DNA of 64,000 nucleotides, from NCBI GenBank assembly GCA_944322745.1, contig CALUPV010000003.1, forward strand, positions 1-64,000, given 5' to 3'. The DNA is from Candidatus Gastranaerophilales bacterium (GTDB taxonomy: Bacteria; Cyanobacteriota; Vampirovibrionia; Gastranaerophilales; Gastranaerophilaceae). The position numbers and the translations under genes are program-made. Numbering within the stretch: the first letter of the stretch is position 1; every line of letters begins with the position of its first letter. Positions 1 through 64,000 of this stretch are shown one piece after another. The notes beneath the pieces were generated by a model. The model was not told the origin of the DNA. It made no database searches and saw only the letters and a program-made list of their open reading frames with translations.

Positions 1-2
1 TA

Positions 3-107
3 ACTTCAACAGGAATAACATTAGAAGAAATAATAAAACTTTTAAAAAAGAACGGATACAAAAAAATAACAGCCCTTACACTTTCAACACCTGATATCTG
101 GAATTAA
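3..107 (+). CDS. ComF-like phosphoribosyltransferase, C-terminal fragment
   Basis: Only the last 34 codons lie in the window; the 5' part is off the left edge. The frame opens with TSTGITLEEI, which fits the end of a PRPP-binding loop (normally DDxxTTGxT) followed by a helix as in ComF/GntX-type phosphoribosyltransferases, then a short strand (KKITALTLS) and the stop TAA at 105-107. ComF proteins take part in DNA uptake or related nucleotide metabolism. The family assignment rests on this short piece alone, so another type I phosphoribosyltransferase is possible. Confidence 0.5.
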   Translation, partial: TSTGITLEEIIKLLKKNGYKKITALTLSTPDIWN

Positions 108-204
108 ATTAAGCTTCTTAACAAATAAGGCAATTTTCACTAATAAAAATTTTTTATATAAGAACAAAGTAAGTAAGTTTATTTTTTGGAAGGTAGGTTC
201 TTTT

Positions 205-501
205 ATGATTAATTCAACAACTTTTGCACCATCAATTTCAGCGAATAATGGATTAACAAATTCTATTGCACCTGTTGAAAAGAAATATGTAACTATAGAT
301 GGTCAACAATATCCTGTAATCAAAGTCCAAGATAATAATCCTATGGTAAAATCAATAATGCCAACATATAAAGAAATTGTAGTTGTTGACGGTCAGCAAT
401 ACGATGTAGAAAATACAAATAAAATAAACTTAAATGGTGGTTTCACTTTTAACCCAAATGCAAGAATTAATGCGGATTCTACAATGTCTTATATGGCATA
501 A
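205..501 (+). CDS. Small hypothetical protein with DGQQY repeat
   Basis: This 98-residue protein is not one I recognise. The start is supported by a purine-rich ribosome binding site (GGAAGGTAGG, 188-197) seven bases before the ATG. The sequence contains two copies of a roughly 13-residue unit, YVTIDGQQYPVIK (around 30-42) and IVVVDGQQYDVEN (around 58-70), each shaped like a beta hairpin with a conserved DGQQY core. There is no signal peptide or membrane segment. It is monocistronic, with about 97 bp of AT-rich leader upstream and a strong terminator directly downstream. Confidence 0.65.
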   Translation: MINSTTFAPSISANNGLTNSIAPVEKKYVTIDGQQYPVIKVQDNNPMVKSIMPTYKEIVVVDGQQYDVENTNKINLNGGFTFNPNARINADSTMSYMA

Positions 502-520
502 ATTATTCTAAACACAAATA

Positions 521-553
521 AAAGAGGGCTATAAAATTAAGCCCTCTTTTTTA
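521..553. terminator. Bidirectional intrinsic terminator (repeat protein / dnaA)
   Basis: A 10-bp perfect stem (AAAGAGGGCT at 521-530 with AGCCCTCTTT at 540-549) has a 9-nt loop, runs into T residues on the right and is preceded by A residues on the left. It lies between the convergent small repeat gene and dnaA and can serve both. Confidence 0.9.
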
Positions 554-1963
554 TTCATTAATTTTTGCAGTAAGTTCGGTTATATCTTGAGCTAAATGCC
601 TATCTATAGCGATATCGCTCTTAACTTTTTGATGAGAATACATTATTGTTGTATGTTTTCTGTTAAAACAATCACCAATATAAGGGAAGCTATCTCCTGT
701 AAGTTCCTTTGCCAGATATATTGCAACTTGACGAGCATATGCAGTTTTTGCAGCTCTATTTGTACTTTTTATATCATCAACCGAAACATTATAAAAACCT
801 GCCACAATATCAATTATTCCTTCAACAGAAACCGTTTTCCTTTTTTCACTATAGCCTATTACTTTTTTGGCTACATCTATTGTTATAGGTATTTCATTTA
901 TTGAAGTATATGCGCTAACTGTATTAAATGCCCCCTCAAGTTCTCTTACATTTTTATTGTAAACAGATGCCAAAAACTCAACTACATCTACTGGCATCTT
1001 TACATTGTTATCACTTGCCAACTTTGTCAATATTGCCATCCTTGTTTCAATATCAGGAACTTGAATATCGGCAAGAAGTCCCATTTGGAAACGAGTTTTT
1101 AATCTATCCGGCGTATTTTCAAATTTATCAGGTGAACGGTCAGATGTAAAAACGATCTGTTTACCGGAATTATGAAGACTTTCAAATGTATTAAACATTT
1201 CTTCTTCAGTTCTTGCTTTACCTTCAATTAACTGAATATCATCAACTAAAAGAACATCAACATTTCTGTATTTGTTGCGAAAGTCATTCATTTTTTTATT
1301 CTTATCACCTGCTTTATCCATACCTTTTACAAGCGAGTTAACAAGATCATTAATGAATTCTTCCGCTTTAACATATTTTACTTTTAACTTTGGTTTATTA
1401 AATAAAATATCGTGCCCAATAGCTTGTAACAAGTGAGTTTTGCCTAAGCCTGAACCACCATATATAAATAAAGGATTATATTGTTTTCCGGGATCCTTAG
1501 CAACAGCAACAGCAACTGCATGCGCAAACTTGTTATTAGCCCCAACAACAAAATTATCAAATTTGTACTTCAAGTTTAAATTACAATCAGAGCGCATTTG
1601 CTTTAATCCATCATATTTTGATGAAGCAATACGTTTCTCCAAATTTTGAATAAACTCTTTTTCTTCGTCTTTTTTTGTTTTTTGTTTTTCTTTTTCTAAT
1701 TGCTTATGAAGATTATCATCATAAATAATCTTAAAATAAATTTCTTTTCCGCAAACTTCAGAAAGAGCTTTTGAAATTTCTTTCTGATTTTTTTGTAAAA
1801 TTTGTACCGCCAAATTTTGACCGGTTAATACACAAAAACAGTTGTCTTCCAATGAATGCGGAACTAAAGGTAATATCCAAGTTTCATAAGTAGTAGTAAT
1901 GACGGTATCTTTTAATATAACAAGGGTATCATCCCATATTTGCTTAATTAATTCGTCTTCCAT
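551..1963 (-). CDS. dnaA: Chromosomal replication initiator protein DnaA
   Basis: DnaA binds DnaA boxes at the origin and opens the duplex. At 470 residues it has the usual length. Domain I (about 1-85) is followed by a charged, lysine/glutamate-rich linker (about 88-115). The AAA+ domain has Walker A GGSGLGKT at 169-176 and Walker B LLVDDIQ near 238-244. Domain IV ends with the signature FNRKHTTIMYSHQKV from residue 433. The start is preceded by AGGATGGGAA. It stands alone behind aspS, not next to dnaN, which is about 50 kb away at 52523; the same separation is known in cyanobacteria. Its promoter appears to lie inside the aspS terminator loop. Confidence 0.97.
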   Translation of the reverse strand: MEDELIKQIWDDTLVILKDTVITTTYETWILPLVPHSLEDNCFCVLTGQNLAVQILQKNQKEISKALSEVCGKEIYFKIIYDDNLHKQLEKEKQKTKKDEEKEFIQNLEKRIASSKYDGLKQMRSDCNLNLKYKFDNFVVGANNKFAHAVAVAVAKDPGKQYNPLFIYGGSGLGKTHLLQAIGHDILFNKPKLKVKYVKAEEFINDLVNSLVKGMDKAGDKNKKMNDFRNKYRNVDVLLVDDIQLIEGKARTEEEMFNTFESLHNSGKQIVFTSDRSPDKFENTPDRLKTRFQMGLLADIQVPDIETRMAILTKLASDNNVKMPVDVVEFLASVYNKNVRELEGAFNTVSAYTSINEIPITIDVAKKVIGYSEKRKTVSVEGIIDIVAGFYNVSVDDIKSTNRAAKTAYARQVAIYLAKELTGDSFPYIGDCFNRKHTTIMYSHQKVKSDIAIDRHLAQDITELTAKINE

Positions 1964-1994
1964 TTCCCATCCTAAGCATAATTTTTGAGTATAT

Positions 1995-2032
1995 AAAAGG
2001 CTAAAGATGTAATTATACAGGATTAGCCTTTT
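1995..2032 (-). terminator. aspS terminator hairpin
   Basis: A 10-bp perfect inverted repeat (AAAAGGCTAA at 1995-2004, TTAGCCTTTT at 2023-2032) with an 18-nt loop lies between the aspS stop and the dnaA start. Read leftward the second arm ends in TTTT followed by ATATA. The loop carries a TGTATAAT promoter element. Confidence 0.75.
2012..2019 (-). promoter_or_regulatory. Probable dnaA promoter -10 (TGTATAAT)
   Basis: A perfect TATAAT on the minus strand (2017 to 2012) preceded directly by TG lies 49 bp upstream of the dnaA start codon, inside the loop of the aspS terminator. I see no good -35 at 17 bp. Confidence 0.5.
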
Positions 2033-2050
2033 ATTATTAAACTCTGGTAA

Positions 2051-3829
2051 CTAGTTAACTTTAGTTGTAAGTCTTAAATGCAATTCTCTAAGCTGATCTT
2101 CAGAAGCTAAAGCAGGTGCATCTGTCATCAAACATTTAGCAGCTGAATTCTTAGGAAATGCAATTACATCTCTTATTGAATTTGTTTTAGCCAATAGTGC
2201 AACAACACGGTCTAAACCTAAAGCAAGACCGGCATGCGGAGGTGTACCATACTTAAATGCATTAATCATAAATCCAAATTTTTCTTGAGTTTCTTCATCT
2301 GATAATCCTAATGCTTTAAATACTCTCTTTTGGATTTCACCATCATGTATTCTTACACTGCCGCCACCAAGTTCATTACCGTTATAAACAATATCATAAG
2401 CAATTGAACGGCAATTAGCAGGATCTGTTTCCATTTTGTCTATATCTTCAAGGTTTGGCATTGTAAACGGATGGTGAACTGATACATATCTGTTATCTTC
2501 TTCAGAATATTCAAACATTGGGAAATCAACAACCCATAAAAGAGCATGAGCATTAGGATCTATTAAACCTAATTTTTCACCAAAGTATAATCTGAATCTG
2601 CCCATTACATCATATGTAACTTTTGGTTTATCAGCAACAAAGAAAATAACATCACCAGGTTTTGCATCTCCTCTTTGTTTTATTTGCTCTGCTTGTTCTT
2701 CTGTTAAGAATTTAAGAACAGGAGATTTAGCTGTTCCGTCTTCTAAATACATAATATTAGCTAAGGCTTTTGCACCAAATGAAACCGCTAATTTTGTTAA
2801 ATCATCCATTTCTTTTCTTGAATATGAAGCAATACCTGGGATTTTAATAGCTCTAACGATACCGCCTTTTTTCAAAGTATCTTTAATTATTTCAAAATTA
2901 GATTCCATTATGATATCACCGATATCAAATAATTCTAATCCGAATCTTAAATCAGGTCTGTCACTGCCATATTTATCCATAGCTTCTTTGTAAGTAATAA
3001 CAGGAAGCTTATCAGGTGTTTCATATCCTACAAGTCTGAATACTTCTTTTAAAAGACCTTCAACCATATTCATAATATCTTGTTGTTCAACAAAAGACAT
3101 TTCCATATCAACCTGTGTAAATTCAGGCTGTCTGTCTGCTCTTAAGTCTTCATCACGGAAACACTTTGCGATTTGATAATATCTTTCAATACCGCCTACC
3201 ATTAATAATTGTTTAAAAATTTGAGGTGATTGCGGTAAAGCGTAAAATTTACCGGGTTGAACACGGCTCGGAACCAAATAATCTCTGGCACCTTCCGGTG
3301 TAGTCTTAATCAAAATAGGAGTTTCAACCTCCATAAAGTTTTGATTATTCAAATAATTACGCATTGTTTTAACAATTTCATGTCTTAATTTAAGACAATT
3401 CAGTACTTTTTCTTGTCTTAAATCTAAATAACGGTATTTTAATCTGATATCTTCATTAACATCATCTGCATTTAACGGGAATGGCAAAACTGCTGCCGTA
3501 GACAATACTTCTATAGAAGTCGGATAAACTTCAATTTCTCCAGTGGGAAGCTTGGGGTTATATGTTTCTTCCGGTCTTACAGAAACAACGCCTGTTGCTT
3601 TTATTACAAATTCATCTCTTAATTTTTGAAATGTTTCATAAACTTCAGGATTTTTTTGAGGGTCTGAAACTAATTGAAATAAACCTGATTTATCTCTAAC
3701 TTCTACGAATATAATTCCGCCTAAATCCCTGACTGCAGAAACCCAACCTGCTACTGTAACTTGTTTACCTACTTCATTTTTTGTTATTTCTCCGCACCCA
3801 TGCGTTTTCATTGATGTCGTTGTTATCAT
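2051..3829 (-). CDS. aspS: Aspartyl-tRNA synthetase
   Basis: This class II enzyme charges tRNA with aspartate, and possibly tRNA-Asn in lineages lacking AsnRS. Its 592 residues match the bacterial type: N-terminal OB fold (VAGWVSAVRDLGGIIFVEVRD), catalytic core with RYRYLDLR-type motif 1 region, QSPQIFKQLLM and FRDEDLRADRQPEFTQ (motif 2), a GAD insertion, and motif 3 GLALGLDRV near the C terminus. An AGGA site lies about 8 nt before the ATG. A second in-frame ATG six codons downstream is less likely because it has no such site. Confidence 0.97.
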   Translation of the reverse strand: MITTTSMKTHGCGEITKNEVGKQVTVAGWVSAVRDLGGIIFVEVRDKSGLFQLVSDPQKNPEVYETFQKLRDEFVIKATGVVSVRPEETYNPKLPTGEIEVYPTSIEVLSTAAVLPFPLNADDVNEDIRLKYRYLDLRQEKVLNCLKLRHEIVKTMRNYLNNQNFMEVETPILIKTTPEGARDYLVPSRVQPGKFYALPQSPQIFKQLLMVGGIERYYQIAKCFRDEDLRADRQPEFTQVDMEMSFVEQQDIMNMVEGLLKEVFRLVGYETPDKLPVITYKEAMDKYGSDRPDLRFGLELFDIGDIIMESNFEIIKDTLKKGGIVRAIKIPGIASYSRKEMDDLTKLAVSFGAKALANIMYLEDGTAKSPVLKFLTEEQAEQIKQRGDAKPGDVIFFVADKPKVTYDVMGRFRLYFGEKLGLIDPNAHALLWVVDFPMFEYSEEDNRYVSVHHPFTMPNLEDIDKMETDPANCRSIAYDIVYNGNELGGGSVRIHDGEIQKRVFKALGLSDEETQEKFGFMINAFKYGTPPHAGLALGLDRVVALLAKTNSIRDVIAFPKNSAAKCLMTDAPALASEDQLRELHLRLTTKVN

Positions 3830-3900
3830 AATAAATTCCTGTCTTCTCGCTTATAATTAATTATAAATTTAACTCAAAAATACTTTATTTTCAAAGTTTT

Positions 3901-4752
3901 TTATATTTTTCTCTTTTTTACTCTTACACCTTCAACTTCATATACATTTTCTATTGCGATAAAAGCCCTTGGATCAATATTTTTGGCTATTTCTTTTATC
4001 TTTTGAACCTGCAGACGTGATATTACACAATAAACAATTCTTTTCTTTATGCCTGAATATCCGCCCTCTGCATCAATATATGTAACACTGACATCCATTT
4101 TTTCCATAATATCTTTACCAATTTCTGTAGAATAATCAGTAATTACAAAAACTGATTTTGATTCATTCAAACCTTCAATAACAATATCCATTGTCTTATA
4201 AGCAACAAAATATGTAACTATTGAGTATAAAGCATGCTGCCAATCATATATAAATCCTGCAACAGTAAATATAAAAAGATTTATAAACATGATTATTTCA
4301 CCGACAGAGAACGGTATTTTCTTAGTTGAATATATAGCTAAAATTTCAGTACCGTCAACAGAAGCCCCGTTTCTTATAATTAAGCCGACTCCTGCACCAA
4401 GAATTAATCCGCCAAATATAGCAACCAAGAATAATTCCAAATTATCAATTATACAATGTCCATGAAACATCTTTCCAAAAAATGTAACACCTGCTGCAAA
4501 TATTAGAATCGAGTAAAATGTTGAAAAAACAAATCGTTTACCTAATTTTTGAATTGCAAGTATTATAAAAGGCAAATTAATACACACAATAAAAATACCC
4601 AATGGTTGACTTGTAATAGTACTTAATATCATTGAAATACCGGTTACTCCGCCGTCTATAATCTTACTCGGGATTAAAAACCCCTCAATTGCAAATGCGT
4701 ATATTAATGCCCCGATAGTTAAGAAAAAATAATCTTTTAAATAAGTTTTCAT
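3901..4752 (-). CDS. YitT-family membrane protein (DUF161/DUF2179)
   Basis: This is a 283-residue integral membrane protein with about five or six hydrophobic segments in the first 200 residues, a conserved N-terminal region (FLIPSKIIDGGVTGISMILS), an internal GASVDGTEILAIYS segment, and a soluble C-terminal DUF2179 domain (about 205-283, YSGIKKRIVYCVISRLQV). YitT proteins are widespread; their transported substrate is not established. It is preceded by a TGTATAAT promoter element at 4773-4780 and an AGAGG ribosome binding site. It is probably monocistronic. Confidence 0.88.
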   Translation of the reverse strand: MKTYLKDYFFLTIGALIYAFAIEGFLIPSKIIDGGVTGISMILSTITSQPLGIFIVCINLPFIILAIQKLGKRFVFSTFYSILIFAAGVTFFGKMFHGHCIIDNLELFLVAIFGGLILGAGVGLIIRNGASVDGTEILAIYSTKKIPFSVGEIIMFINLFIFTVAGFIYDWQHALYSIVTYFVAYKTMDIVIEGLNESKSVFVITDYSTEIGKDIMEKMDVSVTYIDAEGGYSGIKKRIVYCVISRLQVQKIKEIAKNIDPRAFIAIENVYEVEGVRVKKRKI

Positions 4753-4772
4753 ATATGACCTCTTATAAAAAA

Positions 4773-4780
4773 ATTATACA
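4773..4780 (-). promoter_or_regulatory. Promoter -10 of the YitT-like gene (TGTATAAT)
   Basis: The minus strand reads TGTATAAT 21 bp before the start codon, with an AGAGG ribosome binding site between them. The short leader fits a start point near 4766. Confidence 0.5.
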
Positions 4781-4810
4781 ATAAAATTGCTTTCAAATAT
4801 AAATTTTATT

Positions 4811-5452
4811 ATGATTTATGATATGAAAGATATTAAACCGGTAATAATTCCTCTCGGGCAAAACTGCATGCCTCGAACTATATTAACAAGATGGGGAATA
4901 AAAAAAAGAAAAATCTGGGGTGAATTAACCTACCCATTTGATCTTGCTGTTTTTGGAATACCTGAAATTACAAAAATTCTGAGAACTGATTTCAACGAAT
5001 TCTTTGATAATTTAGAATATAAAACAACTTATTGGATTAAAGCCCCAAATTGTATTTATTTTTCTCATGATAAAAGATATAAAGAAAAAGACAAACAAAA
5101 ACTTATAAATCTTTATACAAAACGAATTAATAACTTTAGAAAAACTATAAAAGAAAAGGATTATTTCCTTTTCTTTCAAATACTTGGTGACAGTGAAGAT
5201 ATAGAAAATCAATACAATGCAATAAAGAACATAACAAAGAATAAACCATTTAAACTGGCAATAATTGATACAGAAGATATTACAAAAGAAATTAATTTAG
5301 AAAATGTTTATATATTAAAATTGAAAATGCCAAATGAACAATACAAAAACAATTGGTGGAAAAAAAAATATTATAACAGCCCTCAAGGTAAAGCTTTTGA
5401 AAAACAAATAGCCGATTTCTGCATTGAAGTAATAAAAAAAGAATATGTTTAA
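4811..5452 (+). CDS. DUF1796-like papain-fold protein
   Basis: This 213-residue protein resembles the DUF1796 putative papain-like cysteine peptidase family: an N-terminal PLGQNCMPR block carrying a Cys, followed by a TYPFDLAVFG segment matching the family's 'PFDW' region, and mixed alpha/beta sequence afterwards. Function and catalytic activity are unproven. No Shine-Dalgarno sequence precedes either candidate start (ATG 4811 or 4823). A TATAAA at 4798-4803 would start transcription almost at 4811, so the mRNA may be leaderless. It is convergent with atpC, with its stop only 1 bp from the atpC stop. Confidence 0.55.
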   Translation: MIYDMKDIKPVIIPLGQNCMPRTILTRWGIKKRKIWGELTYPFDLAVFGIPEITKILRTDFNEFFDNLEYKTTYWIKAPNCIYFSHDKRYKEKDKQKLINLYTKRINNFRKTIKEKDYFLFFQILGDSEDIENQYNAIKNITKNKPFKLAIIDTEDITKEINLENVYILKLKMPNEQYKNNWWKKKYYNSPQGKAFEKQIADFCIEVIKKEYV

Positions 5453-5453
5453 G

Positions 5454-5861
5454 CTATTGTTTTGAAGCTGCTTTTAAACGGGCCATTGCTCTTGCCAAAG
5501 CTGTGTTTGCAATTTTAATATCTCTTTGAGTTTCAGCGGAAGCAATTTTTGCTTCAGCCCTTTCTTTTGCCAATTGAGCTCTTGTAGTATCAATATCATT
5601 ACCGCATTCTGCAACTTCTGTTAAAATAATAGCTTCATTATCTTTAAACTGAAAAGCCCCGCCAATAATAGAAAAATATTTTATTTCGCCATCTTTTTCA
5701 ATTTTGGCTGTATCAATAGCTAAAGAAGACATAAAAGGAACATGATTTGGTAACACGCCAAATCCGCCCTCTTGCCCTTGTGCATAAATAGCATCAACGT
5801 CATCTTCATACACAATTTTTTCAGGAGTTATTATCTTAAAATGAATAGTTTTTTCTGCCAT
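5454..5861 (-). CDS. atpC: F1 ATP synthase epsilon subunit
   Basis: At 135 residues it has the standard length. The N-terminal beta sandwich includes FKIITPEKIVYEDDVDAI and GFGVLPNHVPFMSSL; the C-terminal helical hairpin (about 88-135) is alanine/arginine rich. The subunit sits in the central stalk and regulates ATP hydrolysis. It follows atpD by 8 bp. Only beta and epsilon are present here; alpha, gamma, delta and Fo genes must be elsewhere, which is the cyanobacterial and plastid arrangement (atpBE operon). Confidence 0.95.
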   Translation of the reverse strand: MAEKTIHFKIITPEKIVYEDDVDAIYAQGQEGGFGVLPNHVPFMSSLAIDTAKIEKDGEIKYFSIIGGAFQFKDNEAIILTEVAECGNDIDTTRAQLAKERAEAKIASAETQRDIKIANTALARAMARLKAASKQ

Positions 5862-5869
5862 AATAATAC

Positions 5870-7279
<1,410 letters not shown>

Positions 7280-7308
7280 TCACCTGTTCCCTATTTACCA
7301 ATAATATT

Positions 7309-7316
7309 ATTATACA
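7309..7316 (-). promoter_or_regulatory. atpD promoter -10 (TGTATAAT)
   Basis: The minus strand reads TGTATAAT 32 bp upstream of the atpD start, leaving a short leader that contains the CAGGTGA ribosome binding site. Confidence 0.5.
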
Positions 7317-7387
7317 ATTATAAAAAAAATTTGTAAAAACATTTTAGAACTAACAATAAGTATAATAATTTATAAAAATATATAATA

Positions 7388-7413
7388 AAAGAGCCCCATA
7401 ATCGGGACTCTTT
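7388..7413 (-). terminator. Terminator of the ribosomal protein operon
   Basis: AAAGAGCCCC (7388-7397) pairs with GGGACTCTTT (7404-7413) with one mismatch and a 6-nt loop. Read leftward it is followed by a TTTTATTATA tract. It lies just after the rpsI stop. Confidence 0.85.
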
Positions 7414-7432
7414 CATTTTGGACTTTTGAATA

Positions 7433-7828
7433 TTAACGTTTAGAGAATTGGAATCTTTTTCTAGCTCTTTTACGACCGTATTTTTTACGTTCTTTAACAC
7501 GAGCATCTCTTGTTAATAAACCTTCTGATTTTAATACAGCTTTATATTCTTCATTGATTTTTAATAAAGCTCTTGAAATACCATGCTTAATAGCTCCGGC
7601 TTGAGCAGAAACACCACCGCCAACAGCTTTTACTTTAACATCATAGTTTTCTTGGTTATCAGTTAATGCTAAAGGTCTATAAACCATCATTTCTAAAGCA
7701 GCTCTACTGCCAAAGTACTCAGAAAAAGTTTTACCGTTAACAAAAACTCTTCCTTTACCTTTTACAAGTTTAACAACTGCAATAGCGGTTTTTCTTCTTC
7801 CGGTTGCCATAATTTCTTTATCTGCCAT
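7433..7828 (-). CDS. rpsI: 30S ribosomal protein S9
   Basis: This is a 131-residue S9. It shows the N-terminal ATGRRKTAIAVVKL motif, the GGGVSAQAGAIKHGISRAL core and the basic C-terminal tail ending KRFQFSKR, which reaches the P-site tRNA. Its start overlaps the rplM stop by one base (TAATG), so it is translationally coupled. Last gene of the operon. Confidence 0.97.
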   Translation of the reverse strand: MADKEIMATGRRKTAIAVVKLVKGKGRVFVNGKTFSEYFGSRAALEMMVYRPLALTDNQENYDVKVKAVGGGVSAQAGAIKHGISRALLKINEEYKAVLKSEGLLTRDARVKERKKYGRKRARKRFQFSKR

Positions 7829-8268
7829 TATTTAGCCTCCGTTTCTGTGTATAAAACAGGTTTTTGAGCCGCATGCGGATGTTCACTACCTGCATATATT
7901 TTTAATTTGTTAAATTGTTCTTGACCTAAAGTGTTGTGCGGTAACATACCTTTAATAGCTTTTTCTAAAGCTAATGTAGCATCTTTTTCCATTAATTGTT
8001 TGAATGATGCTGATTTTAAACCACCAGGATATCCAGTGTGATGATAATAGATTTTATCTGTTTCTTTTTTACCTGAAACGCAGATTTTTTCAGCATTGAT
8101 AATGATTACAAAATCACCTGTATCTACGTTAGGAGTGAATTGAGGTTTGTGCTTTCCTCTCAAAAGATTAGCAGCTAATACAGCTAGTCTGCCTAAAGTT
8201 TGACCTTCAGCATCTAACAGATACCACTTTCTTTCTACTTCCAGAGGTTTAGCTGAATAAGTTTTCAT
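7828..8268 (-). CDS. rplM: 50S ribosomal protein L13
   Basis: This L13 is 146 residues, with [15 protein letters not shown] near the N terminus, [19 protein letters not shown], and the [22 protein letters not shown] block. It overlaps truA by 4 bp upstream and rpsI by 1 bp downstream. The rplM-rpsI pair is nearly universal. Confidence 0.97.
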
Positions 8269-9044
8269 TTGCTTTCTCCATTTATATCATTGTAAATTAC
8301 TTCAATTAATGCTAAGCCCTCGGGGCTTATGGTCGAACCTGCTTTTGTTTTATCCCTTGAATCAAGAATTTCTTTAAGTGTCTCGGGGGCTAAAGAATTT
8401 CTCTCTATCAACAGGAGAGTTCCGACGATCGATCTGATCATATTGTACAAAAACCTGTCTGCAATAAAATCTATATAAACATAATCACCGTCTCTGACTG
8501 CTTTTGCTTTATACATATTGCATATTTTAGCTGGATTTGATGTTCTTACTTTTTTGAAAGAAGTAAAATCATGCTCACCTATAAGATAACTCAAAGCTTT
8601 ATTCATTCTTTGAATATCTAAAGGGTATCTCACTAATAAACAATGTGCATCCCACGCACTTCTTTGAGTCCTGTTTGCAATTGCATAACGATAATGTCTT
8701 GCCTTAGCACTCTTTTGTGCATGGAATGTTTTCGGGACTTTTTTCAACTCTTTTACACTAATGGTACTAGGTAAAATACCATTTAGTGAGTTAACGAACT
8801 TACTCGGATTTAGTTCAAGCTCTGTCTCAAAATGGGCTGTTTGCCCTTTAGCGTGAACACCGGCATCGGTTCTTCCTGAAAAAATTGTTTTGGTCTTTGT
8901 TTTTGTCAATGTACTGATTGCTTTTTCCAGTTCATCTTGTATTGTTACAACAAGTTTATTACTGTTAGGCATTAGCTTGGGTTGCTTTTGGCTTCCCATA
9001 TATGATGTACCTATGTACTCCAATACCAACAAGTATCTGTTCAT
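8265..9044 (-). CDS. truA: tRNA pseudouridine(38-40) synthase TruA
   Basis: TruA isomerises uridines 38-40 in the anticodon stem. The 259-residue sequence has the family start [16 protein letters not shown] and the catalytic [14 protein letters not shown] motif with its Asp, then [13 protein letters not shown] and [14 protein letters not shown]. Its start overlaps the rplQ stop by one base and its stop overlaps rplM by four. The truA-rplM-rpsI order after rplQ is shared with cyanobacteria and Firmicutes. Confidence 0.96.
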
Positions 9045-9472
9045 TATACTAATTGGATTAAAGCCATTTCTGCAGCATCACCGCGTCTTGGTGGTAAGTG
9101 ATATATTCTTGTATATCCACCGTTTCTGTTTTCATATTGTTTACCAATTTCAGAGAATAATTTTCTTAGAACTGTTTGAGGAATCAATTTTTTACCTTCT
9201 TGCAATTCTGTAAAAACTTCACCTGTTTGGCTATCAACAAATTTTGATGTCTCTACATCAAATAAGAACTTAGCAGCTTGTCTTCTTGCATGTAAATCGC
9301 CTCTTTTTGCAAGAGTAATTATTTCTTCAGCATATGGCTTTAATGCTTTTGCTTTTGAAATAGTTGTTTTGATTTCGCCATGTAAGAACAACTCGGTAGC
9401 CAAAGATCTTAATAATGCTTTTCTTTGGTCTTGAGGTCTGCCAAGTCTGTTTCTATTGCATTGGTGTCTCAT
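9044..9472 (-). CDS. rplQ: 50S ribosomal protein L17
   Basis: The N terminus NRNRLGRPQDQRKALLRSLATEL is typical of L17, and the usual C-terminal block GGYTRIYHLPPRRGDAAEMALIQLV is present. At 142 residues it is about 20 longer than the commonest forms because of an insert around 75-100 (DVETSKFVDSQTGEVFTEL) in the middle. It lies between rpoA and truA. Confidence 0.95.
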   Translation of the reverse strand: MRHQCNRNRLGRPQDQRKALLRSLATELFLHGEIKTTISKAKALKPYAEEIITLAKRGDLHARRQAAKFLFDVETSKFVDSQTGEVFTELQEGKKLIPQTVLRKLFSEIGKQYENRNGGYTRIYHLPPRRGDAAEMALIQLV

Positions 9473-9490
9473 TTTATTTGTCCTTTTGTA

Positions 9491-10465
9491 TTACACTTCT
9501 TCTAACTCTACACCTTCCGGATTTGGTTGAAGTTCTAATCCTACTTGGTGCAACTTTTCTATTACTTCATCAGAAGATTTTTTACCGAAATTCTTAATAT
9601 TCAATAAATCATGTTCTGACTTTTTCAATAATTCAGCTAAAGAATTAATGCTTGCTCTCTTTAAACAATTGTATGCTCTTACAGATAATTCTAAATCCTC
9701 AATTGAAATACTTGGAGTTTGTGCTTCTTCTTCAACTTCTTCAATTACATGCTGATTTGGTAATATAGCAGGTTGTCCTGTAATAGAAGCAATCTGCATA
9801 AAATGCTCAATCAACAAGTTTGCAGCTTGACTCAATGCACTTGATACATCAATACTTCCGTTTGACCATATTTCAAGAGTTAATTTATCATAATCAATAA
9901 CATCTCCAACACGAGTGTTTTCAACATTATAGCTTACTCTCTTAATTGGCATAAATGATGCATCAATAGGTAACAAGTCAATCGGTATACTGCCTTTGTT
10001 TTCCTTTAAAACATCAACTGCTCTGTAACCTTTACCTGTTTCAACTGTAATATCAGCAGAAATACTTCCGCCTTCAGAGATTGTACAAATCAACCAGTCA
10101 GGATTTACAACTTTTACACCTGCAGGCAACTGTAAATCACTTGCCAGAACAGGTCCCGGTTTATCTACTTCTAATCTCAAATGTTGAGGATCTCTATCTT
10201 CAGTTTTTACAGTCAAACCTTTTAAGTTCAACATAATATCAATAGCATCTTCAACAATCCCGGGAATTGATGTATATTCGTGAGTAATACCTTCAATTCT
10301 TATAGAAGTAACAGCAGCACCCTCTAAAGAAGATAATAAAACTCTTCTTAAAGCGTTTCCGACTGTTGTACCAAAGCCTTTTTCCAACGGTTCAACTACG
10401 AATTTACCGTATTGAGATCCGTCTGAACTGGTTGTTGTATTTATGCATTTAATTTTTAATTCCAT
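9491..10465 (-). CDS. rpoA: RNA polymerase alpha subunit
   Basis: This 324-residue alpha subunit has the assembly domain (EPLEKGFGTTVGNALRRVLLSSLEGAAV) and, after an acidic linker (EEVEEEAQTPS near 240-250), a C-terminal domain with the helix-hairpin-helix LLNIKNFGKKSSDEVIEKL that contacts UP elements and activators. It follows rpsD by 19 bp and precedes rplQ. Confidence 0.97.
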   Translation of the reverse strand: MELKIKCINTTTSSDGSQYGKFVVEPLEKGFGTTVGNALRRVLLSSLEGAAVTSIRIEGITHEYTSIPGIVEDAIDIMLNLKGLTVKTEDRDPQHLRLEVDKPGPVLASDLQLPAGVKVVNPDWLICTISEGGSISADITVETGKGYRAVDVLKENKGSIPIDLLPIDASFMPIKRVSYNVENTRVGDVIDYDKLTLEIWSNGSIDVSSALSQAANLLIEHFMQIASITGQPAILPNQHVIEEVEEEAQTPSISIEDLELSVRAYNCLKRASINSLAELLKKSEHDLLNIKNFGKKSSDEVIEKLHQVGLELQPNPEGVELEEV

Positions 10466-10484
10466 TATAATTAATCTCCTACAA

Positions 10485-11087
10485 TTATTTAGAATAATAC
10501 TCGATTACAAGTTGCTCTTTAAGCTCAGGGTCTAATTCTTCTCTTTCAGGAATTCTGTCAAAAGTTACTTTTAAAGCATCCTTATCAATAGTCATCCAAG
10601 CAGGTGCCAATGCTAAATCAATTGATTCAGAAACTGATTTTACAAAATCACTGCTTCCGGACTTAAATGTAATAACATCACCAGGTTTTACTAAGAATGA
10701 CGGAATGTCAACTCTTTTACCGTTTACTAAAACATGACCGTGATTAACGATTTGTCTTGCTTGTTTTCTTGTAATAGCATAACCTGTTCTAAAAACTATG
10801 TTATCCAATCTTGACTCTAATAATTGTAAAAGAATAGTGCCAGTAACACCTTTTCTTCTACTTGCTTCGTTATAATATCTAACGAATTGTTTTTCGCTTA
10901 CTAAATATGTCAAACGAATTTTTTGTTTTTCGTTTAAGTGTAAAGCGTAATCAGAAAGTTTCTTTCTTGCTGCGCCATGCTGACCAGAAGCATTTTGTCT
11001 TAATGAAGAAACCAACTTTCTGTTTGATAAATCAGTAACGCCATAGTTACGATATAATTTATTTGATGGTCCTGTATACTTAGCCAA
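10485..11087 (-). CDS. rpsD: 30S ribosomal protein S4
   Basis: This S4 is 200 residues. It has the S4 RNA-binding domain around residues 91-150 (SRLDNIVFRTGYAITRKQARQIVNHGHVLVNGKRV). The N terminus lacks the zinc-cysteine cluster of some S4 forms. Its place between rpsK and rpoA matches most bacteria but differs from typical cyanobacteria, where rpsD is elsewhere. Confidence 0.96.
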   Translation of the reverse strand: MAKYTGPSNKLYRNYGVTDLSNRKLVSSLRQNASGQHGAARKKLSDYALHLNEKQKIRLTYLVSEKQFVRYYNEASRRKGVTGTILLQLLESRLDNIVFRTGYAITRKQARQIVNHGHVLVNGKRVDIPSFLVKPGDVITFKSGSSDFVKSVSESIDLALAPAWMTIDKDALKVTFDRIPEREELDPELKEQLVIEYYSK

Positions 11088-11110
11088 TTTATGACTCCTT
11101 ACGTTATTAA

Positions 11111-11497
11111 TTATACTCTACGTCTTTTTGGAGGACGGCAACCATTGTGTGGAATTGGTGTAACGTCCTTAATTAATGTAATTTCCAGTCCTGCAGCTTG
11201 AATAGCTCTGATAGCTGTCTCTCTGCCTGAACCAGGTCCTTTAATATAAACTTCAACCTTTTTCATACCTTGGTCTATTGATTGCTTTGCAACCTTTTCT
11301 GCTGCTGATTGTGCTGCAAACGGTGTTCCTTTTCTTGCACCTTTAAATCCGCAGCCACCTGCAGAAGCCCAAGCAATAGCATTACCTTGAGTATCTGTTG
11401 AAGTTACGATTGTATTATTAAATGTTGACTGTATATGTACAACACCTTGTAATACATTCTTTTTTTCTTTCTTTTTTGTTTTTACCGGTCTAGCCAT
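11111..11497 (-). CDS. rpsK: 30S ribosomal protein S11
   Basis: This S11 is 128 residues with [40 protein letters not shown] and the C terminus [18 protein letters not shown]. It forms part of the 30S platform. It lies 20 bp after rpsM in the same operon. Confidence 0.97.
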
Positions 11498-11517
11498 TGT
11501 CTATATTACTCCTTCAA

Positions 11518-11883
11518 TTATTTCTTGTTGGCGATTGGGCCTGTTTTCTTACCGCGTCTTGTTCTTGCGTTTGTTTTTGTTCTTTGTCCTCTTACAGGAA
11601 GTTTACGTCTGTGACGCATTCCTCTGTATGAATTGATTTCGCTCAATCTCTTAATGTTTAGTGATTCTTCTCTTCTTAAATCACCTTCGATTGTATAATG
11701 AGCAATCTCTTCTCTTAATGCCCTAATATTGTCTTCTGTTAAATCATCTGTTCTTAAATCTTCAGATATATTACAAGCTGCCAATATTTTCGCACTTCTT
11801 GCAGGTCCTATTCCGTAGATATAGGTTAATGCAATTATCATTCTTTTGTTACGAGGTAAATCTACCCCAGCAAGTCTTGCCAT
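11518..11883 (-). CDS. rpsM: 30S ribosomal protein S13
   Basis: At 121 residues it is complete: [26 protein letters not shown] at the N terminus, the helix-two-turn-helix region, and the basic tail [26 protein letters not shown] strong AAAGGAG site precedes the ATG. A 147-bp spacer separates it from rpmJ, unusually long for this operon. Confidence 0.97.
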
Positions 11884-12030
11884 TGTTTCTCCTTTTACTA
11901 TATCTTTCTTTGATTTTTAATTTCTTTTTGGGTTAATCTATTTACTAATTATTGCTTCTGTTTAATCTTAAATCTTCACTCACGAATACTTTATATTCTT
12001 GCGCTCCGACAGACTTGTACTTATACAAAA

Positions 12031-12144
12031 TTAGCCTTGTCTTTGTTTGTGTTTTGGATTTTCACAAATAATTGCTACTCTGCCTTTTCTTTTAATTACT
12101 TTGCATTTATCACAAAGTGGTTTTACTGAAGCTCTTACTTTCAT
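12031..12144 (-). CDS. rpmJ: 50S ribosomal protein L36
   Basis: A 37-codon gene on the minus strand encodes an L36 beginning [17 protein letters not shown] and ending in a lysine/arginine-rich tail. Cys11, Cys14, Cys27 and His32 make the zinc ribbon, so it is the zinc-binding (C+) type. It sits in the conserved place between infA and rpsM, 15 bp after infA. Confidence 0.97.
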
Positions 12145-12159
12145 CTTTTATTTCCTTCT

Positions 12160-12375
12160 TTATTTTAACCTGTATGTGATGCGACCTCTTGTTAAATCAT
12201 ATGGTGTCATTTCCACTTTTACCTTGTCGCCCGGTAAAATCTTTATGAAATTCTTTCTTATCTTTCCTGAAATATGAGCCAATATCTCATGCCCGTTTTC
12301 AAGTTTTACCTGAAACATTGCATTTGGCAATGATTCTATTATTGTTCCTTCAAATTCAATTACGTCCTTTGACAT
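12160..12375 (-). CDS. infA: Translation initiation factor IF-1
   Basis: IF-1 is 71 residues with the OB-fold pattern [35 protein letters not shown] and the tail [13 protein letters not shown]. It binds the 30S A site during initiation. It is the first gene of the operon here: the genes usually upstream (map, adk, secY) are absent and replaced by an AT-rich intergenic region and a divergent SGNH-like gene. Confidence 0.97.
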
Positions 12376-12713
12376 TTTTTCCTCATTTTATGATAGTCAA
12401 TATAACTATCCTACATGTTAAATTTTTCAAATCAAGCGTTTTTTCCCATGTTTTTTAACATTTTGACGTTTTTTATTATTTTTTCTTCAATTGTTTTTTT
12501 AATCTTACGAGTTATACAATTGTTATGCTAATCTCAAAATATCCTTGTTTCTTAATTATTTCGGGTTTTTGTAAATTTTTCTTAACAAGTTAAAGTTTCT
12601 TATTTTTAAATAAACAATTTTATATTTATCCTTTAATAAACTTAATTATGTATAATTTGACACAATCCAAAATTTTCAATACGATTTTTATCAAGAAATT
12701 TTGGAAATGTTAT
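12376..12713. other. Divergent intergenic region (infA operon / SGNH gene)
   Basis: This roughly 340-bp AT-rich region contains no ORF or RNA gene I can support. Leftward, a possible promoter for infA is TTGATT (12430-12435) and TAGGAT (12408-12413) with a 16-bp spacer, followed by a perfect inverted repeat GATAGT-N7-ACTATC (12392-12410) that could be an operator or mRNA hairpin. Rightward, TGTATAAT at 12649-12656 can serve the SGNH-like gene. Confidence 0.4.
12649..12656 (+). promoter_or_regulatory. Promoter -10 of first SGNH-like gene (TGTATAAT)
   Basis: TATAAT preceded by TG lies 57 bp upstream of the chosen start at 12714. An in-frame ATG at 12648 overlaps this element and is therefore unlikely to be the true start. 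Confidence 0.45.
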
Positions 12714-13661
12714 ATGAAGAAAAAACTTTTATTTTTTGGAATAAATATAGTTTTATTTTTACTTTTAATTCTTTTAATTGAAGGTATTATATGGTTTAAA
12801 GAAAATGAACATCTTAGAAAAATTGGTGTTTTTCCTCCTTCAATTCAAAGATTAAAATTCCATCCGGGAATAAAAAATTTTAAGTTTGATCCTAAAACAT
12901 TTCCAACACCTCGAAATGGCTGGGGAAGACCGGTTGAAGGTCTGGAATACAACAAAAAACCAATTGTTATATTCGGATGTTCATATGCTTATGGATATTC
13001 TTTAGATAATGAACAAACATTTTCTTATAAACTTTCAAAACTTGCAAAAGTTCCGGTATACAATAGAGCTTGGACCGGTTGGAGTGTTCAACATATGCTT
13101 TATCAAACAAAATTAGACGAAATATATAAACAAATTCCTGAGCCTGAATATGTTATTTATTTATACATTAATGACCATATTCGAAGATTATACCTGCTAT
13201 CATTCTCTTCTTGGAACATATTAGCTGATGAACAGAATTTAAGGTACAAAGAGAAAAATGGCGAATTAATTGAAATAAAAAATAATAATCCAATTCTCAA
13301 ACAAATTAAAAGATTATATTTTGTAAATAAAATTCATCATTTATTTGTTAATAAATTTATTCTTAGCGAAAAAAATAAAAAAAATTGCTATGACTTTGCA
13401 TTTCAACACTTTAAAGAAGCAAAAAAAGAAATGAAAAAACACTGGAAAGACACCAAATATGTTGTATTTTTCTATGAAGATGATAAACAAAATGACTACT
13501 TAAAAGAGAATCTTAAAAAAGAAGGATTCATTATAATAAGCAGTTATGATTTAACAAAAGAAGATTTAAAATCTTCAAAATATCTATTAGACAACCACCA
13601 CCCAAATGAAATAGCTTGGAATTTATTAACTCCTCTGATAATAAAAAAGTTAAATATATAA
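12714..13661 (+). CDS. Membrane-anchored SGNH hydrolase-like protein (paralogue A)
   Basis: The 315-residue product starts with KKK and one hydrophobic segment (about 4-24), so the bulk is probably outside the membrane. Block I is IVIFGCSYAYG with Ser90 in the nucleophile position (GCS instead of GDS), followed by a conserved QHM and the IND of a possible block III (YLYINDHIRR). Near the C terminus DNHHP (Asp293, His296) fits the catalytic Asp-x-x-His. The start was moved from 12648 because GGAAA precedes 12714 and the hydrophobic anchor begins there. It is first of three tandem paralogues. Substrate unknown; a glycan or acyl ester is plausible. Confidence 0.7.
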   Translation: MKKKLLFFGINIVLFLLLILLIEGIIWFKENEHLRKIGVFPPSIQRLKFHPGIKNFKFDPKTFPTPRNGWGRPVEGLEYNKKPIVIFGCSYAYGYSLDNEQTFSYKLSKLAKVPVYNRAWTGWSVQHMLYQTKLDEIYKQIPEPEYVIYLYINDHIRRLYLLSFSSWNILADEQNLRYKEKNGELIEIKNNNPILKQIKRLYFVNKIHHLFVNKFILSEKNKKNCYDFAFQHFKEAKKEMKKHWKDTKYVVFFYEDDKQNDYLKENLKKEGFIIISSYDLTKEDLKSSKYLLDNHHPNEIAWNLLTPLIIKKLNI

Positions 13662-14624
13662 ATGAACAAATTTAAGAAAATAATACTTATTATATTCTGG
13701 AATATTTTAATATTAGGATTAATCATATTAATATCAGATATTTTCGTTTATAAATATTATGCTTCTATATACTATCAGGACCATCCAAAATTATATAGAA
13801 TAAACGAATTTAAATACATGCCATATTTACCGGAATACATAACAGATTTGGAAAGTTATTTTAACGGGGAAAACAACATATTTTTCGGAAGACGCCCTGA
13901 CGGAACAGAATATAAAAATCAAATTCCAATTGTTATATTTGGTTGTTCTTATGCTTTCGGACAACATTTAAACTACAATCAAACCTTAAGTTATAAACTT
14001 TCACATATACTTAAAAGACCGGTTTATAACAGAAGTATATCGGGTGGAAGTTTTCAGCATATGTATATGCAAAGTTTATCTAACTCTTTTTATAAAACAG
14101 TACCAAATTCAGACACTGTAATTTATGTAATGATCGGTGACCATTACAGACGCTCTATGCTATGGTATTTTGATATATTAGATTTACATATTTATCCGCA
14201 TTTTCATAAAAATAAAGATAAACTTATTATGGATAACTACTATAATCCTTTTTTAAACCTATTCAAATCAATATATACAGTAAAACATTTTAATCATATG
14301 TATGCCGATAAATACATAAAGAACTCTAATAATTCAAAAGAAATTACCGATATTGCATTATTATATTTCAAAGAAACAAGAAAAGAATTAGAAGAACACT
14401 GGAATAAAAAAATAAAATTTATAATTCTACTCTACGAAGACTGGGATATTATGTACAAACAAGAGCTTATACAAAAATTAGAAGATAATAATTTTATTGT
14501 AATTTCCACAAAAGAAATCACAGATGAAGATTTACGTAATGAAAAATACCAAATGCAAGATAATCATCACCCGACAGAAAAAGCCTGGAACTTAATAGTT
14601 CCACAACTAATAAAAAATATTTAA
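13662..14624 (+). CDS. Membrane-anchored SGNH hydrolase-like protein (paralogue B)
   Basis: This 320-residue paralogue starts at the base after the previous stop, so the genes are coupled. It has an N-terminal membrane segment (about 5-27), IVIFGCSYAFG with Ser96, QHM, IGDHYRR in the block III place (Asp instead of Asn), and DNHHP with Asp300/His303. The segment FIILLYEDWD before the C-terminal strand also matches paralogue A. The role is unknown; the shared catalytic-type residues suggest an active hydrolase or transferase facing outward. Confidence 0.7.
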   Translation: MNKFKKIILIIFWNILILGLIILISDIFVYKYYASIYYQDHPKLYRINEFKYMPYLPEYITDLESYFNGENNIFFGRRPDGTEYKNQIPIVIFGCSYAFGQHLNYNQTLSYKLSHILKRPVYNRSISGGSFQHMYMQSLSNSFYKTVPNSDTVIYVMIGDHYRRSMLWYFDILDLHIYPHFHKNKDKLIMDNYYNPFLNLFKSIYTVKHFNHMYADKYIKNSNNSKEITDIALLYFKETRKELEEHWNKKIKFIILLYEDWDIMYKQELIQKLEDNNFIVISTKEITDEDLRNEKYQMQDNHHPTEKAWNLIVPQLIKNI

Positions 14625-14636
14625 TAATGGGGAAAA

Positions 14637-15632
14637 ATGAACAAAACACTTACAAAAATATTCATAATAATTTTTTTATTTATATTTGTATATTTTATTA
14701 CAGACTACACGCAATATAAAATATACAAAACAAATTTAAAAAAGGAACTAAAAAAAGAAAAAATGGAAATAAATATTCCAACTTACCATACTTATTTTTA
14801 TAAAAATTATGGAAGAACAATTTCTTCATTCAAAGAGAAATATAAAGACAGATTACATAAAGATTTTAGACCTGCAAATATCATAGAAAATACAAAAAAA
14901 CCATCAATAATTATTTTTGGATGTTCATTTGCATATGGAAGCTTTTTAGATAATAATGAAACCTTTGCAAGTAAGTTATCTTACTATACAAAAAGAAACG
15001 TATATAATAGAGCCCTTGACGGATGCGGTATTCAACATATGTATTATTTTCTACAGGATGATAATTTTTTTAAACATATATCTCCAGCTCCTGATTATGT
15101 AATATATTTGTATATTGAAAATCAACTAGAAAGACTCAATGCAACAATATTTCCATATTCTATACTTACAAACGGGAAAAACTTACGTTATAAATTATCA
15201 GGTAATAAACTAATTTTAGATAAAGATAATTTTTTAATAAAGAAATCATTTTTATTAAGAAAACTTATTCTAATGACAGATAAAAAGTATAACAACCAAA
15301 ATCAGGAAAGAAAAAACTTAAATTTTAAGTTAGCAAATAAATTATTTTTAGAAAGTAAAAAAATTTTGGAAACAAAATATCCAAATATTAAATTTGTAAT
15401 TATAAAATACGATTATAATTATTTCAATGTAATTGATAATTACCAGGAAAACAATTTGGAGACAAAAGATATGTGGAAAATATTAAAAGAAGAAGGTTTT
15501 ATAATTATAAATACCAAAGATATAATAGGAAAAAGTTTCGATAATAAATATACAACAGAAGATAAATATCATCCAAATGAAAAAGCTTGGGATTTATTAG
15601 TTCCTAAAATAGTAGAACGATTAGAATTATAA
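14637..15632 (+). CDS. Membrane-anchored SGNH hydrolase-like protein (paralogue C)
   Basis: This is the third tandem copy, 331 residues, 12 bp after the second, with a GGGGAAAA ribosome binding site. It has an N-terminal membrane segment (about 6-23), IIIFGCSFAYG with Ser97, IQHM, and EDKYHP with Asp309/His312. In the block III place it has IENQLER, so the oxyanion-hole Asn is shifted or lost. It is closest by eye to the copy at 20822, sharing NEKAWDLLVPK and related C-terminal sequence. Confidence 0.7.
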   Translation: MNKTLTKIFIIIFLFIFVYFITDYTQYKIYKTNLKKELKKEKMEINIPTYHTYFYKNYGRTISSFKEKYKDRLHKDFRPANIIENTKKPSIIIFGCSFAYGSFLDNNETFASKLSYYTKRNVYNRALDGCGIQHMYYFLQDDNFFKHISPAPDYVIYLYIENQLERLNATIFPYSILTNGKNLRYKLSGNKLILDKDNFLIKKSFLLRKLILMTDKKYNNQNQERKNLNFKLANKLFLESKKILETKYPNIKFVIIKYDYNYFNVIDNYQENNLETKDMWKILKEEGFIIINTKDIIGKSFDNKYTTEDKYHPNEKAWDLLVPKIVERLEL

Positions 15633-15641
15633 AAAACTGTG

Positions 15642-15647
15642 TATAAT
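15642..15647 (+). promoter_or_regulatory. Promoter -10 for a near-leaderless mRNA
   Basis: A perfect TATAAT, preceded by TG, ends 9 bp before the ATG at 15657. Transcription would begin about 3 nt before the codon. No Shine-Dalgarno sequence is visible. Confidence 0.45.
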
Positions 15648-15656
15648 AACATTATT

Positions 15657-16460
15657 ATGTACAGAATTTTATTTTTAATCATATATTTAATTTTATATTT
15701 AATAAGCTCAAAAAGAAAAACAGGAATATTCAGTTATAGCAACTATTATGATAATACAAACAGAACAAGACTATCTGATTTTGTAAGACTTTCACTAAGA
15801 AGACGAAGTGCTTTCAAACAATGCAAAAAATATTTAACAAAAGGAAAAGATTTTTATAAACTAAAAAATGATTATGTAACTTTAATATATGATACAAAGA
15901 ATAAAATCATAAAATGCTATGATAAATCAATAAAAAAGCAAATTGCAACCCTAGAATGGTATAAGCAAGATTCTTATGAACTGAACTATTTAGATAATAC
16001 ATTTGAAGAAACTTTTGACAGCGTAAGCGCATTATTTAATGAAAAATCAATGTATGAAGGTATAATATCTACATTTAAGGCACAGTTTAAAATCGAAGAA
16101 ATTAATCCTGAAAATGAAAAGAATATAGAAAACGTAAATATTCCAAGATATTACTCAAATATGCTTAATATAAATCAGGCAACTGAAAAAGAATTAACAG
16201 ATTTACCGGGTTTAAGTATTATTCAGGCAAAAAATATCATAAGATATAGAGAAAGACATAATGGATTTGGCTCTCTTGATGAATTCTTCGAAGAAATGAA
16301 TATTAATCCACATTTAAAAAAACAATTAAGAAATTATTTATATGTGGATTCCTACATTCCAAATTATAGAAAATCAGTAGAAGAAACAACAAAAGAAGAA
16401 TATAATATAACTCATATAGACAATCAGAATGAAAATAACGAAAGAATTATAGATATATAA
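15657..16460 (+). CDS. Membrane-anchored protein with ComEA-like HhH domain
   Basis: The 267-residue protein has an N-terminal membrane segment (about 2-18), a region of unknown type (about 20-165) with many basic residues at first, and then a ComEA-type helix-hairpin-helix (about 172-235: LNINQATEKELTDLPGLSIIQAKNIIRYRE). HhH domains of this type bind DNA in competence proteins, but here the N-terminal region is longer than in standard ComEA. A GTG at 15639 is a possible earlier start, but it overlaps a TATAAT. It lies between SGNH genes and the radical SAM gene; the link is unclear. Confidence 0.6.
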   Translation: MYRILFLIIYLILYLISSKRKTGIFSYSNYYDNTNRTRLSDFVRLSLRRRSAFKQCKKYLTKGKDFYKLKNDYVTLIYDTKNKIIKCYDKSIKKQIATLEWYKQDSYELNYLDNTFEETFDSVSALFNEKSMYEGIISTFKAQFKIEEINPENEKNIENVNIPRYYSNMLNINQATEKELTDLPGLSIIQAKNIIRYRERHNGFGSLDEFFEEMNINPHLKKQLRNYLYVDSYIPNYRKSVEETTKEEYNITHIDNQNENNERIIDI

Positions 16461-16464
16461 ATAA

Positions 16465-17049
16465 ATGAAAGTTCGTATACATAAAATTATTAAAAATACA
16501 AAAGTAGAAGGTCCAAAGACAAGATATTGTATATGGTTCCAAGGTTGTTCAAGACATTGCAAAAATTGCTGGGCAAAAGCGACTTGGGATTTTAATAGTG
16601 GAACCGAATATGAAATTGAAGACATTTTAAAAGATATATTGAACACTAAAAATATAGACGGAGTAACTTTTCTTGGTGGTGAACCCTTTGAGCAAGCAGA
16701 AGCACTTGAATTTTTATGCACAAAAGTAAAAGAAGCAGGTCTTTCTGTTGTTTGTTTTACGGGCAACAGTTTAGAGAATTTAAAAAATACACATACTAAT
16801 ATATTAAAAAACATTGATTTATTAATTGATGGGGAATATATAGAAGAAGAAAAAGATTACTCAAGACCTTGGGTCGGTTCGAAAAATCAAAATTATCATT
16901 TTCTTACTGACAGATTTGATAAAAACATAATAAACAAATATAAAAATAAAATAGAAATTAACATTGAAAAAAACGGAATAATTTTTATCAATGGAATGGG
17001 TGATTTTGAAAAAATCACAAATAAAATAGATATGTTTAACATTCACTAA
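16465..17049 (+). CDS. NrdG-like radical SAM activating protein
   Basis: The 194-residue protein has the radical SAM cluster motif C28-x3-C32-x2-C35 in GCSRHCKNC and the GGEPFEQ segment for SAM binding (around 72-78). Length and spacing fit anaerobic ribonucleotide reductase activases (NrdG) or a related small glycyl-radical activase. No nrdD is present in the window, so the partner is unknown. It starts 4 bp after the HhH gene without a clear ribosome binding site, suggesting coupling. Confidence 0.75.
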   Translation: MKVRIHKIIKNTKVEGPKTRYCIWFQGCSRHCKNCWAKATWDFNSGTEYEIEDILKDILNTKNIDGVTFLGGEPFEQAEALEFLCTKVKEAGLSVVCFTGNSLENLKNTHTNILKNIDLLIDGEYIEEEKDYSRPWVGSKNQNYHFLTDRFDKNIINKYKNKIEINIEKNGIIFINGMGDFEKITNKIDMFNIH

Positions 17050-17110
17050 AACTGGAAAGAAACCGATAAATATGATAGTATTGAAAAAAATTAAAGAGGC
17101 ATAAGAAATA

Positions 17111-18733
17111 ATGGAAACTAACTCTAAAAAACTTTCACATCTATTAAAAGCGAGATTCCCTTTTATATATATTGCTACCTATGAAGAAGAAAGAGCAACA
17201 AAATATATAAAATCCATCGTCACAAATAAAACACAAATTAAATATACAAGAGAAGTATTTATATGGACACAAGCCACAGGTTTAAAAATCGGAAATGATA
17301 CAATTTTAAATACAACAAATCCAAACAAATTAATTGAATATATAGAAAAATATGACAAAGATGCAGTATTTATTTTATATGATTTTCATGTATTTTTCGG
17401 TATAAAACATAAAAGTGCAGATTCAACTATTGTACGTGCGTTAAGAGATTTAATTCCAATATTAAAAACAAGCAAAGCAAGAAAAAATATAATCTTTATA
17501 TCTCCAGATTTAGTTATTCCGGACACTCTTCAAAAGGATATCGTAATATATGATTTCCCATTGCCAAAACTGGAAGATATAAAAGAAAAACTTAACAGAA
17601 TGTTATCTGTTAACAGACGTATAGATACTGATGAATTAACAGATGAAGATAAAGATAAATTATGCAAAGCAGCATTAGGTTTAACAATGCAAGAAGCAGA
17701 AAATGCTTTTGCCTTGGCAATGGTTCAGGATGGAACATTAAGCAAAAGTGATATTCAGATAATACTTGAAGAGAAAATGCAAGTCATTAGAAAAACAGGG
17801 TTACTTGAATATGTTCAAAGCGATATGGGAATAAATGATATAGGCGGACTGGATAATTTAAAAAAATGGTTGTTAAAAAGAAATAATTCTTGGTCAGAAA
17901 AAGCTAAAAAGTATTGCTTGCCTGCTCCCAAAGGTGTTCTTGTAACAGGAATCCCCGGCTGCGGAAAAAGTTTAACGGCAAAAGCAATGAGTACAATTTG
18001 GCAGCTTCCTCTTTTAAGACTTGATTTAGGTAAAATCTTTAGCGGTTTAGTAGGAAGCTCTGAAGAAAATATGAGAAAAGCTATAGCTACGGTTGAAGCC
18101 GTAGCACCTTCAATTTTATGGGTAGATGAAATTGAAAAAGGATTAAATGGGGTTGGTTCAAGTAATGATAGTGGTGTTTCTTCAAGAATTTTCGGAACAT
18201 TTTTAACCTGGATGCAAGAAAAAACAGCACCTGTATTTGTTATTGCAACAGCAAATGATATAAGTAAATTACCACCGGAGCTTTTAAGAAAAGGTCGTTT
18301 TGATGAAATATTCTTTGTAGATTTACCAACTTTAAATGAGCGTAAAGAAATATTCAAAGTCCACTTAACCAAAAGGTTAAAAGATGCCGAAGTTTGCGGA
18401 AATATAAAACCTAATGATGAGAAATTTATTAATTCCTTAGCACAAAAAACAGAAGGTTTCATAGGTTCAGAAATTGAACAAGTTGTTATTTCCGCATTAT
18501 GTGATGCTTTCTTTGAAAACAGAGCATTAGAAACTAATGATTTTGAAAAAGCAATTAAAAATACAGTACCATTATCTACAACACAAAAAGAACAAATTCT
18601 TGCAATAAGAGAATGGGCAAACGTAAGAGCAGTATGCGCTTCGTCTAAGGAAAATATTGAAAACTATAAAAATATTGTTCAAGAAGAAGAAGATATAACA
18701 ACCGCAAGGGGCGGAAGAAGACTTGATATATAG
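17111..18733 (+). CDS. ycf46: Ycf46-like AAA+ ATPase
   Basis: This 540-residue AAA+ protein matches Ycf46: an N-terminal domain (1-about 235) starting with LLKARFPFIYIATYEEERA, then one AAA module with Walker A GIPGCGKS (about 279-286), Walker B SILWVDEIEKGL and sensor region VIATANDISKLPPELLRKGRFDEIF. Ycf46 is found in cyanobacteria and some plastids; in cyanobacteria it has been linked to photosynthesis and CO2 uptake. Its presence in a non-photosynthetic lineage implies another role. It begins a three-gene run with DUF1257 and DUF2997 proteins, as in cyanobacteria. The last residues (about 525-540) include a TTARGGRR tail. Confidence 0.9.
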   Translation: METNSKKLSHLLKARFPFIYIATYEEERATKYIKSIVTNKTQIKYTREVFIWTQATGLKIGNDTILNTTNPNKLIEYIEKYDKDAVFILYDFHVFFGIKHKSADSTIVRALRDLIPILKTSKARKNIIFISPDLVIPDTLQKDIVIYDFPLPKLEDIKEKLNRMLSVNRRIDTDELTDEDKDKLCKAALGLTMQEAENAFALAMVQDGTLSKSDIQIILEEKMQVIRKTGLLEYVQSDMGINDIGGLDNLKKWLLKRNNSWSEKAKKYCLPAPKGVLVTGIPGCGKSLTAKAMSTIWQLPLLRLDLGKIFSGLVGSSEENMRKAIATVEAVAPSILWVDEIEKGLNGVGSSNDSGVSSRIFGTFLTWMQEKTAPVFVIATANDISKLPPELLRKGRFDEIFFVDLPTLNERKEIFKVHLTKRLKDAEVCGNIKPNDEKFINSLAQKTEGFIGSEIEQVVISALCDAFFENRALETNDFEKAIKNTVPLSTTQKEQILAIREWANVRAVCASSKENIENYKNIVQEEEDITTARGGRRLDI

Positions 18734-18742
18734 AGGTTTAAT

Positions 18743-19210
18743 ATGTCTATTACCGTAACATCAATTCCTATTTTATTATTATCTGAAATTGTTCCTGAAC
18801 TTACAGGAGCAATAAAGTATCATAAATATAGTGAAGCAAATAACCAAAATTTTAAAGAATTTAATTTTAATACAATATTTATGGATAAAACAGTTCTATT
18901 AAAAACTCTTATAGAATATGAAATGCAAAATATAGTAGAAAAGGATAATACAATACTTTGTAACTATGAAGATTTTTATCTTGAATTTTATAAGATTAAC
19001 GAAGAGAAACCTTACAATTTGAAAATATCTTGCTTTGAAAACAAGCACATAAAAGAATTTATAAACAATATAAGTTCTCAATACACAATAAACACACAAG
19101 AAGCTTCATATAATAAGATAAAAGAACGGTTAAAAGAACAAAATCTTGAAATAGAAGATGAAGAAGTTTTTGAAGATAATACTATAGTTTTAACTGTTAA
19201 TTTGGAGTAA
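18743..19210 (+). CDS. DUF1257/Ycf35-family protein
   Basis: A 155-residue protein lies 9 bp after ycf46 with an AGAGG ribosome binding site. Residues about 48-154 fit the DUF1257 (Ycf35) pattern: a 'D+LLK L' start, a short beta-rich middle, then a helix ending in a Tyr/Asn-rich stretch (NNISSQYTINTQEASYNKIKE) and a C-terminal EDEEVFEDNTIVLTVNL. The N-terminal 45 residues diverge from the usual Ycf35 start. Function unknown; in cyanobacteria it clusters with Ycf46 and DUF2997, and that context is the main support. Confidence 0.7.
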   Translation: MSITVTSIPILLLSEIVPELTGAIKYHKYSEANNQNFKEFNFNTIFMDKTVLLKTLIEYEMQNIVEKDNTILCNYEDFYLEFYKINEEKPYNLKISCFENKHIKEFINNISSQYTINTQEASYNKIKERLKEQNLEIEDEEVFEDNTIVLTVNLE

Positions 19211-19212
19211 GA

Positions 19213-19425
19213 ATGACAAAAAAACAACTAAAAATAAAACTTATGCCTAATGGTGAAATTCAAATGGAAACTATAGGAATAAAAGGACAAAAATGTCTTG
19301 AATATATTCCTTTGATGGAAAGTATTGCAGATATAAAAATTACAGAACAAAAGTTCACAGAAGAATATTATGAACAAGAAGAAGATATAGATTTAGAAAA
19401 TTATAATATTAGAACTGATTATTAA
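19213..19425 (+). CDS. DUF2997-family small protein
   Basis: This 70-residue protein starts 2 bp after the DUF1257 gene with a GGAG site. The sequence KIKLMPNGEIQMETIGIKGQKCLEYI followed by an ESIADIKITEQKFTEEYYEQ helix matches the DUF2997 pattern (a 'G-x-Cxxxt' turn and a C-terminal 'K.t.EYY' end). The tail is strongly acidic. The three-gene order Ycf46-DUF1257-DUF2997 is cyanobacterial. Function unknown. Confidence 0.75.
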   Translation: MTKKQLKIKLMPNGEIQMETIGIKGQKCLEYIPLMESIADIKITEQKFTEEYYEQEEDIDLENYNIRTDY

Positions 19426-19436
19426 AAAATTTTATT

Positions 19437-20729
19437 TTATATTCCAAATCTTCTATAAATTTCATCAATATTATGAAGATAATCATTAATATCAAAACAA
19501 CTTTCAATTTCTTCTTTATTTAGTTTATCAAGTACATCTTTATCATTCATAAGATTATCAATAAAACTGCCATTATTATTAAAGGCATCTAAAGCATTTC
19601 TTTGAACTATTTTATACGCATCTTCTCTAAGCAAACCTTTGGAACATAACTTTAATAATACTTTTTGAGAAAAAACTATACCGCCAAAAAGCTTAGTATT
19701 TTTAAGCATATTATCATTATGCACAACAAGATTTTTAATAGTTCTTTCAAGACGTGATAACATATAATCGATTAAAATAGTTGAATCGGGGAAAATAATT
19801 CTTTCAACACTGCTGTGAGAAATATCTCTTTCATGCCATAAAGGAATATTTTCCATAGCTGCAACAGAATTTGAACGAACAACCCTTGCCAGACCCGAAA
19901 GATTTTCTCCTGATATCGGATTTTTCTTATGAGGCATAGCTGATGAACCTTTTTGTCCTTTAGAAAAGCCTTCTTCAACTTCTAAAACTTCCGTTCTTTG
20001 AAGATGTCTAAGTTCAACAGCAACTTGTTCAATAACCGAAGCAATTAAAGCTAAAGCTTGATGATATTGTGCGTGAATATCTCTTGCTATTACTTGAGTT
20101 GAAAATTTAGCAGGCTTTAGGTTTAAAAATTCACAAGCTATTTTTTCAATTTCAGGAGAAATATTACTGTATGTTCCGACAGGTCCTGAAATTTGGCCAA
20201 CCTTTGATTCTTCCAATGCCTTTTCAAAATTTCTTTTATTACGTTCAAATAAATCTATCCAACCGCATAATTTAACACCAAAAGTCATCGGTTCAGCATG
20301 CACACCGTGAGAACGACCTATACATATAGTTGTTTTATGTTCTTTCGCTTTTTCTTTTATTGCTGCTATTAAATTATCTAAATCTTTAAGAATAATCTTA
20401 CCTGCATCTTGCATTTGAAGCGCTAATGCAGTATCAATAACATCACTACTGGTCATTCCCATATGAATATAACGGGAATTTTCTCCTACATTTTCATTTA
20501 CATTTGTTAAAAAAGCAATTAAATCATGATGAACTTCTTTTTCTATTTCATCAATCCTATCAACAGAAAAAGAAGCTTTTGAAATAATATCATCTAAAAC
20601 CACTTGAGATATTTGACCGAGTTTATTATAAGCTTTGCATACAGCAAGCTCGACATCAAGATAATACTTGAACTTAGAATCAAGCTCCCAAATTTTACTC
20701 ATTTCTTCTCTAGAATATCTTTCAATCAT
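19437..20729 (-). CDS. purB: Adenylosuccinate lyase
   Basis: PurB acts twice in purine synthesis, on SAICAR and on adenylosuccinate. The 430-residue sequence starts MIERYSREEMSKIWE and carries TSSDVIDTALALQM, the HGVHAEPMTFG catalytic region and the fumarase/aspartase signature GSSAMPHKKNP. It is convergent with the DUF2997 gene, 12 bp apart, and divergent from the SGNH gene at 20822. Confidence 0.97.
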   Translation of the reverse strand: MIERYSREEMSKIWELDSKFKYYLDVELAVCKAYNKLGQISQVVLDDIISKASFSVDRIDEIEKEVHHDLIAFLTNVNENVGENSRYIHMGMTSSDVIDTALALQMQDAGKIILKDLDNLIAAIKEKAKEHKTTICIGRSHGVHAEPMTFGVKLCGWIDLFERNKRNFEKALEESKVGQISGPVGTYSNISPEIEKIACEFLNLKPAKFSTQVIARDIHAQYHQALALIASVIEQVAVELRHLQRTEVLEVEEGFSKGQKGSSAMPHKKNPISGENLSGLARVVRSNSVAAMENIPLWHERDISHSSVERIIFPDSTILIDYMLSRLERTIKNLVVHNDNMLKNTKLFGGIVFSQKVLLKLCSKGLLREDAYKIVQRNALDAFNNNGSFIDNLMNDKDVLDKLNKEEIESCFDINDYLHNIDEIYRRFGI

Positions 20730-20821
20730 ATTATTTCCTTTAACGCTCTAATATATTATAATATACATTATTTAAGATAAAATCTTAATATTATATAAAA
20801 TAAAGAATATTAACAAAGAAA

Positions 20822-21811
20822 ATGAAAATAAATACAATAAAAATTATAATATTAAATATTATACTGCTAGTAATAATTTTATTTATATCTGATTATTCTA
20901 TTTATTTAAAATTTAAACAGGACTACATTAAAAATCTAGCCTCTGAAAGTTTAAAAATATATCCACCTATCTCTTATATTGATAATTATAAAAGTAATTA
21001 TTCGACACAAAGTTATATATTTCAAAAAAGAAATAAAAATAATTTCAATTATTTCAGAAATAATATTTACAACAAAAACTATAATAATAAATCAATTATT
21101 TTTTTTGGTTGTTCATATACGTTTGGTATACAATTATCTGACGAAGAAACATTAAGTAATAAATTAGCAAAAAAATTAAATATAAATGTATATAACTTTG
21201 GAATTTGTGCATCCGGTATTCAACATATGTTATCACTTCTGCAAAATAATATTTTTTACAATTTAATAAAAGAAGAACCCAAATATGCAATATACACTAT
21301 TATTCCGGATCATTTTGAACGTTTGCAAAAATATATATTTCCAAGTCCAATGATGGCAAATGGAATAAATCTACAATACGAATTAAAGAATAGCAAACTT
21401 AAAAAAAGATATATTCCACTTAATTTATTTTCAAAATCTTTTTTGGTTAAAAGTATATACTATCAAATAGATACAAAAAGAAATGATTTTGAACCAAATA
21501 TAAAAGAACAAAATAATTTATTGGCATATTACATATTTACAGAAAGCTTCCAAATACTAAAGAAAAAATATCCTAACATAAAATTTATAATATTGAGATA
21601 TGAAACAGAAAATGATTATGCAGAAGAATATGAAAATAATAAAATATGGGAAAATTTACAAAAACAAGGCATTATAATAATAAATTCTTCAGATTTAATA
21701 GGAAGAAAATTTAAATATGCATCAGAAGATACTTGCGAAGACCAATATCATCCATCAGAAAAAGCTTGGGATTTATTAGTACCCAAATTAATTGAACAAA
21801 TAGAATTATAG
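20822..21811 (+). CDS. Membrane-anchored SGNH hydrolase-like protein (paralogue D)
   Basis: This 329-residue copy stands alone between purB and leuA. It has an N-terminal membrane segment (about 6-28), IIFFGCSYTFG with Ser98, IQHM, IIPDHFERL in the block III position (no Asn) and CEDQYHPSEKAWDLLVPK with Asp307/His310. No clear ribosome binding site precedes the ATG; only AAAGAAA. The C-terminal half closely resembles paralogue C. Role unknown. Confidence 0.7.
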   Translation: MKINTIKIIILNIILLVIILFISDYSIYLKFKQDYIKNLASESLKIYPPISYIDNYKSNYSTQSYIFQKRNKNNFNYFRNNIYNKNYNNKSIIFFGCSYTFGIQLSDEETLSNKLAKKLNINVYNFGICASGIQHMLSLLQNNIFYNLIKEEPKYAIYTIIPDHFERLQKYIFPSPMMANGINLQYELKNSKLKKRYIPLNLFSKSFLVKSIYYQIDTKRNDFEPNIKEQNNLLAYYIFTESFQILKKKYPNIKFIILRYETENDYAEEYENNKIWENLQKQGIIIINSSDLIGRKFKYASEDTCEDQYHPSEKAWDLLVPKLIEQIEL

Positions 21812-21924
21812 CTGTAAACTTTTCTTTAATAAATATTTATTTTAAAATTCTCTTATAGTAAATTACATTGTAGCTGAATAAAACTAAAATATTTGTTCTA
21901 TAAATGATTAAAAGGAGATTATTA

Positions 21925-23439
21925 ATGGAGAAAAGAGTACCGTTTTTTTATGATATTACTTTAAGAGACGGTAATCAATCTCTTAAAAAACCTTGGAATA
22001 CAAATGAAAAAGAAATAATATTTAATCATTTGGTAGAACTCGGAATACAAGGTGTAGAAGTGGGTTTTGCAGCAGCATCAGAAATGGATTTTGAAGCTTG
22101 TTCAAGATTAGCTCAAATAGCACCTGATAATGTAGTTATTTCCGCCCTTGCAAGATGTGTTGAAAATGACATTATAAAAGCCGCTGACTCAATCAAAGCA
22201 GCAGAAAAACAAAGAGTACATACTTTTATTGCAATGAGTCCTTTTAATATGGAATATGTACTTAATAAATCGCCACAAGAAGTGAGGAAACAAGCAATTG
22301 AAGGTGTAACTTTTGCCAGAAAAATAATGGGCAAAAAAGGCGAAGTTCAATTTTCCGTAGAACATTTTGGAGACTGCCATGAAAATATTGATTTTGTAAT
22401 AGATACATTAAAAGAAGTTGTAAAAGCCGGTGCTAATGTAATCAATTTACCAAACACAGTTGAAAGAGTCAGACCTAAAAAATTTGTAGATTTGGTAGAA
22501 AAAGTTTATAATGCACTACCTAAAGATATTATAATAGCTGTTCATAATCATAATGATTTAGGAATGGCGACAGCTACAACAGTTGAAAGTTATTTTGCAG
22601 GTGCAATCCAGCTTGAATGTGCATTGAACGGTTTAGGAGAACGTGCAGGAAACACCAATTTGTATGAAGTAGCTATAGCTCTACATAATTCAGGCGTTAA
22701 TGTTCCTTTAAATCTTGATAAAATATATGAAACAGCATTGATTGTATCTGACATGTCAAATATAAAAATATACGAAAAAGCAGCATTAATAGGACCTGAA
22801 GCTCTTGCACACAGAAGCGGAATTCATCAAGACGGTGCTATAAAAACAAAAGATATGCAAAAAGGTGCATATAGACCTATTCATCCATCTTTAATAGGAA
22901 GAAAAGATGATGAAAAATTAGGATTTACATCTCAATCAGGTAAAACTGCAATATTTGAAATAATAACAGATGCAGGATACCCGATAACAATATCAGAAGC
23001 ACAAAGAATAGTTCCATTTGCAAAAGCAGAAGCAGAAAAAATCGGTGAACTTTCAACCAGAAATGTTATTGACATTTATTATAATAATGTACTAAACGTC
23101 AAAGGTGCATTCAAATTATGCAGTCTTGATAAAACTGAAACAGAAAATGCCCTGTTACACTTTAAATACAATGATAAAGAATATAATGTTGAAGTATATG
23201 GTAATGGACCGGTTGATGCTTGTATTAAAGCTATTCAAAAAGCAGGATTCAATTGTGAATTTTTAAATTATGAACAAAAAGCGTTAAATATGGGGTCAGA
23301 TGCATCAGCTATGACAATTATGCATTTCAAAGCACCAAATGGACAAACAATAATATCTAGAGGCTGTGATGAAAGTACAGTTATGGCAAACTTAAAAGCT
23401 ATATTTAACGGCTTAAATATTATGGAAAATATGAAATAA
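21925..23439 (+). CDS. leuA: 2-isopropylmalate synthase-like protein
   Basis: LeuA condenses 2-oxoisovalerate and acetyl-CoA in leucine synthesis. The 504-residue sequence has the HMGL-like catalytic barrel (DITLRDGNQSLKKPW at the start, VHNHNDLGMATATTV, LNGLGERAGNTNL) and a C-terminal regulatory domain from about 385. The start was set at 21925 because AAAGGAG lies 6-7 nt before it; 21904 has none. The N-terminal block looks like LeuA of the 'LRDGNQ' type rather than 'LRDGEQ'. A related synthase, such as homocitrate or (R)-citramalate synthase, cannot be excluded. Confidence 0.78.
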   Translation: MEKRVPFFYDITLRDGNQSLKKPWNTNEKEIIFNHLVELGIQGVEVGFAAASEMDFEACSRLAQIAPDNVVISALARCVENDIIKAADSIKAAEKQRVHTFIAMSPFNMEYVLNKSPQEVRKQAIEGVTFARKIMGKKGEVQFSVEHFGDCHENIDFVIDTLKEVVKAGANVINLPNTVERVRPKKFVDLVEKVYNALPKDIIIAVHNHNDLGMATATTVESYFAGAIQLECALNGLGERAGNTNLYEVAIALHNSGVNVPLNLDKIYETALIVSDMSNIKIYEKAALIGPEALAHRSGIHQDGAIKTKDMQKGAYRPIHPSLIGRKDDEKLGFTSQSGKTAIFEIITDAGYPITISEAQRIVPFAKAEAEKIGELSTRNVIDIYYNNVLNVKGAFKLCSLDKTETENALLHFKYNDKEYNVEVYGNGPVDACIKAIQKAGFNCEFLNYEQKALNMGSDASAMTIMHFKAPNGQTIISRGCDESTVMANLKAIFNGLNIMENMK

Positions 23440-23463
23440 ATATTAAATAGGAAGGTATATATA

Positions 23464-25503
23464 ATGAAAAAACTTCTAATATCTATTCTAGTATTATCTG
23501 TTCTTTTTAATTATACAGCTCCTGCATTTTCATTTAACAATGGATTTATAACAAATCCAAAGATTATTGATTCAATTCAAACAGAAAATATTGTATCTGC
23601 AGATGTTGAGAAAAAACTCAAAGCTTCTATAGCTAAAGTATATGGAGAAGAACAAGTTGATGAAATATATGTAAATATATTGAAGATAATAAAAGAAACC
23701 AGATATAAAAGAAGTGAAAAATTAAAACAAGAAGATTTAAACAGAAGTAATGACTGGTACAAAGATGAAATTATATACATGTTTTATGTAGATCAATTCG
23801 GTGTTGATGATGATATGAGCCCAAATACTTTTTATAAATCAGTAAAAATGCTTCGATATTTGAGAGATTTAGGCGTAACAACAATATATATGCTTCCATT
23901 TGCAGATTCCCCAATGGGTGATGCCGGTTTTGATGTAAAAAATCCTCGTGATGTGAGAAAAGATCTTGGCGGTATGCAAGAATTCATATTATTTATTACA
24001 GAAGCCAAAAGACAAGGATTTAAAATCAAATCGGATTTAGTATTAAACCATTTTTCAGAACAACACGAGTGGTTTAAAGAAGCACAAAATGGAGATTTAG
24101 ATAAACTTAATTATTTTGTTGTATCAGAAAAAGAACCTGAAAAGAAAGTATATAAAGATGAAAAAATAGGCTACATAGCAGAATATAAACATGATAGCGG
24201 TAAAATATCAAAAAGAAGACTTATTTTTCCTGAAATAACAGAATCTAATTATAGAAAAGTAACCATTGACGGCAAGGATTATTATTTCTACCATACATTT
24301 TATCCTTTTCAGCTTGATATAAACTGGGAAAATCCAAAAGTACTTTATTACAACCTTGAAACTATAGCATTTTGGGCAAACCTTGGTATTGATATATTCA
24401 GAATGGATGCAATTCCGTATTTAATTAAAGAAGAAGGAACAAATGCAGAAAACTTGCCCAAAACTCACGAGATAATAAAAATTTTAAGTACGTTCTTACA
24501 AGAAACAGCACCAAGAAGCGTTATTCAAGTAGAAGCATGCCAACCACCAAAAAAATTACTCCCATATTTTGGGACTGAAAGAAAAGTGGAAATAAACATT
24601 AATAACAAAATAAAAGAACTTATCAGAACAAATGAAGCTCAAATTGCATATCATTTCCCATATATGCCAGCAATATGGGCAACCGTGGTATCAGGTGATA
24701 ATTCATATTTTTGGAAAACTCATAAGAAAACTCCTCAAATTCCGGATAGCGCAAGCTGGGCAGTATTTTTAAGAGTTCATGATGAATTAACACTTGAAAT
24801 GGTTAATAAAGAAACAAGAGAATTGTTATATGAAGATTTAGCTGATAAAGGTGCAGAATTCCGTAAAGGTTTTGGAATAAGCGGAAGATTGGCAAACTTC
24901 CTCGATAATGACATTGATAGAATTAATATGACATTTGCAATACTTTTATCTTTAAAAGGTATTCCAATTATTTATTATGGAGATGAAATAGGAAGCCAAA
25001 ATAATTTCTCATACGCTCAAAGATGGGCAAAAATAAGAGAAAGAAGAGATAAAAAGAAAAATAAAAACTCTGAAATGCTTTCATATTTTGACAGCAGAGA
25101 CATTCATAGAGGTGCAATTAAACGAAATACTTTCTACCGTGCGATGTATAGAAACAACAATTTTAACAGTAAAATATATAAAAATGTTAAACGTTTAATT
25201 GAAGTTAGGAAAAATTACAATACTATTTCTCGTGGTGATTTTATAGAAGTTAAATCAGATAAACCACAAGTATTTTCTTATTTAAGAAAAGGAACATATG
25301 ATAAAATTTTAATGGTAAATAACTTATCTGATAAAAAAGTTTTTGCAGAATTAGATATTAATCATCTTAATTTAAATGAAACAGATACTGAAATAAAAAT
25401 GCAAGAACTAATAACAAAAGAACCTAAAATCTTTATTATTGAGAATAAGAAATTAATAATAAAACTAAAGCCATATGAAACAATGTGGTTAAGCTTCAAA
25501 TAA
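23464..25503 (+). CDS. Secreted GH13 alpha-amylase-family enzyme
   Basis: A cleavable signal peptide (KKLLISILVLSVLFNYTAPAFS) precedes a coiled, charged region (about 40-95) and a GH13 barrel from about 97. Catalytic-type residues are present: nucleophile Asp315 in FRMDA, acid/base Glu357 in QVEACQ and transition-state Asp440 in RVHDE. The layout resembles trehalose synthase or sucrose-phosphorylase-like enzymes, but the product specificity is not clear. It is 679 residues, likely acting on glucans outside the cytoplasmic membrane. A GGAAGG site lies before the ATG, 24 bp after leuA. Confidence 0.8.
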   Translation: MKKLLISILVLSVLFNYTAPAFSFNNGFITNPKIIDSIQTENIVSADVEKKLKASIAKVYGEEQVDEIYVNILKIIKETRYKRSEKLKQEDLNRSNDWYKDEIIYMFYVDQFGVDDDMSPNTFYKSVKMLRYLRDLGVTTIYMLPFADSPMGDAGFDVKNPRDVRKDLGGMQEFILFITEAKRQGFKIKSDLVLNHFSEQHEWFKEAQNGDLDKLNYFVVSEKEPEKKVYKDEKIGYIAEYKHDSGKISKRRLIFPEITESNYRKVTIDGKDYYFYHTFYPFQLDINWENPKVLYYNLETIAFWANLGIDIFRMDAIPYLIKEEGTNAENLPKTHEIIKILSTFLQETAPRSVIQVEACQPPKKLLPYFGTERKVEININNKIKELIRTNEAQIAYHFPYMPAIWATVVSGDNSYFWKTHKKTPQIPDSASWAVFLRVHDELTLEMVNKETRELLYEDLADKGAEFRKGFGISGRLANFLDNDIDRINMTFAILLSLKGIPIIYYGDEIGSQNNFSYAQRWAKIRERRDKKKNKNSEMLSYFDSRDIHRGAIKRNTFYRAMYRNNNFNSKIYKNVKRLIEVRKNYNTISRGDFIEVKSDKPQVFSYLRKGTYDKILMVNNLSDKKVFAELDINHLNLNETDTEIKMQELITKEPKIFIIENKKLIIKLKPYETMWLSFK

Positions 25504-25518
25504 AAAATTTGATAATAA

Positions 25519-25550
25519 AAAAGACTCGATTAATAAATCGAGTCTTTTTT
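25519..25550. terminator. Bidirectional terminator (GH13 gene / dnaK)
   Basis: AAAAGACTCGAT (25519-25530) pairs perfectly with ATCGAGTCTTTT (25537-25548) over a 6-nt loop, with A- and T-tracts on both sides. It lies between convergent genes. Confidence 0.92.
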
Positions 25551-25566
25551 CATCTGTATTAAAGAA

Positions 25567-27432
<1,866 letters not shown>

Positions 27433-27574
27433 TTAATCTAATTACTTTATTTACTATATTTTTTATAACACCTATTTTCAAATTTCTTGAAAAAATAAAC
27501 AAAAAATTAATAATTCAATTTTTAAAATAACAATTAAGAATATTTATTATTGTTGCAAGAGAAATTATTATGAA

Positions 27575-27580
27575 TATAAT
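27575..27580 (+). promoter_or_regulatory. nanE promoter -10 (leaderless mRNA)
   Basis: A perfect TATAAT ends 9 bp before the GTG start of nanE, so the transcript would begin about 3 nt before the start codon. No Shine-Dalgarno sequence precedes the GTG. Confidence 0.5.
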
Positions 27581-27589
27581 TAAGTTATT

Positions 27590-28267
27590 GTGATATTAGA
27601 AAAACTTAAAAATCAAATAATAGTATCAGTACAAGCAATGCCAAATGAACCCTTGTATGAGGAATCTTGTATAATTGCAATGATGAAATCAGTAGTTAAT
27701 GGCGGTGCTAAGGGTTTGCGTCTGGCTGGAGCAAGAGACGTAAAAAATGCAAAGAAATTATTTGATATTCCAGTAATAGGTCTTACGAAACCGAATAAAC
27801 TCCCTGATAACTGGAAAGAAACAGTTTATATAACACCAACTCTGAAAGAAGTTAATGAACTTATTGAAGCAAATGCTGACATAATCGCTACCGATGCAAC
27901 CCAAAGACCAAGGCCAAAAGAAAGTTTAAAAGAAATAGTCAACTATATAAAATCACACAATAAACTTTCTATGGCGGATATTTCAACTTTTGAAGAGGGA
28001 ATAAAAGCAAGAGAATTGGGATTTGATATAATTTCAACAACTTTATCCGGTTACACTCAATATTCAAATCAAAATATTGAAGGACCTGATTTTGAACTAT
28101 TAGAAAAACTTGTAAAAGAACTTGATTGTCCTATTATTTTAGAAGGCAGAATTTGGGAACCTAATGAAGTAAATCAAGCATTTGAACTTGGAGCCCATAG
28201 CGTAGTAATAGGTTCAGCAATTACAAGACCTCAACTAATTACAAAGAGATTTTGCAACAGAGGATAA
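27590..28267 (+). CDS. nanE: N-acetylmannosamine-6-phosphate 2-epimerase
   Basis: NanE turns ManNAc-6-P into GlcNAc-6-P in sialic acid/ManNAc catabolism. The 225-residue protein fits well: LKNQIIVSVQAMPNEPL at the start, GAKGLRLAGARDVKN, IIATDATQRPRP, MADISTFEEGIKARELGFDIISTTLSGYT and ILEGRIWEP...GAHSVVIGSAITRP. The GTG start is required because the next Met falls inside the conserved N-terminal strand. It is followed within 1 bp by an SGNH-like gene and then a ROK kinase, which may be NanK. No nanA lyase is in the window. Confidence 0.92.
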   Translation: MILEKLKNQIIVSVQAMPNEPLYEESCIIAMMKSVVNGGAKGLRLAGARDVKNAKKLFDIPVIGLTKPNKLPDNWKETVYITPTLKEVNELIEANADIIATDATQRPRPKESLKEIVNYIKSHNKLSMADISTFEEGIKARELGFDIISTTLSGYTQYSNQNIEGPDFELLEKLVKELDCPIILEGRIWEPNEVNQAFELGAHSVVIGSAITRPQLITKRFCNRG

Positions 28268-28268
28268 T

Positions 28269-29261
28269 ATGAAAAAAAGTATAACCATTTTAATTAGTTG
28301 TACAATTTTTCTATTAATATTCATAATTATGGATATTATTTTCTTTTATTATATTGTATTTCAAGAACAAAATGTTTATATATCTCAGCAAAAGTATATA
28401 AACCCAAAAGAAAAGATTCTTGTGCCTAAATATTTTATAAAACTGAATAAGTTTAAAGATGAATATGAAAGTATAATAAAAAACCATTTAAGACCAATAC
28501 AAAACCAAAATAGCAAAGAAGAACCAATATTAATATTTGGCTGTTCATATGCTTACGGTTATGTCTTTGATAATAGTGAGACAATATCATACATTATGTC
28601 TAAATACTCAGATAGACCAATTATAAATAGAGCTATATCAGGTTGGAGTATCCAGCACATGTTATATCAATTAAGAAACGATAAGCAATATTTTTATTCT
28701 CTAAAACCTCCAAAATATATTTTCTATGTTTTAATGGATCATGGAGGACATTTTCATCGTTTATTTTATACTAACTTTCCTAATATTCTACATAGCGATT
28801 ATTATTTAACTTATAAAGTGAAAAATAATAATCTTACAGAAAGGAAGCCTTTTTTAAATCTTTACTATGGATTTGCTATCCCAAGACACATATATAATAA
28901 GATAGTAAAGAATTACGTAGATAAAACAGCATTTATAAAACCGAATAAAAAGTTTTATGATTTATTAATTCTACATTTTTTAAGTATAAATGAAGAAATA
29001 CAAAAAATATGGGGTGAAAATCAAATAGAAAATGCACCTAAATTTATCATTTTATCTTTTGAAGGCAACAATGAACTATTTTGGAAAAATAAAATAGAAG
29101 AAGAAGGAATTAAGGTAATTAATATAGCTGAACTTATAGGGAAAAAAAACTTAGAAAATCAAGAGCTGGGTTTTTTTGAACCAGAAATTGCAGGACATCC
29201 AAACGGAAAATTATGGAAAGAAGTTATTCCAAAATTAAAAGAAATATATCAAGATTTATAA
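28269..29261 (+). CDS. Membrane-anchored SGNH hydrolase-like protein (paralogue E)
   Basis: This 330-residue copy lies between nanE and the ROK kinase, 1 bp after nanE, with AGAGG upstream. It has an N-terminal membrane segment (about 5-30), ILIFGCSYAYG with Ser93 and IQHM, but diverges elsewhere: block III is VLMDHGGHFHR, and the C-terminal motif is EIAGHPNGKLW with His310, lacking the Asp found at His-minus-3 in paralogues A-D (Ile307 here, Glu306 next to it). Given the ManNAc context, a sialate or amino-sugar O-acetylesterase role is a hypothesis only. Confidence 0.65.
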   Translation: MKKSITILISCTIFLLIFIIMDIIFFYYIVFQEQNVYISQQKYINPKEKILVPKYFIKLNKFKDEYESIIKNHLRPIQNQNSKEEPILIFGCSYAYGYVFDNSETISYIMSKYSDRPIINRAISGWSIQHMLYQLRNDKQYFYSLKPPKYIFYVLMDHGGHFHRLFYTNFPNILHSDYYLTYKVKNNNLTERKPFLNLYYGFAIPRHIYNKIVKNYVDKTAFIKPNKKFYDLLILHFLSINEEIQKIWGENQIENAPKFIILSFEGNNELFWKNKIEEEGIKVINIAELIGKKNLENQELGFFEPEIAGHPNGKLWKEVIPKLKEIYQDL

Positions 29262-29280
29262 TATTAGGAAAGAAAATTTC

Positions 29281-30195
29281 ATGAAAAAAGTATTAGCAAT
29301 TGATGTTGGCGGGACAAAATTAATATATGCAATTATTAATGAAAAAGGTGAATTTTTAAGCGAAGTAAAAAAAACTGCTACACCTAAAAATATCGAAGAA
29401 TTAAAAAATACATTCAAAAAAATAATCTCCGAGAATGAAAAAGAAGTTGATTTTACAGCATTTGCAACCGCAGGCGCTGTAAATATTGAAAATACAAAAG
29501 TAGAATCTTCCACTCCAAATATGCCATTAGGATATAATTCCCTTAATTTTACGGAGTTAAGTTCAAAACCTGTATTTGTAGAAAATGATGCCAATGCGGC
29601 AGCTTGGGCCGAATATAAAACAGGTGCTGCAATAGGTGAAGAAAATAATATAACAATAACCTTAGGTACAGGTATAGGTGGAGGTTTTATAGTTAACGGG
29701 AAACTATTAAGAGGAAAATCCGGCAGAGCAGGTGAAGTAGGAAGTATGAAAATACAAGGCAGAGGAAGAACCTGCACTTGCAAGCGAAAAGACTGTTTTG
29801 AAAGTTACGCCTCAGGCTCCGGATTAAAAAAGACAGCCGAAGAAATAGCAAAAAATGATTCTATTTTCTTAACAAGTATTTATAAAACAAAAAATCCTGG
29901 CGAAATAACAACCTATGATATTATTGCGGGTATTAAATCAAATGATGATTATTCATTAAAAGTTTTTAATATTTGGAAACAAGATTTAATAATAGGTTTA
30001 ATAAATATAACAAATATATTTGATCCTGAAAGCATTATTATATCTGGTGGAATGGGTGAATTTATAAATACAAAAGAAATAGAAGAAGCCATAAATTCAG
30101 AAATTGTTGTATCACCAGTTAAAGTTAAACTTGCTAAAGCAGGTAACTATTCCGGAATGATAGGAGCTGCGCTTTTAGCTTGTGAAAAGTTTTAG
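29281..30195 (+). CDS. ROK-family sugar kinase (NanK-like)
   Basis: The 304-residue protein has the ROK phosphate-binding start LAIDVGGTKLIYAI, VENDANAAAWAEY with the catalytic Asp, TLGTGIGGGFIVNG, GEVGSM and a zinc site CTCKRKDC near 163-170. ROK kinases phosphorylate sugars such as ManNAc, GlcNAc or glucose. Position after nanE favours ManNAc kinase (NanK), but glucokinase is possible. The AGGAAAG site lies 8 nt upstream. Confidence 0.8.
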   Translation: MKKVLAIDVGGTKLIYAIINEKGEFLSEVKKTATPKNIEELKNTFKKIISENEKEVDFTAFATAGAVNIENTKVESSTPNMPLGYNSLNFTELSSKPVFVENDANAAAWAEYKTGAAIGEENNITITLGTGIGGGFIVNGKLLRGKSGRAGEVGSMKIQGRGRTCTCKRKDCFESYASGSGLKKTAEEIAKNDSIFLTSIYKTKNPGEITTYDIIAGIKSNDDYSLKVFNIWKQDLIIGLINITNIFDPESIIISGGMGEFINTKEIEEAINSEIVVSPVKVKLAKAGNYSGMIGAALLACEKF

Positions 30196-30213
30196 ACACC
30201 AAAAAATATTTAC

Positions 30214-30221
30214 TGTATAAT
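30214..30221 (+). promoter_or_regulatory. Promoter -10 of parvulin gene (TGTATAAT)
   Basis: TGTATAAT lies 30 bp before the ATG, followed by an AAGAGGT ribosome binding site. Confidence 0.45.
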
Positions 30222-30250
30222 ATAATTATATTTTAATTAAGAGGTTATTT

Positions 30251-30655
30251 ATGAAGGTTGTTCTTAATATATTATGTTGTATTTTAACTTTTCTTTGCAT
30301 ATATTTTCCATTTGCATACTTTCATAAAGATATGGATAAAAAAGAAGTAAAAATAAGTCATATTCTTGTCGAAACGCAAGAAAAAGCACTTAATATACAA
30401 AAAGAACTTAAGGACGGAAAAAGTTTTGAAGAACTCGCCAAACAATATTCTCTGTGTCCATCAAAAGAACAGAATGGCGATATCGGCTATAATATGCGAG
30501 GAAGATTACTTCCTGAATTTGAAAAAGTAGCGTTTAAACTTAATAATAAAGAAGTTTCAGAACCGGTTAAAACACAAAAAGGTTGGCATTTAGTTAAAAT
30601 ATATGATATCAGATACTTCTCAGATAAAAAAAACTTTATTCAAAAGAAATTCTAA
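30251..30655 (+). CDS. Parvulin-type peptidyl-prolyl isomerase (PpiC-like)
   Basis: The 134-residue protein has a hydrophobic N-terminal segment (about 3-23) that is a signal or anchor, then a single rotamase domain (about 35-126): KISHILVETQEKALNIQKELKDG, FEELAKQYSLCPSKEQNGDIGY, EFEKVAFKLNNKEVSEPVKTQKGWHLVKI. It probably helps fold exported proteins outside the cytoplasmic membrane. Length is small, as in single-domain parvulins; no chaperone arm is present. It is probably monocistronic. Confidence 0.85.
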   Translation: MKVVLNILCCILTFLCIYFPFAYFHKDMDKKEVKISHILVETQEKALNIQKELKDGKSFEELAKQYSLCPSKEQNGDIGYNMRGRLLPEFEKVAFKLNNKEVSEPVKTQKGWHLVKIYDIRYFSDKKNFIQKKF

Positions 30656-30742
30656 TATTTAGATTTATAACAGTAGATATATTAAATTGAATAATTTTCA
30701 TTTTTTATATATAATCCTACTGTCCAAGTAATGAGGTAAGTT

Positions 30743-31456
30743 ATGACAAGAAATCAACTCCCTGAAGGTGTAGGAAAAAAAATAGTTGAAGCATTAAAAA
30801 GACAAGCAGAAGCAGATATTACTCCTGTTAGTACAAATAATGATGTTTTAGGAAATAATATTCCTTTAACAGATATTGAAGATTTACCGGATGTTGCATT
30901 TAAACCTTTAACAGAAGAATCTGATTTAAATGATAATGTAATTGTAGAAGAAGAACCCGTTAATATTCTTCCGAGAGGTGCTTATAAAGAAAAAGAAGAA
31001 CAAGCAAAAGTATCAGAGCCTATTTTTAATACAGAGAAACCTTCTTTTACAGAAGCTAAAGAGATGCAGACTATGTCTTTTGCAAGTTCTACAGTTTCAA
31101 ATACAACAAATATTCAAAAACCTATATTAGGTGCAACGGCACAAATTAATATTCCTTCAAATGTTGCTGTACTTAAGAATTTAATTTCATCACTTCCTGT
31201 AGGCGTTACTAAACAAACGGGTGCTCAAATTATAAGGCAAACCCTTGAAGCTATGGGTATACCAATGAATAATGTTTTAAAAGAAGCTCAAGAAGTTCAA
31301 GAAGAATTAAACAGTTCTACAAGAGAATGCATGCTTAGAATTCAAGAATACAAAACTAATATTTTACAGCTTGAACAATCTGTTCAGGAATATCAAAAAA
31401 CAATTACTCAAATAAATGATCTCGTAAGTTTATTTATCTTAACAGATAGAAAATAA
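30743..31456 (+). CDS. Hypothetical protein, disordered N half and coiled-coil C half
   Basis: I do not recognise this 237-residue protein with certainty. Residues 1-125 are acidic and low in hydrophobics, likely disordered. Residues about 138-237 look conserved in type: a short helical region (VAVLKNLISSLPVGVTKQTGAQIIRQTL), then a long coiled coil (about 170-230) and SLFILTDRK. A GAGGTAAG site supports the start. A terminator follows directly. It may correspond to a cyanobacterial family of unknown function, but this is only an impression. Confidence 0.6.
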   Translation: MTRNQLPEGVGKKIVEALKRQAEADITPVSTNNDVLGNNIPLTDIEDLPDVAFKPLTEESDLNDNVIVEEEPVNILPRGAYKEKEEQAKVSEPIFNTEKPSFTEAKEMQTMSFASSTVSNTTNIQKPILGATAQINIPSNVAVLKNLISSLPVGVTKQTGAQIIRQTLEAMGIPMNNVLKEAQEVQEELNSSTRECMLRIQEYKTNILQLEQSVQEYQKTITQINDLVSLFILTDRK

Positions 31457-31471
31457 AGAATTTAATCATAC

Positions 31472-31503
31472 AAAAAAGAAACATCAAATGATGTTTCTTT
31501 TTT
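31472..31503. terminator. Bidirectional terminator
   Basis: AAAAAAGAAACATCA (31472-31486) and TGATGTTTCTTTTTT (31489-31503) form a 15-bp perfect stem with a tiny loop between convergent genes. Confidence 0.9.
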
Positions 31504-31504
31504 A

Positions 31505-32260
31505 TTATATTTTATGATTAACGCCATAACCAAATAGAGCAAAATCATATTTTATAGGATCATCTTTATCAAATGTTTTAAGATTATTTGTAAGCTCAAC
31601 AACACTTTCAAATCCGTTATCATTTCTTTTTAAAAGTCCTAAATTCCTACTAATTTTAGCAACATGAGTGTCTAAAGGAATTAATAATTCAGATTTAGGA
31701 ACAAAATTCCAAATACCTATATCAACCTCGCTTTTTCTTATAAACCACCTTAATAGCATGTTAAATCGTTTCATGGCACTTTTTTTCTTTGGATCAGGAA
31801 GCAGATGATAAAACCCTTTAGTTACTGATTCATCAGTATTAGAATAAAAATAATCGACAACAACTTGAAACATATGCCAAACATCATTCTTTTGTTCATA
31901 GCCAAACTTAAATAAAGATTCCAGTGTTTCATTTTCAGAATATAATTTATTCAATATTTTTAAAATTTGAACTAAATCACAATCTTTAGAAAACCTATAA
32001 TCACAGCATTTTATATTATTTGACTTATAGTCAAAAGATTCAACATATTCAAAAGGCTTATTATCCATTAGGTTAAATATATAATCAAGTTTAGAAATAA
32101 AAACTTCCCGTTTTCCATATGCAAACATTGATGCTATAAAACCCGATATTTCATTATCTTGTTTTGTTTTAAAACGATGCACAAATTGAACAGGATCATC
32201 TTTTATAAAATCCTTAGTTTCATATTCAAGAATATATTTATCTAACTGAGTTTTTAACAT
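31505..32260 (-). CDS. TIGR02757-family protein (DUF2400)
   Basis: The 251-residue protein matches the TIGR02757/DUF2400 pattern: an early DPVQFVHRFKTKQDNEISGFIASMFAYGKREVFISKLD region, a middle with RLLPDPK-like LLPDPKKKSAMKRFNMLLRWFIRK, and a C-terminal ELLIPLDTHVAKISRNLGLLKR motif reminiscent of HhH-GPD DNA glycosylases, ending FALFGYGVNHKI. The biochemical role is not known to me. It overlaps the tadA stop by one base, so the two are coupled. Confidence 0.8.
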   Translation of the reverse strand: MLKTQLDKYILEYETKDFIKDDPVQFVHRFKTKQDNEISGFIASMFAYGKREVFISKLDYIFNLMDNKPFEYVESFDYKSNNIKCCDYRFSKDCDLVQILKILNKLYSENETLESLFKFGYEQKNDVWHMFQVVVDYFYSNTDESVTKGFYHLLPDPKKKSAMKRFNMLLRWFIRKSEVDIGIWNFVPKSELLIPLDTHVAKISRNLGLLKRNDNGFESVVELTNNLKTFDKDDPIKYDFALFGYGVNHKI

Positions 32261-32691
32261 TAGCGCAGCCTTTCAAAATAATCTTGGAGAATCTTAATAC
32301 TTTCTTCTTCCATAATTCCTGATTTTACTTCTAACTCATATCCCATAATTTTACGCATATCTGATTTAGAACCAAAAGCACCATTTAATAAGTCACTCGC
32401 TCCATAATATAATTTAGAAATTCTGGCTTGCAAAATTGCACTTGCACACATTGGACAAGGCTCAAGCGTAACATACATTTCACAGCCATTTAGACGCCAA
32501 TTTTTCAATTTTTTATTAGCTCTTTGTATAGCAAGCATCTCAGCATGGTTTATTGTATTTTGACTTTTTTCTCTTTCATTAACTGCTTTTGCTATAATTT
32601 TCCCGTCCTTAACTATTATTGCTGCAACAGGGATATCATGACCGGATTTTTTAGCTAAGTCGATTGCTATTTTCATATAATCAGTATTCAT
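32260..32691 (-). CDS. tadA: tRNA-specific adenosine deaminase TadA
   Basis: TadA converts A34 to inosine in tRNA-Arg. The 143-residue protein has the zinc-deaminase motif His49-Ala-Glu51 and PCPMC with Cys79 and Cys82, in the order NHAEMLAIQRA ... MYVTLEPCPMCASAILQARI. A closely related nucleoside/guanine deaminase is the main alternative. It overlaps the histidine kinase stop by 11 bp and the next gene by 1 bp. Confidence 0.88.
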   Translation of the reverse strand: MNTDYMKIAIDLAKKSGHDIPVAAIIVKDGKIIAKAVNEREKSQNTINHAEMLAIQRANKKLKNWRLNGCEMYVTLEPCPMCASAILQARISKLYYGASDLLNGAFGSKSDMRKIMGYELEVKSGIMEEESIKILQDYFERLR

Positions 32692-34372
32692 TATTTTCTT
32701 TATAAACAGGCAGTATAACTTTTGCAGTAAAAATATTCTCTTGAGTTGATTTTAAATGAACACTTCCATTCATCGCTTCAACAAGACCTTTTACTATATA
32801 TAGTCCTAAACCTGTTCCTCTCGTTGTTCTTGTAGTTTTGTCATCTATTCTTATAAATTTATCAAACAAAGTATGTAATACTTGTTTTTCTATATAATCA
32901 GACTGATTTATTACTTTAATTGTAACCTTATCAGAATCATATTTAGCTTCAATTTTTATAGGAGTATCTGGATAAGCGTATTTATTAGCATTACCCAGTA
33001 AATTTATCATTACTTGTTCTAATCTGTCTTTATCAGCTAATATTAAAGGAAAGTCATTTGGAATATCCGTTTCTACTAATCTTGTTTCTATATTTTTAAC
33101 AGAATAAATAGAAGCTTCAACTATATTTATAAGATTTACGGGTTCTATATTTATATTTAATTTAGCCCCTTCTATATCAGGTATAACAAGCAAATCTTCA
33201 ATCATACGAGATAATCTTTCCGATTGCTGTTTGATAATTAACAGAGATTTATGTTTTGTCTCTTCATCTATTTTAATATCAGTTCTTAAAAGACGTGAAG
33301 TATAACCTCTGATACTGGTTAGTGGGGTCCTTAATTCATGGCTCACAGTATCAACAAGATTAGACCTGAAACTATCCAGTAATTTAAGTTCTTTATTTTT
33401 TTGTTTCAATTTTTTATATGAAGAATTGATTTCATCAATCATACTGTTAAATTCTTCAGCCAAAAATATAATTTCTCTTGGAGTCATAATGTTTATCAAT
33501 GGAGTAATAGGCTTTTTATAGTTTCCTCTTGAAACTGCAATTATGCCTTTGAATAATTGTCTTATATTCAAATATAAATATGAACTGTATAAAAGAACTA
33601 AAAATATTGTAACAGCAGCAGCTATTAAAAAAGCAAGAAGAATTTTAAATCGAGCCTTATTAATTGTTGATTTTGTTAATTCTTTTGAAGTATTAACTAT
33701 TACAATTAAATTTAAATCTTTTATTTTTAAGTATACTCTGGGTTGATTTTTTATTTCATCAAATCGAGTTGCAATGTTATTAACAAGATTTACCGGCAAT
33801 TGTTTTATACATTTTTTAAAATCCTGTTCGTCATAATTATGGGAAAATATTAATTTCCCGGCATTATCAACAACATAAATTCTTCTGTCTTTTTCATCTT
33901 CTATATTTGTAAAAATCTCATCTTTAATAACTTTAGTATTAACTTTTGCTTTAAGATATTTATCATCATGGATTTTTTCAATTAACCATAAATCTTCAGT
34001 ATCAGATTTATATTCTATTGCTTTTTCTTTATCAAAATCAGGATTTTCAGACGGTCTGATTAATTCAAAACTATTAAATACATTTGAATTAATAGATAAG
34101 TCCTTAAGATATAAATTTTGATTGTATTCTGTAGGAATATGATTTAAAGAAATTATTATTTCTTCAAGACGATGATTATCAGACTTAATTAATGAATTAA
34201 TATTATTTTCTATAATTTCAGCAAGCATCTGAGCAGAATTACCAAGCTCATTTCTAATAGAATGCTGACTTACATTATTTATAACAAACCACGAAATTAT
34301 AGACGGAATTAAAACTCCAAGAAGAGAGATTATAATAATTTGTTCAACTATTTTTAATCTTTTTAATTTCAC
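32681..34372 (-). CDS. Membrane sensor histidine kinase
   Basis: The 563-residue kinase has two membrane segments (about 12-30 and 243-267) around an extracytoplasmic sensor domain, a HAMP-like region (about 268-320), HisKA with phospho-acceptor His345 in VSHELRTPLTS, and a HATPase domain ending in RGTGLGLYIVKGLVE. Its start overlaps the response regulator stop by one base, so they form a two-component pair. Sensed signal unknown. Confidence 0.93.
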   Translation of the reverse strand: MKLKRLKIVEQIIIISLLGVLIPSIISWFVINNVSQHSIRNELGNSAQMLAEIIENNINSLIKSDNHRLEEIIISLNHIPTEYNQNLYLKDLSINSNVFNSFELIRPSENPDFDKEKAIEYKSDTEDLWLIEKIHDDKYLKAKVNTKVIKDEIFTNIEDEKDRRIYVVDNAGKLIFSHNYDEQDFKKCIKQLPVNLVNNIATRFDEIKNQPRVYLKIKDLNLIVIVNTSKELTKSTINKARFKILLAFLIAAAVTIFLVLLYSSYLYLNIRQLFKGIIAVSRGNYKKPITPLINIMTPREIIFLAEEFNSMIDEINSSYKKLKQKNKELKLLDSFRSNLVDTVSHELRTPLTSIRGYTSRLLRTDIKIDEETKHKSLLIIKQQSERLSRMIEDLLVIPDIEGAKLNINIEPVNLINIVEASIYSVKNIETRLVETDIPNDFPLILADKDRLEQVMINLLGNANKYAYPDTPIKIEAKYDSDKVTIKVINQSDYIEKQVLHTLFDKFIRIDDKTTRTTRGTGLGLYIVKGLVEAMNGSVHLKSTQENIFTAKVILPVYKENNEY

Positions 34373-35082
34373 TAATCAGAATCCTCACCAAAAGGAGTTA
34401 ATTTATACCCGACATTTGTAACAGTCTGAAGGTAATCAGGAATTTTAGGATTTTGTTCGATTTTCTGTCTTAACCCGCCAACATGAACCCTAAGCATTCT
34501 GACATCATCATCAGAATTATAACCCCATACTTCATTTAAGAGAACTGCAAGAGTAACTGCATTATTAAAATGCTGCATTAAACAATATAAAATTTCAAAT
34601 TCCGTAGGCGTAAGTTTTATTCTTTTACCCTTAATTTCAGTTTCTAAAGAATCAGGAAAAATTTCAATATCACCGATTTTTAAAATTTCTTGAGAAACAG
34701 TTTTTGTTTTAGAAGCAGGACTTCTTCTGACTAACGCTCTAACTCTTAACAAAACTTCTTGTATATCAAAAGGTTTAACAATGTAATCATCAGCACCAGA
34801 GTCAAATCCTTGTGTTTTATCATTAATTGTCCCTTTTGCTGTAAGCATTAAAATAGGAACATCTGCTTTTGATGAACGTATATTTTTACATACATCAAAA
34901 CCATTCATTTTAGGCATCATAACATCTAACAAAATTAAATCATAATTACCTACCAACGCTTTATGAAGAGCTTCCTCGCCATCTTTTGCAGTATCAACAT
35001 CATAACCGCTTTGAGAAAGGTCAAACTCTAAAAGTTCTCTGATTTCATTATCATCATCTGCAATTAAAAGTCTTTGTGCCAC
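34372..35082 (-). CDS. OmpR-type response regulator
   Basis: The 236-residue regulator has a receiver domain with IADDDNEIRELLEF at the start, phospho-acceptor Asp53 in LILLDVMMP, KPF of the switch region near 105, and a winged-helix DNA-binding domain (about 135-232, KLTPTEFEILYCLMQHF...VHVGGLRQKIE). It may start with TTG or GTG-type context; ATG given follows a GAGGGAAC site. It is the first gene of the two-component/tadA operon. Confidence 0.95.
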   Translation of the reverse strand: MAQRLLIADDDNEIRELLEFDLSQSGYDVDTAKDGEEALHKALVGNYDLILLDVMMPKMNGFDVCKNIRSSKADVPILMLTAKGTINDKTQGFDSGADDYIVKPFDIQEVLLRVRALVRRSPASKTKTVSQEILKIGDIEIFPDSLETEIKGKRIKLTPTEFEILYCLMQHFNNAVTLAVLLNEVWGYNSDDDVRMLRVHVGGLRQKIEQNPKIPDYLQTVTNVGYKLTPFGEDSD

Positions 35083-35249
35083 AATAGTTCCCTCTTTTTA
35101 TATGGTTATTATCTCATATTTTAAGCTTTTTCTCAATTGAGATTAAATTATTTAAACAATAAATAAAATCATTTTAAATTTCATTTAGATGTTTATAAAA
35201 TCTTATTTACTGGAATATTACATTTATAAGTTTAATTATGAGGTTAAAA

Positions 35250-35795
35250 ATGAAAATAATTGCTTTTACAGGTGCAGGAATATCTAAGTCCGCAGGAATA
35301 CCAACATTTGAAGAAATTCCAGGTTTAAAAGACAAATTAAGCATAGACTTTAAACAAAAACATCCGGATGAATTTGAACAAGCAATAAAACAGCTTGTTT
35401 CTAATGTTAGAAATAAAAAACCAACTAAAGCTCATAATATATTAGCATTATTTGACGTACCAATAATAACAATGAATGTTGATTGTTTGCATTCAAAAGC
35501 AGGTTCTAAAAAAGTATTTGAGATACATGGTAATTATAAAGATAATAACATTGTGTTATACGGTGAAAAAATGTTATGTTCAAAGGAAGCATTGAATTTA
35601 TTATTTACAACTGCTGTTGATGCTCAAAAAACAGAGGAAGAAGTTACATTATTAATTATAGGAACATCAATGCAAACATCTTTTGCAAATGTTTTAAAAG
35701 ATTATGCGACACAACTTGGTATAACAATAAAAGAAATAAATACAAATGCTGATGTTGAAGTCCCAAAATTCTTTAAAGATTTATATGGAATATAA
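35250..35795 (+). CDS. Compact sirtuin (Sir2-like) lacking the zinc module
   Basis: The 181-residue protein keeps the Sir2 NAD-binding start FTGAGISKSAGIPTFEE, the NxD of the catalytic pocket in TMNVDCLH (Asn76, Asp78), catalytic-type His93 in FEIHGN, a VLYGE segment and GTSMQTSFA near the end. It has no CxxC pair after the His: the segment between IHG and LYGE is only about 10 residues, whereas usual sirtuins have a four-cysteine zinc ribbon there. The start at 35250 follows GAGG; 35238 lacks any site. An ADP-ribosyl hydrolase/NADase or deacylase role is possible. Confidence 0.75.
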   Translation: MKIIAFTGAGISKSAGIPTFEEIPGLKDKLSIDFKQKHPDEFEQAIKQLVSNVRNKKPTKAHNILALFDVPIITMNVDCLHSKAGSKKVFEIHGNYKDNNIVLYGEKMLCSKEALNLLFTTAVDAQKTEEEVTLLIIGTSMQTSFANVLKDYATQLGITIKEINTNADVEVPKFFKDLYGI

Positions 35796-35825
35796 AGTTT
35801 CAATTTAATATATTGTCATAATATT

Positions 35826-36347
35826 TTATTCCACAATTCCCAAATTAATTGCCCAATTTTCTGTATTTCCAAAATATCCTGTAAATCCATGGCATGCACC
35901 CTCATCATATATATCGCCACTTGATATAATACACATATATTTATATGAAACACCGGTTTTTGAATTTACCTTATTTTCCAAAAGTTCAACAGTTGCAAAT
36001 CCATTCTTAAAAAAACCACATTTATGAAAATTATTTTTTTCTGCCGATATTACGATTTTACCTCTTCTATCTTTATACCCACATTTTCTATCAGGTTCAA
36101 TATTGGGATTAATCTGTTTCATAATTGGATTTTGTTCTTCAATTTCATATATAGTATAGTTATTAGAGTCTAATACCATTTTATTTAATTCTGGCATGTG
36201 TTGTTTTAATATTCCACTAATTTCTATATCATTATATCCTTGTTCTTCTAATATTTTAGTATATTCATTTATAATATCTAATTCAGAAGCATATAAAGAT
36301 TGCTCTGCTATAAAAAAAACAAATATAATTAATAATATTTTTTTCAT
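35826..36347 (-). CDS. Hypothetical secreted protein
   Basis: This 173-residue protein is not one I recognise. A signal peptide is clear (KKILLIIFVFFIAEQSLYAS, cleavage likely after residue 21). The mature part has an early helical region (about 22-50), a charged middle, and a C-terminal half with four Cys (KCGYKD, KCGFF, YMCIIS, ACHGF) and several glycines and aromatics, suggesting a small disulphide-containing domain. It lies between the sirtuin and mutS2, convergent with the former. Confidence 0.6.
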   Translation of the reverse strand: MKKILLIIFVFFIAEQSLYASELDIINEYTKILEEQGYNDIEISGILKQHMPELNKMVLDSNNYTIYEIEEQNPIMKQINPNIEPDRKCGYKDRRGKIVISAEKNNFHKCGFFKNGFATVELLENKVNSKTGVSYKYMCIISSGDIYDEGACHGFTGYFGNTENWAINLGIVE

Positions 36348-36470
36348 ATTTTATCCTTTAAAACTAAAATATCTCATTATGGTATATAGTGTTCCCAATT
36401 ATTTTGAATTATAACTTGAATTGTATTTATTTTTTCACAAATAGTTAGTTAATATTGCTCAATTTTTCTA

Positions 36471-38840
36471 TCAATTAATATCAACAACGCTAACGCCATC
36501 TCCGCCTTCGGCATTTTCTCCGGGGCGAAATTTTGCTACATATGGTGAATGCATTAAATAATCACGTATTACTTGTTTTAATGCACCTGTTCCATGACCG
36601 TGAATGATATAAACAGGGCTTAAATTTACTAAACTTGCTTTATCTAAATATGATTCTATTTCATCAAGCGCATCTTCACATCTGTAACCTCGTAAATCTA
36701 ATGTTTGAGACAAAGAACGACGTTCAATCGCAAAATTATTTTTATATGTTCCTCTTGCCTTTGCCTCTTTCTTAATCAAATTTTTATTTAACACAGCTAA
36801 TTTATTCTGTTTAATTTTTGTTTTCATTAGCCCCATTTGTATTTGTACATTTTTATTTTTATCAGGCAATTCAACAATGGTTACTTCCTGATTCAAATCC
36901 ATGACCATAACTTTATCACCGACTTTTATATTTTCCCAATTTATAGGTGTATATTTTTCGGCTATTTCATTTTCATCCCTATTAAAATCTGAACGCATTG
37001 AACTTTCGATATCTGCCAATTTTTGAAAACTTCTTCTGGCTATTTTTTCAGATTTTTCTTCTCGCATTTCTTTTAGTATGCTTTTAATTTCTTCTCTTGC
37101 TTCATCTATAGAGGTTTCATATTTCTTCTTGTAAATATGAATATTTTTCTTTTTCTCTTTCTTAACTTCATTAAGCTTATCATTTAAACTTTGTTCTAAG
37201 CGTTTTACATTCTCTTCTTTTTCTTCTATTACTTTTTTAGAATCAGATAATTCCTGCTGGGTTTTCTGTAACTCTTCTAAAACTTTGGCAGTATTATCTT
37301 TCTGATTAAAATATGTTTCTCTGGCATTATTTATAATTTCTTCTTTTAGACCGAGATTTTTACCTATAGCAATAGCATTACTTGCCCCCGGAATACCTAT
37401 TAATAATTTATATGTAGGCTGAAGAGTATTTATATTAAACTCAACAGAAGCATTAATAAATCCTTCTTTTAAATATGCTAATGATTTCAACTCGCCATAG
37501 TGAGTTGTTGTTATTACAATTGAGCCTCTTTTTTGTAAATATTCAAGTATTGCTTGAGCTAATGAAGCGCCTTCCTTTGGATCTGTACCCGCTGCTATTT
37601 CATCTAATAAAATTAAAGTATCATAATCAGCATTATTTATAATATTTACAATATTTGTCATATGAGATGAAAAAGTCGAAAGATTTTGGATAATACTTTG
37701 TTCATCACCAATATCCGCAAAAACTTTTTTAAAAGGATAAATTTCTGCTTCATAGCAAGGTATATGCATACCTGCCTTTGTCATTAAAGTACATAAGCCT
37801 GCGGTTTTTAATACTACAGTTTTTCCTCCGGTATTTGAACCTGTTATAATCATGCAATTCTTAGTTGAATCTATGTATAAGTCATTCTCAACTATTTCTT
37901 TTTTAGACCTTATAAGAACTGGATTTTTCATCATTTTTAAATTAATGACTTTTTTATCGGAAATCTTAGCGGCCGTACCGTCAAAAGAAGCAGAATATTT
38001 TGCTTTCGCAAATATAAAATCAAGTTCAATTAATTGAAGATTTGATGTTTTGATTTCTTCAGAGTATAAACCTATTTCATTAGATAACAGTTTTAGAATT
38101 CTCTCAATTTCAATATGTATATTAGCTTCTGTTTCTCTTATTTTATTATTTAATCCGACTAAAATTTCCGGCTCAATAAAAAATGTTTGATTACTTTGAG
38201 AAACATCATGAACTATACCTGAGACCTTATTTTTACATTCCGCTTTCACCTGAAAAACAGTTCTTCCATCTCTTTGAGTATAGATTGTATCTTGAAGATT
38301 AGATGTAAAATCACTATTTTGAAGTAATGATGATACACAAACTCTAACATTAGAATTTGTATCTCTCAATGTTTGATATAGTTTTTTTAACTCGGGAGTT
38401 GCATCTTCCTTTACTGTTAAAGCAGGCGTAAATGTATTAAAAATCTTATCTTCCAGTTCTTTATTTGCATAAAGAGTATTCTTCATTTCTGAAAGTTCAA
38501 AATAATCATTGGACATACTGTCTAAAAAATTTCTCATTAAACGTGATGTTCTAAGAGTTCTTGCAATATCAATAATTTCTTCTTCATTTAAACGAAGTTT
38601 CTTTTTTGCATCATTTAGACTCTTTTCGACATTATAAATATTTTCCAACGGAACATTTATTGCATCATTAATAATTTTTCTTGCTTGAGAAGTTAATATA
38701 AGTTCTTTTTTTATAGTATTAACATTATCAAAAATCTGCGCATTTAAACACCTTTCAACCCCAAGTGAACTTATAGCATATTCACTTAAATATGAAAGTA
38801 CTTTATCAAATTCTAAAATTTCGGAAGTTTTTTTAATCAT
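36471..38840 (-). CDS. mutS2: Endonuclease MutS2
   Basis: MutS2 is 789 residues: core and clamp regions without the mismatch-recognition domain of MutS, an ATPase with Walker A GSNTGGKT near 335-342 and DEIAAGTDPKEGASLA, a long coiled-coil/basic linker (about 515-640) and a C-terminal Smr nuclease domain (LDLRGYRCEDALDEIESYL, IIHGHGTGALKQVIRDYL). In other bacteria it acts on recombination intermediates or collided ribosomes. It lies downstream of HU. Confidence 0.96.
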   Translation of the reverse strand: MIKKTSEILEFDKVLSYLSEYAISSLGVERCLNAQIFDNVNTIKKELILTSQARKIINDAINVPLENIYNVEKSLNDAKKKLRLNEEEIIDIARTLRTSRLMRNFLDSMSNDYFELSEMKNTLYANKELEDKIFNTFTPALTVKEDATPELKKLYQTLRDTNSNVRVCVSSLLQNSDFTSNLQDTIYTQRDGRTVFQVKAECKNKVSGIVHDVSQSNQTFFIEPEILVGLNNKIRETEANIHIEIERILKLLSNEIGLYSEEIKTSNLQLIELDFIFAKAKYSASFDGTAAKISDKKVINLKMMKNPVLIRSKKEIVENDLYIDSTKNCMIITGSNTGGKTVVLKTAGLCTLMTKAGMHIPCYEAEIYPFKKVFADIGDEQSIIQNLSTFSSHMTNIVNIINNADYDTLILLDEIAAGTDPKEGASLAQAILEYLQKRGSIVITTTHYGELKSLAYLKEGFINASVEFNINTLQPTYKLLIGIPGASNAIAIGKNLGLKEEIINNARETYFNQKDNTAKVLEELQKTQQELSDSKKVIEEKEENVKRLEQSLNDKLNEVKKEKKKNIHIYKKKYETSIDEAREEIKSILKEMREEKSEKIARRSFQKLADIESSMRSDFNRDENEIAEKYTPINWENIKVGDKVMVMDLNQEVTIVELPDKNKNVQIQMGLMKTKIKQNKLAVLNKNLIKKEAKARGTYKNNFAIERRSLSQTLDLRGYRCEDALDEIESYLDKASLVNLSPVYIIHGHGTGALKQVIRDYLMHSPYVAKFRPGENAEGGDGVSVVDIN

Positions 38841-38855
38841 ATAGATATTATAAAC

Positions 38856-38891
38856 AAAAAAAGACTGATAAAATTATTACCAGCCTTTTTT
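38856..38891 (-). terminator. Terminator of the HU gene
   Basis: AAAAAGACTG (38858-38867) pairs with CAGCCTTTTT (38881-38890) with one mismatch, 13-nt loop, between the HU stop and the mutS2 start. Read leftward, the second arm ends in a run of T residues. Confidence 0.7.
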
Positions 38892-38913
38892 ATTTGATAT
38901 ATTAATCAAGAAA

Positions 38914-39207
38914 CTATTTTTTTGCAGCTACTTTACCATCAACAACATCTTTGAATTTTTTACCGGCAGTAAATACAGGAGCAGTTTTTGCAGCAATTTT
39001 AATAGCAGCACCGGTTTGTGGATTACGACCTGTACGAGCAGCTCTTTTTCTTGCTTCAAATGTACCAAAACCAACTAAAGTAACTTTTTTACCTTTAGCA
39101 ACTGTTTTTTCAATTGTTGACATAATTGCATTTAAAACTTCTGCTGCATCTTTTTGAGTAACTTTTGCTTTTTTTGAAATTTCTTGTACCAATTCTTCTT
39201 TATTCAT
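38914..39207 (-). CDS. hup: DNA-binding protein HU
   Basis: HU is 97 residues with KEELVQEISKKAKVTQKDAAEVLNAI, TLVGFGTFEARKRAARTGRNPQTG (the DNA-gripping arm) and TAPVFTAGKKFKDVV. It is slightly longer than the 90-residue norm through a lysine/alanine C-terminal tail. Its terminator lies before mutS2, so it is transcribed mainly on its own. Confidence 0.96.
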   Translation of the reverse strand: MNKEELVQEISKKAKVTQKDAAEVLNAIMSTIEKTVAKGKKVTLVGFGTFEARKRAARTGRNPQTGAAIKIAAKTAPVFTAGKKFKDVVDGKVAAKK

Positions 39208-39308
39208 GGTATAAAACCCCTTTCCTTAAATATAACATTCTTATTATATCTATTTTTCAGAAGTAGTCAAGAGCTAATTTTCAATACAGCTTTAAATTGT
39301 AGCCTCAT

Positions 39309-40805
39309 CTATTTATTTTTCATCGTTGGAAAGGCAATTACATCACGAATTGTAGACGAATTTGTAAGTAACATGACTAATCTGTCAATACCCATACCCA
39401 TACCACCTGTTGGAGGCATGCCATATTCTAAAGCTTCAATGAAATCTTCATCTATTTCCATTGCTTCTTCATCACCATTTGCCTTTGCAAGAGCCTGATT
39501 TTCAAATCTTTGTCTTTGGTCTATAGGATCTGTTAATTCAGAAAACGCATTTGCTATTTCCCATCCGTTTACTCTTGTTTCAAAACGTTCTGTTAAACGA
39601 GGATTATTTCTGTGAACTTTAGCTAACGGAGAAATTTCTAGCGGATAATCTATGATATGAACCGGTTGTATTAAGCTTGGTTCTACTTTTTCTTCAAATA
39701 CTTGATCTATTACCTTACCCCAAGAATCACATTCTTGAGCATCTACATTTATAGTTGAAGCCAGTTTTACTGCTTCCTCTAAACTATTACAAGATAAGAA
39801 ATCAACTCCTGTATATTCCTGAATAGCACCAATCATGGTTTTTCTATCCCACGGCGGTGTTAAATCAATTTCATTTTCTCCGTACTTAATTTTTGTTGTA
39901 CCCAGAACTTCTTTCGCAACATATGCAACCATATTTTCTGTTAATTCCATCATATCGTTATAATCTGCATATGCTTGATATAGTTCTATCATTGTAAACT
40001 CAGGATTATGACGTGTATCTATTCCTTCATTTCTGAAACATTTACCTATTTCATAAACTCTTTCGGAAACTCCACCTACAATTAATCGTTTTAGATATAA
40101 TTCCAAGGCAATTCTCATTGTCATATCCATATCTAAAGCATTATGATGTGTTGTAAATGGTCTGGCATTAGCTCCTGATGCGACTGTTTGTAATATCGGA
40201 GTATCTACCTCTAAGTATCCTCTTTCTGCTAAAAATTCTCTTATCTTTTGGATAATTAAACTTCTCTTTCTGAAAGTTTCTCTCGTTTCTTCATTAATGA
40301 TTAAATCAATATAACGTTGTCTGTATTTTGTTTCAACATCAGTTAAACCATGAAACTTTTCAGGAAGCGGTTTTAAAGATTTTGTTAATACTTCAAAATC
40401 TATAGCTTTAATACTTAATTCACCGCGAGGTGTTCTTCTTATATCTCCTTCAAAGCCAACAATATCACCAATATCAACGAGTTTTAAAAGCTTAATTTTT
40501 TCAGCATCAATATTTTGTTTATGAGAAAAAATTTGAATTTTACCTGTATCATCCATTAAGTCAATAAACATGCCTGAGTTTCTAATAGCCATGACACGAC
40601 CGGCAACTTTATATCTATCATTAGTTTCTTCACCGTCTGCAAGATTTTTATACTTTTCCTGAAGCTCTTTGGCTGATGATGTTTTTTCATATTTATAAGG
40701 ATACGGATTAAAACCTAATTCTCTTAAATGTTGAGCTTTGTCTATTCTTCCCTGTCTTATTACATCAATAGAAGAAGTAGTTTCTTTTGTAATATTATCT
40801 TGCAT
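39309..40805 (-). CDS. lysS: Lysyl-tRNA synthetase (class II)
   Basis: This 498-residue class II LysRS has an N-terminal OB fold (VAGRVMAIRNSGMFIDLMD), the catalytic core with KYRQRYIDLI, FRNEGIDTRHNPEFTMIELYQAY (motif 2), and motif 3 GMPPTGGMGMGIDRLVMLLT. It charges tRNA-Lys. It lies between HU and the divergent methyltransferase-like gene. Confidence 0.97.
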   Translation of the reverse strand: MQDNITKETTSSIDVIRQGRIDKAQHLRELGFNPYPYKYEKTSSAKELQEKYKNLADGEETNDRYKVAGRVMAIRNSGMFIDLMDDTGKIQIFSHKQNIDAEKIKLLKLVDIGDIVGFEGDIRRTPRGELSIKAIDFEVLTKSLKPLPEKFHGLTDVETKYRQRYIDLIINEETRETFRKRSLIIQKIREFLAERGYLEVDTPILQTVASGANARPFTTHHNALDMDMTMRIALELYLKRLIVGGVSERVYEIGKCFRNEGIDTRHNPEFTMIELYQAYADYNDMMELTENMVAYVAKEVLGTTKIKYGENEIDLTPPWDRKTMIGAIQEYTGVDFLSCNSLEEAVKLASTINVDAQECDSWGKVIDQVFEEKVEPSLIQPVHIIDYPLEISPLAKVHRNNPRLTERFETRVNGWEIANAFSELTDPIDQRQRFENQALAKANGDEEAMEIDEDFIEALEYGMPPTGGMGMGIDRLVMLLTNSSTIRDVIAFPTMKNK

Positions 40806-40874
40806 AATGCCTCCAACTTAAATTTTTATAGTTAAATTTTATCATCAACATATAATTTGTGGGATAATTACAAT

Positions 40875-41786
40875 ATGAACAATGAAGAATTTGTATTAAT
40901 ACCTGAAGAACTTGCAATAAAAAAACCCCCAAAAGAACTCTTGGAAATCATTAATAATAAAATTTTCAATGACAGAGTACTCTTTGAGCTGGAGTCTGAT
41001 TTTCATAATATAAAAGTCATAGAAAATGAAATAGGCAGATTTCTTCATTACAAAGATACATATCAAGCCGGTTTTATTGATACAAACTTTTATAAAGGTA
41101 ATCTTCCATATATCAATTATTTTTTAATTCCGTATTTAATGAATCCTAAAATTAAAAATATTCTTTTAATAGGCATGGGCTCAGGCAAAATAATAAACGA
41201 TTTTGAATTTTTATTTGAAGATTTAAAATCTATTGATGTTGTCGATTTAGAAGAAAATATCACAGATATTGCCAAAAATTATTTTGATTTTAAAGAATCA
41301 GAAAGATTTAATTTTATTTTGCAAGACGGAATTACTTATTTAAGAAACAATAAAAGAAAATATGACCTGATTGTTGTAGATGTTGCAAATAATGACGGCA
41401 TAGATTTAAGATTTTTAAGTGATGAATATTTCAACATTATAAAAAAGTCCTTAAAGAAAGGAGGAATATTTGTTTCAAATATGTGCGCAAGTCCTGACTT
41501 TAATAATAAAAAAAATAAATTTTTTACTGATTTCTTCCCTAAATACCAAAAATTCTTTGAAAATAATTTAATATTTAAAGGAGATTATTCAGACAAAATA
41601 TACTACAAATGTTTCTTCAATATAAATGAACGTGTAATAGATATAACTAATGTAATTATAATATCTTCAGATAAAAAATATAAAATTAATGAAGAAAAAA
41701 AGTTAATAGAAAAAATAAAAAAGCTCAATATTAATATAGAAAATTATTTAAAAGATTATTGTAATAATCTGATAGAAACAAAATAA
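40875..41786 (+). CDS. Spermidine synthase-like methyltransferase-fold protein
   Basis: The 303-residue protein has a short N-terminal beta region and a class I SAM/dcSAM-binding domain: ILLIGMGSGKIINDF, DVVDLEENI and the KYDLIVVDVAN segment, in the order of polyamine aminopropyltransferases (SpeE). The C-terminal part (about 245-303) is lysine rich and unlike SpeE. The first candidate codon, TTG at 40857, directly follows a TATAAT and is unlikely; ATG at 40875 is preferred. The substrate is unclear. Confidence 0.65.
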   Translation: MNNEEFVLIPEELAIKKPPKELLEIINNKIFNDRVLFELESDFHNIKVIENEIGRFLHYKDTYQAGFIDTNFYKGNLPYINYFLIPYLMNPKIKNILLIGMGSGKIINDFEFLFEDLKSIDVVDLEENITDIAKNYFDFKESERFNFILQDGITYLRNNKRKYDLIVVDVANNDGIDLRFLSDEYFNIIKKSLKKGGIFVSNMCASPDFNNKKNKFFTDFFPKYQKFFENNLIFKGDYSDKIYYKCFFNINERVIDITNVIIISSDKKYKINEEKKLIEKIKKLNINIENYLKDYCNNLIETK

Positions 41787-41850
41787 AACTGGTATTGAAG
41801 GTTTATTTGTAATAAAATATAAGCTGTAATATAACAGGAATAAGATAATA

Positions 41851-43179
41851 GTGACAGATAAACCAATAGTAGCAATAGTCGGACGTCCAAATGTTGGTAA
41901 ATCAACATTTGTAAACAGATTGCTTGGTGCAAGACATTCAATTGTTGATGACCAGGCAGGAGTCACTCGTGACAGAATCTATTTTGATGTTGAATGGATG
42001 GATAAAGAATTTACTGTTATAGACACAGGCGGTATTATCCCAGGTGATGAAGACGAAATAATGCTTAATATTTTTACTCAAGCAAAAGTTGCCTGTGAAG
42101 AAGCTGATAAAATAATATTCCTTGTTGACGGCAGAGAAGGTCTTAACCCTATAGATTATGACATTGCAAATGTTTTAAGAAAAAGCGGAAAAGAAATATT
42201 CCTTGCAGTTAACAAGCTTGATGATCCTGATAAATTTATTAACGCAACAGAATTTTATTCTCTTGCAGTTGGTGAACCTTTCCCTATTTCGGCACTTCAT
42301 GGCTCGGGCGGCGTAGGTGATTTATTAGATGCTGTTACAAAAGACTTTGGATATATTGAAGAAGAAGAAAAATCAGAAAGCATTCGTATTGCAATTGTAG
42401 GAAAGCCTAATGTAGGTAAATCCTCAATAGTTAATGCTCTTTTAAATAAAGAAAGAGTAATTGTATCAAATATTTCAGGAACAACACGTGATGCTATAGA
42501 CTCAAAAGTCAAATATGAAGGTGAAGAATTTATATTAGTTGATACTGCAGGTATAAGGAAAAAATCAAAAGTTGATTGGGGTATTGAAAAATTTGCGGTA
42601 GACCGCTCTATTCGAGCTATTAGGAACTGTGATGTAGCAATACTTGTAGTTGATGCAACAGAAGGGATTACAGACCAAGATAAAAAAATAGCAGGAACTA
42701 TTATTGATTCCGGTAAAGCTATTATTTTAGCAATAAATAAATGGGATTTAATTGAAGATAAAAAATCAAATACCATCAATAAATTTGAAAGTGAAATAGA
42801 AAAAGAAATGCCATTTTTAAGTTATGCACCAAAAGTTTTCATTAGTGCAAAGACTAAACAAAGATTAGTTAATTTATATAAATTATCAAAAGAAGTATAC
42901 TCAGAAGCTTCAAAACGTATAACAACAAGCTTATTAAACAGAGTTGTTCTTGATGCTGTTTCTATGAATCCGCCTGCAAGTATAAGAGGTAAAAGATTAA
43001 AATTATTCTATACAACTCAGGTTAGAACAAACCCGCCTACTTTTGTTCTTTTTATTAATAATGAGGATTTCTTAAAAGATAATTATGTAAAATATTTAGA
43101 AAACAAATTAAGAGAAGCTTTTGGATTTAAAGGCACTCCGATGAGAATTTCCGCAAAAGAAAAAGGAGAAAAGAAATGA
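41851..43179 (+). CDS. der: Ribosome assembly GTPase Der (EngA)
   Basis: Der is 442 residues with two tandem GTPase domains: GRPNVGKST near 8-16 with DTGG, then GKPNVGKSS near 183-191 with VDTAGIRKK and NKWD, followed by the KH-like C-terminal domain (about 350-442, RGKRLKLFYTTQVRTNPPTFVLF). It assists 50S assembly. GTG start with an AGGAA site about 10 nt upstream. Its stop overlaps plsY by 4 bp. Confidence 0.96.
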   Translation: MTDKPIVAIVGRPNVGKSTFVNRLLGARHSIVDDQAGVTRDRIYFDVEWMDKEFTVIDTGGIIPGDEDEIMLNIFTQAKVACEEADKIIFLVDGREGLNPIDYDIANVLRKSGKEIFLAVNKLDDPDKFINATEFYSLAVGEPFPISALHGSGGVGDLLDAVTKDFGYIEEEEKSESIRIAIVGKPNVGKSSIVNALLNKERVIVSNISGTTRDAIDSKVKYEGEEFILVDTAGIRKKSKVDWGIEKFAVDRSIRAIRNCDVAILVVDATEGITDQDKKIAGTIIDSGKAIILAINKWDLIEDKKSNTINKFESEIEKEMPFLSYAPKVFISAKTKQRLVNLYKLSKEVYSEASKRITTSLLNRVVLDAVSMNPPASIRGKRLKLFYTTQVRTNPPTFVLFINNEDFLKDNYVKYLENKLREAFGFKGTPMRISAKEKGEKK

Positions 43180-43787
43180 CAATTATAATTACTAAATTAA
43201 TAATAGTAATGATTTTTTCATATTTAATAGGTTCAATTCCTACAGGGTATATTATTGTAAAATTATTAAAAGGTATTGATATAAGACAAACCGGCTCAGG
43301 CTCAACAGGTGCTACAAACGTTAAAAGAGTTTTGGGAACAAAATGGTTTTTCATTGTAATGTTTCTTGATGCATTAAAAGGTGCAATCCCTGTTTTAATA
43401 GCTGTTCATTGGTTTAATTTTATGAACTATATGGGTTTAGCACCTGTAATAGCTGCAATATCTGTTATTATAGGTCATAGTAAATCTATATTTTTAGGTT
43501 TTACAGGCGGAAAATCAGTTGCAACGGGTGTAGGAACCATTCTTGCTTTGTATTGGCCTGTAGGCTTAATTATTGCTGCTATTTGGGGATTAATAACATA
43601 TACATCTAAATATGTTTCTTTAGGTTCAATTATAGCAATCTCTTTAGCTCCTATTCTAATGAATGCTTTTGGTCAAAATGTTTATTATATATGCTTTACA
43701 GCTTTAGGTGCAGTATATGTAATATTAATGCATAAAGCAAACATTAAAAGATTACTTGAAGGCAAAGAAAATAAAGTCAGAAAATAA
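43176..43787 (+). CDS. plsY: Acyl-phosphate glycerol-3-phosphate acyltransferase
   Basis: PlsY makes lysophosphatidate from acyl-phosphate and G3P in the inner membrane. The 203-residue protein has five or so membrane segments and the conserved loops SIPTGYIIVKLLKGIDIRQTGSGSTGATNVKRVLG, GHSKSIFLGFTGGKSVATGVG and VSLGSIIA. A perfect AAAGGAG site precedes it within der. It abuts the malic enzyme gene (TAATG). Confidence 0.95.
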   Translation: MTIIITKLIIVMIFSYLIGSIPTGYIIVKLLKGIDIRQTGSGSTGATNVKRVLGTKWFFIVMFLDALKGAIPVLIAVHWFNFMNYMGLAPVIAAISVIIGHSKSIFLGFTGGKSVATGVGTILALYWPVGLIIAAIWGLITYTSKYVSLGSIIAISLAPILMNAFGQNVYYICFTALGAVYVILMHKANIKRLLEGKENKVRK

Positions 43788-45286
43788 TGGTTAAATATAA
43801 CGGAATAAAGATAGTTTCTAAAGTTGAAGTAAAAGATAAAAATACCTTGGCAATAGTTTATACCCCGGGGGTTGCTGCATCTTGTTTAAAAATAAAAGAA
43901 AATCCCGAATGTTCTTATGATTATACAAACAGAGAAAATTCCGTTGCTGTTATTTCTTTTAATTATGAAAAATCACTTGAAAGAGCAATCTTTCTAAAAT
44001 CAACTTTAGGAATAGATGCTTATCCGTTTGAAATCTCTTCTCAAGATGAAAACAAAATAAAACTTGTTGTAGATAATATTGAACCTTCCTTTGGTGCTAT
44101 CGATTTAAGTTTAATTGAAGAGAATGTAAAAGATATAGATTTTAATGTTTCAATACCTGTTTTAAAAGGTAAAACAAATAATTTAAAAGAATTCTTTTTA
44201 TGCGTTTCAAAAAGATTGTTTATGTTTGATTATAATCAATTAACAGGAACAATAAACGAGAAATCCCTGCAATTAAGAAAAATGGCAGGCGGTGTTATAG
44301 AAATTGAATTAACGGAAGACAAACAAAAAAAACCGGTCGGCATAGTATCAGATGGAAGTGCTGTTTTAGGACTTGGAGATATTAAAGGCTTAGCCGGTTT
44401 ACCTGTTATGGAGGGAAAAGCTGTATTATTTCAAGAACTTGGTGATGTTAGTGCAATGCCTTTATGTTTAAAAACTCAAATTCCGGATGAAATAATTGAG
44501 ATTGTATTATTACTTCAAAATTCATTTTCAGGAATTAATTTAGAAGATATTAAAGCACCAAGATGTTTTGAAGTTGAGAATAAATTAATTGAAAAAGCAG
44601 ATATTCCAATTTTTCATGATGATCAACACGGAACTGCAGTTGTAGTTTTAGCAGCATTATTAAATGCACTTCATCTTGCAGGTAAAAAGATTGAAGATGT
44701 AAAAATTATTTTTTCAGGAGCCGGAGCTGCAGCCATAGCTGTATGTAAACTTATTTTGGCTGTTGGTGCTAAAAACATTATTATGTTCGATATTGATGGC
44801 GCAATTTATAAAGGAAGAGAACAAAATAATTTTGCACATGAAGAAATAGCAAAATATACAAATTTAAACTGTTTCAAAGGTAATCTTAAAGAAGGCATAA
44901 AAAATGCTGATGTTTTTATAGGACTTTCTGCTCCTAATTTATTATCGGAAGAAATGGTTAAATCAATGAATAATAAACCGATTATTTTTGGACTTGCAAA
45001 TCCTACACCGGAAATTATGCCCGATGAAGCTAAAAAATATGGTGCATTTATTACAGCTTCAGGAAGAAGCGATTTTCCTAATCAAATTAATAATTCACTC
45101 GTATTCCCCGGATTATTCAACGGAGTATTAAAGAATAATATTAAAAAGATAACAAATGAAATTAAACTTAATTGTGCGTTTGCTTTAGCTTCTATGGTTA
45201 AAGAAGAGGAACTTTCCGTAGATTATATTCTACCTGATGCACTTGATAGGCAGGTTCCTTTAACTATATCTAATAATGTTATTTAA
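43787..45286 (+). CDS. NAD(P)-dependent malic enzyme with internal duplication
   Basis: This catalyses oxidative decarboxylation of malate to pyruvate in its family. The first half carries YTPGVA and the second VSDGSAVLGLGDIKGLAGLPVMEGKAVLF, HDDQHGTAVV and the NAD-binding VKIIFSGAGAAAIAVCKLIL. At 499 residues it is about 100 longer than common bacterial forms (around 400). The extra part, residues about 51-130, looks like a degenerate second copy of about 183-283. The usual order YTPGVA-to-DGSAVLGLG is therefore interrupted. Coupled to plsY (TAATG). Confidence 0.85.
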   Translation: MVKYNGIKIVSKVEVKDKNTLAIVYTPGVAASCLKIKENPECSYDYTNRENSVAVISFNYEKSLERAIFLKSTLGIDAYPFEISSQDENKIKLVVDNIEPSFGAIDLSLIEENVKDIDFNVSIPVLKGKTNNLKEFFLCVSKRLFMFDYNQLTGTINEKSLQLRKMAGGVIEIELTEDKQKKPVGIVSDGSAVLGLGDIKGLAGLPVMEGKAVLFQELGDVSAMPLCLKTQIPDEIIEIVLLLQNSFSGINLEDIKAPRCFEVENKLIEKADIPIFHDDQHGTAVVVLAALLNALHLAGKKIEDVKIIFSGAGAAAIAVCKLILAVGAKNIIMFDIDGAIYKGREQNNFAHEEIAKYTNLNCFKGNLKEGIKNADVFIGLSAPNLLSEEMVKSMNNKPIIFGLANPTPEIMPDEAKKYGAFITASGRSDFPNQINNSLVFPGLFNGVLKNNIKKITNEIKLNCAFALASMVKEEELSVDYILPDALDRQVPLTISNNVI

Positions 45287-46353
45287 CCTGCCAAAGGCAA
45301 ACTAAATGTAATTATATTTCCCGTATTAGATTCATTTTTTGCACTGATTCTTCCATTATGTGCTTCTATAATTTTTCTGCAATTATATAATTCTAAACCA
45401 AAACCAACTTTTCTAAACTTATTAGTAATGGTTATATATTCTTCAAATATTCCGTTCAATATTTCAGATTTTTGAGGATACCCATAATCTATAAATGAAA
45501 CATTAATATTACCTTTTTGATTCTCTATTTGTATTACAATTTTTGAATTTTCAACACTTTGTTCTGAAGCATTTATTATCAAATTACTTATAACTTTTGC
45601 CATTTCATCAACATCAATATTTACTTTCGGTAAATCACCATTAACAACAAGTTCTACAGATTGCTTTTTTCTATCAAGAAAATTCATTAGTTTATTGCAT
45701 CGGTCTTTTATTAGATTAACAATCGAATATTCTTGCTTTTGAAGCTCATATAAATCAAATTCGTTTTTATATTTAATCAATAAATTATCAGCCATATAAT
45801 TCATAAATTTACAAGAGTTAAGTAATTCATCAAGAACTACTTTGAGATTATTCTCTATTTTACCAAATCTGTTTTTTAAAATTAATTCTAATATCTGAAT
45901 ATTAGCTCTCATCGGATTTTTTAAATCATGAGAAATGATATCCACAAATGTTTCTTTTTGTATTTTATTTTTAACTTCTTGAGTAATATCTTGAATAATT
46001 ACGGAAAATCCTATTAATTTATTTTTTTTATTTCTGATTTTACAAATATGTAAGTCAACGGGAATATTATTTAATACACCGTTTTCACAAAATATAAGCT
46101 TTAAAAATATATGATTTTTATCTGAATTTTTAAAACTTTCAATATTATCTTTAATATTTTTATTCATAAAATTATTCAAAATATCATACAAATTATATTG
46201 TTTATTATCTTCAATATATTTTGTATTATGAAAGATTATATTAAAATTATCATCCGTTATAATAATTTCACTATTTGAATATTTTGAAACCTGAAAAAAG
46301 ATTTCTTGCATTATTTCATTATCGCGATAAAAAACACTCGAAGACAAAACCAT
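45283..46353 (-). CDS. PAS-containing sensor histidine kinase
   Basis: The 356-residue kinase has no membrane segment: a PAS-like domain (about 20-130, ITDDNFNIIFHNTKY ... VIIQDITQEV), HisKA with His142 in IISHDLKNPMRAN, and a HATPase domain ending KVGFGLELYNCRKIIEAHNG. It is probably a cytosolic sensor. No response regulator is adjacent. It is convergent with the malic enzyme gene, overlapping by 4 bp. Confidence 0.9.
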   Translation of the reverse strand: MVLSSSVFYRDNEIMQEIFFQVSKYSNSEIIITDDNFNIIFHNTKYIEDNKQYNLYDILNNFMNKNIKDNIESFKNSDKNHIFLKLIFCENGVLNNIPVDLHICKIRNKKNKLIGFSVIIQDITQEVKNKIQKETFVDIISHDLKNPMRANIQILELILKNRFGKIENNLKVVLDELLNSCKFMNYMADNLLIKYKNEFDLYELQKQEYSIVNLIKDRCNKLMNFLDRKKQSVELVVNGDLPKVNIDVDEMAKVISNLIINASEQSVENSKIVIQIENQKGNINVSFIDYGYPQKSEILNGIFEEYITITNKFRKVGFGLELYNCRKIIEAHNGRISAKNESNTGNIITFSLPLAG

Positions 46354-46465
46354 ATTTCACCAATTCCTAAATTTCACTAAACTAATTTGACTATAAATCT
46401 ACTCTATAACTTTAAATGAAATTTTAAGAAATTTTTATTAGCCAATCGGGTATTAATGTTATAGT

Positions 46466-47803
46466 CTATTTACCTATACAGAAATTATCAAAAATATTGT
46501 TTAATATATCATCTGTAATTACTTCACCTGAAACTTCTGAAATATACATTAAAGCAGATTTTATATCTATAGAAATTAAATCTTGAATTTCATTATTTTG
46601 AGCAGCTATTAAAGCATTAATCAATGAATTTTTTGTTTCTTCTAATGCTTTTTGCTGCCTTTGATTAGTTATAAACTCAACTTCTGTAAGGTTTTGAGTT
46701 ATTACTTCGGATTTTATTTTTTGTTTTAATACTTCTATATTTTCACCTGTTTTCAATGAAATGCATACTGAATCATTATCTTTAAAAGAAGTTAAATCAC
46801 ATTTTGTAGCAACTTTTATATATTTTTTATCTTTTATAGAATCAAGAATTTCTTTATCTTCTTTAGTAAATCCGTCATTCAAATCATAAAGAAACAAGAC
46901 TAGATCTGCATCTTGAACATACTTTTTTGAATAATCTATACCAATAGCTTCAACTTTATTGATATTTTTATTATCACGAATTCCTGCTGTATCTATAATC
47001 GTTACGGCAATACCATCTATATCTAGAGTTTCTTGGATTACATCACGTGTAGTACCTGCTATATCAGTAACAATTGCTCTATCTAAATTTAAAAGTGTAT
47101 TAAATAAAGAAGATTTACCAACATTAGGTCTGCCTGCCAAAACAATTTTTATACCTTGTCTGAATATATTTGAGCTTTTTGAAAAACTTAAAATGTAATT
47201 TATCTTTCCTATAATTCCTTCAATGGTATTTTCTATATATGAATATTCAGGTTCAACAACATCTTCAGGGAAATCGACAGCAGCAATAATTCTTGAAAGT
47301 AAATCCATAATTTCTTTTCTGATTTTTGCTACTTCTATAGATAATTTACCAAATAAATTTTTTGCACTCGCAGAAGCAAATTTTTCACTTCTGGCATGAA
47401 TTAAATCTAAAACAGCTTCTGCTTGAGATAAATCTATTTTCCTATTTAAAAATGCCCTTTTAGTATATTCTCCTTTTTCAGCATATCTTGCACCATTTTT
47501 TATTGTTAAATCTAAAATTTTATTTGTAATATGAACACCGCCATGACATTGTATTTCTATAACATCTTCACCTGTATAGCTGTTTGGAGCTTTAAACGGA
47601 AGCACTATAACTTCATCCAGTTTTTCTCCATTTTCCATAATCCATCCATGATAAATTTTGCCGGCAATAAGATTTTGTGAAGAAAATATTTTATCAATAA
47701 TTTCAAAAGCTTTTTCACCCGAAAGCCTTATTATACTAACACCGCCATTACCTATTGGTGTTGCTATAGCACTTATTGTATCTGTCATATATTGATTTAT
47801 CAT
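46466..47803 (-). CDS. mnmE: tRNA modification GTPase MnmE
   Basis: MnmE, with MnmG, modifies U34 of certain tRNAs. The 445-residue protein has an N-terminal THF-binding domain (TDTISAIATPIGNGGVSIIRLSG), a G domain (GRPNVGKSSLFN, DTAGIRD, TKCD) and the C-terminal CIGK that includes the conserved cysteine. I chose ATG at 47803 because GAGG lies 5 nt before it; the upstream in-frame ATG at 47839 would add a non-conserved 12-residue extension. Confidence 0.95.
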   Translation of the reverse strand: MINQYMTDTISAIATPIGNGGVSIIRLSGEKAFEIIDKIFSSQNLIAGKIYHGWIMENGEKLDEVIVLPFKAPNSYTGEDVIEIQCHGGVHITNKILDLTIKNGARYAEKGEYTKRAFLNRKIDLSQAEAVLDLIHARSEKFASASAKNLFGKLSIEVAKIRKEIMDLLSRIIAAVDFPEDVVEPEYSYIENTIEGIIGKINYILSFSKSSNIFRQGIKIVLAGRPNVGKSSLFNTLLNLDRAIVTDIAGTTRDVIQETLDIDGIAVTIIDTAGIRDNKNINKVEAIGIDYSKKYVQDADLVLFLYDLNDGFTKEDKEILDSIKDKKYIKVATKCDLTSFKDNDSVCISLKTGENIEVLKQKIKSEVITQNLTEVEFITNQRQQKALEETKNSLINALIAAQNNEIQDLISIDIKSALMYISEVSGEVITDDILNNIFDNFCIGK

Positions 47804-47869
47804 ATTAACCTCAATTATAATTATAGCGAAAATACACAAATTTAAATATTTTTATGTTTTAAGCCGAAT

Positions 47870-48631
47870 ATGAAAATTAATTTTACAACAATAAATTATA
47901 ACTCTCCAATAAAAACATTATTTAGAACTAATGTAAAATATCCTGCTTTTAAATCTCAAGAAATTGGAGATGTTTTTATAAGAAGCAGCGAAAAACCCAG
48001 ACAAATTGAAGAACCAAAACAAGAAAGTTCAACTCTTCCTAAGTATTTATACCATCTTACAAATTCAACAAATTATGAAAGAATAATGGAAACAGGTTTT
48101 TTATTACCGTCAGAAGACTTAATAGATGGTGTATATCTTTTTGATATGGAAGATTTTCAATCTAATTGGAGAAATACAAAAAATGCTACAGGAACAAATA
48201 CCTTAGCTGAATCTTTGGTTGAACAAGCATTAAAAAGAGAACAAGGACTGGTTCTTTTAAGAATTTCGACCGAATTTCTTGATATAGACAATATTGTAAT
48301 AAGACCGGAAGACGACGTTAATAAATTTATAAGAAGTGATTATTTTAAAGATTTAATGGCAGAATACAGAAATAAAGGCGGTATATTAAAAAATAAAAAA
48401 GCTTTGCCTGATGATATGAGAAACGGATTTCCAATAAGTGAAGCTTCAAATTATAAGAAACAAAACAGACCGCTTGAATATATATATAAAGGAAAAATAG
48501 ATATTAAAGACTCAGGTATAAAAAAAATATTTGAATTAAAAGACATAAATTATAAAACAATTTGGGGATACGGTATAAAACATTATAAAGATCTGTTTGA
48601 AAGTATGAATTCTGCTGCCGAAAATAATTAA
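47870..48631 (+). CDS. Hypothetical protein with ART/DarT-like domain
   Basis: I do not recognise the whole 253-residue protein. Residues about 58-230 resemble ADP-ribosyltransferase-like folds of the DarT/EAD type: KYLYHLTNSTNYERIMETGFLLPS (the 'YH-T' start and 'I..Gl.p' helix), VYLFDMEDF, and a late RPLEYIYKGKIDIKDSGIKKIFEL that resembles the 'E..v.g.I.p..I..I' end of these folds. A first 55-residue stretch is polar and probably disordered. No ribosome binding site is obvious. Activity is unproven; the context gives no partner gene (no DarG macrodomain). Confidence 0.5.
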   Translation: MKINFTTINYNSPIKTLFRTNVKYPAFKSQEIGDVFIRSSEKPRQIEEPKQESSTLPKYLYHLTNSTNYERIMETGFLLPSEDLIDGVYLFDMEDFQSNWRNTKNATGTNTLAESLVEQALKREQGLVLLRISTEFLDIDNIVIRPEDDVNKFIRSDYFKDLMAEYRNKGGILKNKKALPDDMRNGFPISEASNYKKQNRPLEYIYKGKIDIKDSGIKKIFELKDINYKTIWGYGIKHYKDLFESMNSAAENN

Positions 48632-48694
48632 AAATTTGCATTATTAAAAAAAAAAATATACTATTAGAAAAATACATATTATAAGAGGTTTTTT

Positions 48695-49030
48695 ATGAGT
48701 TCTGATTGTATATTTTGTAAAATAGCAAATAAAGAAATTCCATCAAATTTTATTTATGAAGATGAAAATGTTGTAGCATTTAATGATTTAAATCCTCAAG
48801 CACCTGTTCATTTTTTGGTAATACCTAAAAATCATTATTCATCTTTAAATGATATAAAAGATACTAAAGTATTTGGAAATATATTTTCTGCAATACCTAA
48901 AATAACCGAAAAACTGGGAATAAAAGAATATAGAACAGTAGTCAATACAGGAGCAAGCGCGGGACAAACAGTATTTCATATTCATGTCCACGTAATGGCC
49001 GGAAGAGAGTTCACTTGGCCCGCAGGTTAA
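48695..49030 (+). CDS. HIT-family protein (HinT-like)
   Basis: The 111-residue protein has IFCKIANKEIPSNFIYED at the start and the histidine triad HIHVHVMAGREFTWPAG at the end, as in HinT purine nucleoside phosphoramidases. An AGAGG ribosome binding site supports the start. It is followed after 7 bp by the RWYD repeat gene. Confidence 0.95.
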   Translation: MSSDCIFCKIANKEIPSNFIYEDENVVAFNDLNPQAPVHFLVIPKNHYSSLNDIKDTKVFGNIFSAIPKITEKLGIKEYRTVVNTGASAGQTVFHIHVHVMAGREFTWPAG

Positions 49031-49037
49031 AGAATAT

Positions 49038-49361
49038 ATGTATAATCGTTGGTACGATAAATATCCTGATTTAAAACAACTTCTACTATTATTAGAAACA
49101 GTAGATGAATATACTATAGATTTAATTTCTCAAGACTTTTTGCAAATTATATTAGCCAAATATAAAGATGAATTTGATATATCTATTAAAAATATGAATG
49201 ATAATCCGCCGCCAAGATATAGCAGATGGTATGATAATAATTATAATTTGCATACTTGTATTGAATTTATAAAAACATTGGAAGATAATGAAAAAACAGA
49301 ATTAATAAATTCTTTTATAATGTCACTTTTAAGCTTTATAACAAATGTAGATGATGAATAA
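49038..49361 (+). CDS. RWYD repeat hypothetical protein
   Basis: This 107-residue protein is made of two similar halves: YNRWYDKYPDLKQLLLLLE (about 2-20) and YSRWYDNNYNLHTCIEFIK (about 67-85), each followed by a helical stretch of about 25 residues ending in a hydrophobic F/L-rich patch. The RWYD motif recurs in small unannotated proteins of other bacteria, as far as I recall. It has an AGGTTAAAG site and lies between HIT and the SDR gene, overlapping the latter by 11 bp. Confidence 0.6.
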   Translation: MYNRWYDKYPDLKQLLLLLETVDEYTIDLISQDFLQIILAKYKDEFDISIKNMNDNPPPRYSRWYDNNYNLHTCIEFIKTLEDNEKTELINSFIMSLLSFITNVDDE

Positions 49362-50079
49362 AAAAAATATATTAATAACAGGCTCTTCACAAGGTATAGG
49401 ACTTTCTATTGCAAAACATTTTGCAAATGATTTTAATGTATATATTACGGGAAGATATAAAGAAAAACTTGAAAAATTATGTAATGAAAATAATTTCGCA
49501 GGTTATACCAATATTGATTTGTTTGAAGATAATGCAGCCGAAAAACTTTTTAACAGGTTAAATATAAATATTGATATTTTAATAAATAATGCAGGAGTTT
49601 ATTTTTATTCACCTATAGAAAAAATGTCTGATAAAGACATATTAAACTCTATAAAATTAAATTCAATTGCACCTTATAAACTTATAAAATTAGTGATTCC
49701 GTATATGAAAAAACAAAATTGGGGAAGAATTATAAATATAGGTTCAATATCAGGTGTTATGGGAGAAGCAAATGCCTCAATTTATTCAATGACAAAAGCT
49801 TCACTAATAGGATTAACAAAATCTTTAGCACTTGAAGTTGCTCAAAATAATATAACAGTTAATATAATTAATCCGGGCTGGGTTGATACAGAATTAATAA
49901 ATAATGAAAATTTAGAAGAAGATTTTTCTAAAAATGAAATAATAGAAACTATCCCCCAACGAAGATTTGTTACACCCGAAGAAATAGCAAATACTTGTGA
50001 ATTTTTAATATCCGATAAAGCAAAAACAATAACAGGTCAATCCATAAATATTTGTGCGGGATTATCTTTAGGTTTTTAA
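49351..50079 (+). CDS. Short-chain dehydrogenase/reductase
   Basis: The 242-residue SDR has the cofactor motif ITGSSQGIG near the start, INNAGV, the catalytic Ser-Tyr-Lys (GSISGV...YSMTKAS) and NPGWVDTEL. It resembles 3-oxoacyl-ACP reductases (FabG), but substrate cannot be assigned. The N-terminal MM gives two possible adjacent starts. It is convergent with the GT2 gene, the two stops adjoining. Confidence 0.85.
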   Translation: MMNKKNILITGSSQGIGLSIAKHFANDFNVYITGRYKEKLEKLCNENNFAGYTNIDLFEDNAAEKLFNRLNINIDILINNAGVYFYSPIEKMSDKDILNSIKLNSIAPYKLIKLVIPYMKKQNWGRIINIGSISGVMGEANASIYSMTKASLIGLTKSLALEVAQNNITVNIINPGWVDTELINNENLEEDFSKNEIIETIPQRRFVTPEEIANTCEFLISDKAKTITGQSINICAGLSLGF

Positions 50080-51156
50080 TTACTTTTTATAATCATACCA
50101 TTTTTCAAAAGTTGAAAGGAAAATTACAGCATAATTTTTCTTTCCGAATTCTATTCTAAAAATTTTATCGAAAAAGAAAAATAAAGGATAATATATGGAA
50201 AACGGCATTTTAGTAAATCTATCTATTAAAAATAATGTACGATTTCTGACAAATTCTTTATCTTCTTCTTTCATACCAAGATTTTTAAAATCATATTTCA
50301 TTCTATTGAAAAATTCACGTTTATAAGGTAGTTTTACTTTCATAAACCACCAATAAAGAGTTATAACCTTATAATCCCAATAATAATACTTCATTTCATC
50401 AAATAAATTTATTTTCTTCAAATTATCACCAATTGAATTAAATATATTAAAATAATCAAAGAAAATACGATTTCTTGAGCTGGTAACAGCATTTTTTCTG
50501 TTAATTCGATAATAAACCAAATCTTCTCTTAAAACAGACATTTTTTCGGCTTTGAATAAAGCATCATAAGCAAAAACATTATCTTCAAAAAAAGTACCAC
50601 CAGGAAATTTAACATCTTTTTTTATAAGAAAATCACGCTTATATATCTTATCCCAAGGAACACTGGTTTGCCAAAAAACACTGTATTTTATATCTCGCCA
50701 ATTAAAAGTTTTATTATCAAATTCTGTTGGAATTTGTTTTAATTTAGCATATACATGGTTTTTATCTATTTTGCCTGTTGCATCATCAAATTGATTCCAA
50801 GTACATAAAGTTATATCAGCACCTGTTTCAGTTATTTTATTATACATTTTCTCAATACAGGTTAAATCCATATAATCATCACCATCAATAAAGAAAATGT
50901 ATTCTCCACGAGCCATTTGAACGCCAAAATTTCTTGCAATACCTTGTTTTAAATTTTCTGTATTTTTATATATTACAAAACGTTCATCTTTTTTAGCATA
51001 TTCATTAACTATTTCAAGGGTTTTATCCGTTGATTTATTATCTACAACTATTATTTCAATATCTTTAAAAGTTTGATTTATAACACTATCTAATGTTTGT
51101 TTAATATACTTTTCTACATTATAAACAGCTAAAATAACACTAACTTTGACAGACAT
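50080..51156 (-). CDS. Family 2 glycosyltransferase
   Basis: The 358-residue protein has the GT-A start VSVILAVYNVEKYIKQTLDSVINQTFKDIEIIVVDNKSTDKT and the DxD-type IDGDDYMDL, characteristic of GT2. Further motifs EDNVFAYDAL and the aromatic C-terminal half are usual. It likely adds a sugar to a surface polysaccharide; donor and acceptor are unknown. Start is preceded by GAGGG. Confidence 0.9.
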   Translation of the reverse strand: MSVKVSVILAVYNVEKYIKQTLDSVINQTFKDIEIIVVDNKSTDKTLEIVNEYAKKDERFVIYKNTENLKQGIARNFGVQMARGEYIFFIDGDDYMDLTCIEKMYNKITETGADITLCTWNQFDDATGKIDKNHVYAKLKQIPTEFDNKTFNWRDIKYSVFWQTSVPWDKIYKRDFLIKKDVKFPGGTFFEDNVFAYDALFKAEKMSVLREDLVYYRINRKNAVTSSRNRIFFDYFNIFNSIGDNLKKINLFDEMKYYYWDYKVITLYWWFMKVKLPYKREFFNRMKYDFKNLGMKEEDKEFVRNRTLFLIDRFTKMPFSIYYPLFFFFDKIFRIEFGKKNYAVIFLSTFEKWYDYKK

Positions 51157-51214
51157 ATTTTACCCTCTATTTATAAAATTATTATAATATGTCTTTTTAT
51201 AATTTAATAGATTT

Positions 51215-51403
51215 TTAATATAAGACAGAAAATAAATTATTAGCAAAATTTTTCCAATTTAAAATTTTTGCAGTATTATAAGCATTTTTTTTTATTTCAT
51301 CTAAATTATTTTTTTTATTTATTACTTCTTTTAACTTATTGGCAAGTTCTATATAACTTTTAGAATTAAACTTATTTTGTTCTCGTACGAGAACATATTG
51401 TTC
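51215..51403 (-). pseudogene. C-terminal remnant of a glycosyltransferase (GT4-like)
   Basis: On the minus strand 62 codons stay open up to the stop at 51215-51217. They read like the end of a GT4 enzyme: an FNSKSYIELANKL helix, NNLDEIKKNAYNTAKILNW, and KNFANNLFSVLY at the end. No start, ribosome binding site or upstream part exists: the frame is closed by a stop just above 51403, next to the XRE gene and its operators. The gene seems to have been cut by whatever brought in or rearranged the regulator. The first operator overlaps its codons. Confidence 0.6.
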
Positions 51404-51416
51404 TTATATTAGAACA
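51378..51416. promoter_or_regulatory. Twin operators of the XRE regulator
   Basis: Two 18-bp inverted repeats with the same half-sites, TGTTCT-N6-AGAACA, lie at 51378-51395 (a perfect palindrome through the centre) and 51399-51416. Their centres are 21 bp apart, two helical turns, so bound dimers would lie on the same face. They end 12 bp before the XRE start codon, a position suited to autorepression. Confidence 0.75.
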
Positions 51417-51428
51417 ATAATTAAAAAT

Positions 51429-51713
51429 ATGCAAGAAACAAAAAAAGAACTATTAAAAATAACAGGTAATATAATAAAAAAGTATAGAGGAATTAAATCT
51501 ATATCATTACTATCTAATGAAATAGAATTGAGTAAATCTATATGGAGTGAAGTTGAAAAAGGAAACAAAGATATTCAACTAACAACATTATGGAGAATAT
51601 CTGAAGGATTAAATATAAAACCATCTGAATTAATAAAAGAAATAGAAAATATGTTAGGAAAAGATTTTTCTTTTTTAGAAAATAATAGTAATAGAAGTAA
51701 AAAACTAATATAA
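51429..51713 (+). CDS. XRE-family transcriptional regulator
   Basis: The 94-residue protein has an HTH_3/XRE domain (about 10-66): ITGNIIKKYRGIKSISLLSNEIELSKSIWSEVEKGNKDIQLTTLWRISEGLNIKPSEL. A short polar tail follows. It lies right after twin palindromic operators and thus probably represses itself. It is followed after 7 bp by a small gene of unknown function. Such small regulators occur in mobile elements and restriction or toxin modules, but no such partner is visible. Confidence 0.85.
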   Translation: MQETKKELLKITGNIIKKYRGIKSISLLSNEIELSKSIWSEVEKGNKDIQLTTLWRISEGLNIKPSELIKEIENMLGKDFSFLENNSNRSKKLI

Positions 51714-51720
51714 TATAAAA

Positions 51721-52020
51721 ATGATATTAAAAGAATTTTCAAAATACCTACAAGAAAATAAAGATAAAAATTCTGTTAATCTTTTAAATGAATGGATTAT
51801 AGAAAGATTAAAACGTCCATCGTTAGATAAAGTTGATAATATACTAAAAACAGAATTATATTTTGCTAAAAATAATAACGGAAAAACTTTAGTTATAGCA
51901 AAAAGCGAAACAGGAAGAACTTTAATTAATGCTTTATATAATTTTGCTTTGAGTTTTGAACAATATAAAATGGCAAAATTTTTACATGATAAAAAATCTA
52001 ATGATTTTAATAATAAATAA
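51721..52020 (+). CDS. Hypothetical protein downstream of XRE regulator
   Basis: This 99-residue protein is not one I recognise. It is highly charged and mostly helical, with an N-terminal amphipathic helix (ILKEFSKYLQENKDKN), a middle NNGKTLVIAKSETGRTLINALYNFAL with a possible beta turn, and a lysine/asparagine tail. It probably shares a transcript with the XRE gene (7 bp gap). No ribosome binding site is visible. Its role could be tied to the regulator, but nothing in the sequence shows a toxin or antitoxin fold. Confidence 0.55.
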   Translation: MILKEFSKYLQENKDKNSVNLLNEWIIERLKRPSLDKVDNILKTELYFAKNNNGKTLVIAKSETGRTLINALYNFALSFEQYKMAKFLHDKKSNDFNNK

Positions 52021-52085
52021 AAATATAAAGTTTTGAACAGTTAAAAAAATAAAACAAAATATTGAAAAATAAAATTTTAATTTTT

Positions 52086-52132
52086 AAAGCATGAAAAACA
52101 CTAATAAAATAGCATGTTTTCATGCTTTTTTT
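52086..52132 (+). terminator. Terminator after the XRE operon
   Basis: AAAGCATGAAAA (52086-52097) can pair with TTTTCATGCTTT (52117-52128). Within this is a smaller hairpin AGCATG-TTTT-CATGCT (52111-52126) followed by seven T residues. It separates the XRE unit from the candidate origin. Confidence 0.85.
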
Positions 52133-52354
52133 GTATAAAAAATTAACATTAATTTCAATAAAGAATATGTATAAAACCTGTAGAAAACTATTATATAAAA
52201 TTGTTTATAACTTTAATTTAAATTAAAAAATTTTAAAAAAATAAAAAAAATATAATTTATTGAACAAAAAATATACATCTTTTAAAAAATTTTCTACAAG
52301 TTTTATACAAGGCTAAAAACTAATAGTTACAATAATTTATAACATTTTTATACA
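52132..52354. other. Candidate chromosomal replication origin (oriC)
   Basis: Six copies of TTTT[A/C]TACA occur here. Three are in one orientation (52132-52140, 52168-52176, 52179-52187) and three in the other (52290-52298, 52301-52309, 52346-52354). The inner pairs have a 2-nt spacer and form a 20-bp inverted repeat matching at 19 positions. Between them lie 102 bp with only seven G/C bases, a possible unwinding element. The 9-mer differs from the cyanobacterial DnaA box TTTTCCACA by one base in its C form and two in its A form. The region adjoins dnaN, the usual origin marker in cyanobacteria. Confidence 0.7.
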
Positions 52355-52484
52355 ATATATAAAAAAGCTTATTACTACTTTTATTTTATTATATATAATT
52401 AAAATAGATATTAATAAAAAAATAAAAACATATAAAAAGAAAAAAGCAAATTTAAAAAAAGTTTAGCGTTTTTTATTTTTCTTA

Positions 52485-52490
52485 TATAAT
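52485..52490 (+). promoter_or_regulatory. dnaN promoter -10
   Basis: TATAAT lies 32 bp before the dnaN start with a TATAGAGG ribosome binding site in between. The -35 (TTTAGC, 17-bp spacer) is weak. Confidence 0.5.
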
Positions 52491-52522
52491 AATAAAGTGC
52501 ACAGTTTATATAGAGGATTATT

Positions 52523-53638
52523 ATGTTTTTTACAATTGATAAAGATTCTTTATTGAATAAATTAAAAATAGTAGAAAAAGTAACAGCTCAAAGGGGTAAT
52601 GTACAACCTGTATTAGCAAATGTATTGTTTGAAGCAGAAAATAATGTTCTTAATTTAAGTGCAACAGATTTAGAAATTTCAATAAAAGCAAAAACAACAG
52701 TTGCAGTAAAAAAGGAAGGTAAAATAACGCTTCCTGCAAAAAAATTACTTGAAATTGCTGCAAAGTTACCTGATAAACCAGTAGAATTTTCATTAAATGA
52801 AGATACAAATGTTGTAAATATAACTTGCGGAAATTCAAAATTTGAAATTATAGGTATTTCAGCTATGGAATTTCCTAGACTTGAAGATGAATTAACTGAT
52901 GGTACTGAAATTGAAATTGAATTAGAAACATTTTTAAAATCAATTAAAAATACAGTATATGCTGCGGCAAATTATGAAAATAGAAATGTAATATCAGGTG
53001 TTTTTTGTTTAATAAAAGGTAATAAGCTCGAAATGGCTGCTACTGACGGTAACAGATTAACAAGGATTATAGAAAATATAAAAAATAAAGATGATAAATC
53101 TGCAAAAATAGTTATTCCTTCAAAAACTTTAAATGAATTTGTAAGAGTTTGTTCTTTTATTTCTGAAGAAAAAGTTATTTTAATTGTTGATAGATCTAGA
53201 TTAACACTAAAAACAATGAGTTTTGCTATTAATTCAAGATTGATTGATGGTGAATATCCTCCATATGAACAATTAATTCCAAAATCAACTGCAAATAATT
53301 CAATAATAGCAAGAGATGATTTAATTTCTGCTTTAGACAGAGTATCAACAATGGTATATGACAGAACAAGTATTGTTAAATTCACTTTTAACAATAATAA
53401 ATTAGTATTAAAGGCTGAAACACCAAATTCAGGTACATCAGAAGATATTATAGATTGTGAATATTCAGGTGATGAACTTGCAATAGCTTTTAATTATAAA
53501 TATGTTTTGGATTCAGTTAAAACAATGGATTCAAAAAATGTGCAAGTAGGACTAAATGGAAGTTTATCCGCAACAGTTTTCAAACCTGAAAGTGAAGAAG
53601 ATTATATTTGTTTGATAATGCCTATACAAATAAGATAA
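52523..53638 (+). CDS. dnaN: DNA polymerase III beta subunit (sliding clamp)
   Basis: The clamp is 371 residues, three similar domains of about 120 residues, starting MFFTIDKDSLLNKLKIVEKVTAQRG, with IDGEYPPYEQLIPK in the middle and the C-terminal YICLIMPIQIR, the usual hydrophobic-pocket end. It lies right beside the candidate origin and heads rightward, co-directional with a fork leaving it. It is followed by thrB and pgk. Confidence 0.97.
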   Translation: MFFTIDKDSLLNKLKIVEKVTAQRGNVQPVLANVLFEAENNVLNLSATDLEISIKAKTTVAVKKEGKITLPAKKLLEIAAKLPDKPVEFSLNEDTNVVNITCGNSKFEIIGISAMEFPRLEDELTDGTEIEIELETFLKSIKNTVYAAANYENRNVISGVFCLIKGNKLEMAATDGNRLTRIIENIKNKDDKSAKIVIPSKTLNEFVRVCSFISEEKVILIVDRSRLTLKTMSFAINSRLIDGEYPPYEQLIPKSTANNSIIARDDLISALDRVSTMVYDRTSIVKFTFNNNKLVLKAETPNSGTSEDIIDCEYSGDELAIAFNYKYVLDSVKTMDSKNVQVGLNGSLSATVFKPESEEDYICLIMPIQIR

Positions 53639-53648
53639 AAGGTTTATT

Positions 53649-54575
53649 ATGAAAGTTACGGTTAAAGTTCCTGCTACAACAGCAAATTTAGGTCCTGGTT
53701 TTGATTGTTTAGGTTTGGCTCTTCCTATTTATAATGAAATAACTGTAGAAGAAACAGTTATGCCTGGTAGCGGAATTGAAATTAATATAATAGAAGATAG
53801 TGAAACTTATGATATTTTATCTATTCCAAAAGATGAAAATAATATAGTTTATAAAGCAATAGAACTTTTATATAATTTTGTAGGTCAAACTGTAAGTGAT
53901 ATAAAAATTACTATTAAGACAAATATACCTGTTACCCGTGGTTTAGGAAGCAGTGCATCTGTAATAGTAGGTGGCTTAATGGCAGCAAATAAATTATTAG
54001 GAAATCCGGCAGATGAAGCTGTAATATTATCAATAGCAACAGAAGTCGAAGGTCATCCTGATAATGTAGCTCCTGCTTTATTTGGAGGTTTTTGTTTATC
54101 TTCTTTTGAAGATGACGGAAGTGTCTTATGTTCAAAAATTTTATGGCCTGAAGATTGGAAATTAACTGTTTTAATTCCTGATTATGAATTAGATACAAAA
54201 ATAGCACGTTCAATATTACCTGAATCAATAAGTGTAAAAGATGCGGCATATAATATAAGAAAATGTTCAATGTTAATAGATGCTGTATACAGACAAGATG
54301 CAGAGTTAATGAAAAAATGTTTATATGATAAATTGCATCAACCATATAGAGAAAGACTTATAAAAGGTTTTAAAGAATTAAAAGAATTATTAGCAAATAA
54401 AGATGATATTTTGGGCTGTGTTATTTCTGGAGCAGGTCCTACTATTTTAGTTATTTCAAAAAATGATGGTTTTGAAAAAGTTGAAAATGAAGTTAAAAAA
54501 ATATTTGAAGATTTAAATGTAAATTGTGATATTAGAACATTCAATATAGAAAACGAAGGTACTAAGGTAATATAA
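53649..54575 (+). CDS. thrB: Homoserine kinase
   Basis: ThrB phosphorylates homoserine in threonine synthesis. The 308-residue GHMP kinase has VPATTANLGPGFDCLGLAL near the start, the ATP loop PVTRGLGSSASVIVGGLMAANKL and the C-terminal GAGPTILVISK. AAAGG lies before the ATG, 10 bp after dnaN, so it may share its transcript. The thrB-dnaN neighbourhood is also plausible in other lineages. Confidence 0.95.
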   Translation: MKVTVKVPATTANLGPGFDCLGLALPIYNEITVEETVMPGSGIEINIIEDSETYDILSIPKDENNIVYKAIELLYNFVGQTVSDIKITIKTNIPVTRGLGSSASVIVGGLMAANKLLGNPADEAVILSIATEVEGHPDNVAPALFGGFCLSSFEDDGSVLCSKILWPEDWKLTVLIPDYELDTKIARSILPESISVKDAAYNIRKCSMLIDAVYRQDAELMKKCLYDKLHQPYRERLIKGFKELKELLANKDDILGCVISGAGPTILVISKNDGFEKVENEVKKIFEDLNVNCDIRTFNIENEGTKVI

Positions 54576-54589
54576 AAGGAGAGGTAGAA

Positions 54590-55786
54590 ATGAAAAAATC
54601 TATTAAAGATTTAACAGACATTAAAGGAAAAAAAGCTCTTGTAAGAGTAGATATAAATGTTCCTTTGGATGCAGACAAAAATGTAACAGATGATACAAGA
54701 ATTCAAGCTATATTGCCAACTTTGAATTTATTAAAAGAAAAGGGTGCAAAAATTATATTAATGGCACATTTAGGCAGACCAAAAGGAGAAAAAAATCCTG
54801 AATTTACATTGGCTCCTGTTGCAAAATATATGTCTAAAGTTTTAGGCGAAGAAGTTATGTTTATTCCGGATGTTGCAGATGCTGAAAAAATGATTGCTAA
54901 TTTAAAAGACGGTCAAGTAGCATTATTGGAAAATATCAGATATTATAAAGCAGAAGAAGCAAAAGATGATGATATGACTTTTGCAAATGAATTAGCAAAA
55001 TTAGGTGATTTTTATGTAAATGATGCATTTGGTGCAGCACATAGAAATCATACTTCTACAGCAAAATTAGCAAAAGTATTAAAACCTGCTGTATCAGGTT
55101 TATTAATGGAAAAAGAATTAAGATGTTTATCTCAAGCATTAGATAATCCTACAAGACCATTTACAGCGGTAGTTGGCGGTGCAAAAGTTTCTTCTAAAAT
55201 TGGTGTTTTGGAAAATTTAATTGATAAAGTTGATAATTTGATTATCGGTGGCGGTATGGCTTATACTTTCGTAAAAGCTAACGGCGGAAAAATTGGTAAT
55301 TCTATTTGTGAAGATGATCAATTAGAAGTTGCTAAAGCAATTGAAGCAAAAGCTGCTGCAAAAGGTGTTAAATTAGTAATGGCAACAGATGTTTTAGTTA
55401 CAGATGATTTTTCTGGTAACGGAACTAATAAATTTGTAAAAATAAATGAAATTCCGGATGGATTTGAAGGTGTAGATGCAGGTCCTGATTCAAGAAAAGC
55501 ATTTGCAGATGTATTAAAATCGTCAAAAACTATTTTAATGAATGGTCCTGTTGGTGCATTTGAAAATCCAAAATTTGCAGAAGGTACAAAAGCCGTTTTA
55601 CAAGCTGTTGTTGATGCTACAAAAAATGGTGCAATATCAGTTATCGGTGGTGGTGATTCTGTATCAGCTGCTAAAAAATTCTTTAAAGCAGAAGATTTTA
55701 CACATGTTTCAACAGGCGGTGGTGCTTCATTAGAATTTATTGAAGGTAAAGTATTACCCGGTGTTGCTGCTTTAGATGATATGTAA
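54590..55786 (+). CDS. pgk: Phosphoglycerate kinase
   Basis: PGK makes ATP from 1,3-bisphosphoglycerate. The 398-residue protein has VRVDINVPLD, the substrate loop HLGRPKGEKNPEF, NDAFGAAHRNHTST and the nucleotide region GGGDSVSAAKKF...STGGGASLEFIEGKVLPGV. A strong AAAAGGAGAGG site precedes it. It is 14 bp after thrB and is followed by a terminator. Confidence 0.98.
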   Translation: MKKSIKDLTDIKGKKALVRVDINVPLDADKNVTDDTRIQAILPTLNLLKEKGAKIILMAHLGRPKGEKNPEFTLAPVAKYMSKVLGEEVMFIPDVADAEKMIANLKDGQVALLENIRYYKAEEAKDDDMTFANELAKLGDFYVNDAFGAAHRNHTSTAKLAKVLKPAVSGLLMEKELRCLSQALDNPTRPFTAVVGGAKVSSKIGVLENLIDKVDNLIIGGGMAYTFVKANGGKIGNSICEDDQLEVAKAIEAKAAAKGVKLVMATDVLVTDDFSGNGTNKFVKINEIPDGFEGVDAGPDSRKAFADVLKSSKTILMNGPVGAFENPKFAEGTKAVLQAVVDATKNGAISVIGGGDSVSAAKKFFKAEDFTHVSTGGGASLEFIEGKVLPGVAALDDM

Positions 55787-55812
55787 TTATATTTAATAAA
55801 CATAAATTACAC

Positions 55813-55842
55813 AAAAAGAAGACTTATTTAAGTCTTCTTTTT
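55813..55842 (+). terminator. Terminator after pgk
   Basis: A 14-bp perfect stem (AAAAAGAAGACTTA at 55813-55826, TAAGTCTTCTTTTT at 55829-55842) with a 2-nt loop overlaps the end of the convergent SGNH-like gene. It can act in both directions. Confidence 0.88.
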
Positions 55843-57039
55843 ATTCTTTGTAGTTATTAATTTTTCTAAGAATTCATATTCTTTTTTTGAATCATCAGAT
55901 AATGAATCTTTATAAATTTTCTTTTCATACAATAAATCTTCATCTTTTTGTGTATATGATAATTCTTTATAATATTTAAAACTTTTTTGGTTATCTCTTA
56001 TATATTCTTCTATTAATTTTTTTTCTTTTTTTATAATAAATTCAATATTATTTTTATTTAACAAAAAATATATATCATCATCTGTTTTTTCATCATTATA
56101 TATTATTCTAAATATTTTAGAACCAAAAATAATACTTGGATGACTTGAAGAAATGTATAATCCATCTTTATTTGTATATAAGTCGGATGATGTGTATTTG
56201 TTTACAAACGCAAAATCGTAAATTTTTTTATCTTCTGGTACTACTGAAACTAAAAATCTTCTAAAATTATCTATATTTTCCTGAGATTCTTTTAATAGAT
56301 CATATATTAATGACATAAAAATAGCATTATATGGAGGAATTATAAATATATAATCTAATTTTTTTTCTTCCAGCATTTTAATAATGCTTTCAATTTCTTT
56401 AAAATTTTTTTCTTCAAGTTTTTTTAATTTGTCAGTTGGATATTTATATTTATCTGCTTGCTTTGGATAATATTTAAAAATATATCTATCTATTTCTTCT
56501 TTATAAAAAATTTTGTTATACCAATATGATATATAATTTTTAATGAATAATAAGCTTTGTTTTGTTGCTTCAGTTGAGAAAAGAACTCTTTGATATTCTT
56601 TAAATGTAAAATTTGTTTTTTCAAATTTAGGTATTTCAACATTTATACCGTATATTGTGTTTATATAGCTTAGAACAATTATTACTTTTTTAGTTTCAGG
56701 ATGCAATTTTAAATAAGCATCTAAAAGTTCTTTGTATTGATTATAATTAATTTCTTGAACACCAATATTATTAAAATAATTTTGAAAATATTCATTAAAT
56801 AAACATCCTGTTTCTGAACCACCTACAATAACAGTATCAGATTTATCATTCTTATATCCTTTCATAATTATATATATCATTTCTCTTGGAATATTATTAA
56901 TTTGCATATAAGATTTATTACTAAATATTCTATAAGGATCAGTTTTGTAATTTATAAAACAAATACTAAATATAAAAACGAAAACAAAAACTATAAATAA
57001 TAAATTTTTTATAGTTTTGTTTGATTTATTTTTTTTCAT
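55828..57039 (-). CDS. AlgX/DltD-like SGNH protein of the MBOAT operon (second)
   Basis: The 403-residue protein has one N-terminal membrane segment (about 12-30) and the lead DPYRIF typical of SGNH-fold partners of MBOAT acyltransferases. Block I is VIVGGSE (Ser75). The expected late DxxHP is SSSHP with His300 and Ser297, so the Asp is not visible there. C-terminal residues about 320-400 are a charged helical tail. It is the last gene of the four-gene operon, 9 bp after the second MBOAT. Confidence 0.65.
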   Translation of the reverse strand: MKKNKSNKTIKNLLFIVFVFVFIFSICFINYKTDPYRIFSNKSYMQINNIPREMIYIIMKGYKNDKSDTVIVGGSETGCLFNEYFQNYFNNIGVQEINYNQYKELLDAYLKLHPETKKVIIVLSYINTIYGINVEIPKFEKTNFTFKEYQRVLFSTEATKQSLLFIKNYISYWYNKIFYKEEIDRYIFKYYPKQADKYKYPTDKLKKLEEKNFKEIESIIKMLEEKKLDYIFIIPPYNAIFMSLIYDLLKESQENIDNFRRFLVSVVPEDKKIYDFAFVNKYTSSDLYTNKDGLYISSSHPSIIFGSKIFRIIYNDEKTDDDIYFLLNKNNIEFIIKKEKKLIEEYIRDNQKSFKYYKELSYTQKDEDLLYEKKIYKDSLSDDSKKEYEFLEKLITTKNKKKT

Positions 57040-57048
57040 AATTATTCC

Positions 57049-58482
57049 TTAAAATATAAAATATAAAAATTCTGTACTTTTTGTAATAGATAATGTTGCA
57101 AATACAAAAGCAAAAACTAAAATAATAGTATACCAATTGTTATTTGCTTTTACATATATTTGTGCAAGTTCATTTGAATTTTTTCCTAAGAATATTATAA
57201 CAAAACTTGATAATAATAGTAAAATGTTAATTTGAGCATTATTTGGAGGTGGCAGTAAAAATGCTAAATTCCAGTCTAATAATATTATATCATTATGTTG
57301 AGCATTTATTCCGAACATTGTTTTTAATAGTGTAATAGATTGTGATATGTCTTTAGTCATTAAAAATGTACTTAACAAAACTAAAGTTATAAATGTAATT
57401 GCTATTGATAAAGGTTTGGGCAATTTTATATTAAATTTTTCCCAGATTTTATTTATACAAACTAAAATACCATTTAGTATTCCATATAATACATTAACAA
57501 TATTTAAATATTGCCAGCAACCATAAACAAAAAATACTATTATTATATTATAACAAGTTTTTATTAAACTTTTAGAAGATCCGCCAAGAGGAATAAAAAT
57601 ATAATCTTTTAAAAACCTCATTAAAGTCATATTCCATCTGTTCCAATAATCTGCTATACTTTGAGCTTTATATGGAGAGTTAAAATTCCAAGGAAGATTT
57701 ATATTAAATAAAAATGCTGAACCTAATGCTATATCACAATAGCCTGAAAAATCAAAATAACCTTGAAATATTTTGGCTATACCAAAAGTCCAAGAAATTC
57801 CAAAATCATTATAAACTTGGTTGTCTACAATATATGTTATAAAACTTGCAAATCCGTCAGAAAATACGGTTTTTTTAAATAATCCTATAGTAATTAAAAA
57901 GAGACCTATGAATATATTATTTTGATTTATAACTTTATTTTTTATATCCATAAATTGGGGTATCATCTCTTGGTGTCTGATAATGGGACCTGATACGAGT
58001 TGAGGGAAAAAACATATAAATAATGCATAATCGAGCAAATTATATTCTAATACATCTTTTTTATAGCAATCAACTAAGAATGATATTTGCTGCAAAGTGA
58101 AAAAGCTTATACCTAATGGTAGTATAATGTCAAAAGTATTGAATGGTATAAAAGTTATATGACTAAGCGTTTCTTTTAAAAAATCAAAATATTTAAAGTA
58201 TATAAGTATTAAAATATTTGTTGAAATTCCCAAAAATAATATTAATTTTCTTTTTAATCCTGTTATATTGGATTTAAATAAATCACTTATATAATAATTA
58301 AAAAGGATTGAAACAAGAATTATAGGAACATATTCAATTTTATAACTTCCATAAAAATATAATGAAGCAATTAATAGAAAAATTCTTGATGCTTTACATA
58401 ATTTAAATTTGTTTAAAGTAAAGTATATTATAAATACAATAGGAAGAAATATAAATAAATATTCAAGGGAATTAAATAACAT
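57049..58482 (-). CDS. MBOAT-family protein lacking both conserved histidines
   Basis: The 477-residue membrane protein is clearly AlgI/DltB-like: LEYLFIFLPIVFIIYF at the start, GISFFTLQQISFLVD, FSGYCDIALGSA and DYWNRWNMTLMRFLKDYIFIPLGG. However, the two histidines of the family are replaced: Asn284 stands where RWH is normal, and Gln324 (GCWQYL) where the catalytic WHG is normal. It probably has no O-acyltransferase activity of its own, or a changed mechanism. It overlaps the upstream SGNH gene by 11 bp. Confidence 0.85.
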   Translation of the reverse strand: MLFNSLEYLFIFLPIVFIIYFTLNKFKLCKASRIFLLIASLYFYGSYKIEYVPIILVSILFNYYISDLFKSNITGLKRKLILFLGISTNILILIYFKYFDFLKETLSHITFIPFNTFDIILPLGISFFTLQQISFLVDCYKKDVLEYNLLDYALFICFFPQLVSGPIIRHQEMIPQFMDIKNKVINQNNIFIGLFLITIGLFKKTVFSDGFASFITYIVDNQVYNDFGISWTFGIAKIFQGYFDFSGYCDIALGSAFLFNINLPWNFNSPYKAQSIADYWNRWNMTLMRFLKDYIFIPLGGSSKSLIKTCYNIIIVFFVYGCWQYLNIVNVLYGILNGILVCINKIWEKFNIKLPKPLSIAITFITLVLLSTFLMTKDISQSITLLKTMFGINAQHNDIILLDWNLAFLLPPPNNAQINILLLLSSFVIIFLGKNSNELAQIYVKANNNWYTIILVFAFVFATLSITKSTEFLYFIF

Positions 58483-59557
58483 TTTTTCTCCTTATAGAAA
58501 TATTAGCATCTTCTTTTTTTACATTTTTTATTTTATCTGAAATTGTTGGATTTTTTTTAATATAAGTTTTTAAAATTTCAGTATCTTGTTTTAGATAATT
58601 TTCAATATTTTTCTTAGTAATATAGGTACCTATTTTTTTATTTTCTGATAATAAATCAAATACTATTAAATTATTAAATGTATTAGATGGATGAATGTTA
58701 TCAATAAAATTCATATTATTCTCATCTATTGGTGACATATTATATTCATTCTGAAAAGAATAATCATAAAAAGGAGTTATTTCAGCAAGTTTTCGTTTTA
58801 ATTCTTGATTAGATTCCCATAATCCTTTTGAATATATATGAATTTTCTTGGAAATATGTATTGGGGAATAATAAATAATTAAGTTAATATTATTTTTATC
58901 TGCAAAGTTTTTTATTTCTTTAATAGTATTCAGAGAATTTAAAGAAAATTCTTTATCATATGTTTTTTTTGCTATTTCTCTATATGGATAAACATATATA
59001 ATATCTTGTCCTTTATTTTTTATCGAATCAAGAAGAGTCTCGATGCTGTATTTTGTCGTATTATATGAAAAAAATAAGTTTATTAGATCATCAAGTTTAA
59101 TTACATTTGTATTGGAAGTAAGAAGTTCATCGGTAATTTCTTCATTGTCATTATTCCAAAAATCGTCGTAAAAAAGTCCCCAATATATAGTTTTTATGTT
59201 AGGTGCGATATCATTAATATTTTTGATTATATTACTTATTTCTTTAATTCTTACAATAGGAACTGTAAAAAATGCTACGTTATCAAGACCTGAGCCGTAA
59301 TGAGATAATAAGCAATTTCCTGTAAATGCTGTATCTTTATTTTTGCTGTTTATTTTTATATCTGAATATACAATTGTTCTTTTATTAGAATATTTATGTG
59401 TTTTGACGTTATTAATTCCTTTTATAGTTGAATCTCTGAAAATATAATATGGATCTATAATGTAGTTAAATAAACCAATTAAAATAATAAATATAAATAG
59501 AAGTACTATAAATAAAATATCTCTTCTTTTTTCTATATTGCTTTCATCTACCATCAA
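58472..59557 (-). CDS. AlgX/DltD-like SGNH protein of the MBOAT operon (first)
   Basis: The 361-residue protein has one N-terminal membrane segment (about 14-33) and DPYYIF as in its sister gene. The place of the nucleophile reads TGNCLLSH (Cys82 instead of Ser), while the C-terminal motif DNIHP (Asp286, His289) is intact. It lies between the two MBOAT genes, overlapping the second by 11 bp. In characterised systems (AlgI-AlgJ/X, PatA-PatB) such proteins carry the acyl group on to the glycan outside the cell. Substrate unknown. Confidence 0.65.
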   Translation of the reverse strand: MMVDESNIEKRRDILFIVLLFIFIILIGLFNYIIDPYYIFRDSTIKGINNVKTHKYSNKRTIVYSDIKINSKNKDTAFTGNCLLSHYGSGLDNVAFFTVPIVRIKEISNIIKNINDIAPNIKTIYWGLFYDDFWNNDNEEITDELLTSNTNVIKLDDLINLFFSYNTTKYSIETLLDSIKNKGQDIIYVYPYREIAKKTYDKEFSLNSLNTIKEIKNFADKNNINLIIYYSPIHISKKIHIYSKGLWESNQELKRKLAEITPFYDYSFQNEYNMSPIDENNMNFIDNIHPSNTFNNLIVFDLLSENKKIGTYITKKNIENYLKQDTEILKTYIKKNPTISDKIKNVKKEDANISIRRKNVI

Positions 59558-59573
59558 TATATTCCTCTTAAGT

Positions 59574-60998
59574 TTAGAAATTAAAATAAATAAATTCTGA
59601 TCGTTTTGTAATTGATAAGGCCGAAATTATAAACATTACTGCTAATATAAAAGTATATATGACATTATTAGATTTAATATATTTTTCTGACAATTCGTTT
59701 GAGTTTTTAAAACAAAATACAATTATAAAAGAGGCAATAAATAATATAATATTTAGTTTTAGTTGAGGATTAGAAAATATTATATTAAAGTTAGAAACAC
59801 TAATTGGTATAAAATTAGTATCTATTCCAAGCATTGATTTAAAGGAAAGGAAATATTGACTAATATGTTTAATCATAACAAGCGGGGCAATAAATACCAT
59901 TGTTATGAATGTGATAAATATTGCAAGGTTATCGGGCATTTGAATATTTGTTTTTTTCCATAATTTATTGATACAAACAAGAATGCCGTTAATTACACCA
60001 TAAAAAATACAAGGCCAGTTTGCACCATGCCAAATACCTGTTATCAAAAATACGAAGAAAAGATTCCAATATGTTCTTAATGTACCGCGTCTGCTTCCAC
60101 CCATCGGTATATATACATGGTATTTAAGAAATCTTCCCATTGTAATATGCCATCTTCTCCAATAGTCTGAAATATCTTTAGATTTATACGGAGAAAAGAA
60201 GTTTATAGGAAGAGTAATATTAAATAATGATCCAAGACCTATTGCTATATCGCAGTATCCCGAAAAATCGAAATATCCTTGCAGAGCGACAGAAAATGCA
60301 AATGACCATGTTGTAAAAAATTCTGTCATAGCATTCATTGCCATAACATTTTGGATAAAATCTGTAAAATTATCTGCTAATATAACTTTTTTAAATAAAC
60401 CTATTGATATGAAAAATATACCCAAATATATATTTTCACGATTAATGAATTTTTTGGTTTTATCTTCAAATTGAGGAATTAATTCTTTAAAAGTACAAAT
60501 AGGACCAGCTATAAGCTGCGGAAAAAATAAAACAAACAAAGTATAATCTATAATGTTTGTTTGTTTTGCTTCTCCCTTATACATATCATAAATAAATGAT
60601 ATCTGTTGAAATGTAAAAAAGCTTATACCTAAAGGAAGAAGAATTTTCATTGTATCAAAATGAGTAAATGAAAATCTGTTTAATGTATCTATAAGAAAAT
60701 TAAAATATTTGTAATAGCAAAGCAATAATAAATTTCCGCAAACAGTAAAAATTAATAAAAACTTTTTAAAATTTTGTTTGTAATTTTTCTGAATAAAATA
60801 TCCCATAATATAGTTAAATATTACAGATGAAACTATAATAGGAAGATATTCTATTTTATAATAAGCATAAAAATATAAAGAAGCACAAGCAAGCCATAGA
60901 TTTGTATATTTAATTAATCCTAATTTGCCAAGTAAAAAATAAATAATAAAAACTATCGGCAAAAATATAAATAAGAATTCTATAGAATTGAATAACAT
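59574..60998 (-). CDS. MBOAT-family O-acyltransferase (AlgI-like)
   Basis: The 474-residue polytopic protein begins with the operon's ribosomal start at 60998. It has the complete family pattern: GISFFTFQQISFIYD, FSGYCDIAIGLGS, DYWRRWHITMGRFLKYHVYIPMGGS with His284, and GIWHGANW with the catalytic His324. AlgI-type enzymes move acetyl or other acyl groups across the membrane for surface glycan modification. It leads a four-gene leftward operon with two SGNH-like proteins and a second, histidine-less MBOAT. Confidence 0.92.
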   Translation of the reverse strand: MLFNSIEFLFIFLPIVFIIYFLLGKLGLIKYTNLWLACASLYFYAYYKIEYLPIIVSSVIFNYIMGYFIQKNYKQNFKKFLLIFTVCGNLLLLCYYKYFNFLIDTLNRFSFTHFDTMKILLPLGISFFTFQQISFIYDMYKGEAKQTNIIDYTLFVLFFPQLIAGPICTFKELIPQFEDKTKKFINRENIYLGIFFISIGLFKKVILADNFTDFIQNVMAMNAMTEFFTTWSFAFSVALQGYFDFSGYCDIAIGLGSLFNITLPINFFSPYKSKDISDYWRRWHITMGRFLKYHVYIPMGGSRRGTLRTYWNLFFVFLITGIWHGANWPCIFYGVINGILVCINKLWKKTNIQMPDNLAIFITFITMVFIAPLVMIKHISQYFLSFKSMLGIDTNFIPISVSNFNIIFSNPQLKLNIILFIASFIIVFCFKNSNELSEKYIKSNNVIYTFILAVMFIISALSITKRSEFIYFNF

Positions 60999-61133
60999 AT
61001 ACTACTCTATCCCCAGTTATATAAAAATAATAAATTAAATATAGTTTACTGTCAAAAATTATGTCTAAGTTAGGATTTGGGCATTAGAGTCCTTTTTATA
61101 TCTTTCTGAGTATATATTTAAGCCATTTATATT

Positions 61134-62573
61134 TTAATTATCATCAAATTTTTTATTTTTACAGATTTTGATAATAGAATATAAACTAATTATCATTATA
61201 ATAAATGCTAAAATTTCAGCTAATTGTAGATTTAAGTTTAAACCTATTTTAGCGTTAAATATGAAGGATAAGGTTATAAAGATATAGAATAATCCGGGGA
61301 TTAAAGTTATTAAGTAATTCTTTTTATTTTGGTAAAGCATAATAGTTGCTATAAGGAATGTAGGAATAACTAATAATTGATTAAATAACATCACATAATT
61401 CCATAAAGTTGCAAATTGGTTTGAATAATTTTTTGCACCAAATAAGCATAAAAATATTGCAATTATGGAAGGTACAATAATAATTAATCTGTTTTTTATA
61501 GGTTTTTGATCTAAATCAAAAGCATCTGCAATAACCATTCTTAAAGATCTTAAAGCAGTATCGCCTGAAGTTAAAGGTAAACATAATACAGCAAGAACAA
61601 CAATTACCGAAAGATTTAATGGAGTAAATTTTTTAGCTATAGTGTTTACTACATTAACTGTTCCGATCATATTATCAGGGACTAATCCTGAATGATAAAC
61701 ATATAAAGCACCTGCTGCCCAAATCATTACTATTAAACTCTCAAAACACATAGTTTTAAAGAAAACTTTACGACCTTCATATTCATTATTTAATGTTCTT
61801 GCAACTATTGCAGTTTGCGTTGCATGAGAACCTGATAACAAACCGCAGCTAACTGTCATAAAGAAAAATGGTATCCAAGGCAATTTGTGCCAATTTAAAT
61901 TATGTATATTTAATTCAGGTAAAGTAATTCCGTTTATTATATAACCTGTTAATAAAAGTACTGAACCGATAAGAACCAGCATTCCAATGTATGGATATAT
62001 TTTTGCCATTAATTTATTAATAGGAAATAGAGCCATTACAAAAAAGTATGCTCCAATTATTATATATGTAACTATTGCTATCGGATTATTAAATGTGAAA
62101 TCATTTTCATTCAAAATTTTACCTAAATATAAATCACCTGCTGCATAAATGAATACGGTAACCCATAAAATAGACATAATAGATACAATTACAGTAAATG
62201 TTTTAAAAAATAAAGAACCAAAATATTTTTTTGTTATTTGAGTTATTTGTAAACCTTTATTTCTTACAGAAATCATTCCGCTGAAATAATCATGTACACA
62301 GCCCATAAAAATGCAACCTAAAGGAACAATAATAAAAAATAAAGGTCCGAATACTATGCCTTGAAGGGCAGATAGTATAGGTCCCATACCTGCTATATTT
62401 AGCAGATTTATTAATTGGTTTCTTGTAGTTGATAAAGGAACATAATCAACCCCATTGTATAAATTTTCAGATGGAACTTTTCTTTCATCAGGTCCGAATT
62501 GTTTTTCTATGTATTTCGAATAAAATATATATCCAAATAAAAGAATTAGAAGACCTATGAAAAAAGTTATCAT
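61134..62573 (-). CDS. CstA-family transporter
   Basis: The 479-residue protein has about 12 or more hydrophobic segments and the CstA start FGYIFYSKYIEKQFG, with GVDYVPLSTTRNQLINLLNIAGMGPILSALQGIVFGPLFFIIVPLGC. Family members such as CstA and BtsT take up peptides or pyruvate. It is of the shorter form (about 480 compared with about 700 in E. coli CstA). It starts 2 bp after the U32-family gene, so they are probably co-transcribed. Confidence 0.9.
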   Translation of the reverse strand: MITFFIGLLILLFGYIFYSKYIEKQFGPDERKVPSENLYNGVDYVPLSTTRNQLINLLNIAGMGPILSALQGIVFGPLFFIIVPLGCIFMGCVHDYFSGMISVRNKGLQITQITKKYFGSLFFKTFTVIVSIMSILWVTVFIYAAGDLYLGKILNENDFTFNNPIAIVTYIIIGAYFFVMALFPINKLMAKIYPYIGMLVLIGSVLLLTGYIINGITLPELNIHNLNWHKLPWIPFFFMTVSCGLLSGSHATQTAIVARTLNNEYEGRKVFFKTMCFESLIVMIWAAGALYVYHSGLVPDNMIGTVNVVNTIAKKFTPLNLSVIVVLAVLCLPLTSGDTALRSLRMVIADAFDLDQKPIKNRLIIIVPSIIAIFLCLFGAKNYSNQFATLWNYVMLFNQLLVIPTFLIATIMLYQNKKNYLITLIPGLFYIFITLSFIFNAKIGLNLNLQLAEILAFIIMIISLYSIIKICKNKKFDDN

Positions 62574-62575
62574 TT

Positions 62576-64000
62576 TTATTTTTCCTCATTAATTAAATAT
62601 AAATACATAGAACATTTACTGCAATCGAACTCAATTTTAAATTTATTCCCGCTTTCAATTTGTTCTAAAGTCCAAGGTAATGGTGGAATATTTTTAGGAT
62701 TTAATTTAGAACATAAATTAAGTTCATTTCTTAAACAGTATCTTGAACTAAATACTTTTTTACCCTCTAAATCAAGGCCTGTTTCAAGACCTGGTTCTAT
62801 TTTTTCAACTCCGTGGCGTTCATAAAACGCTTTAGTACAAGAATTTGTGACATTACTTAAATATGAAATTTCTTTTTTATAATAAGGATAATTGTTTTTC
62901 TCAATTTGAACTTTATCAATTGGACGATTTTTTGCACGTTCTTTTCTTAATAATTCAAATATTCTATCTTTAAATAATTCAAGATTGTCTATCTTAATGT
63001 CATTTTGAGATATAACATCATCTATTACAAATTCACATTCTTGATCTAATTTGAATAATAATTTTTGTATTTTATCTTTGGGTATTAAATTTTTCTCGAT
63101 GTCATATATCAATTCAATAGAATTTTTATCTTCATCAGTTGCTTTAATATTATATTTGTTATTTTTTTCTTCTATTTCTAATTGAACTGAAATAACTCTA
63201 TAGTTTACAGACTCTTCAACTTCTTTAAAACCTTTTACGTCAATATATCTATATAAATCAAGTCCTTTAAGATTATCATTAATACCTTTTGCATAGTATT
63301 TGTTGTTTTCTTTGTTTAATATTTCAATTGTTTGAACAGGTTTATTTTCTGCTTTGTATCTTAATCTGTCACCAACAGATAAACTAATATCTGAATCAAG
63401 TATAAAGAATGTATTATCACTTTCTATAACTTTACCTACATTAGAACCGACAATATGATATTTTGAATACATTTCTTTTTTTCTTCCGTTAATGAAGAAA
63501 TCGGTAAATCCTTTATTAAAATTTTTGTATAAGTCAGGTTTAAAACCAAGGATGGTTCTGCCTGAAGATTTTCTTTTTATTCCTTTTTTCTTAACAATTT
63601 CATCAGCTATTTGTGAAAATATAGCAGTTGAATTTTTAACATGCTTTAAATCTTTTTCTCTTCCGGCTATTTTAAATGAATCAACACCTATATCAAAAAG
63701 TCTTTCAATTTCATTATGTAAACTTAAAAATCTTAGGTTAAATAATCTATCATTTTCTCTTATTATGTTTCCGTTTGCATCTTTAAGAGTCCAATGTCCC
63801 ATACATCTTTCAGGACATACACCATGGTTTGAAGCATTGTAGTGTGCTATGTCAGATGATTTTGTATTCTTTAAATTTTCTACATATGCAAGATAACAAT
63901 TACCGCTATATCCTACGCATAAAAATCCATAACAGAAACACTCTATTTCTATATTTGAGTTTTCAGTTATATCTTTTATTTCTTCATATGTTAATTCTCT
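62576..64000 (-). CDS. U32-family protein (peptidase/RNA hydroxylase-like), 5' end missing
   Basis: The frame stays open to the window's right edge, so at least 475 codons are present and the start lies outside. The segment just inside the edge has the U32 signature: IEIECFCYGFLCVGYSGNC and, 33 residues on, CPERCMGHWTL. This continues through a first in-frame ATG at 63802, which is not the start. The C terminus has SSRYCLRNELNLCSK and FDCSKCSMYLYL, the conserved cysteine end of RlhA/YegQ-type members, which hydroxylate RNA. It is coupled to the CstA-like gene. Confidence 0.88.
   Translation of the reverse strand, partial: RELTYEEIKDITENSNIEIECFCYGFLCVGYSGNCYLAYVENLKNTKSSDIAHYNASNHGVCPERCMGHWTLKDANGNIIRENDRLFNLRFLSLHNEIERLFDIGVDSFKIAGREKDLKHVKNSTAIFSQIADEIVKKKGIKRKSSGRTILGFKPDLYKNFNKGFTDFFINGRKKEMYSKYHIVGSNVGKVIESDNTFFILDSDISLSVGDRLRYKAENKPVQTIEILNKENNKYYAKGINDNLKGLDLYRYIDVKGFKEVEESVNYRVISVQLEIEEKNNKYNIKATDEDKNSIELIYDIEKNLIPKDKIQKLLFKLDQECEFVIDDVISQNDIKIDNLELFKDRIFELLRKERAKNRPIDKVQIEKNNYPYYKKEISYLSNVTNSCTKAFYERHGVEKIEPGLETGLDLEGKKVFSSRYCLRNELNLCSKLNPKNIPPLPWTLEQIESGNKFKIEFDCSKCSMYLYLINEEK

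Follow-up and report, generated by a model that had tools for sequence, protein, structure and literature searches.

A mirrored DnaA-box array beside dnaN as the probable chromosomal origin of a Gastranaerophilales bacterium

Layout of the locus

The window analysed here comprises the first 64,000 nucleotides of a contig from a Gastranaerophilales bacterium. It carries dnaN, for the DNA polymerase III beta subunit (TIGR00663), on the plus strand at 52523-53638, and dnaA (TIGR00362) on the minus strand at 551-1963, about 50 kb away. Upstream of dnaN stand six boxes of the form TTTT[A/C]TACA, starting at 52132, 52168 and 52179 on the minus strand and at 52290, 52301 and 52346 on the plus strand. 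The outermost left box is an exact match to the word TTTTATACA (52132-52140). The left pair consists of TTTTATACA (52168-52176) and TTTTCTACA (52179-52187, anchor L), both of which also fit the pair pattern of the genus. To the right, exact matches to TTTTCTACA (52290-52298) and TTTTATACA (52301-52309) form a second pair, and a terminal TTTTATACA (52346-52354, anchor T), which recurs in the arrays of the genus, adjoins a trio-like element. Between the half-arrays lies an A+T core of 102 bp with 7 G/C (52188-52289), a proposed loop spacer whose length varies in helical steps. The two inner pairs make up a 20-bp inverted repeat that matches at 19 of 20 positions, and the ACA ends of all six boxes face away from the core. 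The original prediction had given the same account of the sites, the repeat, the core and the distance to dnaA.

Three weaker box-like words can be read by eye within the core: TTATAAACA on the minus strand (52202-52210), and TATTGAACA (52258-52266) and AAATATACA (52269-52277) on the plus strand, the latter two scoring below 3 in the array scan. Minus-strand words of this kind, comparable with that at 52202, occur about 22 bp to the right of anchor L in 10 of 29 genus arrays. Six boxes is a low count once the weaker words are included.

The clustering of the boxes is well above chance, which is one of the criteria of the DoriC type. When the 502 bp around the array (13% G+C) were dinucleotide-shuffled 20,000 times, no box appeared in 18,050, one in 1,854, two in 92 and three in 4, and more than three in none, against the six observed. 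The single 9-mer is not enriched genome-wide, with 265 matches in 2.04 Mb compared with 287 for the reversed word, so that the signal lies in the clustering; the enrichment proposed for the 9-mer thus holds at the array but not across the genome.

A terminator-like hairpin followed by a T run (52111-52132, plus strand; 6-bp stem with 3 G-C pairs; 0 expected in shuffles) immediately adjoins the outermost left box, at the proposed left boundary of the origin. Similar sequence is seen in most genus rows of the alignment, and the hairpin may keep transcription from upstream out of the origin. On the other side, a TATAAT at 52485-52490 (plus strand) is a possible -10 element of dnaN; it is conserved in the genus alignment and was not picked by the scan that gave the hairpin. 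Ahead of the array, 51721-52020 encodes a 99-aa protein without an NCBIfam match, and in many genus rows a similar reading frame has its 3' end beside the array. Further upstream, 51429-51713 encodes a small HTH protein with weak matches.

Conservation, skew and probable identity as an origin

The paired form of the box, TGTAKAAAANNTGTAGAAAA, has 40 matches in 34 of the 41 genomes of the genus, and its reversed control has none. In 39 of the 40 cases the match lies no more than 450 bp upstream of dnaN; the remaining one belongs to a displaced array. The array is therefore found where it had been expected in close relatives, in a conserved place adjoining an indicator gene, which is a further DoriC-type criterion. 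The pair has no match in seven of the 41 genomes, of which two (G018 and G016) have near-matching arrays.

With dnaN located in 38 of the 41 genomes, 36 arrays could be examined: 33 upstream of dnaN and three displaced (G010, G016 and G018). Outside this set are the three genomes in which dnaN was not matched, G007, whose upstream DNA measures 45 bp, and G005, whose 1,200 bp ahead of dnaN contain no array. A script detected the left pair, the terminal box and the trio together in 34 of the 36 arrays; the remaining two, one with a mismatch in the pair (G016) and one with a degenerate trio (G025), were measured by hand. A second, distant DnaN homologue with 25-31% identity is encoded in four genomes (G002:C9, G059:C3, G078:C22 and G083:C5), and a small HTH-like gene, recognised by eye, lies alongside the displaced array of G010.

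Outside the genus, at least four TT[AT]TNNACA words, a threshold uncalibrated against shuffles, lie within 350 bp upstream of dnaN in 45 of 60 regions drawn from the family, order and class at one to three per genus, with fewer in the other 15. The left group takes the form of a palindromic box pair, commonly TGTAGAAAACTCATGAGTTTTCTACA, in other genera of the family (for example L139 and L142), 19 genomes having it at a fixed 116-118 bp from the terminal box, and G060 and G078 have a palindromic box pair about 5 kb from dnaN. In one genome (G136, L156) the neighbouring genes dnaA and dnaN diverge from the box cluster between them, and in another (G163, L150) dnaA lies close upstream of dnaN; from these gene orders, the arrangement of dnaA, dnaN and boxes varies within the family. 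An origin at dnaA was considered for the window and rejected, with one exact box only (at 405) within 1 kb of the gene.

Cumulative skew, computed on single contigs, gives a divided answer to the expectation of a minimum at the array. The contig of the window itself, 197,621 bp long, has its GC-skew minimum at 41,163, some 11 kb away from the array. The minimum falls close by in two relatives. The 240,000-bp sequence of G018 has its GC minimum at 183,914, 262 bp from the trio (183,652), and its keto minimum at 183,739, 87 bp from the trio. Here a stretch of about 6 kb separates the array from dnaN (189,806, 6.15 kb off). Positions with skew values no more than 60 counts above the minimum range over 181,874-186,899, an interval that does not include dnaN. 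On the 258-kb contig of G014 the minimum (131,058) lies about 0.7 kb from the left pair (131,774), with three other stretches between 120.7 and 143.8 kb within 60 counts of it and the keto minimum 29 kb away.

The place of the array, directly upstream of dnaN in most members of the genus, would also suit a DnaA-regulated operator of dnaN or a DnaA-titrating site that is no origin. That is very improbable: the arrays stay intact, with box, spacer and trio, away from dnaN in G018, G010 and G016, the skew minimum of G018 lies beside the array and not beside dnaN, and an operator needs no trio. With its conservation in the genus and the skew minimum close to it in two relatives, the array beside dnaN is, as the comparison of genomes suggests, very probably the chromosomal oriC of this Gastranaerophilales bacterium, the identity originally put forward for it.

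Probable opening site and spacing of the half-arrays

The terminal box is followed by a 14-bp spacer (52355-52368, plus strand) and by the trio-like element TTATTACTACTTTTATT (52369-52386, plus strand), which comprises six [CT]T[AT] triplets that read 3'-NAN-5' on the other strand and is conserved in the genus. Of 34 genus arrays, 33 have a spacer of 12-14 bp and one has a spacer of 17 bp. In the basal unwinding system (BUS) of Bacillus subtilis the triplets lie on the side faced by the ACA end of the terminal box. The published BUS search set a spacer limit of 16 bp, with a peak at 10-13 bp, and a minimum of three triplets, and reported candidates in 1,755 of 2,070 origins (PMC8287927). With 14 bp and six triplets, the sequence TTATTACTACTTTTATT after the terminal box lies within these limits and fits a putative DnaA-box/spacer/DnaA-trio module.

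By a trio pattern that was defined post hoc from the sequence and is present in 3 of 20,000 shuffles, the box at 52346 has a trio-like flank, unlike all 13 other exact boxes in the window. The pattern TTTTCTACA-N11-14-TTAYTAYTACTAYTA occurs once each in 41 of 287 family genomes, and its reversed control does not occur; the terminal box of the window is TTTTATACA, so that the window is not among the 41. Where the position of dnaN is available (29 of the 41), the terminal box lies 108-262 bp upstream of it in 27 genomes, and 539 and 1,270 bp upstream in one genome each.

Nearest-neighbour stability places the weakest DNA outside the core. The least stable stretches of 30 and 50 bp start at 52376-52390 and delimit a predicted unwinding region at 52376-52436, and the weakest stretches of 100 bp start at 52328-52338, spanning the terminal box and the trio. 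The original prediction had DnaA opening the A+T core itself, which is 93% A+T, has boxes on both sides and, with a mean stability of -0.960, stands only slightly above the right flank at -0.925. Against this, the boxes point away from the core, none of the flanks of the six boxes within it has a trio-like element (the one such flank is that of 52346, on the dnaN side), the length of the core varies by tens of base pairs, and the weakest short stretches lie to the right of the array. Opening of the core is thus improbable, and this part of the prediction is not supported: the layout suggests that strand opening probably takes place on the dnaN side, immediately beyond the boxes, rather than in mid-cluster.

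The distance from the left pair to the terminal box takes a restricted set of values. Across the 34 script-detected arrays only 145-146, 155-156, 166-169, 177-178 and 188 bp are found, where for genomes with several left pairs the longest distance was used (188 bp in G009, otherwise 177 bp), and the two arrays measured by hand give 168 bp (G025) and 178 bp (G016). Among the 29 arrays that pass a stricter trio rule, periodicity at 10.8 bp reaches an R of 0.88, and the 11 distinct distances are more periodic than each of 20,000 random sets of 11 values from the same range. A control distance, from the terminal box to dnaN, is partly periodic too, with an R of 0.60 against 0.88. On a quick dnaN tree, in which 6 of 31 inner branches are open, the distance class changes at least ten times, so that the steps do not go back to one inheritance. 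Helical steps were also sought in other genera, and the 19 genomes matching both anchor patterns, all with 116-118 bp between them, added no steps.

Steps of this size could also arise without any loop, by gain and loss of 11-bp box units. The boxes inside each half-array are indeed 11 bp apart, and extra boxes are present in the arrays of G009 and G010/G008. In the genus alignment, however, most of the variation in length sits in the middle, where boxes are few; this favours phasing over the copying of units, and one genome (G026) differs by 10 bp from its near relatives G032 and G029. Copying of box units is rather unlikely as the source of the steps. In B. subtilis, a distal box that had been moved is described as working with helical phasing, in both orientations and over a long range, from which the authors infer a loop, and reversal of the proximal boxes as inactivating the origin (PMC6669920). 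The A+T core of the present array likewise seems to be a loop spacer, with the half-arrays in register around the helix.

Taken together, the preferred reading, to which we assign a probability of about 0.87, is an oriC with DnaA on both half-arrays, melting on the trio side towards dnaN, and a loop across the core. The boxes, their conservation, the trio-like element at a near-constant distance, the quantised spacing and, in two relatives, a skew minimum close to the array are seen directly, and it is from these that we infer DnaA binding, melting at the trio and the loop. DnaA would bind the two outward-pointing half-arrays, pass from the terminal plus-strand box at 52346 over the 14-bp spacer onto one strand of the triplets at 52369-52386, and, towards dnaN, melt the weak stretch at about 52376-52436. 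Assistance would come from the left half-array looping back over the flexible A+T core, in which case the length of the core must hold both halves on matching faces of the helix.

Recognition residue, box word and known origins

In domain IV of the window's DnaA, the alignment reads RKHTT where the structure 1j1v of E. coli DnaA has RDHTT, placing Lys at the position of E. coli Asp433. Asp433 is counted among the base-specific residues conserved in Firmicutes and E. coli (PMC7561715). Lys stands at this position in all eight genus DnaAs read, namely that of the window and seven more. Among 60 DnaAs from outside the genus, partly assigned by hand, there are 45 with Lys, 7 with Asn, 3 with Arg, 3 with Thr, 1 with Gln and 1 that is ambiguous, and the outgroup has Asp in all 24 genomes sampled of the 116 drawn (G249 and G278 by eye). 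A change of H439 to Tyr was rejected as specific to the lineage: Tyr occupies this position in many DnaAs of the outgroup too, and in G009 and G010 the residue is His.

The residue at 433 varies together with position 6 of the box, in raw counts per genome group that ignore kinship and have few evolutionary events behind them. C occupies position 6 in 3 of 295 words from the 36 genus arrays, where the eight DnaAs read all have Lys, in 9 of 286 from the other Lys genomes with at least four boxes (n=38), in 16 of 36 from the Asn genomes with at least four boxes (n=6), and in 55 of 59 from outgroup Asp genomes (n=8), to which 6 of 6 in G249 can be added. According to a review, E. coli DnaA forms hydrogen bonds with positions 2-4 and 7-9 of the box and, when position 6 is T, has no more than a van der Waals contact there (PMC6727663). 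Given this contact and the few evolutionary events, the relation between residue 433 and position 6 is taken as covariation only. Words of the TTTTGCACA type are common in the genera with Asn at 433 (g18, g19, g22, g24 and g27; L152-L154, L157, L158, L160 and L163).

Initiator protein and binding word thus appear, from their covariation, to have changed together. The cyanobacterial box TTTTCCACA, on which membership in that class of origins would turn, is absent from the scored words of the array, whose boxes are of the form TTTT[A/C]TACA. As the original prediction suggested, TTTT[A/C]TACA is the putative lineage-specific DnaA box, with the T at position 6 that goes with Lys in place of the C seen with Asp.

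The same observations bear on whether the mirror sites might belong to a different regulator, for instance the HTH protein of 51429-51713, whose best match (E 6.3e-5) is weak and below the curated cut-off. This is extremely improbable, as the nonamers are one or two bases off the cyanobacterial DnaA box, are arrayed upstream of dnaN across the order, and vary in sequence along with the recognition residue of DnaA. A bolder form of the DnaA reading holds that the two opposed half-arrays must loop, that their spacer evolves by whole helical turns only, and that the box code was rewritten at 433 (Asp to Lys) and position 6 (C to T), with a sub-group that has Asn and TTTTGCACA; this is offered tentatively, its chances falling somewhat short of even.

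In the literature searched, no described origin from Gastranaerophilales or Melainabacteria was found, and work outside that scope may exist; the part of PMC7111523 that names Melainabacteria does so only within a list. The locus offers a DnaA box and an origin to search with in this host-associated sister group of the cyanobacteria. Its natural spacing variants bear on origin looping, and the covariation of residue and base makes the recognition code of DnaA testable with purified domains.

The candidate origin shares traits with several known systems. With E. coli oriC it shares a place that is not beside dnaA, boxes in two arms and models with a loop; it differs in its box and in having six trio-like triplets, where three are reported for E. 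coli. With the oxygenic cyanobacteria it shares an oriC beside dnaN and, as described for Cyanothece, Anabaena and S. elongatus, boxes of the TTTTNNACA type (PMC4674748). The BUS-type opening site that is probable here has a counterpart in S. elongatus, a cyanobacterium whose DnaA opened its own BUS in vitro (PMC8287927). The oxygenic cyanobacteria have TTTTCCACA and Asp433, whereas TTTT[C/A]TACA and Lys are found here. The B. subtilis BUS (incC) has the same succession of a terminal DnaA box, a short spacer and 3'-NAN-5' triplets (PMC8287927), and B. subtilis oriC has distal boxes with helical phasing (PMC6669920), to which the natural spacing variation only corresponds here. In contrast with B. 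subtilis, the box is TTTT[C/A]TACA rather than TTATCCACA, the second box group is inverted, and the origin lies beside dnaN only, with dnaA 50 kb away.
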